Assembly: GCA_013697635.1 (NCBI GenBank)
Contig: JACCWM010000146.1
Location: 1 to 45,291, forward strand
Length of the DNA: 45,291 nt
Source of the DNA: Lujinxingiaceae bacterium
GTDB lineage: Bacteria > Myxococcota_A > Bradymonadia > Bradymonadales > Bradymonadaceae
Direction: 5' to 3'
Shown here: piece after piece, positions 1 through 45,291 of the stretch
How the letters are laid out: each line of letters opens with the position of its first letter
Position numbering within the stretch: position 1 is the stretch's first letter
Translations under genes and position numbers: made by a program
The notes under the pieces: generated by a model
Databases searched by the model: none
Told to the model about the DNA's origin: nothing
Seen by the model: only the letters and a program-made list of their open reading frames with translations

Positions 1-101
1 GGATGGACCCTCAGCGTTTGTGCGTTGACGATGAATCGGCGAGGGTCGATGCGCGCCGGAGGGGCGTTGACCGGCAACGGCGCGAGGGTGGAGTCAGGCA
101 T
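1..101 (-). CDS. Possible 5' end of a gene running off the left edge
   Basis: An ATG at 101 opens a minus-strand frame that stays open to the window edge, about 33 codons, starting MPDSTLAPLPVN and ending RRFIVNAQTLRVHP. The composition (Pro/Arg-rich start, then a mixed hydrophobic stretch) is compatible with a real N-terminus, and it lies downstream of the cupin gene on the same strand. There is no clear ribosome binding site and the fragment is too short to assign a family. It may be a chance open frame in GC-rich DNA. Confidence 0.3.
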   Translation of the reverse strand, partial: MPDSTLAPLPVNAPPARIDPRRFIVNAQTLRVH

Positions 102-176
102 CGGCGGGCTCGACGAGGGCGGCGCCAGGTGCGTTTGGGCGCAGCCGGTCGCCAGGGTCGGGTGCCCTGAGGGGCC

Positions 177-201
177 GGCGCGCCGGAGGGGCCGGCGCGC
201 C
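177..201. other. Very strong GC hairpin after the cupin gene
   Basis: Two 17-bp direct repeats, each containing a palindrome with the AscI core GGCGCGCC, sit just after the stop codon at 203. Together they make a perfect 10-bp inverted repeat, GGCGCGCCGG and CCGGCGCGCC, with a 5-nt loop. There is no T-run, so this is more likely an mRNA 3' stabiliser or a Rho-associated end than a classical intrinsic terminator. Confidence 0.5.
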
Positions 202-202
202 G

Positions 203-1030
203 CTAGTCCTGCTGCACGGACCACAACGCCAGGAGCGGGCCGTCCTCGCCAAAGAGCGGGTCACTCGCAGGCAGCGCCACCGCAGCGATTATTTTTGAAG
301 CCTGCGGTGCCTGGTCTTGCTTCACGCGGCAAAGATCCCACTGCTGACCTCTGGGATAGGCGCCGATCACCAGAAAGTCGTTGCTCGAATCGATGTTGCA
401 GTGGCCCGTGCCGGCGGGCAAGACCAGGGCGTCGCCGGCTTGCACCTCGAACTCGACGCCGCCCGGGCCGCCGAGCGCGAGCAGCGCGCGGCCGCGAATC
501 ACGCCGAGGAACTCGTGGGCGCTGGCGTGGTAGTGCACATAGTCGTAGATGCCGTCGATCCAGACCCCGCTCCAGCCGTGGGCTGCCAGCCGCGTGCGAA
601 AAGCCTGCTCACCGTCTCGCTCGCCAGGCAGCACGTTCGGATAGTAGAGCACCGGCAATCGGGGATTGTTCGGGATGTTCGGGCCAGGGGTCAACAGAAA
701 GTGGCGCACCCGCGGTGCGGTCAGCGCCGGAAACAGCGGCTCGAGCCTCTCGATGCGCATCCAACCCTCGCCGGCATCGACAACCTCGAAGCTGATGTCG
801 TCAAAATAGCGATCGAGCACGGCCTCGCGCTCCTCGGCAAGCGGCGGCTGACAATAGTCCTCCTCCTCCCAGACGACCTGACCGCTCTCGATCTGGCGCG
901 CGTTTTTGAGCGAGCGCGTCAAGGTCAGCCCAAAAGGTCTCAGATCAGCGAAGGCATCTTCGCGTAGCTCGAACTCCAACTCATCGAGCAGCTCGCTTCG
1001 CGGCGTTGCGGTTACAAGGTAAAAGGCCAT
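203..1030 (-). CDS. Cupin protein of YjlB type with an extra N-terminal domain
   Basis: 275 residues. Residues about 115-250 read as a single cupin barrel of the YjlB type: a YDYVHYHASAHEFLGV segment supplies the metal-binding histidines, followed by a Gly-rich turn, VLPAGTGH and then VIGAYPRGQQWD. Proteins of this family are small cytosolic beta-barrels of unknown substrate. Residues 1-105 form a separate acidic domain (WEEEDYC around 54-60, ERIEPL-like end) that I cannot place; YjlB proteins are usually about 160-180 residues, so this looks like a fusion. The start is well supported: AGGAG lies 6 nt before ATG at 1030. Downstream is a strong GC hairpin. Function unknown; a metal-dependent small-molecule role is only an inference from the cupin fold. 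Confidence 0.75.
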   Translation of the reverse strand: MAFYLVTATPRSELLDELEFELREDAFADLRPFGLTLTRSLKNARQIESGQVVWEEEDYCQPPLAEEREAVLDRYFDDISFEVVDAGEGWMRIERLEPLFPALTAPRVRHFLLTPGPNIPNNPRLPVLYYPNVLPGERDGEQAFRTRLAAHGWSGVWIDGIYDYVHYHASAHEFLGVIRGRALLALGGPGGVEFEVQAGDALVLPAGTGHCNIDSSNDFLVIGAYPRGQQWDLCRVKQDQAPQASKIIAAVALPASDPLFGEDGPLLALWSVQQD

Positions 1031-1197
1031 GGCTTACTCCTAAATGGCGACAAACGATCGAACCTCTGGCGCGCCGCGCCGGCGATAGGCGCGGTCGCGC
1101 TCGTTGCTTAGTAAGGAAAGCACCTCGGCCAGAATGGAAATGTCGATCAATACGTCAGATGGCAATCGGCCACGCGCGTCGAGCTGCCGCATGCAGG

Positions 1198-3801
1198 TCA
1201 GCCGGCCGTAAATGTCAGGCGGGCGCCGCCTTCGGCGACGTTGACCAGGATGTGGTCGCCAGCCTTGAATTTGCCCTCGAGGATCTCGACCGAGAGCGGA
1301 TCCTGGATGAAGGTGCCGATCGCGCGCTTCAAGGGGCGCGCGCCGTATTCGGGCTCGTAGCCGGCTTCGGTGAGAAAGGCCTTGGCCTCGTCGCTGATTT
1401 CGATGGTCATCTTCTGCTCGCGCAAAAGCTTTTGCAGGCCGCGCTTGAGGATGTCGACGATCTGGCGGATCGCCTCGCGGTCGAGCGAGTTGAAGACGAT
1501 CGGGGCGTCGAGGCGGTTGAGGAACTCCGGGCGAAAGTGGTCGCGCAGGATCAGCTTGACCTCGTCGGTCATCTCCTCGCCGCTGACCTTGCCGCTCAGC
1601 TCCATGATCTGGCGGCTGCCGACGTTTGAGGTCAAGATCACGAGCGTGTTGGTAAAGTCGACGCGCCGGCCCTGGCTGTCGGAGAGGCGGCCCTCGTCCA
1701 TGAGCTGCAGGAGCAGGTTGAAGACGTCGGGGTGGGCCTTCTCGGCCTCGTCGAAGAGCACGACGCTGTAGGGCTTGAGGCGCACGGCCTCGGTCAAGAT
1801 GCCGCCTTGCTCGCTGCCGACGTAGCCACGCGCCGAGCCGATCAGGGTGTTGACCTTGGATTGCTCCATGTACTCGGACATGTCGATGCGCACGATCGAG
1901 TCTTCACTATCAAAGAGGAACTCTGAGAGCGCCTTGGCGAGCTCGGTTTTTCCCACGCCGGTGGGGCCGACGAACATGAAGTTGCCGATCGGGCGGTTCT
2001 TGTCCTGCAGGCCGGCGCGCGAGCGCCAGATCGCCGCACAGATAAGCTCGATGGCCGAATCCTGGCCGACGACGCGCTGGCGAAGGCGATCGGGCATCTG
2101 CAAGAGTTTCTCGCGCTCGCTCTCGAGCATCTTGCTTACGGGAATGCCGGTCCAATCGGCGATCACCGCCGCGATGTCGTTCTCGTCGACATAATCCTTG
2201 AGCAGTCGCTCGCCTTTTTGCACGTCGTCAAGGCGGGCACGGGCGCGCTGAAGCTCCTGCTCGATGCGGGGAAGCACAGCGTACTTGATTTCGGCGGCGC
2301 GACCGAGCTCGCCCAGTCGCTGGGCCTCGATCGCGTCTTTCTCCGAGGCGCTGAGTTCCTCTTTGCGGGCGGTGATCTCGTCGAGCACCTGTTTCTCGAG
2401 CTGCCAGCGCACGCGCAGGCGCACGGCCTCCTCTTGCAGGCTCTCGATGTCGTTCTCGAGTTTGGAGCGCGTCTCCATCGTCTCAGGGTTGGTCGCGCCC
2501 GCGAGGGTCTGACGCTCGACCTCGAGGTTGTGGATGCGCCGCTCGACGGCGTCGAGCTCGTGAGGCTTGGAGTCGATCTCCAGGCGCAGGTTGCTGGCGC
2601 ATTCGTCGATCGCGTCGATCGCCTTGTCGGGCAGCGAGCGGTCCATGATGTAGCGCGCCGTCATCTTGGCGGCGGCGATCAGCGCGTCGTCCTCGATCTG
2701 CACGCCGTGGTGAATCTCGTACTGGTGCTTGATGCCGCGCAGAATCGAGACGCAGCCCTCGATGGTGACCTCCTCGACCTGGATCGGTTGGAAGCGGCGC
2801 TCGAGGGCCTTGTCGGCCTCGATGTACTGGCGGTACTCGTCGTTGGTCGTCGTGCCGATGCAGCTCAGCTCGCCGCGGGCGAGCGCGGGCTTGAGCAGGT
2901 TGGAGGCGTTCATCGAGCTGTCGCCGCCGCCAGCGCCGACGAGCTGGTGGAGCTCGTCGATGAACAAGATGATGTTGCCCTTGCTGTTGACGATCTCGCC
3001 GATCACGGTCTTGATGCGCTCCTCAAACTGGCCGCGAAGGCTCGTGCCTGCGACCAGGGCGCCCAGGTCCAGGCGCATGACGCGCTTGCCTTTGAGGCTC
3101 TCGGGCACGTCACCGGCCATCAGGCGCTGGGCCAAAGCCGAGACGATCGCCGTCTTTCCTACGCCGGGCTTGCCGATGAGCACCGGGTTGTTCTTGGTGC
3201 GCCGGGTCAAGACCTGCATCAGGCGTCGAATCTCGGCGTCGCGCCCGATCACTGGGTCGAGCTTGCCGGCGGCAGCGAGCGCGGTCCAGTCTTCGGCGTA
3301 TTTGCCCAGAATTTCGGAGACCGGCGCGCCAGGGGCGGCCAGAGTGTTGCTGCTGCGACCCTCTTTGAGCGCGCGACGGATATCTTCGGGACCGGCTTTC
3401 ATCTCGCGTAGCAGGCGGCCGGCGTAGCTGTTGTTGAGCTTGGCAAAGGCTATCAGCAGATGCTCGGTGTTGGTGAACTGGTCACCAAAGCTGCGGGCTT
3501 CGACGCCGGCGTCCTGCAAGGCCGCCAAAAGCGGCTTGGAGACAAAGACGTGCTCGCCGGAGCGAACAGACTTGGGGATAAGCTCGAGCTCGTCGATGAG
3601 CTTTCGGCCGATCGCCTTGGGGTCGGCGCCGATCTTTTCGAGCAGCGCCACGACGATGCTGTCGTCCTGCTCGAGCGTGGCGAGCAGGGTGTGCTCGATG
3701 TCGACGTGTTGATGCTTGAGCGTGCCTGCCAGGCTTTGCGCGCGCTCGAGCGCGGTGCGGGCTTTGGCGGTAAATTGCGAGAGGTCGAATTTCTGAGGCA
3801 T
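1198..3801 (-). CDS. clpB: ATP-dependent disaggregase chaperone ClpB
   Basis: 867 residues, close to the usual ClpB length. Order: Clp N-terminal repeats (about 1-145), AAA+ module 1 with Walker A GKPGVGKT at 210-217 and Walker B LFIDELH, a middle coiled coil (about 405-520, Glu/Arg/Leu-rich), AAA+ module 2 with GPTGVGKT and [12 protein letters not shown], and the C-terminal D2-small domain. ClpB is a cytosolic hexamer that works with DnaK/DnaJ to rescue aggregated proteins. I start at ATG 3801 ([11 protein letters not shown]), which matches family N-termini; a longer in-frame TTG at 3906 coincides with a promoter-like TTGACA and adds unrelated residues. Monocistronic: the next minus-strand gene upstream is closed by a terminator. 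Confidence 0.97.
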
Positions 3802-3877
3802 CTTCAAACCTGCTGACTTATTGACCAACATAAAGACAAACCGGCCCAACAGCCGGGATAAACAATCGAAGTCGTCG

Positions 3878-3906
3878 AATCTTGCCTTTGGCGGCCTTTC
3901 TGTCAA
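3878..3906 (-). promoter_or_regulatory. Candidate clpB promoter
   Basis: Minus strand: perfect -35 TTGACA (3901-3906), 17-nt spacer, then a weak -10 AAGATT (3878-3883), about 75 nt before the clpB ATG. I see no CIRCE inverted repeat and no good sigma-32 type CTTGAAA/CCCCAT pair, so heat regulation is not evident from the sequence. Confidence 0.35.
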
Positions 3907-3937
3907 TGGGCGAGAGCCTGCGGCGTCAAATCAACCT

Positions 3938-3972
3938 AAAAAGGCGCCCCCGAATTCTCGGGGGCGCCTTTC
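3938..3972 (-). terminator. Intrinsic terminator of the matrixin operon
   Basis: Perfect 14-bp stem (3940-3953 with 3958-3971, core GGCGCCCCCGA) with a 4-nt loop; on the minus strand it is followed by TTTTT. It lies 27 bp after the matrixin stop and ahead of clpB, isolating clpB transcription from the secreted-protein operon. Confidence 0.9.
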
Positions 3973-3998
3973 GAGAGCCGAATAAACCGATGAAAGCT

Positions 3999-5393
3999 CT
4001 AGCGGTAGCGACGTCGCACGAGCCACAGGCCCGCGACGACCAGCGCCAGGGTGCCCAGGGGCGGCCCGGAGCCACCGCTCGAGGCGCACATGCAGCCCGC
4101 ATCGCGGCGACGCTGGTCGTGAATGATGATCTCATCGTTTGGTAAATTGCCGCCGGGGCCTGGTGTGCCGCCAACTGTGGTATCGGGCGTCGATGAGCCA
4201 ATGTCTGCGACGTGGCCGGCGTCAGGCGTGGGGTCGGTCGGGTCCGGGTCAACGGGCGTCTGGGTGGCCACGCACTGGCCGTTGCTGTTGCATCGCTGGC
4301 CGGTGGCGCAGGTGACGTTGGCGCAGGGGTCGGAGGTGGTTGGAGCATTCTTGCACACGTAGGAGTCGGGGCACAGACCGGCGGTGCTGACGTTGGCATT
4401 GAGGCAAAGGTTCAGCCTGCCGCTGTCGGTGGGCACGTCGAAGCACTGAGAATCGCCGGGGCAAAGATTGCCCTGGCCGCAAAAGACGATGCACTTGTTT
4501 CCGCTTTCGAACTCGATGCAGTGGCCATTACCTCCGCAGTCGGCCTGCGTCTCACAGTCACGGCACACCGGGCAGGTCGAGACGCACTTGGTCGCGCGGC
4601 ACTCGAAGTGATCGTCGCAGTCGGCGCTGCTCAAACAAGGCGGCACGATGCAGTCGCCATCGACGCAGGCCAGACCGGCGTCACACTGGTTGTTCGACGT
4701 GCAACGCACCTTCTCGCAGCGCCCGCCCACACAGGACTCGCCGCTTGGGCACTCCGCCGCCGAGGTGCAGGTGCATGAGCGCGTGTAGAGCGAGCAGACT
4801 CCATCGACGTCATCGGTGTGAATCTGGCGAGCGCTCGTGCCTCCCGAGTACTGGAAGTACATGGTCGCCTGTGAGATCTGGGAGTGCCCCAGGCCCAGCA
4901 TATGGCCGATCTCGTGGGTTGCGACCGACTGAAGATCGGTGCCGCTGCCGTTGGTGGTAAAGTTGTGGTGAAAGGCATTGAAGAGAATGGGCGCTTCGGC
5001 GATTGAGCAATTGTTCCACACCGAGACGAGCGTCACCGCGATCGTATCGCGGCCGCCAAAATCGCGCGGCCAGCTCTCGTCCTCAAACGACAAGACGATG
5101 CGGTTCTGGTTGTTTTGGGCCGTCAGCGTGGTCTTTCCCTGGTAGGTCGCCGCAAACTTCGAGCAGCACGGCTGCTCCCAGGCCTTGAACGAGTCGGCGA
5201 ACACCGATTCGACGGTGGCAAAGTTGGGCACGCGCTTGGTGCCGCGCTCATTGATCAGGTACGTGACCGGCAGCTGCGACCAAGTCGGCCCACAGGTATA
5301 GAGGTACTGGTAGGCGCTGGCCTGGCTGGAGGCAAAGCAGAGCGGCAGCAAAAAGAGCAATGCCGCGAAGGTTTTGAGAAAAAACGTCTTCAC
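3999..5393 (-). CDS. Secreted matrixin-family metalloprotease with Cys-rich stalk and MYXO-CTERM-like tail
   Basis: 464 residues. Signal peptide 1-27 (cut near ASA|YQ). The catalytic domain (about 30-205) has the zinc signature HEIGHMLGLGH at 160-170, with a possible Met-turn at M178. Residues 205-375 hold about 25 cysteines in CxxxxxCxxGxxC-style repeats, then a Pro/Thr/Asp linker (375-420). The end is a Cys pair (434, 436), a hydrophobic helix (446-459) and RRRYR, the layout of MYXO-CTERM sorting tails. Inferred: exported protease, anchored and possibly released at the cell surface. GTG start at 5393, preceded by AAAGGAGGGG 6 nt upstream; it overlaps the stop of the upstream gene (GTGA), so the two are translationally coupled. 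Substrate unknown. Confidence 0.9.
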   Translation of the reverse strand: MKTFFLKTFAALLFLLPLCFASSQASAYQYLYTCGPTWSQLPVTYLINERGTKRVPNFATVESVFADSFKAWEQPCCSKFAATYQGKTTLTAQNNQNRIVLSFEDESWPRDFGGRDTIAVTLVSVWNNCSIAEAPILFNAFHHNFTTNGSGTDLQSVATHEIGHMLGLGHSQISQATMYFQYSGGTSARQIHTDDVDGVCSLYTRSCTCTSAAECPSGESCVGGRCEKVRCTSNNQCDAGLACVDGDCIVPPCLSSADCDDHFECRATKCVSTCPVCRDCETQADCGGNGHCIEFESGNKCIVFCGQGNLCPGDSQCFDVPTDSGRLNLCLNANVSTAGLCPDSYVCKNAPTTSDPCANVTCATGQRCNSNGQCVATQTPVDPDPTDPTPDAGHVADIGSSTPDTTVGGTPGPGGNLPNDEIIIHDQRRRDAGCMCASSGGSGPPLGTLALVVAGLWLVRRRYR

Positions 5394-6013
5394 TGAGCCC
5401 CTCCTTTGACGCCAAAGATCAGGCTGCGCAGCGTGGCGTGAAAGGATTTGACGCTGACCGGGCGCTCCTTGACGTGATCGATGCGGCTCGCGCCGCCTTC
5501 TTCGATCAAAAAGGCCAGGTTGCTCAAGTCACGGCTGACGAACTCCTGGCCGGCGTCGGTGCGATACACTTTGTATTTGGACTGCGAGAGTGCGGACAAA
5601 TAAAGGCGGTTGTCGCCGTCCTCGCCGCGACGCAAGAAAAGCACGACCTCCTCGTCGGCCTCAAATTGGGCATCGCCCGGGATAAAGCGAATCTGGTCGT
5701 CGTAAGGGCCGCCCCACTGCGAAAAGGTCACGCGGCCCTCGGCCTTGCCAAAGAAGACGTGACTGAGGCTGATCGTCGTATCCGTGACCACGAAGCCGCG
5801 CTCCTGGTCGAAATACGTGTTCTGACCGGCGACCTTGCCCTGCACGATCACATCGGAGATCTCGATGAGCCGGGTGGTGTCGGCAAAACGAACGACGGTC
5901 GCCGACGCGGTCGATACGAGCAACAAGGCCCCGATCAAAAGGGCCACGCCCAGCAGCAGCGAAGGGCGCCACTTGCGCGTTTGTTGAGCGTTATCAAGTG
6001 CGGCTTTACTCAT
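5390..6013 (-). CDS. Secreted protein paired with the matrixin
   Basis: 207 residues. Positively charged N-terminus, hydrophobic helix at about 18-38 and an STASA-like cleavage site, so exported. The mature part starts VVRFADTTRLIEISDVIV, then a beta-rich stretch including GPYDDQIRFIPGD and EEVVLFLRR. I do not recognise a catalytic motif. The gene is first in an operon with the matrixin and overlaps it by 4 nt. My impression is that similar secreted proteins precede matrixin genes in related bacteria, so an inhibitor, chaperone or activator of the protease is a reasonable but untested guess. The start has GAAGG 6 nt before ATG, and a good promoter lies upstream. Confidence 0.7.
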   Translation of the reverse strand: MSKAALDNAQQTRKWRPSLLLGVALLIGALLLVSTASATVVRFADTTRLIEISDVIVQGKVAGQNTYFDQERGFVVTDTTISLSHVFFGKAEGRVTFSQWGGPYDDQIRFIPGDAQFEADEEVVLFLRRGEDGDNRLYLSALSQSKYKVYRTDAGQEFVSRDLSNLAFLIEEGGASRIDHVKERPVSVKSFHATLRSLIFGVKGGAQ

Positions 6014-6029
6014 TGTCTACCTTCAATAC

Positions 6030-6039
6030 AGTGATCACT
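6030..6039. promoter_or_regulatory. 10-bp palindrome in the matrixin operon leader
   Basis: AGTGATCACT is a perfect palindrome lying between the promoter at 6070-6097 and the start at 6013, where a repressor could bind. No regulator is identified. Confidence 0.3.
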
Positions 6040-6069
6040 AATCAATTCATCGAATCCGATCCGGTCCCT

Positions 6070-6097
6070 ATCATAGTGAAACGAGTCTTGGACTCAA
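6070..6097 (-). promoter_or_regulatory. Promoter of the secreted-protein/matrixin operon
   Basis: Minus strand TTGAGT (6092-6097), 16-nt spacer, TATGAT (6070-6075); about 57 nt before the start codon at 6013. One of the best sigma-70-like matches in the window. Confidence 0.6.
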
Positions 6098-6180
6098 GCG
6101 CCGAACGCGTATTTGTCGACATTAAGGGCTTTGGAGCCCCGGCCAGCGCGTGCCTGGCGAGTAAACATCCAACGCATGGG

Positions 6181-7329
6181 TCATTCGGGCAGCGCAGCCA
6201 GGGTGAGCTCGACGTTGACCGCCTCGTCGCCGCGGCGGATTTCGACCGGCACGGTGCGGCCGATTCCCAGGTTGGCGGCGATCCAGGTCAGGCGCGACGC
6301 GTCGGCGACGTCTTTTTGATCGATGCGCAAGACGACGTCGCCTGCGCGCATGCCGGCGCGATCGGCGGGACCACCGACGACGACGCGCGTGACCAGCGCG
6401 CCGCCCGGTGCGCCAAGTCCGATCGCTTCACGCAGCCGCTGGGGAACATCGCCCACGTAGATGCCAAGCCAGCTTCGCCGAACGCGGCCTTCGGCCTGCA
6501 GGCTGGGCAGGATATCGCGCACCATGTTGATAGGGATCGAGAAGCCCAGGCCCTGGCCGCCGGCGATCACGGCCGTGTTGATGCCGATGACCTTGCCGCG
6601 GATGTCGAGCAGCGGGCCGCCGGAGTTGCCCGGATTGATGCTCGCGTCGGTCTGGATGAAGTCCTGGTAGTGCAGCTCGCCGCCCACGGGCAGCGCGCGC
6701 CGGCCTACGGCGCTGGCGATACCTACCGTGACCGTGCTCGTGAGGCCGAGCGGGTTGCCGATCGCTATCACCCAGCTGCCAACGCGCAGGCCGTCGGAGT
6801 CACCCAACTCCAAAAAGGGCAGGTCGTCGGCCTCACGAAGGCGCAACAGGGCGATGTCGGTTTTGGGGTCTTTGCCCACGACCTCGGCGTGAAACCAGCG
6901 CTCATCGAGCAGGCGCACCGCAATCTCGTTGGCGTTTCGAATGACGTGCTCGTTGGTCAGCACCAGCCCGTCGGCCGCGATCAGAAAGCCCGAGCCCAGG
7001 CTCTGCTGGACGCGTTCGCGCGGCACGAGGTCGGGATGAAACAAGCTCGGTGCCCGGCTCGGGCGAGTGACGACCGTGGTGCGTGTGTAGATGTTGACCA
7101 CGGCCGGATGCGCACGCTCGACGACGTCGGCGAAATCAGGAAAGACGGCAACAGGCGTCGGCTCGACGGCTACGACAGGCTCTTTTGCTGCGGGCACCTC
7201 TTGATCCGGGGCGGTATCGATGACCGTGTCGTTGAGCGGCCCACCATTGGATGCCTGTTCACAGCCAACAAGCGTTGTAAGGCTCATTGTAGCGGCCAGG
7301 ACGACCAATGTTTTCCATCGTTGCAGCAT
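6181..7329 (-). CDS. HtrA/DegP-type S1C serine protease, lipoprotein
   Basis: About 382 residues from ATG 7329. Lipoprotein signal (MLQRWKTLVV.., lipobox LVGC), so probably tethered facing the periplasm. Trypsin-like triad in order: His in TNEHVI, Asp in PKTDIALLRL, Ser in NPGNSGGP; then one C-terminal PDZ domain (from about residue 290, with GGPADRAGMRAGDVVLRID). HtrA proteases degrade or refold damaged envelope proteins. Only one PDZ is present, as in DegS, but there is a lipobox in place of a transmembrane anchor. Longer starts at 7344 and 7362 are in frame; none has a strong ribosome binding site. Last gene of an operon after the DUF1844 and 60-residue proteins, with at most 45 bp between genes. 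Confidence 0.9.
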   Translation of the reverse strand: MLQRWKTLVVLAATMSLTTLVGCEQASNGGPLNDTVIDTAPDQEVPAAKEPVVAVEPTPVAVFPDFADVVERAHPAVVNIYTRTTVVTRPSRAPSLFHPDLVPRERVQQSLGSGFLIAADGLVLTNEHVIRNANEIAVRLLDERWFHAEVVGKDPKTDIALLRLREADDLPFLELGDSDGLRVGSWVIAIGNPLGLTSTVTVGIASAVGRRALPVGGELHYQDFIQTDASINPGNSGGPLLDIRGKVIGINTAVIAGGQGLGFSIPINMVRDILPSLQAEGRVRRSWLGIYVGDVPQRLREAIGLGAPGGALVTRVVVGGPADRAGMRAGDVVLRIDQKDVADASRLTWIAANLGIGRTVPVEIRRGDEAVNVELTLAALPE

Positions 7330-7373
7330 GCACTTCGAACGCATCGCGCTTGCCCACCACATAAAGAAAATCG

Positions 7374-7799
7374 CTATTGTTTGCCCTTGTTGGCTTCGAC
7401 GTAGGCGAGCTTCAAGTCGTAGATCAGGCTTTGAATCAAGCGCTGCTCTTCGGCCTCGAGGTTGCCGCGTGTCTTCTGCTCGAGCATCACCAGGATTTGA
7501 ATGATGTTTCGCGCCGCCGCCATGTCACGCTCGATTTTTCCCGTCTCCGGGTTCTCGAAGGTGCCCAGATTGATCATGCCGCTCGTGCTCAGGCTGATCA
7601 CAAAGCCGCCGAAATCGACCTCGAGCTCGCGGCCCCGCGAGTTCGGGGGCAAGGCCGGCTCCGGCTCCGAGGGGATGTAGACGCCCGCGTTGTCACCCAG
7701 AGGGCGCGCGCGCTCATTGCCAGCGCCAGGCGCGGGTTGGCCGGCACCATCGCGCGAATTCTTGGCTGCTCCATTGGTCGGCGTAGAATCGTCGTTCAT
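7374..7799 (-). CDS. DUF1844 family protein
   Basis: 141 residues. The C-terminal part carries the DUF1844 pattern: DFGGFVISLSTSGMINLG, then NPETGKIERDMAAARNIIQ, MLEQKTRGNL, EEQRLIQSLIYDLKLAYV. The first 60 residues are Pro/Gly/Asn-rich and probably unstructured. The family is widespread in deltaproteobacteria, mostly helical and of unknown function. I start at ATG 7799 because GGGAG lies 5 nt upstream; longer in-frame ATGs at 7811 and 7886 lack a site. It sits between a 60-residue gene and the HtrA-like protease in one operon, which hints at a link with protein quality control. Confidence 0.85.
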   Translation of the reverse strand: MNDDSTPTNGAAKNSRDGAGQPAPGAGNERARPLGDNAGVYIPSEPEPALPPNSRGRELEVDFGGFVISLSTSGMINLGTFENPETGKIERDMAAARNIIQILVMLEQKTRGNLEAEEQRLIQSLIYDLKLAYVEANKGKQ

Positions 7800-7848
7800 G
7801 TGCGCTCCCATAGCAGTGGCTGATCCAAACGTCTTACAAAGAAAAGTC

Positions 7849-8031
7849 TTACTGATCTTCGTCGCGCTCGAGCACGCCCTCGACAAACTGCGCCTCGATG
7901 GGCGCGGACTTGTCGCTCGTATCGGGCAGGGCTTGCATGTACTTCTCGTACTCGGCAGCCGAGATCAAGCCCTGCTCCCGGTTGCGCTCGATCGTGCGTA
8001 CGTCATAAAGCCTGTCTTTTTGCGTTGCCAT
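7849..8031 (-). CDS. Small conserved-looking 60-residue protein
   Basis: 60 residues, acidic, starting MATQKDRLYDVRTIERN with a middle YEKYMQALPDTSDKSAPIE. No signal or membrane segment. Its YDVRTIERNREQGLISAAEYEKY segment looks like a short helical pair seen in small deltaproteobacterial proteins, but I cannot name a family. GGAG lies 5 nt before ATG, and a strong promoter is 70 bp upstream, so it is the first gene of the operon leading into DUF1844 and the HtrA-like protease. Confidence 0.75.
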   Translation of the reverse strand: MATQKDRLYDVRTIERNREQGLISAAEYEKYMQALPDTSDKSAPIEAQFVEGVLERDEDQ

Positions 8032-8100
8032 AACTACTCCGTTGGACTGATGGGTGATGCGATTTGTTAAAGAAACCGCCGGCTGGCTGGCTACCGGGGC

Positions 8101-8128
8101 ACTATAGGCGCAATTTTACAGATGACAA
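8101..8128 (-). promoter_or_regulatory. Promoter of the DUF1844/HtrA operon
   Basis: Minus strand TTGTCA (8123-8128), 16-nt spacer, TATAGT (8101-8106). Each hexamer matches five of six consensus positions; leader of about 65 nt to the start at 8031. Best promoter match in the window. Confidence 0.65.
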
Positions 8129-8138
8129 GCCGCGCGCC

Positions 8139-8780
8139 TCAGCTATGGCGAGCGAGCGCGTCGTCGATGCGCGTGCGCAAGACGCCGCTGGCGCGCTCGC
8201 GCTCGCGCTCGAGGAACTGGCGAGCCTGGTCACCGTGCTCGCCCTTGTGCAGATCGATCAGGGCGAGTTGGGTGCGAACCGACTGTTGATAGGGTGAATT
8301 GGAGCGCAGGGATTTGTAGATCTGCATGGCGTCGTCGTACTTTCCCAGCTCATACTTGATGTTGGCGAGGTTGAAGTAGAGCTGGTCGGAGGGATCGAGG
8401 CGCGCGGCGTCGATCGCACACTCAAAGGCATGTTCGGCCTCACGGTAGCGCTCCATGGCCGCATGGATCAGGCCCAATTTACCCAGCATTTCGCTGCGGG
8501 GCCCGAAACGGCGCAAGAACCACTGGCCTTTGTACTGCTCGAGCAGGCCTTTGTAGTCGCCCTTTTGAAAGCGCATGGTGAACTCCTTGTCGAAGCTCTT
8601 CCAGCTGTGCGCCATGTACATCGGGTAGGCCAGGTAGTAGAGGGGAATCCAGAGCACGTAGAGGCCCAGCACCCAAACCGGCGCGCCCGTGGCAAACAAG
8701 ATGATCATGGCCAGCAGAGACAATGGAATGAGGCCTCTTCGCCAGTCGATTTGAAGGCCTCGTCGCCGTCTGTCTTCCAT
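8139..8780 (-). CDS. Membrane-anchored TPR protein
   Basis: 213 residues from ATG 8780 (AGGAG 9 nt upstream). A basic N-terminus (MEDRRRRG) is followed by two close hydrophobic segments (about 15-50, LIPLSLLAMIILFATG and VWVLGLYVLWIPLYYL). Residues about 85-195 contain TPR-like helices (AMERYREAEHAFECAI, YFNLANIKYELGKYDDAMQIY). Inferred: a scaffold facing the cytoplasm, with unknown partners. A longer open frame extends upstream but is antisense to the metallo-beta-lactamase gene and lacks a signal. Divergent from that gene with a 79-bp shared control region. Confidence 0.8.
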   Translation of the reverse strand: MEDRRRRGLQIDWRRGLIPLSLLAMIILFATGAPVWVLGLYVLWIPLYYLAYPMYMAHSWKSFDKEFTMRFQKGDYKGLLEQYKGQWFLRRFGPRSEMLGKLGLIHAAMERYREAEHAFECAIDAARLDPSDQLYFNLANIKYELGKYDDAMQIYKSLRSNSPYQQSVRTQLALIDLHKGEHGDQARQFLERERERASGVLRTRIDDALARHS

Positions 8781-8820
8781 CGTGTCGCGCTCCTGGTTCG
8801 TAGGCTCGTCTCTTAGCACC

Positions 8821-8849
8821 AAACTAGTGTCGTGGCTGCTCGAGCACAA
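8821..8849 (-). promoter_or_regulatory. Candidate promoter of the TPR gene
   Basis: Minus strand TTGTGC (8844-8849), 17-nt spacer, TAGTTT (8821-8826), 40 nt before the ATG at 8780. Moderate match only. Confidence 0.3.
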
Positions 8850-8859
8850 GGCATAAACT

Positions 8860-10113
8860 TTGACCCGTATCGATTTCATTCCGCTCTCGGGCGCCGCGCA
8901 AATGGGCGCGAATGCTTTTGTTCTGCGCGTCGACGGCTGCGACATCCTGCTCGATCTGGGCGCAACCTCGGCCAAGGCGCCGGGCTGGCTTGCGCAGCTC
9001 GCCAGGCCCAGCCTGCTCTGGATAAGCCATGTGCACTGGGACCACCTCGGCGCGCTGCCCCATGTTCTCGAGCGCTTTGGTCCGCTGCCTGCGCTGGCCA
9101 CGGCGGCAACGGTCGAGCTTGCCCCCCTTGCCCTGGCCAGCGCCCTGGGGCTTCGCAACAAAGCTTTGGCCCGAGCCCAGGCGATGGCCCGTTGTCTGCG
9201 ACCCATGGCACCTCGCACCTACTATGAGTTGTCCGACATCGTGCGCGGCCAAAAAGTTCCCAGCATGCGGTTAATGGCTTTTGAGGCCGGGCACATGCTC
9301 GGTGCGGCGATGCTGCTCATCGAGATCGACCGGCCCGAGCAGCCCCCTTTTCGCGTGCTCTACAGCGGCGATTTCTGCACACACGACCAGCCGATCGTGG
9401 CCGGCGCCTCGATCCCGCGACCGACGGCCGACTTTCAGGTCGACGTCTTTATCTGCGAGGGCGTGCTCTCGGGCGACGGTGCAGCTGACGTTGTCGACTA
9501 CGAAGTGGAGATGGCTCGCCTAAGCACTGCCTGCAACGGCCACCAGGGGCCTCGCCTCGTCGCCGTGGCCGCGCTTGGCGAATCGTGTGAGATCACGGCA
9601 GCGCTGGCTGGCCAGGGCGTCGATCTGATCGTGCACGACTACCTTCGCCCACTCTTCGAGGTCTATGGGCGCCACCGGCCGCAAGCCTTTAGCAAGCCGC
9701 CTCGCTTTGGCGATGCCCGTCTGTGCCGCCAGATGCTCGAGGCCCACGGCCTGGTCATCGCCGCCGGTGACCAGCTGCAGCCCACGACCATGGCGGGCGA
9801 GCTTGCCGGCGAACTCGTCGAAAACCCACAGGCTCAGATCACGCTGACCAACCGCGTCTATGCGCAAACGCCTGCCGGCAAGCTCCTGGCCCGCCAGGCC
9901 GGCCAGCGAGCGCAAGTCGAGCACTACCGGCTGCCCACCCATGCACCCAGATGGCAGATCGTCGAAACCGTTCGCGCGCTCAGCCCGCGCAAGGTCGTGC
10001 TGGTGCACGGGCCAAAGAGCGATTTGTATCGGCTGCGCAAAGCTTTGGCGGCCGTGGTCGAAGCGGGCGACGTCGTCGTTGCGATCAATGGTCAATCGCT
10101 GGAGCTAGGCTGA
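8860..10113 (+). CDS. Metallo-beta-lactamase fold hydrolase, beta-CASP/RNase J-like
   Basis: 417 residues. N-terminal IDFIPLSGAAQMGANAF strand followed by LLDLGA, then the metal motif HVHWDH (57-62), a further His in EAGHMLGA (H145), the bridging Asp in LYSGDF (D171), and a C-terminal VLVHGPK. This is the pattern of beta-CASP nucleases (CPSF/RNase J/KEK1 group), which cleave RNA or trim it from the 5' end. A nucleic-acid role is inferred. The start is TTG at 8860, because the conserved first strand is needed and no upstream ATG is available; AAGG lies about 9 nt before it. Cytosolic, no signal peptide. Confidence 0.8.
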   Translation: MTRIDFIPLSGAAQMGANAFVLRVDGCDILLDLGATSAKAPGWLAQLARPSLLWISHVHWDHLGALPHVLERFGPLPALATAATVELAPLALASALGLRNKALARAQAMARCLRPMAPRTYYELSDIVRGQKVPSMRLMAFEAGHMLGAAMLLIEIDRPEQPPFRVLYSGDFCTHDQPIVAGASIPRPTADFQVDVFICEGVLSGDGAADVVDYEVEMARLSTACNGHQGPRLVAVAALGESCEITAALAGQGVDLIVHDYLRPLFEVYGRHRPQAFSKPPRFGDARLCRQMLEAHGLVIAAGDQLQPTTMAGELAGELVENPQAQITLTNRVYAQTPAGKLLARQAGQRAQVEHYRLPTHAPRWQIVETVRALSPRKVVLVHGPKSDLYRLRKALAAVVEAGDVVVAINGQSLELG

Positions 10114-10204
10114 GCATTCCGGTATCGGGCGGTTCGTGGTAAGAAAACCGGCGAGTCTTTGTTTTGCGATCGTGAACAATCGACCCTTCCAAGAGAGGAT
10201 GAAC

Positions 10205-10552
10205 ATGAAAAGTCTGGTATTTGTGGTGCTCGCAGCCGTGAGCTTTATTGGCTGTGACGCCAAGCAAGCGCCCGTCGCCGTGGAGCCGGTTGCAGCCGAG
10301 AACCTCGACGCCATGGTCGAGGTTACGCCCGTGGGTAACGCTTTCGACCCGGCGATTCGCCCCGAGCAGCTCCCAGACGGCGTCTTTTACTGTGACATGG
10401 GCACGGTGCACTACGCGCGCGCCGAGAAGGGCGACAACAAGTGCCCGCTGTGCAACATGTTTTTGACGCACAAGCGGGGCGCTGGCGTCGCCGAGGAGAA
10501 GGGCGGTCACGACCACGACCACGACCACGACCATGACCACGACCACGAGTAG
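10205..10552 (+). CDS. Lipoprotein with heavy-metal-binding-like motif and His-Asp tail
   Basis: 115 residues. Signal MKSLVFVVLAAVSFIGC with lipobox FIGC, so lipidated. The middle has FYCDMGTVHYARAEKGDNKC, then PLCNMFL, resembling the small heavy-metal-binding domain whose usual form is YxCPMHP...CPxCGM; here CPM is replaced by CDM and CGM by CNM. The protein ends in seven alternating His-Asp/Glu pairs, a typical metal-chelating tail. Inferred: an envelope metal-binding or metal-buffering protein (Cu, Zn or Ni). Start at ATG 10205 chosen because AGAGAGG is 6 nt upstream; an ATG two codons earlier overlaps that site. The tail is encoded by a near-perfect CACGAC hexanucleotide repeat. Confidence 0.8.
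   Translation: MKSLVFVVLAAVSFIGCDAKQAPVAVEPVAAENLDAMVEVTPVGNAFDPAIRPEQLPDGVFYCDMGTVHYARAEKGDNKCPLCNMFLTHKRGAGVAEEKGGHDHDHDHDHDHDHE
10505..10549 (+). repeat. CACGAC hexanucleotide repeat coding for the His-Asp tail
   Basis: About seven CACGAC units (one CATGAC variant) at the 3' end of the lipoprotein gene. The unit is two codons, so copy-number change would alter tail length without a frameshift. Confidence 0.8.
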
Positions 10553-10564
10553 CGTGGAGAGGGG

Positions 10565-11695
10565 CTATCCCTGCCAGCTCTGGACCTGGGATTTGATGAA
10601 GGCGCGGTGTTGGTCGAGATCCTCGCGCGTCTTGATCGGCAAAAAGCGCGACTCTTCGTCGCGTCTTGGAACGACGAGGAACTCGGTCTTCAGATAGGTG
10701 GAGAGCTCGCCGGCGAGGCGCTCGAACTGGATGACGCCTTGATCGTCGACCTTTTTTTCGACGACGAACCAGGTCAGCTCGAAGTCTTGGTCGAGCGCGT
10801 CAGCGTTGAAGATGAAGGTGTTTGTGTTGAAGACGGGGATCATGTCGAGATCGAAGCTGGCCGGGAAGCGAAAGGCTTCCACGACCTGCAGATGGCCGTC
10901 GACACGCGCCGGCATGCCTCCGGTGTCGCCCGGATCTTTTTCGACGGATTCGACGGTCATCTCGATGCCGCGCTGCTGGGCGTCGATGTGCATGCCGATG
11001 ATCAGCGGATCGAGGGTCGCCAGTATGTTGTCGACGTTGGACATCAGCAGGTATTTGCCGCCACGGGCGCGAAACTGCTCGAGCGCGCCGCGGCCTACGG
11101 CGTCGGGCAGGTCGCCGTGGCCGGGGGCATAGAGGGTCTCGGTGGCGTCGGCTTTGCGAAAGATTTGACCATCGGGGGTGAGGCGAATGCTGACGTTTTG
11201 GCGAAAGGCCAACAAATTCTCAGGCTCGAAGCCAAAGTAGTCGTGCTGTTCGAGGTGGGCGATCGTCTGGTCGTGGGTGGCGAAGCTGTTCATCAAGAGC
11301 ACGGGCACCCGAGGGCCGCGGCGGCGCGCTTCGTGCAGCTTGAGGCCCAGAAAAGAGAGCCCATCGAAGACTTCGACGCAGCCCTTGACCGCGCCGCCAA
11401 AGCGGGTGGCCATGCCGCCGTTGAGGATCAAGGCGCCGACCTCGCCACGCTCCAGAGCCGAGCGGCCCAGGCGAATGTAGCGCTCGCCGGCTTCGCTGTA
11501 GCGGCTGGCCATGGGGCGAAGCTCACCGGTCAGCGGCGCGCTGACCACGCCGCTGACCCGGTTTTTGGCCGGGCTGAGCTCGCCGTCGAGATAGCGGCGG
11601 CGAAGCTCGAGGAAATCTGCAATTTGGAAGTGGTTTTCGGTGAGAATAGCGCGTTCTTCGTCGGTTAGTGGCCCCAGAAATTGCGCGTCGTTCAT
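10565..11695 (-). CDS. UTP-glucose-1-phosphate uridylyltransferase family protein (UDPGP type)
   Basis: 376 residues. The nucleotide-binding loop is LILNGGMATRFGGAVKGCV (about 88-106), the UDPGP-family version of LxGGxGTRxGxxxxK. Further family features are LMNSFATHDQTI, GHGDLPDA and YLLMSNVDN, which hold the sugar and metal sites. The reaction is formation of a UDP-sugar from UTP and a sugar-1-phosphate; glucose or N-acetylhexosamine are both possible in this family. GGAG lies 5 nt before ATG 11695. It is 22 bp after a small secreted-protein gene, probably in the same operon. Cytosolic; likely feeds glycan synthesis. Confidence 0.85.
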   Translation of the reverse strand: MNDAQFLGPLTDEERAILTENHFQIADFLELRRRYLDGELSPAKNRVSGVVSAPLTGELRPMASRYSEAGERYIRLGRSALERGEVGALILNGGMATRFGGAVKGCVEVFDGLSFLGLKLHEARRRGPRVPVLLMNSFATHDQTIAHLEQHDYFGFEPENLLAFRQNVSIRLTPDGQIFRKADATETLYAPGHGDLPDAVGRGALEQFRARGGKYLLMSNVDNILATLDPLIIGMHIDAQQRGIEMTVESVEKDPGDTGGMPARVDGHLQVVEAFRFPASFDLDMIPVFNTNTFIFNADALDQDFELTWFVVEKKVDDQGVIQFERLAGELSTYLKTEFLVVPRRDEESRFLPIKTREDLDQHRAFIKSQVQSWQG

Positions 11696-11717
11696 TATGG
11701 CTCCAAGAGCGGTGGGT

Positions 11718-12155
11718 CTAGCGAATGGTCATGCGGTAGCTGACGGCATCGCCCGACTGAATACTGATGTAATAGATGCCCGGGTCGAGGTTGCGCGTGA
11801 TCTTGAGCCGACCACCTTGCGAGCTCGCAGCCGTAAGTTCGTCGCCTGTGGCTGTAGTCAAGGTGACCTTGACCACCTGAGTCTTGGGCTCGGAGCTGAC
11901 CTCGATCGTCAACTCCACGCCTTCTTTGAGTTGGATGTAGCGCCAGTCGGCGGCGTCTGTGGGCGGCGCAAGCGTCGTGGCGTGCGTTGCACCCAGCGCG
12001 ACCTTGCGCGCCTGCATGCGCGTGCCATCGGGGTCGCGGGCCTCGGCGCTGCTCTCGAAGGCGACCAGCAAACAAAGCGCGATCGCCACCGATGCCGTTG
12101 TGGACAAGATCCCGCGAACATTGTGAAAACGGCGGTATTCTCGCAGGGACTTCAT
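11718..12155 (-). CDS. Secreted protein with a PPC-like beta domain
   Basis: About 145 residues from ATG 12155 (GAGG 9 nt upstream; ATGs at 12164 and 12209 are alternatives). A hydrophobic helix (ILSTTASVAIALCLLVAF) followed by SSAEA marks export. The mature part looks like a bacterial pre-peptidase C-terminal domain: TDAADWRYIQLKEGVELTIEV, LTTATG, then DPGIYYISIQSGD and YRMTI. Such domains usually sit at the end of secreted enzymes; here one stands alone. It precedes the UDP-sugar pyrophosphorylase gene by 22 bp. Function unknown; a carbohydrate- or surface-binding role is inference. Confidence 0.65.
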   Translation of the reverse strand: MKSLREYRRFHNVRGILSTTASVAIALCLLVAFESSAEARDPDGTRMQARKVALGATHATTLAPPTDAADWRYIQLKEGVELTIEVSSEPKTQVVKVTLTTATGDELTAASSQGGRLKITRNLDPGIYYISIQSGDAVSYRMTIR

Positions 12156-12278
12156 CTTGGACATCCTCGGGCTATCGCGTTGCGGCTTTTTTGGAAGATT
12201 GGCTTCCATCCTTGGACGCCTCGCTTGCCAGGCTATTCAGACGGGCAAGCAAGCGGTGTGTAACAAGGTCTGGATAAG

Positions 12279-12307
12279 ATAGTACAATGTGCGCGCGCCA
12301 ATTGCGA
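12279..12307 (-). promoter_or_regulatory. Weak candidate promoter for the PPC-like/UDPGP pair
   Basis: Minus strand TCGCAA (12302-12307), 17-nt spacer, TACTAT (12279-12284), about 125 nt before the likely start. Weak -35 match. Confidence 0.22.
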
Positions 12308-12332
12308 ATGCCATACAGAAGCTTTGTACAGC

Positions 12333-13445
12333 TCAGGCTTCGAGCTGAAGCGGCGCTGAGCGTGTGCCGACGGCTTCGCTGATGTGCGCGTAGCCGCGCT
12401 CGTCGCACAGGCGAATCAGGCCCCGGTTGATGCGCCGGGCGGTGGCCGGGCCTTCGTAGACAAAGCCCGTCCAGACTTGAATGAGGCTCGCGCCGGCCTC
12501 CAGGGTCTGAAGGGCATCGTCGGCCGTGAAGATGCCGCCGACGCCGATGATCGGCAGGCGGCCCTCGGTGCGCTGGTAGATCTTGCGGATCAGCGCCAGC
12601 GAGCGCTCTCGCACGGGCCTTCCAGAGAGCCCGCCGCTGCCAAGATCGTCGGCCTGGGCCGGTGCACGAAGGCCGCCGCGATCGAGCGTGGTGTTGGTGG
12701 CGACGATGCCGTCAAGCTTGCACCGTTTGACGACGTCGAGGATATCGTCGAGCGCCTCATCGGTGATGTCGGGCGAGATCTTGAGCAGCAGAGGGCGAGG
12801 ATCGCAGCCGCGCTCGCGCCCCAGATCGGTATTGAGTGCTTGAAGTCGGCCCAAGAGTTGCTCGAGCGGCTCGCGCTCTTGGAGTTGGCGAAGCCCCGGC
12901 GTATTCGGTGAGCTGACGTTGACCACAAAATAGCGGCCATAATCATAGAGCGCGCGAAAGCTCGCCTCGTAGTCGAGCGCGGCGTCCTCGAGCGCGACGA
13001 GCTTGCTCTTTCCGATGTTGACGCCCAAAAGCGTCTCAACCTCGCACCCTCGCAGGCGCGCGGCGACCACGTCGGCGCCCTCGTTGTTAAAGCCCATGCG
13101 GTTGAGAAGGGCGCGGTCTTTGGGAAAGCGAAACAGCCGCGGGCGCGGGTTGCCGTCCTGGGCAAGGCCGGTGACGGTGCCGATCTCGACAAATCCAAAG
13201 CCCAGGGTCGCCAGCGCGTTGAAGTGCTCGGCATTCTTGTCAAAGCCCGCGCCAAGGCCTACGGGATTGTCGAAGTTGATCCCCCACAGGCTTTGCTCGA
13301 GCACGGTGCAGCGCACGCGGTAGCGGCGACGAAAGAGGGCGCGCAAAAGGCCAAAGCGGAGCACGAAGCCCAACAGGCCCATGGCCAACCGGTGCACGAG
13401 CTCGGCGTCGAGGGCGAAGAGGATAGGGCGGATTAGACGGTACAT
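12333..13445 (-). CDS. pyrD: Dihydroorotate dehydrogenase (quinone), class 2
   Basis: 370 residues. N-terminal amphipathic helix (MYRLIRPILFALDAELVHRLA) typical of membrane-associated class 2 enzymes, then the FMN barrel: GLGAGFDKNAE, FVEIGTVTG, NRMGFNNEG, NVSSPNTPGLR with the Ser base of class 2 enzymes, LLLKISPD, ATNTT, GLSGRP and GVGGIF. It oxidises dihydroorotate to orotate using the quinone pool, step 4 of pyrimidine synthesis, on the inner face of the membrane. The start at 13445 matches the family; a 30-residue extension to 13535 has no family support. It lies 40 bp after spoVR on the same strand, so it may be read from the prkA operon as well as a promoter of its own. Confidence 0.95.
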   Translation of the reverse strand: MYRLIRPILFALDAELVHRLAMGLLGFVLRFGLLRALFRRRYRVRCTVLEQSLWGINFDNPVGLGAGFDKNAEHFNALATLGFGFVEIGTVTGLAQDGNPRPRLFRFPKDRALLNRMGFNNEGADVVAARLRGCEVETLLGVNIGKSKLVALEDAALDYEASFRALYDYGRYFVVNVSSPNTPGLRQLQEREPLEQLLGRLQALNTDLGRERGCDPRPLLLKISPDITDEALDDILDVVKRCKLDGIVATNTTLDRGGLRAPAQADDLGSGGLSGRPVRERSLALIRKIYQRTEGRLPIIGVGGIFTADDALQTLEAGASLIQVWTGFVYEGPATARRINRGLIRLCDERGYAHISEAVGTRSAPLQLEA

Positions 13446-13485
13446 GGGTGTGAATACAACGTCGTTGGGAGCAGGACCGTCCGGC

Positions 13486-14976
13486 TCAGATAGGCTTGTA
13501 GGTGATCGACTTCTCTTTGTGCTCGCTGCCGTCATAGGAGAGCAGTTGGCCCTTGTCGTCCATGATCGTCTCGATGTTCACCGGTCGCTTCCAGATGCGG
13601 TAGAGCGCCTCGAGCACGCCGCGCGCATAATCGACGCGAAGCTCAGTGCCCTCGTACTTGTGGTGCAACAAGAGCTCGCTGCGGTTGCGATAGTTTCCAT
13701 CGCGCACATAGATGAAGGGCTGGCCGAAGTTGGTCAGTGAGTTGAGCAGCTTCTCTTTGATCTCCTTGAACTCGCGGCTCTCGATCTCCCAGTTGCCGCT
13801 CTTTCGGTTGTAGCCAAAGGTGAACATCTGGTTTTCGCGGGCGAAGTCTTCGGTGAGAAACTCATCGATGAAGGTCACGTCGTTGTAGAGTTTGCGCACG
13901 CGAAAGATCTGCTCTTTTCCCAGGCCGAGCTCCTTGTCCCAGTTGTAGCGGCGTTCGAGATCGTCGACATCCTCCCACTCCTTTCCAAAGCGGCCTCTGT
14001 TCCAGCGATCCTCGATGTCGCGGTAGAGCGCGACGCCGAGCTTGTAGGGGTTGAGCTGGCCTGGGGCGCTGGACATGACCCGCGAGTTGATGTCGGCAAA
14101 GTCGATGATCTCGGAGTCGTCGAGCACCTTGGAGGTCAAGATTTTGGAGTGCCAGTAGGAGGCCCAGCCCTCGTTCATGATCTTGGTCTGGCCCTGGGGG
14201 GCAAAGTAGTAGGCCTCCTCGCGGATCATCGAGAGGATGTCCGACTCCCAGGCTTCGAGCGTGCCGTTCTCGACCAAAAACAACATGATGTCGCGCTGAG
14301 GCTCACGGGGGAAATTCTTGGCCTGCTCCGCTTCCTCAGCCATCTTTCGTTTCTGCGAATCGATGAACTCTTGAGGATTGATGAACTCGTCCATGTAGTC
14401 TTTGGCTTTGAACTTGGGCACCTCGCGGTTGCGCATCTCCTCCTCGCTCATCGGCTTGCTGCGTCGCTCGATGAACGGGCTGTAGTAGTCGATCAAGTTG
14501 TCGATCGACAGGCAGGTGTCGATGAAGTTCTCGACGGCCTCGATGCCGTGGCGATCGACGTAGCGGCGAATGCGCGCGCCGTGGTTGGCCATCTCGTCGA
14601 CCATGCGCCGGTTGGTCTTGGAGAAGTAGTAGTTGTTTTTGAAGAAATCGACGTGGGCATAGACGTGGGCGATCACGGTCTTTTGATCGACGAGATTGTT
14701 GCCCTCGAGCAAATAGGCGTAGGAGGGGTCGTTGTTGATCACCATCTCGTAGATCTTCGAGAGTCCGTACTCGTAGCTCTTGGCGAGCTGCTCGTACTCC
14801 ATGCCAAAGCGCCAGTGCGGGTAGCGCGTTGGAAAGCCGCCAAAGGCGGCGATCTCGTTCATCTGCTGGTAGTCGACCATCTCGAAGATCGTCTCGAAGA
14901 AATCGAGCCCGTAGTCTTGCGCGATGTCGCGGATGCCATCGATGATTGTCTGCAGGTGGTGCGGTATGAATTTCAT
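13486..14976 (-). CDS. spoVR: SpoVR family protein (YcgB-like)
   Basis: 496 residues from ATG 14976 (MKFIPHHLQTII). Family landmarks: FFETIFEMVDYQQMNEIAAF, GGFPTRYPHWRFGMEYEQL, a Tyr/Asn-rich AYLLEGNNLVDQKTVIAHVY, and MNEGWASYWH, a short His/Glu motif often compared to a metal site. SpoVR was named for a Bacillus spore cortex role, but in proteobacteria it is encoded beside yeaH and prkA in stationary-phase or starvation-response operons, as here. Biochemical function is unknown. A longer frame upstream to 15228 overlaps yeaH and looks spurious. Third gene of the operon, 47 bp after yeaH. Confidence 0.93.
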   Translation of the reverse strand: MKFIPHHLQTIIDGIRDIAQDYGLDFFETIFEMVDYQQMNEIAAFGGFPTRYPHWRFGMEYEQLAKSYEYGLSKIYEMVINNDPSYAYLLEGNNLVDQKTVIAHVYAHVDFFKNNYYFSKTNRRMVDEMANHGARIRRYVDRHGIEAVENFIDTCLSIDNLIDYYSPFIERRSKPMSEEEMRNREVPKFKAKDYMDEFINPQEFIDSQKRKMAEEAEQAKNFPREPQRDIMLFLVENGTLEAWESDILSMIREEAYYFAPQGQTKIMNEGWASYWHSKILTSKVLDDSEIIDFADINSRVMSSAPGQLNPYKLGVALYRDIEDRWNRGRFGKEWEDVDDLERRYNWDKELGLGKEQIFRVRKLYNDVTFIDEFLTEDFARENQMFTFGYNRKSGNWEIESREFKEIKEKLLNSLTNFGQPFIYVRDGNYRNRSELLLHHKYEGTELRVDYARGVLEALYRIWKRPVNIETIMDDKGQLLSYDGSEHKEKSITYKPI

Positions 14977-15023
14977 AACTCGATTGGCTGCCTGTAGAGA
15001 AAAACACGTCTGGGTGGGGCTGC

Positions 15024-16139
15024 TTACAGACCCTTGCCGAGAAATTCTTTGATGGAGTCGTAGATCGCGTCGCGGTTCTTGATCTCGGAGACGGTCACTC
15101 GGTCGTGGTTGCCGAAGTGCTCGTTGATGTCCTTGATGAACTGCCCGGAGCCATAGGGCGACTCGACCTGCCCGTAGCAAAACATGTTGGCGCGCGGGAG
15201 CAGCCCGTGGGTCAGGATGCGCATGCACTCACCGGTGTCGTCGACCGACCAGTTGTCGCCGTCGGAGAAATGAAACAGGTAGATGTTCCACTCGTCGGTG
15301 GCGTACTCCTCCTCGATGATGCCCATGGCCAGCTTGTAGGCGCTCGAGATCATCGTGCCGCCGGACTCGCGCGTGCGAAAGAAGGTGTCGCGGTCGACCT
15401 CTTTGGCCGTGGCATCATGGATGATGTAGCGGCTATCGATGCCCTTGTACTGGCTGCGAAGCCAGGTATCGATCCAGAAGGACTCGATGCGCACGATCTC
15501 CTTTTGTTCATCACCCATCGAGCCGGAGACGTCCATCATGTAGACGATCAGCGCGTTGGACTCGGGGATCGAGGTCTCCTTCCAGGAGCGGTAGCGCCGG
15601 TCTTCCTTGGTCGGGATGACGATCGGGTTGTCCAGATCGTACTCGTCGGTCGAGATCATGCGCTGCAAGGCGGCCTTGTAGGTGCGCTTGAAGTGGCGAA
15701 GGCTCTCGGGGCCGGTTGAGCGAATGCCCGAATAGCGATCGCGCATCGTCTCGATGCGCTTGACACCCTTGGGCTCGATGTTGGGAAGCTCGAGCTCCTC
15801 GCCCATGATCTGGGCGAGCTCCTCGAGGCTGATGTCGACCTCGACGCCGTGCTGGCCTTCCTGGTTGCCGGCCGGGCCGGCCTGGCCCGGCGACTGCTCG
15901 CCGGAGCCCAGTGAGTCGCCCACGTCGCCATCACCTTGGCCGACACCGCCTTGTTGTTTCTGGCTGAAGCGAAAGCGCGGGATGTCGATGCGCGGCAGCG
16001 GCACCTTCACCAGATCTTTGCCCTGGCGCCCGGTGATCTCGCCCTGGCTCATGTACTTGCGCAGGTTGCGCTTGATCTTGCCGCGCACGATCTGCTTGAA
16101 GCGGCGATGATCTTGTTTGATTTTATTCAGCTCAGTCAT
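15024..16139 (-). CDS. yeaH: DUF444 / YeaH-type von Willebrand A protein
   Basis: 371 residues from ATG 16139; a GTG four codons upstream is in frame and neither has a clear ribosome binding site. Basic helical N-terminus ([20 protein letters not shown]), a Gly/Gln-rich linker (about 65-100), then DUF444. The C-terminal half is a vWA-like domain with the metal-ion-dependent adhesion motif DVSGSM (residues 203-208) and a later HFSDGDNW. YeaH/YhbH proteins occur with PrkA kinases and SpoVR and probably form a complex with them. A strong hairpin lies in the gap between prkA and this gene. Confidence 0.93.
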
Positions 16140-16179
16140 GCTCTTAATCACTTATGAGAGATAAACGGACCGGGCCGCC

Positions 16180-16207
16180 AAAGGCCGCCCAGAAGCGGGC
16201 GGCCTTT
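16180..16207 (-). other. Intercistronic hairpin between prkA and yeaH
   Basis: Perfect 11-bp stem AAAGGCCGCCC with GGGCGGCCTTT and a 6-nt loop, read on the minus strand. A second GGCGGCC just downstream (16173-16179) could pair instead with the first GGCCGCC, giving two alternative folds. There is no T-run, so it may set relative expression of prkA and yeaH or protect the prkA 3' end. Confidence 0.6.
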
Positions 16208-16243
16208 AGAGGGAGTGCTCAAAACCGCAGCTGTTTCAGGCGC

Positions 16244-18304
<2,061 letters not shown>

Positions 18305-18639
18305 AGATTTTTTCTCTCCTGACTTCACGAAATATGTCCTGATGGAATGTCACATGGCCCAAGCTCTTGATCGGGGCTGCGCGACGAATTTATGGATATG
18401 CCATGACGCTGGTCTCTTGACCGGCCGAAGGTATGCCAAATGTTTGCTTACGCGAATCCAAGCGTTTTCTTATACTACCGCAGCGGAGAATGGACACAAT
18501 GGCCGATCTCCGAAAATGTTTGTCGCCGTGGCACCGTTGATCCTGGTTGTGAACATTCGTCCAGCGTCAGTCTATTTCCTCGACCAAATTTGGCCGAGCG
18601 TGTCGAAAGCGACTTTCTCAACAGGTTTGGATACGGCTC
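18305..18639. other. 335-bp divergent intergenic region
   Basis: Lies between prkA (minus) and the nth-like gene (plus). I see no gene. A plus-strand TATACT at 18471-18476 resembles a -10 but has only a poor -35 at the right distance (TTGCTT is 21 nt upstream). On the minus strand TTGGAT-17-TGGCAT (about 18432-18460) is a weak candidate. No sigma-54 element fits. Confidence 0.5.
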
Positions 18640-19323
18640 ATGGCAACGCTTCCTTCCAGTTCAACGCTTGCCCACTTGCTCGAAGCGCTCTATCTCCATC
18701 ACGGGCGCCCACAATCCGATGGTCCGGATGACGTACTGGGCACGCTGGTGCGCACGATCTTGAGCCAGCAGACGACCTCAGCCAGCGCTTCAAAGGCCTT
18801 TGGACAGCTTGTTGACTGCTTTGAAGGCGACTGGCAAGCGATCGCCGATGCTCCGCTCGATTGTGTGGTCGAAGCGGTCGCGATCGCCGGGCTCGCGCGC
18901 CAGAAAGCTTCACGAATCCAAACGCTCTTGCATGCAATCTATTCCGAGACCGGCGAGCACAGCCTCGAGTTCCTTCACGAGCGCTCCCCCGATGAGGCTC
19001 GCGACTATCTGTGCGCATTCAAGGGCGTTGGCCCAAAGACGGCGGCCTACACGCTGATGGCCGCCGCCGAGATGCCGCTCTTTCCGATGGACACACACAT
19101 CTTGCGCATTTTTCGCCGCTTCGGCTGGCTTGATGACTCGACCAGTGATGCTGCGGCGCATACCCAATTCGAGCCGCTGATCGCGCCCGCAGAGCGCTTT
19201 GCAGCCCATGTGGTGCTCGTTGGACATGGCCGAAAAGTCTGCCATGCGCGCCAGCCCGATTGCCCCAATTGCCCTGTCGCGCGAGACTGCCTACATGGTC
19301 TTGAACACGGTTCAAAAACGTGA
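18640..19323 (+). CDS. nth: Endonuclease III-like DNA glycosylase/AP lyase
   Basis: 227 residues. HhH-GPD fold: ILSQQTTSASASKAF near the start, the helix-hairpin-helix FKGVGPKTAAYTL carrying the catalytic Lys, and MDTHILRIFRRFGW with the catalytic Asp. The C-terminus has the iron-sulfur cluster ligands in C-x6-C-x2-C-x5-C spacing (CHARQPDC, PNC, PVARDC). It removes oxidised pyrimidines and nicks the abasic site in base excision repair. No MutY-like C-terminal domain, so endonuclease III is favoured; specificity within the family is not certain. The start lacks a strong ribosome binding site. Confidence 0.85.
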   Translation: MATLPSSSTLAHLLEALYLHHGRPQSDGPDDVLGTLVRTILSQQTTSASASKAFGQLVDCFEGDWQAIADAPLDCVVEAVAIAGLARQKASRIQTLLHAIYSETGEHSLEFLHERSPDEARDYLCAFKGVGPKTAAYTLMAAAEMPLFPMDTHILRIFRRFGWLDDSTSDAAAHTQFEPLIAPAERFAAHVVLVGHGRKVCHARQPDCPNCPVARDCLHGLEHGSKT

Positions 19324-19370
19324 GGAGACGATGTGCACGAGCAGGCGTGAAGCAAACCTGAAAGTGGGAT

Positions 19371-19796
19371 TTATTCGTCTTGATCGGTTTCTTTGGCGCG
19401 TCGCTGAGTCAACTCGAGCAGCACGCCCCCGGTGTCTTTGGGGTGTACAAAAGAGATGAGCTTGCCATGCGCGCCGTCGAGTGGCCGGTCGCTGAGCAGG
19501 CGCAATCCGGCCGCCTCGATCGCGTTGCGCCCGGCGCCAATCTCGGTGCAGCGCGCCGCAAGGTGATGAATTCCTTCGCCATTTTTTGCCAGGAATCGGG
19601 CGATGGGACCGGTCTCGTCGAGCGGCTCGAGCAGCTCGATCATCGCCTCACCGATCTTCAAGAATGCCACGCGCACGCCCTGCTCGGCGACAATCTCCTC
19701 GCCGAGGTACTCGAGGCCGAGCACGTCGCGGTAGAGCGGCAGTCGCTCCTCGATGGAGCGCACGGCGATGCCGATGTGATCGATCTTTTCAATCAT
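19371..19796 (-). CDS. mce: Methylmalonyl-CoA epimerase
   Basis: 141 residues, the usual length. Vicinal-oxygen-chelate fold: IDHIGIAV at the start (metal ligand H7), IELLEP (E54), GEGIHHLA (His at 77/78) and GGVLLELTQ (E128). It interconverts the (S) and (R) forms of methylmalonyl-CoA, linking propionyl-CoA carboxylation to the B12-dependent mutase. Start at ATG 19796 with GGAGG 9 nt upstream; the longer frame to 20027 is unsupported. No mutase or carboxylase gene is next to it. Converges with the nth-like gene. Confidence 0.93.
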   Translation of the reverse strand: MIEKIDHIGIAVRSIEERLPLYRDVLGLEYLGEEIVAEQGVRVAFLKIGEAMIELLEPLDETGPIARFLAKNGEGIHHLAARCTEIGAGRNAIEAAGLRLLSDRPLDGAHGKLISFVHPKDTGGVLLELTQRRAKETDQDE

Positions 19797-19929
19797 GGCG
19801 GATGTCCTCCATTCCAGGGTCGACTGCAAACGACGAACTCGATAATGTACCCACACGATGAATGATCGATGGCGCCGCAGCCTAACACAGGCGCGGCGCG
19901 CCAGGGAAGCCAACGAACGGAGTAGCGGC

Positions 19930-20898
19930 ATGGCATACGGTGGAGAGCAGCGAGATGGCGAGGCGATGGGGCTTGGAGAGATATTCGGGCTGCTGCCGCT
20001 GCGAAAGCGCCTTGGCGAGGTGGCCATGGTCTTGCGCGGCGACCCCTACACGCCTTCCTCGCGCTTTGGAGTCTCGAGCCTGGCGATTTTGCAGCCAAAG
20101 TTGAGCATTCGCACCTGGCTAGGCCTCACGCGCGCCGACAAACGCATTCCGCTCTACAATCTGTTCAATCACACGCAGACGCCGCCCGAAGATGGCTGGT
20201 CGGTGCGCGTGACCCAGGTGCGTGACTTTCGCGGAAAAAAGCGCACCTATGACAGCCATAACGGCACCGACTTTGCCATCCCGGTGGGCACGATCGTCGT
20301 TGCGCCGGCAGCTGGCGAGGTCTTGCGCGTGTGCAGCGAATTTCACCGCGGCGGCCTCAAGGTGCTCATCGACCACGGCAGCGGCGTGATCACCACGTCC
20401 AATCATCTCGGCCGCGCTCTGGTCGAGGCCGGCCAGCGTGTGGAGCGTGCTCAGCCGATAGCGCTCGCTGGTGCCAGCGGCGTCGACATGGTGGCAGGCT
20501 TTCCCTGGACCGTGCCGCACGTGCATTTCAACGTCTGGCTCAACGGCGAGCCCGTCGATCCCTTCGCGCGCGCTGGCGAGGTCGCGCTGTGGCGCGCGGG
20601 CAACGATCCGCTGCCCGATCACGGCGCTGGCGACGAGGAGGCATTCGAGCCCGCTGCGTGGGACGCGCAGGCCGTGGCCGAGGCGATTGCCTCCTGCTTC
20701 GATCCACAGCTTCGCGCCGAGCTTGGGGCGGTCGAAGACCCGGCCCAACGCGCGGCCGACGTCTTATTTCACTTGAACTATTTCCCCACGCGCTTTGCGA
20801 AGCGGCCCGGCCTGTATCTCAAGCTCCATGAGCGCAAAGGGATTTTGGATATTCCGTTTCGTGCGTCGGACTTCGTCGGCGTGATCCATATCGAATGA
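19930..20898 (+). CDS. M23/LytM-type metallopeptidase domain protein
   Basis: 322 residues from ATG 19930 (GGAG 7 nt upstream; an ATG at 19858 is possible). The central part has the M23 zinc pattern: SHNGTDFAIPVGTIVVAPA with H-x3-D, then HGSGVITTSNHLG, and HVHFNVWL with H-x-H near residue 197. M23 enzymes cut peptidoglycan cross-bridges. There is no signal peptide and the C-terminal 110 residues (AQAVAEAIASCFDP, FHLNYFPTRFAKRPGLYLKL, ILDIPFRASDFVG) are not standard LytM, so an intracellular or non-wall substrate is possible. Confidence 0.8.
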   Translation: MAYGGEQRDGEAMGLGEIFGLLPLRKRLGEVAMVLRGDPYTPSSRFGVSSLAILQPKLSIRTWLGLTRADKRIPLYNLFNHTQTPPEDGWSVRVTQVRDFRGKKRTYDSHNGTDFAIPVGTIVVAPAAGEVLRVCSEFHRGGLKVLIDHGSGVITTSNHLGRALVEAGQRVERAQPIALAGASGVDMVAGFPWTVPHVHFNVWLNGEPVDPFARAGEVALWRAGNDPLPDHGAGDEEAFEPAAWDAQAVAEAIASCFDPQLRAELGAVEDPAQRAADVLFHLNYFPTRFAKRPGLYLKLHERKGILDIPFRASDFVGVIHIE

Positions 20899-20981
20899 GA
20901 TCGCGTACTTGATCTTGGGGGACGATCTCGTGGCCTCTTGCACCCGCGCACTGCCGCACGTTTGAACCGCCGAGGCCGGAC

Positions 20982-21010
20982 TTGCCTTGGCCCGGCTCAG
21001 GGCAGATAAT
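20982..21010 (+). promoter_or_regulatory. Promoter of the sulfatase-like gene
   Basis: TTGCCT (20982-20987), 17-nt spacer, GATAAT (21005-21010), 50 nt before the GTG start at 21061. Confidence 0.5.
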
Positions 21011-21060
21011 GCCCCGATTACGGGTCGCTGGCGAACATCCCCCTCTTAAAGATTCTTAGC

Positions 21061-23442
21061 GTGCGAATCCTCTCCCCCGCTGATTTATTGTTGCTCCTGG
21101 TCGCGGCGATCATCCAGACGCTGTTCGCCTCGACGGTCTTTCAGCTCGTTGAGGGGTGGTATCCAGTGGTGATGCTGAGCATCTATCAGTCGCTGGCCTA
21201 TGCGCTCACAACGACGGTGGTCGTCGGCTTGTCGATCGCGGCCGGACGCGCCGTGGTGGCAAGGCTGACGCGCCTGGCGCGCCCGGTGTTGCTTGGCGGC
21301 TGGCTGCTTGTTGGCTTTTCACTGGTCACTTCCTGCTTTTACCTGGTCGGGCGGGTGCTCAGCATTGAGGGCTTTCTCGTCTTTGCGCTGATGGGGGCGT
21401 CGCTGGTTTTGGGGGCGTTGAGCTGGTTTGTCTTGAGACACATCGAGCGCCTGGAGGCCTTGCTGGGCTGCGCGCTCTGTTGGTTCGTCGCTCTGCCGCT
21501 GGTGGTCGATACCGAGCATCGCTACCGGCTGATCGCGGCCATGTCTGACAGGTTCATGGACGCCAACGCGATGATGCTGCTCGCGTTGTTGGGCTTGCTG
21601 GGCGTGGCCGGAGTGGCCATGGCGCCCTGGTTTGAGCGCACGGACCAGGGGCCAACGCTTGCTGGCCGGCGTTTCTATCGGGTTGCCGGTCTGGCGAGCG
21701 TCGTGTTGTGGGTGGCGATCGTCATCTGGAATCGCACGACGCTCGTTCCCAGGCTCTATCCTGACCTGCACGAGGCGCTGGCCTGCCTGGAGTTGCTGAT
21801 CTTGGCCGGCACGTTGCGCTGGTTATGGCCTCGCTGGCATCAGAGCTTCGAGCAAGCTGTGTCCGAGCACCGGTGGTTGCTCAAAGCGGTGGGCGCCTTT
21901 GCATTGTGCAGTTTCGTGGCGCTGTTCACCTTTTGGGCCGACCCACAACGGGTTGCCCCGCGGCGCGTCGACTATTCGGCTTCGATGTTCGCCCGACCCT
22001 GGGTGTGGCTCTTTGATCGCGACGGCGATGGCTACATGGCGCGGCGTATGGGTGACGTCGACTGCGACGACTCGCAGTCCAGTGCCTATCCTCTGGGCCG
22101 TGAGATCGCCGCCAACGGCGTCGATGAGAGCTGCTCGGGCAGCGATCTCGACGCAGAGCGCGCCCTGCAGGCGTTGACGCCTCCTCAAATCGTCGCGAGC
22201 AAGCCCGCCGATCTGACGATCATCATCACGATCGACATGCTTCGCCCTGATTTCATGGGGGTTTATGGCTTCGACGAGCAGACGACGCCGTTTCTGTCGC
22301 GCACAGCCGCTGAGTGGACGCGCTTTGAGATGGCCTATACCTCCGGGGGCATCACGACGCTTGGATTGCCAAGTATGTTGTCCGGTCGCATACCGCTCGC
22401 GCTCGATTTCGAGCCGATCTATCGCACCGTCGCGATGCGCTACCGGCTCGCCGACGCGATCGAGGCCGATGACGTGGTCAATCGCGTCTTTACCTCGCCG
22501 CGCTCGGATAACCACCCCACCGTGGCCGGCGTGTTCGCCGCGGCCGGGCGGCGCACCTTTGGCCTGGTCGACGATGGTCCTGATTCCGTCTTTCAGAAGG
22601 GACTGGGCTATGAGAAGGGCTTTGATACCTTCTTTTACCCCAATGTGCCGGAAGGCCCGGGTCATCCCGACTGGAACTCGCGCACGGTGACAGACAGTGC
22701 GTTGGCGCTGTTTGACGACATTGCCCCGGGCAGCCTGGTCTGGATCCACTACTACGATCCCCATGCGGCGTTTCCACCCTGTCGTCAGTTTGGCCCAACC
22801 ACCGGGCTGGGATGCTACCGCGACACGATCTTCGAGGTCGACGCGCTGATCGGCGAGCTCGCTGCCAGGCTCGGCGAGCTGGGACGCTGGGATAACTCGG
22901 CCGTGATCATCACCTCCGATCACGGCGAGGCACTGGGCGAGCACGGCTTGCGCCACCACGGCGTCGACTCCTTTGAGGAGTTCGTGCGCATACCGCTCTT
23001 GCTCAAGGCGGCCGGAGGGCAAGACCACGCCCGCACGTTTGCCGAGCCCGTCTCGCTCATCGACGTGTCCGTGACCGCGCTCGCTGTCGCTGGCCTGCAG
23101 CCCCCGGCGAGCTTTCAAGGTGAGGATTTGCGGGCGCTGGTCGCCGGCCAGCCTCGCCGCTTTCCGGTGATCTCACAGGCGCTCGTGCTGGGCGTGGATG
23201 GGCGTGCCGCCTACCAACAAAGCCTGCTCATCGAGGGCAGCACGCGCTATATGTACGATCGCATCACACAGCGCCAATGGCTCTATGACCTCGCCACTGA
23301 TCCCGAGCAGCGCCGCTCTCTTAGTGGCGTCGAGGTCGACGGCGAGCACCGCAGCCTGCGCGATTTTCAAAGAACGCTGTACGGATGGCTCGACCTGCTC
23401 GAAGCGCGATCCACATTCAGCCGGGCGACCAAGTTTCCATGA
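21061..23442 (+). CDS. Membrane sulfatase/alkaline-phosphatase superfamily enzyme with MopuM motif
   Basis: 793 residues, GTG start without an obvious ribosome binding site. Residues 1-295 hold about eight transmembrane helices. At 318-364 is an Asp-rich FDRDGDGYMARRMGDVDCDD block with CSGSD, the putative metal-binding motif common in deltaproteobacterial surface proteins. Residues 385-720 are a sulfatase-type domain: IITIDMLRPDFMGVYG (metal Asp), TSGGITTLGLPSMLSG at the nucleophile region, and ITSDHGEALGEHG. There is no C/S-x-P-x-R formylglycine motif; Thr at 432-433 or a nearby residue is the likely nucleophile, as in LtaS-like transferases. Inferred: periplasm-facing phospho- or sulfo-transfer on an envelope polymer or lipid. 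Confidence 0.82.
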   Translation: MRILSPADLLLLLVAAIIQTLFASTVFQLVEGWYPVVMLSIYQSLAYALTTTVVVGLSIAAGRAVVARLTRLARPVLLGGWLLVGFSLVTSCFYLVGRVLSIEGFLVFALMGASLVLGALSWFVLRHIERLEALLGCALCWFVALPLVVDTEHRYRLIAAMSDRFMDANAMMLLALLGLLGVAGVAMAPWFERTDQGPTLAGRRFYRVAGLASVVLWVAIVIWNRTTLVPRLYPDLHEALACLELLILAGTLRWLWPRWHQSFEQAVSEHRWLLKAVGAFALCSFVALFTFWADPQRVAPRRVDYSASMFARPWVWLFDRDGDGYMARRMGDVDCDDSQSSAYPLGREIAANGVDESCSGSDLDAERALQALTPPQIVASKPADLTIIITIDMLRPDFMGVYGFDEQTTPFLSRTAAEWTRFEMAYTSGGITTLGLPSMLSGRIPLALDFEPIYRTVAMRYRLADAIEADDVVNRVFTSPRSDNHPTVAGVFAAAGRRTFGLVDDGPDSVFQKGLGYEKGFDTFFYPNVPEGPGHPDWNSRTVTDSALALFDDIAPGSLVWIHYYDPHAAFPPCRQFGPTTGLGCYRDTIFEVDALIGELAARLGELGRWDNSAVIITSDHGEALGEHGLRHHGVDSFEEFVRIPLLLKAAGGQDHARTFAEPVSLIDVSVTALAVAGLQPPASFQGEDLRALVAGQPRRFPVISQALVLGVDGRAAYQQSLLIEGSTRYMYDRITQRQWLYDLATDPEQRRSLSGVEVDGEHRSLRDFQRTLYGWLDLLEARSTFSRATKFP

Positions 23443-23587
23443 GCGCTGACGGGCTGATCGCGCGGGCCAGACAAGCATTTGCAAAACTTCAAATGAGTGT
23501 GCTACCAATTGAGCACTCTTTGTAAGTACAGAGTTGTCGAAGGGTTCTGAAACGATGACGGAATTCCTATAGAGCGGGAGAACGCTG

Positions 23588-24073
23588 TTGAGCACGCTCA
23601 AAGAAGACCATGACATTCGAATGGAGTCGGCGCCCGATAGCGATGCGCTCGAGGCGTTGCTCGGCTTTTACGCGATCAATGGCTACGAGCACGCGGTAAT
23701 TGCCGTGCAAGAGGGCGAGGACGCTGGATCGATACGCCTGGTGCGCGGCAAACCAGGCGCCGGTTGGTACAGCTCGGAGATGACCGAGCTCTTCACCGAG
23801 CTCGAAGTGCTCAGCGACGAGAGTGGCGTGCGCCTGTCCTATGTCGTCGACGTCAAGGGCCAGCGCTTGAGCGACGCCGACCGCGGCTTTTGGCGCATGG
23901 AGGCGCGCTGCGCAGAGAAGGTCGTGCGTGGTGAGGCCGGCGCCGAAGATCTTCGTCCCGCAGAGCGCAAGCGTGTTTCCAGTGCGCTGGGAAGTATGTA
24001 CATGCGCAGTATCATGGCGGCGGTGTTTTTCGTTGTCATCGTGTTGTTGCTGATCTTTTTTGGCATTCTTTGA
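23588..24073 (+). CDS. Small protein with a C-terminal membrane anchor
   Basis: 161 residues from TTG 23588 with GGGAG 7 nt upstream. The soluble part (1-140) is acidic, with GYEHAVIAVQEGEDAGSIRLVRGK and a SYVVDVKGQRL strand; the end is a single strong transmembrane helix (SIMAAVFFVVIVLLLIFFGIL). This is a tail-anchored layout. I do not recognise a family. It lies directly before the FHA gene and probably shares its mRNA, so a membrane partner of FHA signalling is possible. Confidence 0.7.
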   Translation: MSTLKEDHDIRMESAPDSDALEALLGFYAINGYEHAVIAVQEGEDAGSIRLVRGKPGAGWYSSEMTELFTELEVLSDESGVRLSYVVDVKGQRLSDADRGFWRMEARCAEKVVRGEAGAEDLRPAERKRVSSALGSMYMRSIMAAVFFVVIVLLLIFFGIL

Positions 24074-24125
24074 GTCGGGGGCTCGAAGAGAGCACACACC
24101 TCCAACATTGAGAACCGAGAGAACC

Positions 24126-25049
24126 GTGGGGGCACTCCGACTGACCATTCGGCCGCCAGATGGTGGCGCACAGAGTTCGTTGAGCTTCGAACAACCGCAG
24201 GTAACGCTGGGGCGAGGCTCCAACTGTGACATTCGATTGCCCTTCCGGATCATTTCGAGCCAACACCTTGGCTTCTTGTTCGAGGAGGGTCGCTATAAGG
24301 TCGCCGATCTGGGGTCGACCAATGGCACGCTCCTTGGCAAGACGCGGCTCATCCCCAACGTCTACGTGCCTGTCGTCTCGGGAATGGAGCTCAAGATCCT
24401 CGATCTGACGATCCGCCTCGATGTCGATCAGGCGCTCTCGGATGGTTTCACCCTGGCCGATTCGGCGACCATGGTGCGAAAGCTGCTCGTCCAGGCGCTT
24501 CAAGCCAATCAGGACAAGGCGTTGGGCCAGGCTTTCATCGAGATCCTGAGCGGTGCGGGATCTGGGCAGCGCTTTGGGGTAGCCGACGAGCTCGACGAGG
24601 GCTGGATAGGCGCCGATCCAGATTGCCTGGTTCCGCTGGCCATCTTGCACCTCGAGCCGCGCGCGATCTGCATCAAGCGCCAGGGCGATCGGTTCGCCCT
24701 CGAGTCCGTTTCGGGGGCGATCGCCATCACGATCAACGGCGTGCCGTGCCTGTCCGGCCAGGTGTTGCGAAGCCATGACCACATCGCAATCGCCACCACG
24801 GTCTTGATCTTCGTTGACCCGCTCGAGGGCTATCTTGACGAGCTCGATGAGCCGGTGGCCAGCGCGCTGCTTGCAGGCCCTTTGCCACAGCCGGATCGAG
24901 CGCGCTCAGGCGATGTGAAAGGCCCAGGCGCGCAAGACCTGGCAGCGAGCGCTCCCTATGGGTCGCTCGAGCTGGCTCTGATGGCGATCAGCGCCGCCTT
25001 GATGCTCGGCGTGCTGTTCATGCTGTTGCTGGTCTTGGAGGTGTTCTGA
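24126..25049 (+). CDS. FHA-domain membrane protein
   Basis: About 307 residues; start uncertain (GTG 24126 chosen; TTG 24108 and TTG 24060 are in frame, the last overlapping the upstream gene). FHA domain near residues 20-95: VTLGRGSNCDIRLP, ISSQHLGFLFE and DLGSTNGTLL carry the Gly-Arg, Ser-x-x-His and Asn-Gly residues that bind phosphothreonine. Residues about 140-250 resemble a second FHA fold but lack these residues. A transmembrane helix ends the protein (ALMAISAALMLGVLFMLLLVL). Likely reads Ser/Thr-kinase phosphorylation; a candidate kinase is encoded at 36517-38028. Confidence 0.85.
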   Translation: MGALRLTIRPPDGGAQSSLSFEQPQVTLGRGSNCDIRLPFRIISSQHLGFLFEEGRYKVADLGSTNGTLLGKTRLIPNVYVPVVSGMELKILDLTIRLDVDQALSDGFTLADSATMVRKLLVQALQANQDKALGQAFIEILSGAGSGQRFGVADELDEGWIGADPDCLVPLAILHLEPRAICIKRQGDRFALESVSGAIAITINGVPCLSGQVLRSHDHIAIATTVLIFVDPLEGYLDELDEPVASALLAGPLPQPDRARSGDVKGPGAQDLAASAPYGSLELALMAISAALMLGVLFMLLLVLEVF

Positions 25050-25056
25050 GCCGCGA

Positions 25057-25614
25057 TCAGACCTCCAGGATCTCTTCTTCTTTGGCCTTGAGGATCGAGT
25101 CGATCTTGTTGGTGAACTCCTCGGTCAAGGAGTTGATCTTCTCAAAACCCTTGTGCATATCGTCTTCGGAGATCTCCGAGCCCTTTTCGAGCTCTTTGAG
25201 CATGTCGTTGGCCTCACGGCGCAGGTTGCGAAGGGCCACCTTGTGGTCCTCGCCGATGCGCTTGGAGACCTTGACGAGCTCAAGGCGGCGCTCGCCGGTG
25301 AGCGCCGGCACGGGCACGCGAATCAGGATGCCGTCGTTGGAGGGGTTGAGCCCGAGGTCTGAGGACATGATTGCGCGCTCGATGTCGGAGATGATGTTGC
25401 GCTCCCAGGGCTGAATGGTGATCAGTCTGGGCTCGGCGACACGCATCGTGGCGACCTGGCTGAGCGGGGTCGGCTGGCCGTAATAATCGACGCGCACACT
25501 GTCGAGCATACCGAGGTTGGCGCGACCGGTGCGGATCTTGCCAAGTTCGCGGCGCAGATCGTTGATCGTCGTTTCATACGAAGTTTTCAGGTCATTCAGG
25601 ATTTCCGGGAGCAT
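25057..25614 (-). CDS. frr: Ribosome recycling factor
   Basis: 185 residues, standard length. MLPEILNDLKTSYETTINDLRRELGKIRTGRANLGMLDSV, then VDYYGQPTPLSQVA, ITIQPWE, GLNPSNDGILIRVPVPALTGERR and a long C-terminal helix ending in KEEEILEV. With EF-G it splits post-termination ribosomes. ATG at 25614 has AAGGA 6 nt upstream. It follows pyrH by 56 bp, the classical pyrH-frr order. Confidence 0.97.
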   Translation of the reverse strand: MLPEILNDLKTSYETTINDLRRELGKIRTGRANLGMLDSVRVDYYGQPTPLSQVATMRVAEPRLITIQPWERNIISDIERAIMSSDLGLNPSNDGILIRVPVPALTGERRLELVKVSKRIGEDHKVALRNLRREANDMLKELEKGSEISEDDMHKGFEKINSLTEEFTNKIDSILKAKEEEILEV

Positions 25615-25670
25615 GACATTTCCTTGCAATTGAGTAGCGCGGCTTAATGAAGCGGCTGGCTATGGCTGGC

Positions 25671-26464
<794 letters not shown>

Positions 26465-26474
26465 AAAGGCGGTC

Positions 26475-27383
26475 TTACTTGCTGCCGCGCAACTGCTCGG
26501 CAACCTCTTCGCTCAGGCTTTTTTCCTGGCGTTTTTCAATGCCTTCTCCGACCTCGAAGCGAGCAAAGGCGACGATACGCGGGCCCTCGAGGCGAGCCTG
26601 AAGCTCACCGACGGTGACGTCGCTGTCTTTGACGAAGGGCTGATTGAGCAGGCTGCTCTCAGCGCGCCACTTGTCCAACTGACCCGCGACAATCTTGGGA
26701 ATGATCGCGTCGGGCTTTCCGCTCTCCTTGGCACGCTCGGAGAAGAAGCGCTCCTGGTAGGCCTGGGCATCGGCCGGGATGTCGTCCGAGGTGAGGTAGG
26801 GTGGGTTCATCGCGGCGATGTGCATGGCGACGTCGCGAGCAAACTCGTCGACCTTGTCGCCGCCGCCGCCTTCGACGTGCACGAGCACGCCAATCTGGCC
26901 GCCGGCATGAATGTAGTCGGCGACCAGGCCATTCTCAGCCGTAAAGCGCGTGAAGCGGCGCGTCGAAATCTTCTCGCCGATGGTGTTGATCGTCTCACCG
27001 GTAAACTCGGTGACACTCTTGCCGATGCCGGCAGCCGAGAGGCCCTCGAGCTCTTCGAGGGTCGTCACGCTGGACTCACCGATCGTGCGGCTGATCGTGT
27101 TGACGAAAGCCTGGAACTGGTCGTTTCGGGCAACAAAGTCGGTCTCGCAGTTGACCTCGGTCATCACACCGCTCGTGCGGTCGGCGGACAGCCAGGTGCT
27201 GATCATGCCTTCGGCGGCGATGCGGCCAGCTTTCTTGGCGGCAGCAGCAGCACCCTTTTTCTGAAGGATCTCGACGGCGCCGTCCATATCGCCGCCAGTC
27301 TCCTCGAGGGCTTTCTTGCAGTCCATCATTCCAGCACCGGTCATTTCCCGAAGCTGCTTAACCTGTTGGGCGGAAATCGCCAT
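26475..27383 (-). CDS. tsf: Elongation factor Ts
   Basis: 302 residues. N-terminal UBA-like QVKQLREMTGAGMMDCKKAL, the core motif TEVNCETDFVARNDQF and dimerisation regions after it. It is the guanine-nucleotide exchange factor for EF-Tu. ATG 27383 has AAGGAG 8 nt upstream. It is 99 bp after rpsB with a hairpin in the gap. Confidence 0.97.
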   Translation of the reverse strand: MAISAQQVKQLREMTGAGMMDCKKALEETGGDMDGAVEILQKKGAAAAAKKAGRIAAEGMISTWLSADRTSGVMTEVNCETDFVARNDQFQAFVNTISRTIGESSVTTLEELEGLSAAGIGKSVTEFTGETINTIGEKISTRRFTRFTAENGLVADYIHAGGQIGVLVHVEGGGGDKVDEFARDVAMHIAAMNPPYLTSDDIPADAQAYQERFFSERAKESGKPDAIIPKIVAGQLDKWRAESSLLNQPFVKDSDVTVGELQARLEGPRIVAFARFEVGEGIEKRQEKSLSEEVAEQLRGSK

Positions 27384-27447
27384 GGTATGTGCTCCTTACA
27401 AGATCTTCGATCGCTAATTTGGGTTCGTTTCGGCAGTTGACGTGCAA

Positions 27448-27474
27448 GCCCCTTTGCCAAGCTGGCAAAGGGGC
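27448..27474 (-). other. Intercistronic hairpin between rpsB and tsf
   Basis: Perfect 12-bp stem GCCCCTTTGCCA with TGGCAAAGGGGC around a 3-nt loop, without a T-run. Candidate partial terminator, RNA-processing or protein-binding site that sets the S2 to EF-Ts ratio. Confidence 0.6.
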
Positions 27475-27482
27475 AAGCCAGA

Positions 27483-28322
27483 TCAGGCCTCGGCTTCGCC
27501 AGTGTCGGTGCGGGGCTGCTCGGGACGCGAGACGCGCTGGACCTCGGGCTCGGGCTTGGCCTCGCGCTTGGCCGGTGCATTGAAATCGGCGGCGTTGCGT
27601 GCCGACTCTCGCGCACTCTCTTCGCGGCGGGCGCTGGAAGCCTTGGCGCCTTCGAGGCAAGCCTCAGCCACGGCCGTTGCGAACAGACGAATGGCGCGGA
27701 TCGCGTCGTCGTTGCCGGGGATGACGTAGTCGATGTTGGTCGGATCGCAGTTCGTATCGCAGACGGCGACGATCGGGATGCCAAGCTTGTTAGCCTCCTT
27801 GACGGCGATGTCTTCTTTCTTCGGGTCGACGATGAACAGGGCGCCGGGCAGGTTATCCATGTCGCGGATACCGCCGACGTTGTTCTCGAGGCGCTCGCGC
27901 TCGCGAGCGAACATCAGGACCTCCTTCTTGGTGTAGCGCGCGAAGGAGCCTTCAGCCTGCATTCTGTCGAGCTCTTTGAGGCGATCGGTCGAGTTTTTGA
28001 TCGTGCGCAGGTTGGTGAGCGTGCCACCGAGCCAGCGATTGACCACGTAGAACTGACCGGCGCGATCGGCTTGCTCTTTGATCGCGTCCTGGGCCTGCTT
28101 CTTGGTGCCGACGAACATCACGCCGTTGCCTTTGGAGGCGACGTGCACGAGAAAGTCGTAGGCCTCGGCGAACATGCGAACCGTCTGGCTCAGGTCGACA
28201 ATGTGGATGCCGTTGCGGGCGCCAAAGATGTAGGGGCGCATCTTGGGATCCCAGCGATTGGTCTGGTGACCGAAGTGAACACCGGCTTCGAGCAGGTCGC
28301 GCATGGTTACTTGCGTTGTCAT
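27483..28322 (-). CDS. rpsB: 30S ribosomal protein S2
   Basis: 279 residues from ATG 28322 (AAAGGA 7 nt upstream). [58 protein letters not shown] and [16 protein letters not shown] are diagnostic. About 45 residues of a charged Ala/Glu/Arg-rich tail follow the usual end near residue 230, likely disordered. First gene of rpsB-tsf. A weak promoter pattern, TTGCTC-17-TAGGCA, lies at 28459-28487. Confidence 0.97.
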
Positions 28323-28458
28323 GTCTTTGTCCTTTGAAACGTGATTTGTTGTTCTTCCGCCCCCCTCAACCGTTTGTCCCCACCCTGCTCCACCCTCGAT
28401 GGGTGAAAAGCCGGGCACGCGGGGCATCCGTCCGGAGGCGTGCGAATTTGGCGTTCCG

Positions 28459-28487
28459 TGCCTAACACAGGCAATGGGTGAGAGCAA
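28459..28487 (-). promoter_or_regulatory. Weak candidate rpsB promoter
   Basis: Minus strand TTGCTC (28482-28487), 17-nt spacer, TAGGCA (28459-28464), about 137 nt before rpsB, leaving room for a structured leader. The -35 falls in an inverted repeat (GAGCAATT/AATTGCTC, 28482-28500) just after the upstream lipoprotein stop. Confidence 0.25.
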
Positions 28488-28503
28488 TTGCTAATTGCTC
28501 GGC

Positions 28504-29880
28504 TCAGTTGCCAGCCGTGGCGCTGAGCACGACGAAGTCGTTTTCGACGCGCAGGCTCTGGCCCTTGAGCTGGAAAGCAACGCCTGGTGCGAGCAGGACA
28601 TTTCGATCAAAGGGCCGCTGGGCGATCGTTTTGCCTTCGCTGAGAAACTGCGAGCTGAGCCAGTTGGCCGGGTTGGCGAGCACCGAGTCCGAGAAGCTGA
28701 GGTCACTGAGCACCGTGTCAAGCTGGCCATTTTTGAGGGCGATGCGTCCGTTGGCTTTGCCATTGAGCGCAAAGCAGCTGCCCGTGCTGCCCAGTGTCCA
28801 GACGCGAAAGCCCAAGTCGAGGCCGTGGCGGTTGGGATCGTGGGGATCGTTCATCGCCACGATGTTGAAGTGATTGAGCGTGATGTGCGCGGCGCCGGTG
28901 GGCTGGGCCTCGCCGCTGAGGGTGTAGCGTCGCGCGATCGTGCCCTGTTGCATGCGCACGGCCAGGGCCTCGCCCAAGATCGCCGGGCGAACCGCCAGGG
29001 TGATGTCCTGTCCGTCTGCCGGGCGGGGCAGCGTCAAAGGATCAATCGCGCTGCCCCCGCGAAAGGGCAGGTTGCTGGTAAAGGCGATGATCACGCTCTG
29101 CGAGCCCGGATCGGTAACGAAGCTCGTCGGCACGAGGCGAAAGTCTTTGATGCCCAGATCGGGTGCCTGGATGTGGGTCAAGCTCACGGACGCCAGCCGC
29201 TCGCTCAGCGCCGTCTCGACGAGCCTTGAGACGCTCGATTGTAGCGCGCGCGCCCAACTGGGCGGCAGCTGATCGAGTTGAGTCGAGGCGCGCACGCCAG
29301 CGAGTCGACTGGCCTCGCGCGTGTCGAGCTTGAGGATCAGGGAGCCGTTCTCGCCAGGCTCGATGAGCAGCGGCGCGACGGTGGAGAGCGTGCCGGCAAG
29401 GCTGGCCATTTGTGGACCGAGCACGGGTACGTCGACAAAGACTTTGCCATCGAGCGTGGCGTCTACGCGCAGGCAGCGGCTGCACGCGGCGTCGGCGGAC
29501 AGGCGCAGATCGAGCACGCGCGCGTCCAGGCGCATGTCGAGCAGGCGACCGGCGGCCACCTCGACGGGGCGCGTCGTCGAGAGCGCTTTTTCAAAAGCCT
29601 GCTCGAGCGCCTTTTGGCCAAGCCGGCTCAAAAAGTCGGTCTTGACCGCCAGGGCAAATTGCACCGGGCCTTCGCGGTTGATCGCGCCCTGAATTAAAGT
29701 GGGCTCTTGGGCAAGCGCCTCGGTGTAATCGCTTTGCAGGCGAGGGCATGTCGTACTGCAGGAAGTCTGAAGCATGGCGAGCGTCAGCGCGGCGCAGAGC
29801 GAGGCTGCGAGGCCAATGGAGCGAATGAATTTGGGCACGGCAATGGGTATGTTTCGCCCGAGTCGTCTCGGGGCGGTCAA
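28504..29880 (-). CDS. Hypothetical lipoprotein
   Basis: 458 residues if it starts at TTG 29880, which overlaps the upstream stop as TTGA; a GTG at 29838 would give a more usual 27-residue lipoprotein signal. Hydrophobic IGLAASLCAALTLAML followed by lipobox QTSC, then CPRLQSDY. The rest is long beta-rich sequence with paired repeats of similar strands in each half (about 60-260 and 260-440), one Cys pair (AACSRC) and no catalytic motif I know. Two related halves could suggest a lipid- or tube-binding fold of BPI/SMP type, but this is speculative. Probably outer-membrane or periplasmic. Confidence 0.7.
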   Translation of the reverse strand: MTAPRRLGRNIPIAVPKFIRSIGLAASLCAALTLAMLQTSCSTTCPRLQSDYTEALAQEPTLIQGAINREGPVQFALAVKTDFLSRLGQKALEQAFEKALSTTRPVEVAAGRLLDMRLDARVLDLRLSADAACSRCLRVDATLDGKVFVDVPVLGPQMASLAGTLSTVAPLLIEPGENGSLILKLDTREASRLAGVRASTQLDQLPPSWARALQSSVSRLVETALSERLASVSLTHIQAPDLGIKDFRLVPTSFVTDPGSQSVIIAFTSNLPFRGGSAIDPLTLPRPADGQDITLAVRPAILGEALAVRMQQGTIARRYTLSGEAQPTGAAHITLNHFNIVAMNDPHDPNRHGLDLGFRVWTLGSTGSCFALNGKANGRIALKNGQLDTVLSDLSFSDSVLANPANWLSSQFLSEGKTIAQRPFDRNVLLAPGVAFQLKGQSLRVENDFVVLSATAGN

Positions 29881-30362
29881 AAATCGGCTTCGGCTTCCGA
29901 TTCCTCAGCCCTTTCGGCGGCGTCGGCGGCCGTGGCGAGGATTTGGTCGACTTGATCCCAGGGATCGTCGACCTCGACGAGCTCGCCTTCGAGCAGCTTC
30001 CAGAGCAGGCGGTTCTCGTCTTCGAGGTTTTTGACCATCGCAGCAAGCTTGAGATAGTCGTCGCACTCGGCCTGGTTGGTGGCGCGGTGAATCAGCTCGC
30101 CGTGCTCGTTGTGAATCACGTAAAAGCGGGTGAGCCGGTCGACGCTCCAGCCTTCGGGACGATCTGCGGCAGGCTTGCGGATCTCCTGGAGCTTTTGCTC
30201 GAAGACCTCTTGTCCCTCGCCTTTTAGGCGAAGGCGCTCGCGTGCCTCCTTGCACAGACACTTGTAGGTCTTTCGGTATTCCTTGCAACGCGCCCAGGCG
30301 ATCATGCTCTTCTTGAGAGGGCAGTCGATGGGAGCGTTCGTGCGATCCTGATAGTCGATCAT
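29877..30362 (-). CDS. Hypothetical Cys-containing coiled-coil protein
   Basis: 161 residues from ATG 30362 (AAGG 9 nt upstream). The N-terminal part has four cysteines (C14, C26, C35, C37) within CPLKKSMIAWARC and KTYKCLCKEAR, which could bind zinc. The middle has YVIHNEHGELIHRATNQAE; the C-terminal part is a Leu-rich heptad region (MVKNLEDENRLLWKLLEGEL) and an acidic Ala/Glu tail. No family recognised. It shares an operon with the downstream lipoprotein through a 4-nt overlap. Confidence 0.7.
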   Translation of the reverse strand: MIDYQDRTNAPIDCPLKKSMIAWARCKEYRKTYKCLCKEARERLRLKGEGQEVFEQKLQEIRKPAADRPEGWSVDRLTRFYVIHNEHGELIHRATNQAECDDYLKLAAMVKNLEDENRLLWKLLEGELVEVDDPWDQVDQILATAADAAERAEESEAEADF

Positions 30363-30391
30363 AGGAAGTTGCCTTGGTTGGTGCAATGACC

Positions 30392-30420
30392 GCAATAGCG
30401 CAGCGATCCATGCTGCGCAA
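30392..30420 (-). promoter_or_regulatory. Candidate promoter with inverted repeat in the spacer
   Basis: Minus strand TTGCGC (30415-30420), 17-nt spacer, TATTGC (30392-30397), 30 nt before ATG 30362. A 7-bp inverted repeat GCGCAGC/GCTGCGC (30398-30418) fills the spacer, a typical place for an operator. Confidence 0.35.
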
Positions 30421-30535
30421 AACATCCTCGATAGGATGGAGCTTACCGCAGAGTCTGTATCTGGAGCAACCGCCATTGTTATGGGCATCGCGCGGGCATG
30501 AGGGTGCTGATGAATAAAAAAAATTGGTGTTGCTG

Positions 30536-30545
30536 ATTGGCCAAT
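30536..30545. promoter_or_regulatory. 10-bp palindrome before the cardiolipin synthase promoter
   Basis: ATTGGCCAAT lies 6 bp upstream of the -35 of the candidate promoter at 30552-30579. Possible activator or repressor site. Confidence 0.3.
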
Positions 30546-30551
30546 GGCAGC

Positions 30552-30579
30552 TTGAATGGTGACGGCGCGTGGGAATAAT
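30552..30579 (+). promoter_or_regulatory. Promoter of the cardiolipin synthase gene
   Basis: TTGAAT (30552-30557), 16-nt spacer, AATAAT (30574-30579), 38 nt before ATG 30618. Confidence 0.5.
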
Positions 30580-30617
30580 CAATCCAGCGTTGCCTCGTTC
30601 ACTCGGAGAATTTGGGT

Positions 30618-32189
30618 ATGGAGCTATTGCCAGGTTTTGATCCCGCGTCGCTTCAGTGGGAGCTGACATGGTGGACCGTGCTTGGGTGGACGGGCAAGGT
30701 GTTGGGGGTTGCGGTGATCCCCTCGGTATTGCTGCAGCGAGGAACGCGCCCGATGGCGGCGCTGGCCTGGATTCTGTGCCTCTTGACCATTCCCTTTTTG
30801 GGGGTGTTTTTGTGGTGGGGGCTGGGACGAAACTATGTGGAGCGGCGCAAGCGACGGCGTTCGCGCTCGCAGGCGCGCATCTCCAAGAGTTTTATGTCGA
30901 TGGCGCGCAGCATCGAGGTTCCCGAGGGGCGCTGGGCGGACTCGAACCATCGTGCCGGCAGCCAGAACGCTTCACGCGCCCAGACCATGGTCCTGCACGA
31001 CGAGCACGGCATCTTTCCGCCGACCCAGGCCAACGGAATCACCGTCTACACCGAAGCCCATGTGGCCTATGACGCCTTTGAAAAGGCGATTCGCGAGGCC
31101 AAGCACCACATTCACTTTCAGTTCTACATCTGGAAGCGCGACACCACGGGGCGTCGTTTTCGTGATCTGCTCGTCGAGAAGGCGCGCGAGGGTGTCGAGG
31201 TGCGTGTGCTCTACGACGCCATCGGCAGCTCCGCGATCGATGGCGATTTCATCGACAAGATTCGCCGTGCCGGAGGCAAGGCTTGCTCTTTTTTGCCGGT
31301 GCGTCTGCTCGAGCGCCGTTTGCAGGTCAACTTTCGAAACCACCGCAAGATCATCGTGATTGACGGCGAGGTCGCCTTTACCGGGGGCATCAACATCGCC
31401 GACGATTACACCGATTGGATGGACATGGCCTATCGGCTCGACGGACCGATCACCTTCCAACTCCAGGAGGTCTTCGCCGAGGACTGGTTTTTTGCAACCA
31501 AAGAAGACCTGGCCGATCCCCGCTATTTTCGAGCGTTGGTCGAAGCGAGCGCACCCGAGCCGGCACCTGAGCCGCCCCCCGAGCAGGCATCGGAGATCGT
31601 CAGCGTGGATACGGGCGCCCAGGCGCCCTTGACGTGCCGGGACATCAACGCACGTGTGGTGGCCAGCGGCCCCGACGATCCGCTCTCGACGATCCACAAG
31701 ATGTTCTTCTTGGCGATCACGAGCGCCAAGGAGCGCCTCTACATCATCACGCCCTATTTTGTGCCCGATCATGCGATCATCACGGCCCTGCAGACCGCGG
31801 CGATGCGCGGCGTCGACGTGCGCATCCTGGTGCCGGCCAAGAGCGACGTGCCGATCACCCAGCATGCTGGCCGCTCCTATTTCGAGTCACTGCTCGAGGT
31901 GGGCGTTCGCGTCTTCGAGTACACAAAGTGCGTGCTCCACGCCAAGTTACTCGTCTTCGACCGCAACTTCACCTTCGTGGGCAGCGCCAACATGGACATT
32001 CGCAGCTTTCGCTTCAACTTTGAGACCAACGTCGTGCTCGACTCCTTGGAGGTCAATCGCGCGATGAGTCAGCTCTTTTTGGATACGCTCAAGCAAAGCC
32101 AGGAGATTCATCTGGCGGAATTTCAAAAGCGCTCCAAGCGTGAGCGCCTCTTGGAAGGAGGGGCACGGCTGTTGAGCCCACTACTTTAG
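30618..32189 (+). CDS. cls: Cardiolipin synthase, phospholipase D family
   Basis: 523 residues from ATG 30618 (GGAG 9 nt upstream). Two N-terminal transmembrane helices (VLGWTGKVLGVAVIPSVLL and ALAWILCLLTIPFLGVFLWW), a basic linker, then two PLD half-sites: NHRKIIVIDGEVAFTGGIN and VLHAKLLVFDRNFTFVGSAN, each with the HxKxxxxD catalytic core. It joins two phospholipids, or phosphatidylglycerol with a lipid, into cardiolipin at the inner membrane. A Pro/Glu-rich insert separates the two halves (around residue 310-335). Followed after 34 bp by the aroB-aroA fusion gene, probably on the same transcript. Confidence 0.93.
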   Translation: MELLPGFDPASLQWELTWWTVLGWTGKVLGVAVIPSVLLQRGTRPMAALAWILCLLTIPFLGVFLWWGLGRNYVERRKRRRSRSQARISKSFMSMARSIEVPEGRWADSNHRAGSQNASRAQTMVLHDEHGIFPPTQANGITVYTEAHVAYDAFEKAIREAKHHIHFQFYIWKRDTTGRRFRDLLVEKAREGVEVRVLYDAIGSSAIDGDFIDKIRRAGGKACSFLPVRLLERRLQVNFRNHRKIIVIDGEVAFTGGINIADDYTDWMDMAYRLDGPITFQLQEVFAEDWFFATKEDLADPRYFRALVEASAPEPAPEPPPEQASEIVSVDTGAQAPLTCRDINARVVASGPDDPLSTIHKMFFLAITSAKERLYIITPYFVPDHAIITALQTAAMRGVDVRILVPAKSDVPITQHAGRSYFESLLEVGVRVFEYTKCVLHAKLLVFDRNFTFVGSANMDIRSFRFNFETNVVLDSLEVNRAMSQLFLDTLKQSQEIHLAEFQKRSKRERLLEGGARLLSPLL

Positions 32190-32223
32190 AGCAGTGCGCA
32201 AGATGGCATAAAGGAATCGATTC

Positions 32224-34461
32224 ATGGCAATTCATCGTACGGCGGCGTTGGCTGACATCGCGTTTCCTCGAGACGGCGTCATTATCGCTGACCGGGCGTT
32301 GCCTCAGGCGGTGCTCTCGAGGCTGGATTTTCCCATTCTCGTCGAGGCCGGTGAAGGCTTGAAGACGCTGGCCAGCATCGAGCAGATGGCCGAGAGCGTG
32401 CTGAAGCGGCGCTCGAGCCGTCCGCTGACGCTGGTGGCAATTGGCGGCGGCTCGGTGGGCGATTCCGTGGGATTTCTGGCGCGTGTGCTGTGGGGCGGCG
32501 TGGGGCTGTGGCATGTGCCCACGAGCTTGCTCGCCATGGTCGACTCCGCCCATGGAGGTCAAAGGGCGCTCAACCTGGGAATGGCCAAAGACCAGATCGG
32601 CAGCTTGTACGGCGCCGAGGAGATCTATCTGGTCGACGAGATCTTGGCGGCTATGCCACCCACCATGCGCGAGGAGGGGTTGGCCGAACTGATCAAGGCT
32701 TTGTGGCTCGGTGATCCGGGCGCATTGAGTCTGCTTGAGGCCGATGGCGGGGTGGGTGAGCTTGCGCGGGCCCCGTTTGAGAGCATTGAGGCACGCCTGG
32801 TCGAGCTTATCGACCGTGCGATCGCGGTCAAGTGCGCTCTCGTCGCCCGCGATCCGCTCGGAGATGAGGGCCTCAGAGCGGTGCTCGAGCTGGGGCACAC
32901 GCTCGCCCACGCGATCGAGCTGCAATGCAACATGAGCCACGGCCACGCTGTGGCCTGGGGCCTGGCTGCGGCCGCTCAGGTCTCGACCGAGCATGGCGGC
33001 CTCTCGGGCGACGATGCCCGGCGCCTGCTTGGCCATGCCTACCCGCTGCTTCGCCACTGGCGCGCGCTCATAGGCTTTGGGCAAGCAAGCCAGTTCGCCT
33101 CGCTGCTCGGCCGCGACAAAAAGCGTATCGACGGGCATCTGCGCTCGGTGGTGCTGCGCGGCCCAGGCAAGCCCATGATCTCCAAGGCCGCCACCGAGCA
33201 CGACTGGTTTCGCGCGCTGCGCCTGAGCGTCGACGCCTGGCAGACCTCGCCGGTGCGCGCGTGCATGGCGCGGCCACGCGCAATTCAACCCGGGCTGGAT
33301 GCGAGCAAGTCGGAGTTCAATCGCCTCCAGATCATCGCATTGCTGCGTCCAGGCAAGACGCGCCTGGTGGGCGAGAGCGGCAGCGAGGACGTCGCGACGA
33401 TGCGCGAGTGCACCGAGCGGCTGCGGGCTAGCAGCGCCACCACGCGCTGTGACCTGGACTGCGGCCTGGGCGCGACGACCTTGAGGTTTTTGATGGCCGC
33501 CGCCGCCCAGCGCCCGGCTGTGACTCGGCTCTACGCCGATCATCGTCTGCTCGAGCGGCCCCACGAGCCGCTGATCGAGGCGTTGCAAAGAGCCGGCGCC
33601 GGCGTGCGCCCCTTCGCCGACACGGTGGGCAGCGGCTTCGAGGTCGAGGGCTGGGCTGTCGCGCCCGATGCGCTCGAGGTCAGCGCCGAGCATTCCTCGC
33701 AGTATGCCTCGGCGCTGGCGCTGCTTGCGGCCAGCGGCCAGCGCTTCTCGCTTCGCCTGACGACTTCGAGCGAGCATCGCGCGATCGCCAGTGAGCCCTA
33801 TTTCAAGATGACCCTGGCACTGCTCGAGCACGCCGGCGTTGCGGTCAGGCGCGAGGGAGACCTGTATTATTTTGGTCCGCGTCCCGAGCTCTATGGTCCC
33901 ACGGATCTCGTGGTCGCGCCCGATGCGAGCAGCGCGGCGTTTTGGGCCGTGGCGAGCTATCTTCGCCCCGAGCTCGCCCCGATCGCGGCGCCGCTCGATC
34001 GGCTCCAACCCGACGCCGCCATCGGCCGCTACCTGGCCCAAATGGCTGCTGCCCACACGCGCGCGCCGGTGATCCTCGATTTGAGCGATTGCCCGGATCT
34101 TGCGCCCCTGCTCACGATCGCCGCGCTCGCCAGCACCTGCGAGGTGCACCTCGTCGGCGCCGCCCACCGGGCCCACGAGTCGAGCTGCATCGAGGACTTT
34201 GCCGGCTCGCTTGCAGCCGTCGGTCTGGACGTGAACCTGATTGCAGACGGCCTGCGTATTGCGCCCGGCATCCAGCAACCCCGGCGCGACGGCGTCTGGA
34301 ACACCCACGACGACCACCGCCTGGTGATGGCCGGCCTCTTGCTGACGAGCCAGGGCGTACCCCTGATCATCGAGCGGCCCTGGGTGATCGCCAAGATCTA
34401 CCCCGAGCTGTGGCATCATGCCCGCGAGGCAGGCTGGGTGGTCGAGGCGATCAATTTATAG
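32224..34461 (+). CDS. Fused 3-dehydroquinate synthase (AroB)-EPSP synthase (AroA)
   Basis: 745 residues; AAGGA 8 nt before ATG. Residues 1-340 read as a 3-dehydroquinate synthase: GGGSVGDSVGFLA (74-86), SLLAMVD, AELIK (154-158), GHTLAHAIE (224-232), SHGHAVAWG and GRDKK. Residues 355-745 read as EPSP synthase: ASKSEFNR (360-367), LRFLMAAA, LLERP, SSQYASALAL (491-500), CPDLAPLLTIAAL, DDHRLVMAG and AKIYPE. These are steps 2 and 6 of chorismate synthesis. Divergent positions in half 1: GGQRALN for the usual GGKTGVN, AKDQIG for GKNMIG, LELGH for LNxGH. In half 2: GLGATTLR for GNAGTxMR, and HESSC where KETDR is usual. No frameshift or stop separates the halves. No other shikimate gene is in the window. 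Confidence 0.85.
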   Translation: MAIHRTAALADIAFPRDGVIIADRALPQAVLSRLDFPILVEAGEGLKTLASIEQMAESVLKRRSSRPLTLVAIGGGSVGDSVGFLARVLWGGVGLWHVPTSLLAMVDSAHGGQRALNLGMAKDQIGSLYGAEEIYLVDEILAAMPPTMREEGLAELIKALWLGDPGALSLLEADGGVGELARAPFESIEARLVELIDRAIAVKCALVARDPLGDEGLRAVLELGHTLAHAIELQCNMSHGHAVAWGLAAAAQVSTEHGGLSGDDARRLLGHAYPLLRHWRALIGFGQASQFASLLGRDKKRIDGHLRSVVLRGPGKPMISKAATEHDWFRALRLSVDAWQTSPVRACMARPRAIQPGLDASKSEFNRLQIIALLRPGKTRLVGESGSEDVATMRECTERLRASSATTRCDLDCGLGATTLRFLMAAAAQRPAVTRLYADHRLLERPHEPLIEALQRAGAGVRPFADTVGSGFEVEGWAVAPDALEVSAEHSSQYASALALLAASGQRFSLRLTTSSEHRAIASEPYFKMTLALLEHAGVAVRREGDLYYFGPRPELYGPTDLVVAPDASSAAFWAVASYLRPELAPIAAPLDRLQPDAAIGRYLAQMAAAHTRAPVILDLSDCPDLAPLLTIAALASTCEVHLVGAAHRAHESSCIEDFAGSLAAVGLDVNLIADGLRIAPGIQQPRRDGVWNTHDDHRLVMAGLLLTSQGVPLIIERPWVIAKIYPELWHHAREAGWVVEAINL

Positions 34462-34465
34462 CGTT

Positions 34466-35512
34466 TTACTGGCAGCGGTGGTCGGTAGGCTGGCACTTGA
34501 AGCGCACGTGGAAGTGCTTGCGGTGGCCGCGGGCGTGGCGGATGGTGGCGGTGCCGCCGGTGTGGTTGGGGTACTGGAAGACGGCCTCGAGCCACTCCTG
34601 GGGTGCACCCTGGCGCCGGGCTTCGTAGTAGAGGGTGCGCTGGTGGTAGCGGTCGATGAACATGTACTCGATCTGGCCGCCAGCGATGAATTGCTTGAGC
34701 AGCCAGAGGGTCTTTTCGACGTCGAGTTCGTCGCGGCGCACGTGGTGGAAGCGGTTGTAATTGGGCGGCGGGCGATGGCGAGGATAGGTGATGTCGACGT
34801 CGCGCCCGGCCTGATGTGAGCGGTGAGGGTGGATCGCGCGGCCGTTTCGAAAGCTGATATCGCCGACGATCAACGGGTCGGAGCCTGGAAAGCGCTGGGC
34901 ATAGGCGTCCATCGAGCGCACGATCTCGCTGACCGTGTAGAAGGTGCCCCAGGCTCGGTGCGGGTACAAAACGATGTAGCTCTCGCCGCGCGGTAGCGGC
35001 TCGGCGTCGATGATGCGGCCGCCATTGGCGGCGCCGACGCTCTTGGCAAAACGTTCAGGCTGGCGCTTCCAGATCAGGACGCGATCACCTTCTTGCAGAT
35101 TGTTGAGGTCGAGCTCAGGGTTGAGCGCCTCGAGCGCGGCCGTGTTGAGGTGGTACATCTGACGCAGGCGTTGCAGTGTGTGGCCGCGAGCTGCCGTGTG
35201 CCAGAACTCTTCTTTCTGGCGCGTCTCGACCAAGGGTATGTCCTCGACCACGGGCCAGACGGTTTCGCCCGGCAGGGCCCAGCGCATACGGCTGATCTCG
35301 TCGGCGATTCGCTCGAGCGCCATCGGCGAGTATACCGTCGAGACGGGAAACGGCCCCACGCCCATGACGGCCAGGCGCAGCGCGGCGGGTGCCTTGGTCA
35401 TCAGACCTTCGTGCGCCTCGAGCGCGCTCGGGTGTGGCGTCCAGGTGCAGGCGACGGCGAGCAGGAGAATTTGGGCCAGGCGTATGCCGTGTCGTTTAAT
35501 CATCTTCCACAT
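34466..35512 (-). CDS. Penicillin-insensitive murein endopeptidase-like protein (MepA type) with LysM
   Basis: 348 residues; ATG 35512 or 35503. Hydrophobic N-terminus (LAQILLLAVAC), so exported. Residues about 105-150 form a LysM repeat (HTLQRLRQMYHLNTAALEALNP, LQEGDRVLIW) for peptidoglycan binding. The catalytic part has HPHRSHQAGRDVDITY, matching the HxxHxxGxxxD zinc motif of the MepA/LAS group, and a terminal HFHVRFKC. Inferred: a periplasmic D,D- or L,D-endopeptidase that opens cross-links between wall strands. It converges with the aroBA gene with only 4 bp between stops. Confidence 0.88.
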   Translation of the reverse strand: MWKMIKRHGIRLAQILLLAVACTWTPHPSALEAHEGLMTKAPAALRLAVMGVGPFPVSTVYSPMALERIADEISRMRWALPGETVWPVVEDIPLVETRQKEEFWHTAARGHTLQRLRQMYHLNTAALEALNPELDLNNLQEGDRVLIWKRQPERFAKSVGAANGGRIIDAEPLPRGESYIVLYPHRAWGTFYTVSEIVRSMDAYAQRFPGSDPLIVGDISFRNGRAIHPHRSHQAGRDVDITYPRHRPPPNYNRFHHVRRDELDVEKTLWLLKQFIAGGQIEYMFIDRYHQRTLYYEARRQGAPQEWLEAVFQYPNHTGGTATIRHARGHRKHFHVRFKCQPTDHRCQ

Positions 35513-35540
35513 GTGTCGGACAGATTTACTGGATTAATCT

Positions 35541-35550
35541 ACTAATTAGT
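35541..35550. promoter_or_regulatory. 10-bp palindrome in the MepA leader
   Basis: ACTAATTAGT is a perfect palindrome between the promoter (35558-35586) and the start. A related CTACTAATTTG lies inverted near 35616-35626, so the promoter is flanked by similar half-sites. Confidence 0.3.
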
Positions 35551-35557
35551 GAGGGCC

Positions 35558-35586
35558 AGTGTAGAGATGCCAGCGCCCAACGTCAA
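35558..35586 (-). promoter_or_regulatory. Promoter of the mepA-like gene
   Basis: Minus strand TTGACG (35581-35586), 17-nt spacer, TACACT (35558-35563), 46 nt before ATG 35512. Confidence 0.5.
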
Positions 35587-35642
35587 TGGGACTAAGCCCG
35601 GAGCGTGGGTTTTTACAAATTAGTAGCGATAAGTTATTGGAA

Positions 35643-36449
35643 TTAAAAGTTTAAGCCCAGACGCCACTGCATCAAGCCGATGCCGAAAACAGGCGTCAGC
35701 GAGAGTGAAGCTGCGGGCTCGAGCGGCTCGCCGGCTAAGAAGTGGTAGCCGACCAAGCCTATTCCCAGGGCGCTGAAGACGGCGCCGCCGATGGTCAGGC
35801 CCAAGAACACACGCTGGCGGTCATGAATTTGCTCTTCGAGTTGGGCGTGGCGCTCAGACGAGGTATTGGCGCCGCCGTTGCTTTGGAGCAAGAACTCTTC
35901 ACGCAAATCGGCGCTGAGCCAATCGAGGGTGGCTGCGCTTGCGAGCAAGGCCGCGCCGGTGGCGAGGCTGAGATAGCCGTAATCGGAGGCCCCCCACTGG
36001 GCATCGCGCGAGGCTGGAGGCTCGACGGGCAGGGCCAGGGCGCGATCGGCGATCGCCGCGCCCAGGCGCATGGCGTTGGGGCGAAGGTGGCCAACGAAGA
36101 CGGCGATGGCGCCGGTCTGGGCGTCGATCTGGCGGAGCTCTTCGTTGTCGCCAACGAAGGTGTCGCGGCAGGTTTGAAGGCTCTTGAGCGCCTCGTCGGC
36201 CTCCTTGAGCTGGAGCAAAACGACGGCACGGTTGCAGTAGAAGATGGGCTCGGGCGAGAGGGCGATGGCGCGATCGAACTCGGCGACGGCTTCGCGGTAT
36301 CGGCCTTCGCCAAAAAAGCGCACGGCAAGCTGGTAGTGGCTCTCGGCATACTCGAGCGGCGCGTGGGGGTCGCCTTGCTGGGCGTTTGCCGCACTTGCCA
36401 GCAAGAGCAAGGCCACGGCCACCACGAGGAGCGAGCAATACCTGAACAT
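35643..36449 (-). CDS. Secreted TPR protein with C-terminal membrane segments
   Basis: 268 residues. Signal peptide MFRYCSLLVVAVALLLLASAANA. Residues about 33-100 hold TPR-like helices (HYQLAVRFFGEGRYREAVAEFDRAIALS, FYCNRAVVLLQLKEADEALKSL). Two later hydrophobic stretches (YLSLATGAALLASAA near 163 and GLTIGGAVFSALGIGLVGYHF near 220) could be membrane helices, and the end is FGIGLMQWRLGLNF. The layout resembles myxobacterial envelope proteins that follow PEGA/TPR genes. It is 67 bp after the Ser/Thr kinase gene on the same strand, so it is probably co-transcribed with it. Confidence 0.75.
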   Translation of the reverse strand: MFRYCSLLVVAVALLLLASAANAQQGDPHAPLEYAESHYQLAVRFFGEGRYREAVAEFDRAIALSPEPIFYCNRAVVLLQLKEADEALKSLQTCRDTFVGDNEELRQIDAQTGAIAVFVGHLRPNAMRLGAAIADRALALPVEPPASRDAQWGASDYGYLSLATGAALLASAATLDWLSADLREEFLLQSNGGANTSSERHAQLEEQIHDRQRVFLGLTIGGAVFSALGIGLVGYHFLAGEPLEPAASLSLTPVFGIGLMQWRLGLNF

Positions 36450-36516
36450 GACAGCCTGATTGGAGTACGAAAATGCCCGCGATTATAACGACCTGCCCGA
36501 TCCATACCATGTTGAG

Positions 36517-38028
<1,512 letters not shown>

Positions 38029-38076
38029 CGCGATGCTTGGGAGTCTGGTGCCAAAACGACATGGCGCACGGAAAGC

Positions 38077-38105
38077 AGATTAACCGTAATGCAGGGCTTG
38101 GGCAA
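38077..38105 (-). promoter_or_regulatory. Candidate promoter of the kinase gene
   Basis: Minus strand TTGCCC (38100-38105), 17-nt spacer, TAATCT (38077-38082), 48 nt before ATG 38028. Same form as the def promoter candidate. Confidence 0.3.
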
Positions 38106-38229
38106 GTTGGTGCAAGGGCCAGCGCAAGTGCAAATTCAACAACAGCGAAGCGGGAAAGAGCAACGGATTGCTGTGCGTTAGCATCTGTGGTAGGGCGATG
38201 CACGTGTAATCGAGTCACGAACGCTTCGG

Positions 38230-38238
38230 TGGTATAGT
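38230..38238 (+). promoter_or_regulatory. Extended -10 element of the HEAT-repeat gene
   Basis: TGGTATAGT at 38230-38238 has TATAGT plus the upstream TG of extended -10 promoters, with no good -35. It is 20 bp before ATG 38259. Confidence 0.35.
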
Positions 38239-38258
38239 CGGGTTTTGGAGGTCGTCAA

Positions 38259-39011
38259 ATGGGTTTCATGGATTATTTCAATAAAGAGAAGGGCGAGGAG
38301 CGCAAGATCGCCAAGCTCAAGAAAACGGCCACGCATATGTACGTCCAGGCCGCCGAGCGCCAGTTTGCCATCCAGCAGCTTCGCGATGTCGGCACGCCCG
38401 AGGCCATTCGTGCCATGCTGGCGCGCTTCAACGAGAATGCGCCAAACACCACGACCGACGCCGAAGAAAAAGAGTACACCTACCATTTGCTCGTCGAGCT
38501 GACCAAAACCAGCGCGCTGAACATCCCCGAGATCATCATCGAATCGCTGCACAAGTCCGAGGAGAAGGTCAACTGGCGTCTGCGTGTGCTCAGCGACGTG
38601 CTTGGCTACGAGGAGATGGCGCGCGTGGTCGAGGAGCTGCTCGCGGGCTGCACGACCGACTACCAGCGCAACCCGGAGAAGAAGCAGGAGTTGATCCTGC
38701 GCGCCGCCGAGTTCAAGAGCGACGAGCTCGCCCGCCAGGTGCTGCGCTTTCTCGATGACGACAACGAGACGCTGCGCTTTTTGGCGGTCGATTCGGCCGT
38801 CGCCCAGCAGCGCGACGCGATGGTCGAGGAGCCGCTCAAGCGGCGCCTGGTCGAGGAGGATTCGCTTCGCATCGTGCAAAAGCTAGCCGAGATTTTTGCC
38901 GACCGCCCGCAGTGGACCTTTGGAGCGGACGAGCGCGAGCCGCTGGGCAAGACGCTTCCGGCGGGCTACGCCCTTCACAAGGACGGCTACGTGTACAGGA
39001 CGCGCAAGTAG
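38259..39011 (+). CDS. HEAT-like repeat protein
   Basis: 250 residues; GGAGG 7 nt before ATG. Mostly alpha-helical with repeat-like units: AERQFAIQQLRDVGTPEAIRAMLARF, KVNWRLRVLSDVLGYEEMARVVEELL and DELARQVLRFLDDDNETLRFLAVDSAVAQ. The C-terminus is a separate short tail (KTLPAGYALHKDGYVYRTRK). No signal peptide; cytosolic scaffold. Partners unknown. Followed after 20 bp by the nucleotidyltransferase-like gene. Confidence 0.8.
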   Translation: MGFMDYFNKEKGEERKIAKLKKTATHMYVQAAERQFAIQQLRDVGTPEAIRAMLARFNENAPNTTTDAEEKEYTYHLLVELTKTSALNIPEIIIESLHKSEEKVNWRLRVLSDVLGYEEMARVVEELLAGCTTDYQRNPEKKQELILRAAEFKSDELARQVLRFLDDDNETLRFLAVDSAVAQQRDAMVEEPLKRRLVEEDSLRIVQKLAEIFADRPQWTFGADEREPLGKTLPAGYALHKDGYVYRTRK

Positions 39012-39031
39012 GGCGTGCTCGAGGCTTTGGC

Positions 39032-39868
39032 GTGGTGTCGGTGACGTTTTGTGCGGCAGGCGGGGCGAACGAGGACGATGGACAGCTCACAAGCTGGGCC
39101 ACGGCCCACGCGCCAACGCCCGTTCACGTCAATCGCTACGCCGGATCGGCGGTCAACGGCTTCGCCTGCTCGGATCGCATCGGCGGCATGGTCGTGCAAC
39201 CAGCCGAGGTCGTGCTCGGGCTTCGTGCCTGGGAGGACGCCTTCGAGGGCACCTTCGAGGGCGGGCATACTCCCAGACCCTGGGTGCTCTTCGATGCCGA
39301 AAAGCTGATTCGCATGATGCTGCGCCAGAGTGGTCTGGCGCTCGAGATCCTGGCAAGCCCGGCCGTGGTTTACTCGCGCGACCCGTTGAGCAGCGAGCCT
39401 CTCGATACCCGCGCGCTGGTGCGCGCAGCGATCACGCGCGAGATCGTGCTTCACTACCGCGACGTGACGCGCTCGGGCGTACAACGCCTGGTGGCCACTG
39501 AATCGGCGCTCAACGCTGAGACGGCCTGGGTTCATGATCTGTTTCGAAACCTGTTGACCGGGCACACCCTGGCTCGCGAGGCTCACGTGTGTTTGCACCT
39601 GCCGACCCTGCTCGCAGACCACGCGGACTCCGAGATTCGGCAATGTTTTGAAAGTCTTGAGGGTCTGCCTGGCACCGATCCTGGCACCGATCCTGGCACC
39701 GATCCTGGCAGCACCGATCCTGGCACCGGTTTCAGGGCTCAATTGGCGACGTGCGCACAGCGTCTGCACGCCGCGCTCGAGGTCGATCAGGCCGTGGCGC
39801 TGGCGCGCAGTCCGCTCGATTATGCGTGGCTCAACGATTGGTTGGTGACACGAAGGAGGGCGCTTTGA
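39032..39868 (+). CDS. Degenerate nucleotidyltransferase-like protein
   Basis: 278 residues from GTG 39032 (GAGG 7 nt upstream). The overall outline resembles the predicted-nucleotidyltransferase family of PF10127 type: a GS turn near RYAGSAVNGFACSD, a long helix after LFDAEKLIRMMLRQSGLALEIL, then ASPAVVYSRDP and a helical C-terminal half (REIVLHYRDVTRSGVQRL, FRNLLTGHTLAREAHVCLHLPTLLA). Active members have SDxD after the GS turn; here it is SDRIGG, so catalytic metal binding is probably lost. Near residue 215 is a GTDP repeat. The family call is tentative. Confidence 0.5.
   Translation: MVSVTFCAAGGANEDDGQLTSWATAHAPTPVHVNRYAGSAVNGFACSDRIGGMVVQPAEVVLGLRAWEDAFEGTFEGGHTPRPWVLFDAEKLIRMMLRQSGLALEILASPAVVYSRDPLSSEPLDTRALVRAAITREIVLHYRDVTRSGVQRLVATESALNAETAWVHDLFRNLLTGHTLAREAHVCLHLPTLLADHADSEIRQCFESLEGLPGTDPGTDPGTDPGSTDPGTGFRAQLATCAQRLHAALEVDQAVALARSPLDYAWLNDWLVTRRRAL
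39671..39728 (+). repeat. 12-bp in-frame minisatellite
   Basis: Unit GGCACCGATCCT three times in a row, then a 15-bp variant and a partial copy. It encodes Gly-Thr-Asp-Pro repeats within the nucleotidyltransferase-like gene. The period is four codons, so length changes keep frame. Confidence 0.85.
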
Positions 39869-40737
39869 GCGAAGCGTTGATCCGCGTGTTGATCATTGGG
39901 CGACCGGCAAGCGTTTGGGCGCAACGTCTCGGGGAGGCGGTCGGTGAAGGGCTCGAGCTCGACGTGGCGCGTTTGCCGTCGGCGGGCATTCGCCAGCTCG
40001 AGCTGACGCCGCCGGATCTGATCGTGATCGCCGACGATGCCGGCGGCCAACGCGTCGAGACCCTGGTTGCGGCCATTCGCAACCGGCCCATCGGCCAGCT
40101 CTTGCCGCTGATCTTGTTGTGTCCGCAGCCTTCGGCGGCCGAAGTGGTCGAAAAGATCGAGGCGCTCGAGCTTGCCGGCTGGTTGCCCGTGGAGGCATCG
40201 TCGCGCGAGATGGTGCGCCTGATCGAGAAGAGCCTCGACGTCGCGCTCTCAGCTGACTTGGCCCCGAAGGCGGCTCTGCCAGCCGGCAGCGTCAATCGCG
40301 ATCCAACCATAGAGAGCCCGCGGCCAAGCCTTGGGGCACAAGGCGCGCCCGAGCCAAGCGCCCATTATTTGCTCGAGCCGCTCGAGGAGCCCGAGCGCGG
40401 ACCGCTCGTCGAGCGCCGATCGATGTTTCCATCGCGCCAGACTTCTGGCTTTGACGAGGGACTCGACGCCGAGACGATCCTTCGAAAGCTCAAGTCCGTG
40501 CGCCACGAAGATTACTACGCCGTGCTCGAAATTCGGCGAGGGGCTGAGAGCCAGACGGTGCGCGAGGCGTTTCATCGCCTCTATGCGCGCTTTGACCCCC
40601 AGGCGCTCGAATTCGAGCTCTCGCACCGCTACCAGACCGAGCTCAGCGAGATCCGCGATGCGCTCGAGGACGCCTGGGCCGTGCTGGGTGACCCCGATCT
40701 GCGCGATCCCTACCTGGCGCACACGGTTCGGAAGTGA
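39865..40737 (+). CDS. Receiver-like protein with a J-like C-terminal domain
   Basis: 290 residues from TTG 39865, supported by AGGAGGG just upstream and a TTGA overlap with the previous stop. Residues 3-125 look like a response-regulator receiver fold (LIRVLIIGRPASVWAQRLGE, LIVIADD, LLPLILLCP) but without a clear phosphoacceptor Asp in the usual place. Residues 126-215 are a Pro-rich linker. Residues 222-285 resemble a J-domain (YYAVLEIRRGAESQTVREAFHRLYARF), but the HPD motif needed to stimulate DnaK is replaced by FDP. Probably an adaptor protein. Function unknown. Confidence 0.6.
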   Translation: MSEALIRVLIIGRPASVWAQRLGEAVGEGLELDVARLPSAGIRQLELTPPDLIVIADDAGGQRVETLVAAIRNRPIGQLLPLILLCPQPSAAEVVEKIEALELAGWLPVEASSREMVRLIEKSLDVALSADLAPKAALPAGSVNRDPTIESPRPSLGAQGAPEPSAHYLLEPLEEPERGPLVERRSMFPSRQTSGFDEGLDAETILRKLKSVRHEDYYAVLEIRRGAESQTVREAFHRLYARFDPQALEFELSHRYQTELSEIRDALEDAWAVLGDPDLRDPYLAHTVRK

Positions 40738-40766
40738 TTGCCCAATTCACCTGTTCAGGCTAATAC
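40738..40766 (+). promoter_or_regulatory. Candidate promoter of def-fmt-rsmB
   Basis: TTGCCC (40738-40743), 17-nt spacer, TAATAC (40761-40766), 78 nt before ATG 40845. Confidence 0.4.
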
Positions 40767-40844
40767 AGCGGCGTCGTTTGACACCCGGTAAGCTGCGGCG
40801 TGCGCTGAATTTCCAGGCGCGCTGCGCAACAAGAGCGAAAGATT

Positions 40845-41393
40845 ATGGCGATTCGACCCATCGTTATGTTCCCCAACGACGTTTTGGCCACCAAGGCCGA
40901 GGCCGTGCGCACGATCGACGCCGAGGTGCGCCAGCTCGTCGACGACATGATCGAGACCATGTACGACGCCCCCGGCGTGGGCCTTGCCGCGCCCCAGGTC
41001 GGCGTGCTCAAGCGGGTGACCGTGATCGACGTCTCGGCGCGCGATGAGACCGGACAGCTCTATGTGTTCATCAACCCCGAGATCGTGCACCGCGAGGGCA
41101 AGATCATGTGGGAGGAGGGCTGCTTGAGCTTGCCGGGCATCTACGAGAAGGTCGCGCGCGCGGCCAAGGTCGTCGTCAAGGCGCTCGACGAGGACGGCAA
41201 TCCTTTTGAGGTCGAGGCCGAGGAGCTCTTTGCCGTGGCGATTCAGCACGAGCTCGACCACCTCGACGGGGTGATGTTTCTCGATCGCCTCAGCCATCTC
41301 AAGCGCCGCCTGGCGATCAAGCGCTACAAGAAGCTGCTGCTGCGCGCCGACGAAGAAGACGACGACGAGCAAGCCGAAGAGGATCGGGGTTGA
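40845..41393 (+). CDS. def: Peptide deformylase
   Basis: 182 residues. The three family motifs are present: GVGLAAPQVG (motif 1), EEGCLSLPG (motif 2, with the metal Cys) and QHELDHLDGV (motif 3, HExxH). It removes the formyl group from new proteins. The C-terminus has a highly acidic tail (ADEEDDDEQAEEDRG), longer than usual. Weak ribosome binding site. The stop overlaps the fmt start by one base, the classical def-fmt arrangement. Confidence 0.97.
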   Translation: MAIRPIVMFPNDVLATKAEAVRTIDAEVRQLVDDMIETMYDAPGVGLAAPQVGVLKRVTVIDVSARDETGQLYVFINPEIVHREGKIMWEEGCLSLPGIYEKVARAAKVVVKALDEDGNPFEVEAEELFAVAIQHELDHLDGVMFLDRLSHLKRRLAIKRYKKLLLRADEEDDDEQAEEDRG

Positions 41394-42376
41394 TGGCTGA
41401 CTCAGCACCGCTTCGCATCGTGTACATGGGGACGCCGGACTTTGCCGTGCCGGCGCTGCAGGCGCTGATCGCCAGCCGCCACGAGGTCGTCGGCGTGGTC
41501 ACCAATCCCGACCGGCCCAGCGGCCGGGGCAAGCGTCTGGCACCACCGCCGGTCAAGGTCGTGGCCGAGCAGGCAGGCCTCGAGGTTTATCAGCCCGAGC
41601 GCCTGCGCGACGACGAGGCCTACGCGCACATCGCCGCCTGGCGCCCCGACGTGATGGTGATCGCCGCCTACGGCCAGATCCTTCGCCAGCGCATGCTCGA
41701 TTTGCCTCGCCACGGCTGCATCAACATCCATGCCTCCTTGCTGCCCGGCTACCGAGGCGCGGCGCCGATCAACTGGTGTATCGTGCGCGGTGAGGCGCAA
41801 AGCGGCATCACGATCATGGAGATGGAGCGCGGCCTTGATACCGGCCCGATGCTCGCCAGGCGCGCCGTCGCGATCGCAATCGACCAGAGCTCACAGGAGC
41901 TTCACGACGTGCTCGCAGCGCTTGGCGCCGAGATGATCGTCGAGGTGATCGAGGGCTTGAGCCGCGGCGAGCTTGTGGCCGAGGCGCAAGATGACAGCCT
42001 GTCGAGCTATGCGCCGATGCTCACCAAAGAGGTGGGGCTCATCGACTGGCAAAAGCCTGCACGCGAGGTGCACGACCACATTCGTGGCTTCAATCCCTGG
42101 CCGGGGGCCTACGCGTTTTTTGGCCCAGCAGCGGCTGGCGAGCGTATCAAATTTCATCGCTCGCGCCCGGTCGAGGGCCGGGGTGTGCCCGGCGAGGTGC
42201 TCGAGGCCGATGCATCGCGTGGCCGGCTCGTGATCGCCTGCGGGCAGGGTGCGATCGAGGCCATCGAGCTGCAGGCACCGGGAAAAAAGGCCATGAAGGC
42301 TGCCGATTTCTTGCGCGGCTTTACGATCGCCGTCGGCTCGCGTTTTGTCGGCCGAGCGAGCGACGACCATATCTGA
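41393..42376 (+). CDS. fmt: Methionyl-tRNA formyltransferase
   Basis: 327 residues. IVYMGTPDFAVPALQAL at the start, VTNPDRPSGRGK, the formyl-folate signature INIHASLLPGYRGAAPINW, MEMERGLDTGPML and a C-terminal OB-like domain from about 205 (IDWQKPAREVHDHIRGFNPWPGAY). It formylates initiator Met-tRNA. ATG at 41393 shares a base with the def stop. rsmB follows after 13 bp. Confidence 0.97.
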   Translation: MADSAPLRIVYMGTPDFAVPALQALIASRHEVVGVVTNPDRPSGRGKRLAPPPVKVVAEQAGLEVYQPERLRDDEAYAHIAAWRPDVMVIAAYGQILRQRMLDLPRHGCINIHASLLPGYRGAAPINWCIVRGEAQSGITIMEMERGLDTGPMLARRAVAIAIDQSSQELHDVLAALGAEMIVEVIEGLSRGELVAEAQDDSLSSYAPMLTKEVGLIDWQKPAREVHDHIRGFNPWPGAYAFFGPAAAGERIKFHRSRPVEGRGVPGEVLEADASRGRLVIACGQGAIEAIELQAPGKKAMKAADFLRGFTIAVGSRFVGRASDDHI

Positions 42377-42389
42377 GAGGAGAGTTGCG

Positions 42390-43730
42390 ATGCCGCGACG
42401 AACAGCGCTCGACGTACTCAAGCGCGTCGAGCTTGATCATGCATACAGTCACATCGCGCTGGCCAATGCCTTTGGCGCGCATCTTTTGAGCGAGCGCGAT
42501 CGGGGCCTCGCCACCGAGCTCGTCTACGGCACGCTCACCTGGCAGCGCACGATCGATCGCATGCTCGATTGTTTCGTGCGCCGCGGCGTGGAGAGCCTGG
42601 ACGTGCCGATCTTGATCGATCTGCGCCTGGCGATCTACCAGCTCGTTTTCTTGGACCGCATCCCCGAGCACGCGATTGTCGACGAGGCCGTCAACCTGGC
42701 CAAAGAGGAGAGCGGCAAGGGAGCGGGCGGGCTGGTCAACGGCGTGTTGCGAAGCATCTTGCGAAGCCGCGCTGATTTGAAGGGCTGGGACGAGGCCGAC
42801 CGCGACAAGCAGCCGGCGCGCTATCTGGCCCAGCGCTACTCGCTGCCCGACTGGCTGGCCGAGCGATTCTTGAGCCGCCACGGTTTTGAGCGCGCCCTGG
42901 CGATGGCCGAGGCGTTTACAAAGCGCCCCGCGCTGTTTTTGCGCTATCTGGGCGACGAGCCCGGCATCGTCGACAAGCTGCCCGAGGGTGTGAGCGTGGT
43001 CGAGGGCCTGCCCGGCGCGTTTGTGGCCGCAGGGTTGAGCGATGCGCTTCGCAGCGGCCTCGAGGATTATAGCTGGGTCGTCCAAGACCTGGGCAGCCAG
43101 CTCGTCGGCTGGTTTGCTGACGCCGAGCGCGGCCAGAGCGTGCTTGATGCCTGCGCAGGCCTCGGCGGCAAGACGCTGGCGCTGGCCGAAGTTGTCGGCT
43201 CCGAGGGCCGCGTCGAGGCCGTCGAGCCCAATCTTGGCAAGGTCGAAAAACTGCAGCAGGCGCTCGCTGCCACGAAACTCGCCGGCCGCGTCGGCGTCCA
43301 CCAGGCCATGTTGCAAGACTTTGCAAAAAGTGGCGATCGCAGCTTTGACATCGTGCTCGTCGATGCGCCCTGCACGGGCCTGGGCGTGATGCGCCGCCAC
43401 CCCGAGATGCGCTGGCGGCGAAGCGAGGACGACATCGTCGAGCTCGTCACGATCCAGCGCGAGCTGCTCGAGGCGGCCGCGGGCCTGGTCAAGCCCGGTG
43501 GCGTGCTCGTCTACAGCGTCTGCACCTTCAGCGGCGAGGAAGGCCCCGATCAGGTCGCGCACTTTCTCAAAAACCACCCCGAGTTCGAGCGCGCCGGTGC
43601 GCCCAAGCACGCCAACTCCGCGCAGATTGCCTGGCCGCGCTATCTCGACGAGAACAGTGATATGGCGCTCAACCCGCTCGACCACGACGCTGACGCTTTT
43701 TACGCGGCGCGCCTGCGCCGCAAGGCCTGA
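42390..43730 (+). CDS. rsmB: 16S rRNA (cytosine-C5)-methyltransferase RsmB
   Basis: 446 residues from ATG 42390 (AGGAG 7 nt upstream). Residues 1-135 are a NusB-like RNA-binding domain (RTALDVLKRVELDHAYSHIAL, YGTLTWQRTIDRML). The catalytic part has the SAM loop LDACAGLGGKT, DAPCTGLGVMRRHPE with one catalytic Cys and YSVCTFSGEE with the second. It methylates C967 of 16S rRNA in E. coli numbering. Last gene of def-fmt-rsmB. No terminator follows; the repeat element begins 50 bp later. Confidence 0.95.
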   Translation: MPRRTALDVLKRVELDHAYSHIALANAFGAHLLSERDRGLATELVYGTLTWQRTIDRMLDCFVRRGVESLDVPILIDLRLAIYQLVFLDRIPEHAIVDEAVNLAKEESGKGAGGLVNGVLRSILRSRADLKGWDEADRDKQPARYLAQRYSLPDWLAERFLSRHGFERALAMAEAFTKRPALFLRYLGDEPGIVDKLPEGVSVVEGLPGAFVAAGLSDALRSGLEDYSWVVQDLGSQLVGWFADAERGQSVLDACAGLGGKTLALAEVVGSEGRVEAVEPNLGKVEKLQQALAATKLAGRVGVHQAMLQDFAKSGDRSFDIVLVDAPCTGLGVMRRHPEMRWRRSEDDIVELVTIQRELLEAAAGLVKPGGVLVYSVCTFSGEEGPDQVAHFLKNHPEFERAGAPKHANSAQIAWPRYLDENSDMALNPLDHDADAFYAARLRRKA

Positions 43731-43780
43731 CTAAAGCAAAACTACTTTGAAAACGCAGGTTTTGCCCTGGTATTCGGCGC

Positions 43781-43870
43781 GGCGCACAGGCGCCTCCTCA
43801 CTGATGGGAAGGCGTACAGGCGCCTCCTCACTGATGGGAAGGCGTACAGGCGCCTCCCCACTTGTGGGGA
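43781..43870. repeat. Three 30-bp tandem repeats
   Basis: Units at 43781-43810, 43811-43840 and 43841-43870. The first two differ at one base; the third differs in its last half and merges with the left arm of the inverted repeat. The last part of units 1 and 2 looks like a decayed version of the hairpin CCTCCCCACTTGTGGGGAGG. Confidence 0.8.
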
Positions 43871-44033
43871 GGATCAAGGAGGGGGCCTTTGACAGGCGTG
43901 GCAATTGATAGGGTTTGTTCGATGGGATCTTGGGCACGATTGGATGGGCGTACAAAGACGACACCCTGTGTGCCAACGTGACTGAGACATTCGTGAAGGG
44001 CCCCCTCCTTGATCCTCCCCACAAGTGGGGAGG
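43853..44033. mobile_element. REP/BIME- or MITE-like element with 35-bp perfect inverted ends
   Basis: Left arm 43853-43887 and right arm 43999-44033 are exact reverse complements over 35 bp, 111 bp apart. Each arm contains its own perfect hairpin, CCTCCCCACTTGTGGGGAGG, a typical feature of repetitive extragenic palindromes. The interior has no gene. I saw no flanking target-site duplication by eye. With the tandem repeats it fills most of the 355-bp gap between rsmB and rpe. Confidence 0.6.
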
Positions 44034-44085
44034 GGGCTTTTGCTTTCTCCGGTGGAAACTAGGTTTGCTTTAATTAGGAATTGGC

Positions 44086-44781
44086 ATGACAAAGTCCTCA
44101 AATTTTCTGATCGCTCCCTCGATCTTGGCCTCTGATTTCACGCGTCTTGGCGACGAATGCCAGGCCGTGCTCGAGGCCGGCGTCGACTGGCTGCACATCG
44201 ACGTCATGGACGGCCACTACGTGCCCAACATCACGATCGGTTTGCCCGTGGTCCAGGCGCTGCGCAAGCGTTTTCCCAACGCCTATCTCGACGTCCACCT
44301 GATGATCTCTAACCCGGATCAATTCATCGAGCCCTTCGTCGAGGCCGGCGCAAACCTCGTCTCGTTTCACCCCGAGGTCTCCCACCACCCCCACCGCGCG
44401 ATCCAGCGCATTCAGGCCGCCGGCGCGCGTGCCGGGCTTGCGATCAATCCTGGCACCGCCCTGGAGACGATCGATTACCTGATCGAGGACATCGATCTGG
44501 TGCTCGTGATGAGCGTCAACCCGGGCTTTGGCGGCCAGAAGTTCGTCGAGTCGAGCCTGCGCAAGCTGCGCGAGCTGCAAGCGCTGCTCGATCAGCGCGG
44601 GCTCTCGATCGATGTCGAGGTCGATGGCGGCGTGGGCGTCAACAACATCGCCCAGATCCGCGACGCCGGGGCCAACGTGTTCGTCGCAGGCAGCGCGATC
44701 TTCGGCTCGCCGTCCTACGCCGAGACGATCGGCGCGATGCGCAAGGCGCTGGCGGTCTCACAACACAAACCTTCTCAATAA
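44086..44781 (+). CDS. rpe: Ribulose-phosphate 3-epimerase
   Basis: 231 residues; AGGA 6 nt before ATG 44086. TIM barrel with IAPSILASDFTRLGDE, DWLHIDVMDGHYVPNITIG (metal His and Asp), LDVHLMI, SFHPEVSHH, VLVMSVNPGFGGQKF and DVEVDGGV. It interconverts ribulose 5-phosphate and xylulose 5-phosphate in the pentose phosphate pathway. It is separated from rsmB by the repeat element, so it probably has its own promoter. Confidence 0.97.
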   Translation: MTKSSNFLIAPSILASDFTRLGDECQAVLEAGVDWLHIDVMDGHYVPNITIGLPVVQALRKRFPNAYLDVHLMISNPDQFIEPFVEAGANLVSFHPEVSHHPHRAIQRIQAAGARAGLAINPGTALETIDYLIEDIDLVLVMSVNPGFGGQKFVESSLRKLRELQALLDQRGLSIDVEVDGGVGVNNIAQIRDAGANVFVAGSAIFGSPSYAETIGAMRKALAVSQHKPSQ

Positions 44782-44824
44782 CATCACACCCCCAAGCCAT
44801 CCTCACACACCCCACCAACCATAT

Positions 44825-44851
44825 CCCCCCAGCCCCCCCAGCCCCCCACCC
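44825..44851 (-). other. G-quadruplex-type tract
   Basis: The minus strand reads G3, T, G6, CT, G7, CT, G6: four G-runs of at least three with loops of 1-2 nt, the standard G-quadruplex pattern. It lies about 45 bp after the rpe stop. Confidence 0.65.
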
Positions 44852-44853
44852 TC

Positions 44854-44869
44854 TTCGCGAATTCGCGAA
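44854..44869. repeat. 16-bp perfect palindrome
   Basis: TTCGCGAATTCGCGAA, immediately after the G-quadruplex tract and before the tandem repeat. Possible protein-binding site or the end of a repeat. Confidence 0.6.
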
Positions 44870-44882
44870 ATTTCGCGGCATC

Positions 44883-44966
44883 TTTCGCGCTTCGCCTTTC
44901 GCGCTTCGCCTTTCGCGCTTCGCCTTTCGCGCTTCGCCTTTCGCGCTTCGCCTTTCGCGCTTCGAG
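44883..44966. repeat. Six-copy 14-bp tandem repeat
   Basis: Unit TTTCGCGCTTCGCC five times exactly, the sixth copy ending in AG for CC. The period is not a multiple of three, so it does not encode a repeat protein in a stable frame. Confidence 0.9.
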
Positions 44967-44970
44967 AAGA

Positions 44971-45279
44971 CGGCTCGAGCCGACCCAAAAGTTCACCCAA
45001 CCGGACAGGCGTCAGCTCGCGCCGTCCGAGCTATGGTTGCAAACAATTGCCCGACAGGCTCGAGCTGGCATGGCAGGCCAAATTTTGCCTAAGAGGTCGG
45101 CTCGAGCTCTGGTTTGAGTTGGCCAGTGGTCCGCTCGCGAAGCTCAAGCCGACCTCACCATGCAAAAGTGCATGGTGAGGTCGGCTCGAGCCGAGCACCA
45201 AATCAAAAAGTGCATTTTGATCACGGCTCGAGCCGTGTCGGGCGATGGTTGGGCCCATGAGCTTACCGGCTCGAGCCGG
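44971..45279. repeat. Array of CGGCTCGAGCCG palindromes
   Basis: The 12-bp palindrome CGGCTCGAGCCG occurs exactly at 44971, 45182, 45224 and 45267, two of them extended to 14-16 bp, with two variant GGCTCGAGCT sites near 45057 and 45089. The last three are spaced by 42-43 bp. The array may continue past the window. Confidence 0.75.
45142..45191. repeat. Long hairpin within the palindrome array
   Basis: A 23-bp stem with one mismatch (left arm starts GCTCAAGCCGACC, right arm ends GGTCGGCTCGAGC) around the loop AAAG. A shorter ATCAAAA/TTTTGAT hairpin follows at about 45202-45222. Confidence 0.75.
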
Positions 45280-45291
45280 CCCGTGTGTGGT

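Follow-up and report, generated by a model that had tools for sequence, protein, structure and literature searches.

The window, i.e. the whole 45,291-nucleotide stretch analyzed here, carries a gene fusing AroB (3-dehydroquinate synthase, DHQS) to AroA (EPSP synthase, EPSPS), hereafter BA, and this gene is one of two BA genes in its genome. Bradymonadales and some Ignavibacteria-type Bacteroidota would use two polypeptides, BA and an AroK-AroD-AroE protein (KDE), for the five central steps of the shikimate pathway. In the reading that we consider probable, these two proteins represent the AROM domain order split over two chains and reached independently. In the same reading, the window gene, a damaged second BA, is either a maintained pseudoenzyme or a repurposed protein.

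Translation of the window gave an uninterrupted open reading frame of 745 aa that starts with ATG, preceded by a Shine-Dalgarno-like AAGGA about 8 nt 5' of the start. The gene and its two halves are as follows.

32224..34461, + strand: AroB-AroA fusion gene encoding 745 aa, a paralog whose active sites are damaged (ORF, Pfam, alignment, residue map, model)
32224..33255, + strand: DHQ synthase (AroB-like) half, zinc ligands and catalytic Lys/Arg/His retained (Pfam 39–300, residue map; boundary approximate, by alignment)
33256..34461, + strand: EPSP synthase (AroA-like) half (Pfam 403–731; alignment from about residue 345; boundary approximate)

The initial annotation had described a single frame with DHQ synthase followed by EPSP synthase, and Pfam agreed, with matches to DHQ_synthase (residues 39–146, 3.5e-23), DHQS_C (152–300, 1.4e-22) and EPSP_synthase (403–731, 1e-35), all above the gathering cut-off. 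Its reading of this order as that of AROM also held, both from the Pfam order and because fungal AROM was the top solved-structure match, spanning both domains in order. The predicted model had a pLDDT of 89 and matched DHQS in Foldseek; its weakest part, residues 111–130, contains two of the changed positions described below. Scores against TIGR01357 (aroB, 191.8 bits) and TIGR01356 (aroA, 184.2 bits) were below the NCBI equivalog cut-offs of 305 and 287, respectively. However, intact BA relatives likewise fell under these cut-offs, so sub-threshold scores alone are no proof of lost function. On the strand opposite the fusion, an open frame of 776 aa (32089–34419, − strand) is probably a high-GC shadow. 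Elsewhere in the window, a PrkA serine kinase (16247–18328, − strand) showed 88% identity to that of another genus (L045), well above the values of its neighbors.

The genome assembly is a draft in 213 contigs, one of which, in its full length, makes up the window. An artefact of assembly or binning could be suspected in such a setting, but we give this explanation a practically negligible probability. About 26 further fusions with an identical junction were found in other genomes, including single-contig ones, and the window BA is therefore not an assembly join, the flaw that had been named as fatal to the initial annotation. The contig carries the only rpsB of the genome and has a tetranucleotide profile similar to those of two other contigs (r 0.92–0.96), indicating that it is native, and synteny is conserved on both sides of BA. 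The artefact was rejected on these grounds.

A second full-length BA, 48% identical to the window copy, was found on contig C54 of the same genome. It lies in an operon with the order aroF (DAHP synthase), BA, KDE, aroC (chorismate synthase), flanked by pheA and tyrA. A search of this genome detected no standalone AroA or AroB. KDE is a 618-aa gene whose start overlaps the BA stop by 4 bp, in the window's genome (G000) as well as in G003. Pfam recognized SKI and Shikimate_dh_N in it; the type I DHQase family PF01487 did not reach its middle domain. Over its full length, this domain could be aligned with type I DHQase (192 columns; P 0.0011 against 0.47 for the control), and the Ser-His and Lys motifs of that enzyme were in register. 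Pfam detected no DHQase of either type elsewhere in the genome. Foldseek best matches of KDE were AROM and the SK-DHQase-DHSD fragment of Candida Aro1 (620–670 columns), and the middle domain matched Salmonella AroD; the KDE model, built from three sequences, was poor (pLDDT 52.8) except in the middle domain and was used for support only. Judged from its sequence, KDE would comprise AroK, a probable, divergent AroD of type I, and AroE, the remaining three AROM domains in AROM order. Two chains of the operon would thus hold the five domains of AROM in the order of that protein. The "missing half" adjoins the intact BA, which goes beyond what the initial annotation had guessed. In this genome, shikimate work would be done by the intact BA that overlaps KDE. 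Long open frames in two other genomes (G007 and G006) were inspected for an extra domain fused to KDE; none was seen, and the extra frame is probably non-coding.

Either BA or a fragment of it was present in 18 of the 21 genomes of the window's family (Bradymonadales, including Lujinxingia vulgaris), and for KDE, whole or as a fragment, the count was 20, in a set that includes incomplete drafts. The fusion had been proposed as a possible lineage trait, which is borne out by these counts. Among 112 genomes sampled from the phylum, BA was confined to this family. It was also found in a minority (about 11 of 90) of the genomes of an Ignavibacteria-type class of Bacteroidota. KDE was also present in each of the 10 genomes that had been reached via their BA loci. 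One 93% complete genome (G011, L184) has cls but neither BA nor KDE, and the organism is perhaps an aromatic auxotroph. No description of bacterial AROM, of AroB-AroA fusions or of Bradymonadales shikimate genes was found in the literature searched, which covered only a minority of subscription journals. As to the concern that such a fusion might already be common and characterized, it is widespread in Bradymonadales and present in some Ignavibacteria-type genomes.

With regard to eukaryotic AROM, the fusions formed one clade in each of the separate-half trees. In the concatenated tree, the fusion clade had support of 100/100, fungal AROM was placed among standalone genes, and a joint clade of fusions and AROM was rejected (p-AU 0.015). 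Since the fusions stand apart from AROM and the joint clade is rejected, the shared order looks convergent, as foreseen by the suggestion of an independent fusion. However, the AROM sample consisted of two sequences transcribed from structure-match alignments, and the separate-half trees, which the initial annotation had recommended, did not reject the joint clade (p 0.32 and 0.43). Convergence between BA plus KDE and AROM is therefore supported, not settled. It appears improbable that the two systems descend from a common ancestral fusion, whether through a bacterial origin of AROM or a eukaryote transfer. The identical domain order and the rank of AROM as best solved-structure match for both BA and KDE speak for common descent, and the single-half AU tests allow it, whereas the concatenated tree speaks against it. 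Also, when matching was done domain by domain, AROM DHQS scored under several bacterial AroB. Kinship deduced from the top PDB match was accordingly rejected, as that rank is due to two domains summed. What had been anticipated as relevance to the assembly of AROM holds as a parallel, descent being disfavored. Most likely, the order of BA and KDE arose independently of eukaryotic AROM. AROM domain order differs from pathway order and, if independent, the same order, split after EPSPS, would suggest a structural constraint on it. In the AroB tree, the DHQS of fungal AROM grouped close to standalone AroB from Ignavibacteria-type genomes (SH-aLRT 91), but AROM EPSPS showed no such placement; the DHQS placement is a weak lead on the origin of AROM.

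The two neighbors of the window copy are as follows.

30612..32189, + strand: cardiolipin-synthase-like phospholipase D gene (cls), 34 bp upstream of BA; neighbor conserved at the older locus (Pfam PLDc, synteny)
34466..35512, − strand: M74 murein endopeptidase-like gene, conserved neighbor on the other side of BA (Pfam Peptidase_M74, synteny)

The cls-BA-M74 arrangement is common to the window and to G017 and G009, and occurs with inserted genes in G013 and G016; the M74 gene adjoins BA or is near it in G014, G005 and G004. In G010, which has an operon copy, cls and M74 are adjacent with no BA between them. The operon copies of G000, G010 and G003 formed a clade without the window copy (98/94), and the tree contained no resolved branch placing the window copy among the cls-type copies. 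Given the shared cls-M74 locus, the BA-less G010 and an operon clade to which the window copy does not belong, the simplest reading is that the window gene represents the older copy, which G000 retained and G010 lost. It would be a second BA retained at the older locus. One genome (G020, L040) differs from the remaining sampled members of its genus, which carry other copies, in having a copy of the operon type, reflecting either transfer or a binning error.

The window BA was compared with 26 other fusions, which defined 89 invariant positions. It was altered at 14 of these, while other fusions were altered at 0–4, except for one long-branch row. Several motifs were broken, i.e. GGK to GGQ, GKN to AKD, LNxGH to LELGH and KESDR to HESSC. 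The principal changes (E. coli numbers in parentheses) are listed below.

32494..32496, + strand: Gly91 versus Arg in other fusions and all 36 standalone AroB (Arg120; alignment)
32560..32562, + strand: Gln113 versus Lys in all others (Lys142; alignment)
32590..32592, + strand: Asp123 versus Asn in all others (Asn152; alignment)
32887..32889, + strand: Glu222 versus Asn in all others (Asn244; alignment)
34168..34188, + strand: EPSPS motif LRxKE(S/T)DR changed to RAHESSC, with Lys340 missing, Arg344 replaced by Cys and Glu341 kept (alignment)

The residues changed here were invariant in every standalone AroB (36 of 36), and likewise in those AroA (standalone) and AROM sequences that were sampled. 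The window BA retains the DHQS zinc-binding residues Glu155, His225, His229 and His239 and, in the EPSPS half, Lys22-Ser23-Arg27, Asp313, Glu341, Asp384-His385-Arg386 and Lys411. Four of the six residues that we take to form the DHQS phosphate pocket, by analogy with A. nidulans DHQS, are lost with the zinc ligands kept. A literature search found no paper naming the pocket residues, and their assignment is therefore partly putative. With much of the predicted phosphate pocket and the EPSPS Lys340/Arg344 site gone, the window BA has most likely lost the ability to form either dehydroquinate or EPSP. The initial annotation had treated the frame as an enzyme, a view that is not supported, given the loss of universally conserved active-site residues in both halves and the second, intact fusion that carries the function; a housekeeping role for the window copy was rejected on the same evidence. 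It is very improbable that the window BA is a bifunctional AroB-AroA enzyme that remains active in spite of its unusual residues. The kept DHQS zinc ligands and catalytic Lys/Arg/His, the kept EPSPS Lys22, Glu341, Asp313, His385 and Arg386 and the confident predicted fold would fit such an enzyme, but it lacks DHQS Arg120, Lys142, Asn152 and Asn244 and EPSPS Lys340 and Arg344, which were invariant in every other sequence examined. The retained zinc ligands, Lys, Arg and His may still leave room for weak or changed cyclase activity.

At positions of lower and intermediate conservation, the window BA was not more divergent than intact fusions and showed no excess of changes. As mainly invariant positions were hit and the rest is not unusually divergent, we infer that the window BA is folded and maintained, as a pseudoenzyme or a repurposed protein. 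The genomes examined contained no close ortholog of this damaged BA that could have served for dN/dS. The main rival, which we regard as a serious though unlikely alternative, is that the gene is a pseudogene in early decay, drifting after the operon copy took over, with stops yet to appear. Consistent with this, G010, a relative with an operon copy, has no gene at the locus, and the damaged copy is found in one genome only. Also, in a neutral simulation run to the observed loss, 3–10% of runs were still stop-free (indels ignored), a fraction that leaves room for a young pseudogene. In contrast, uniform decay, at odds with the lack of excess change at intermediate-conservation positions, is disfavored (combined P 0.006, in tests designed after seeing the data), and the changes are concentrated in the predicted phosphate pocket of DHQS (P 0.006, with partly putative pocket residues) and also at the EPSPS active site. 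Besides, the frame, GC3 and Shine-Dalgarno-like site are all intact. If the window BA is indeed a maintained protein, it could plausibly pair with the intact BA via the DHQS dimer interface, or bind a different ligand. A more elaborate proposal, in which BA and KDE form a two-chain AROM-like complex of independently reached order and the window gene regulates it via mixed dimers or handles a new substrate, is quite unlikely in our estimate. With the damaged copy, nature may provide an example of a pseudoenzyme of two domains that coexists with its working paralog.

Among known systems, AROM of fungi and protists (PDB 6HQV, 7U5S) is the closest in organization, since its order DHQS-EPSPS-SK-DHQase (type I)-SDH is repeated across BA and KDE in operon order. 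However, AROM is one polypeptide, whereas BA and KDE are two, with the fusions in their own clade; this system lets two AROM-like halves be made and tested apart. The window copy further differs from AROM in that both of its active sites are damaged; in C. albicans Aro1, one domain, its DHQase, is inactive (PMC9074039). Standalone bacterial AroB and AroA share the fold and most motifs of each half with the window BA, but are unfused and, in all those sampled, retain the residues absent from it. Other bacterial shikimate fusions, such as DHQase-SDH (AroD-AroE) and shikimate kinase-DHQ synthase, combine domain pairs other than those in BA or KDE. Six Ignavibacteria-type genomes (G087, G107, G116, G097, G124 and G078; L153–L160) have an operon of aroB, an aroD-aroE fusion, aroA and aroK, each a gene of its own, possibly a stage from which BA and KDE could arise. 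On contig C15 of the window's genome (L003:433-2391), a 652-aa protein fuses a MobA-like nucleotidyltransferase to a DHQ-synthase-like domain beside an SDR gene. It is likely to be a sugar phosphate cyclase, and open frames of about this length with matches to AroB recur in the window's family and in other families. No natural-product cluster was recognized beside the window BA. The DHQS fold of the window BA is common to the sugar phosphate cyclase superfamily (EEVS, DOIS, aminoDHQS), in which relatives of DHQS change substrate (PMC4426668). In contrast to these cyclases, the window copy arose as a paralog of the Bradymonadales BA.
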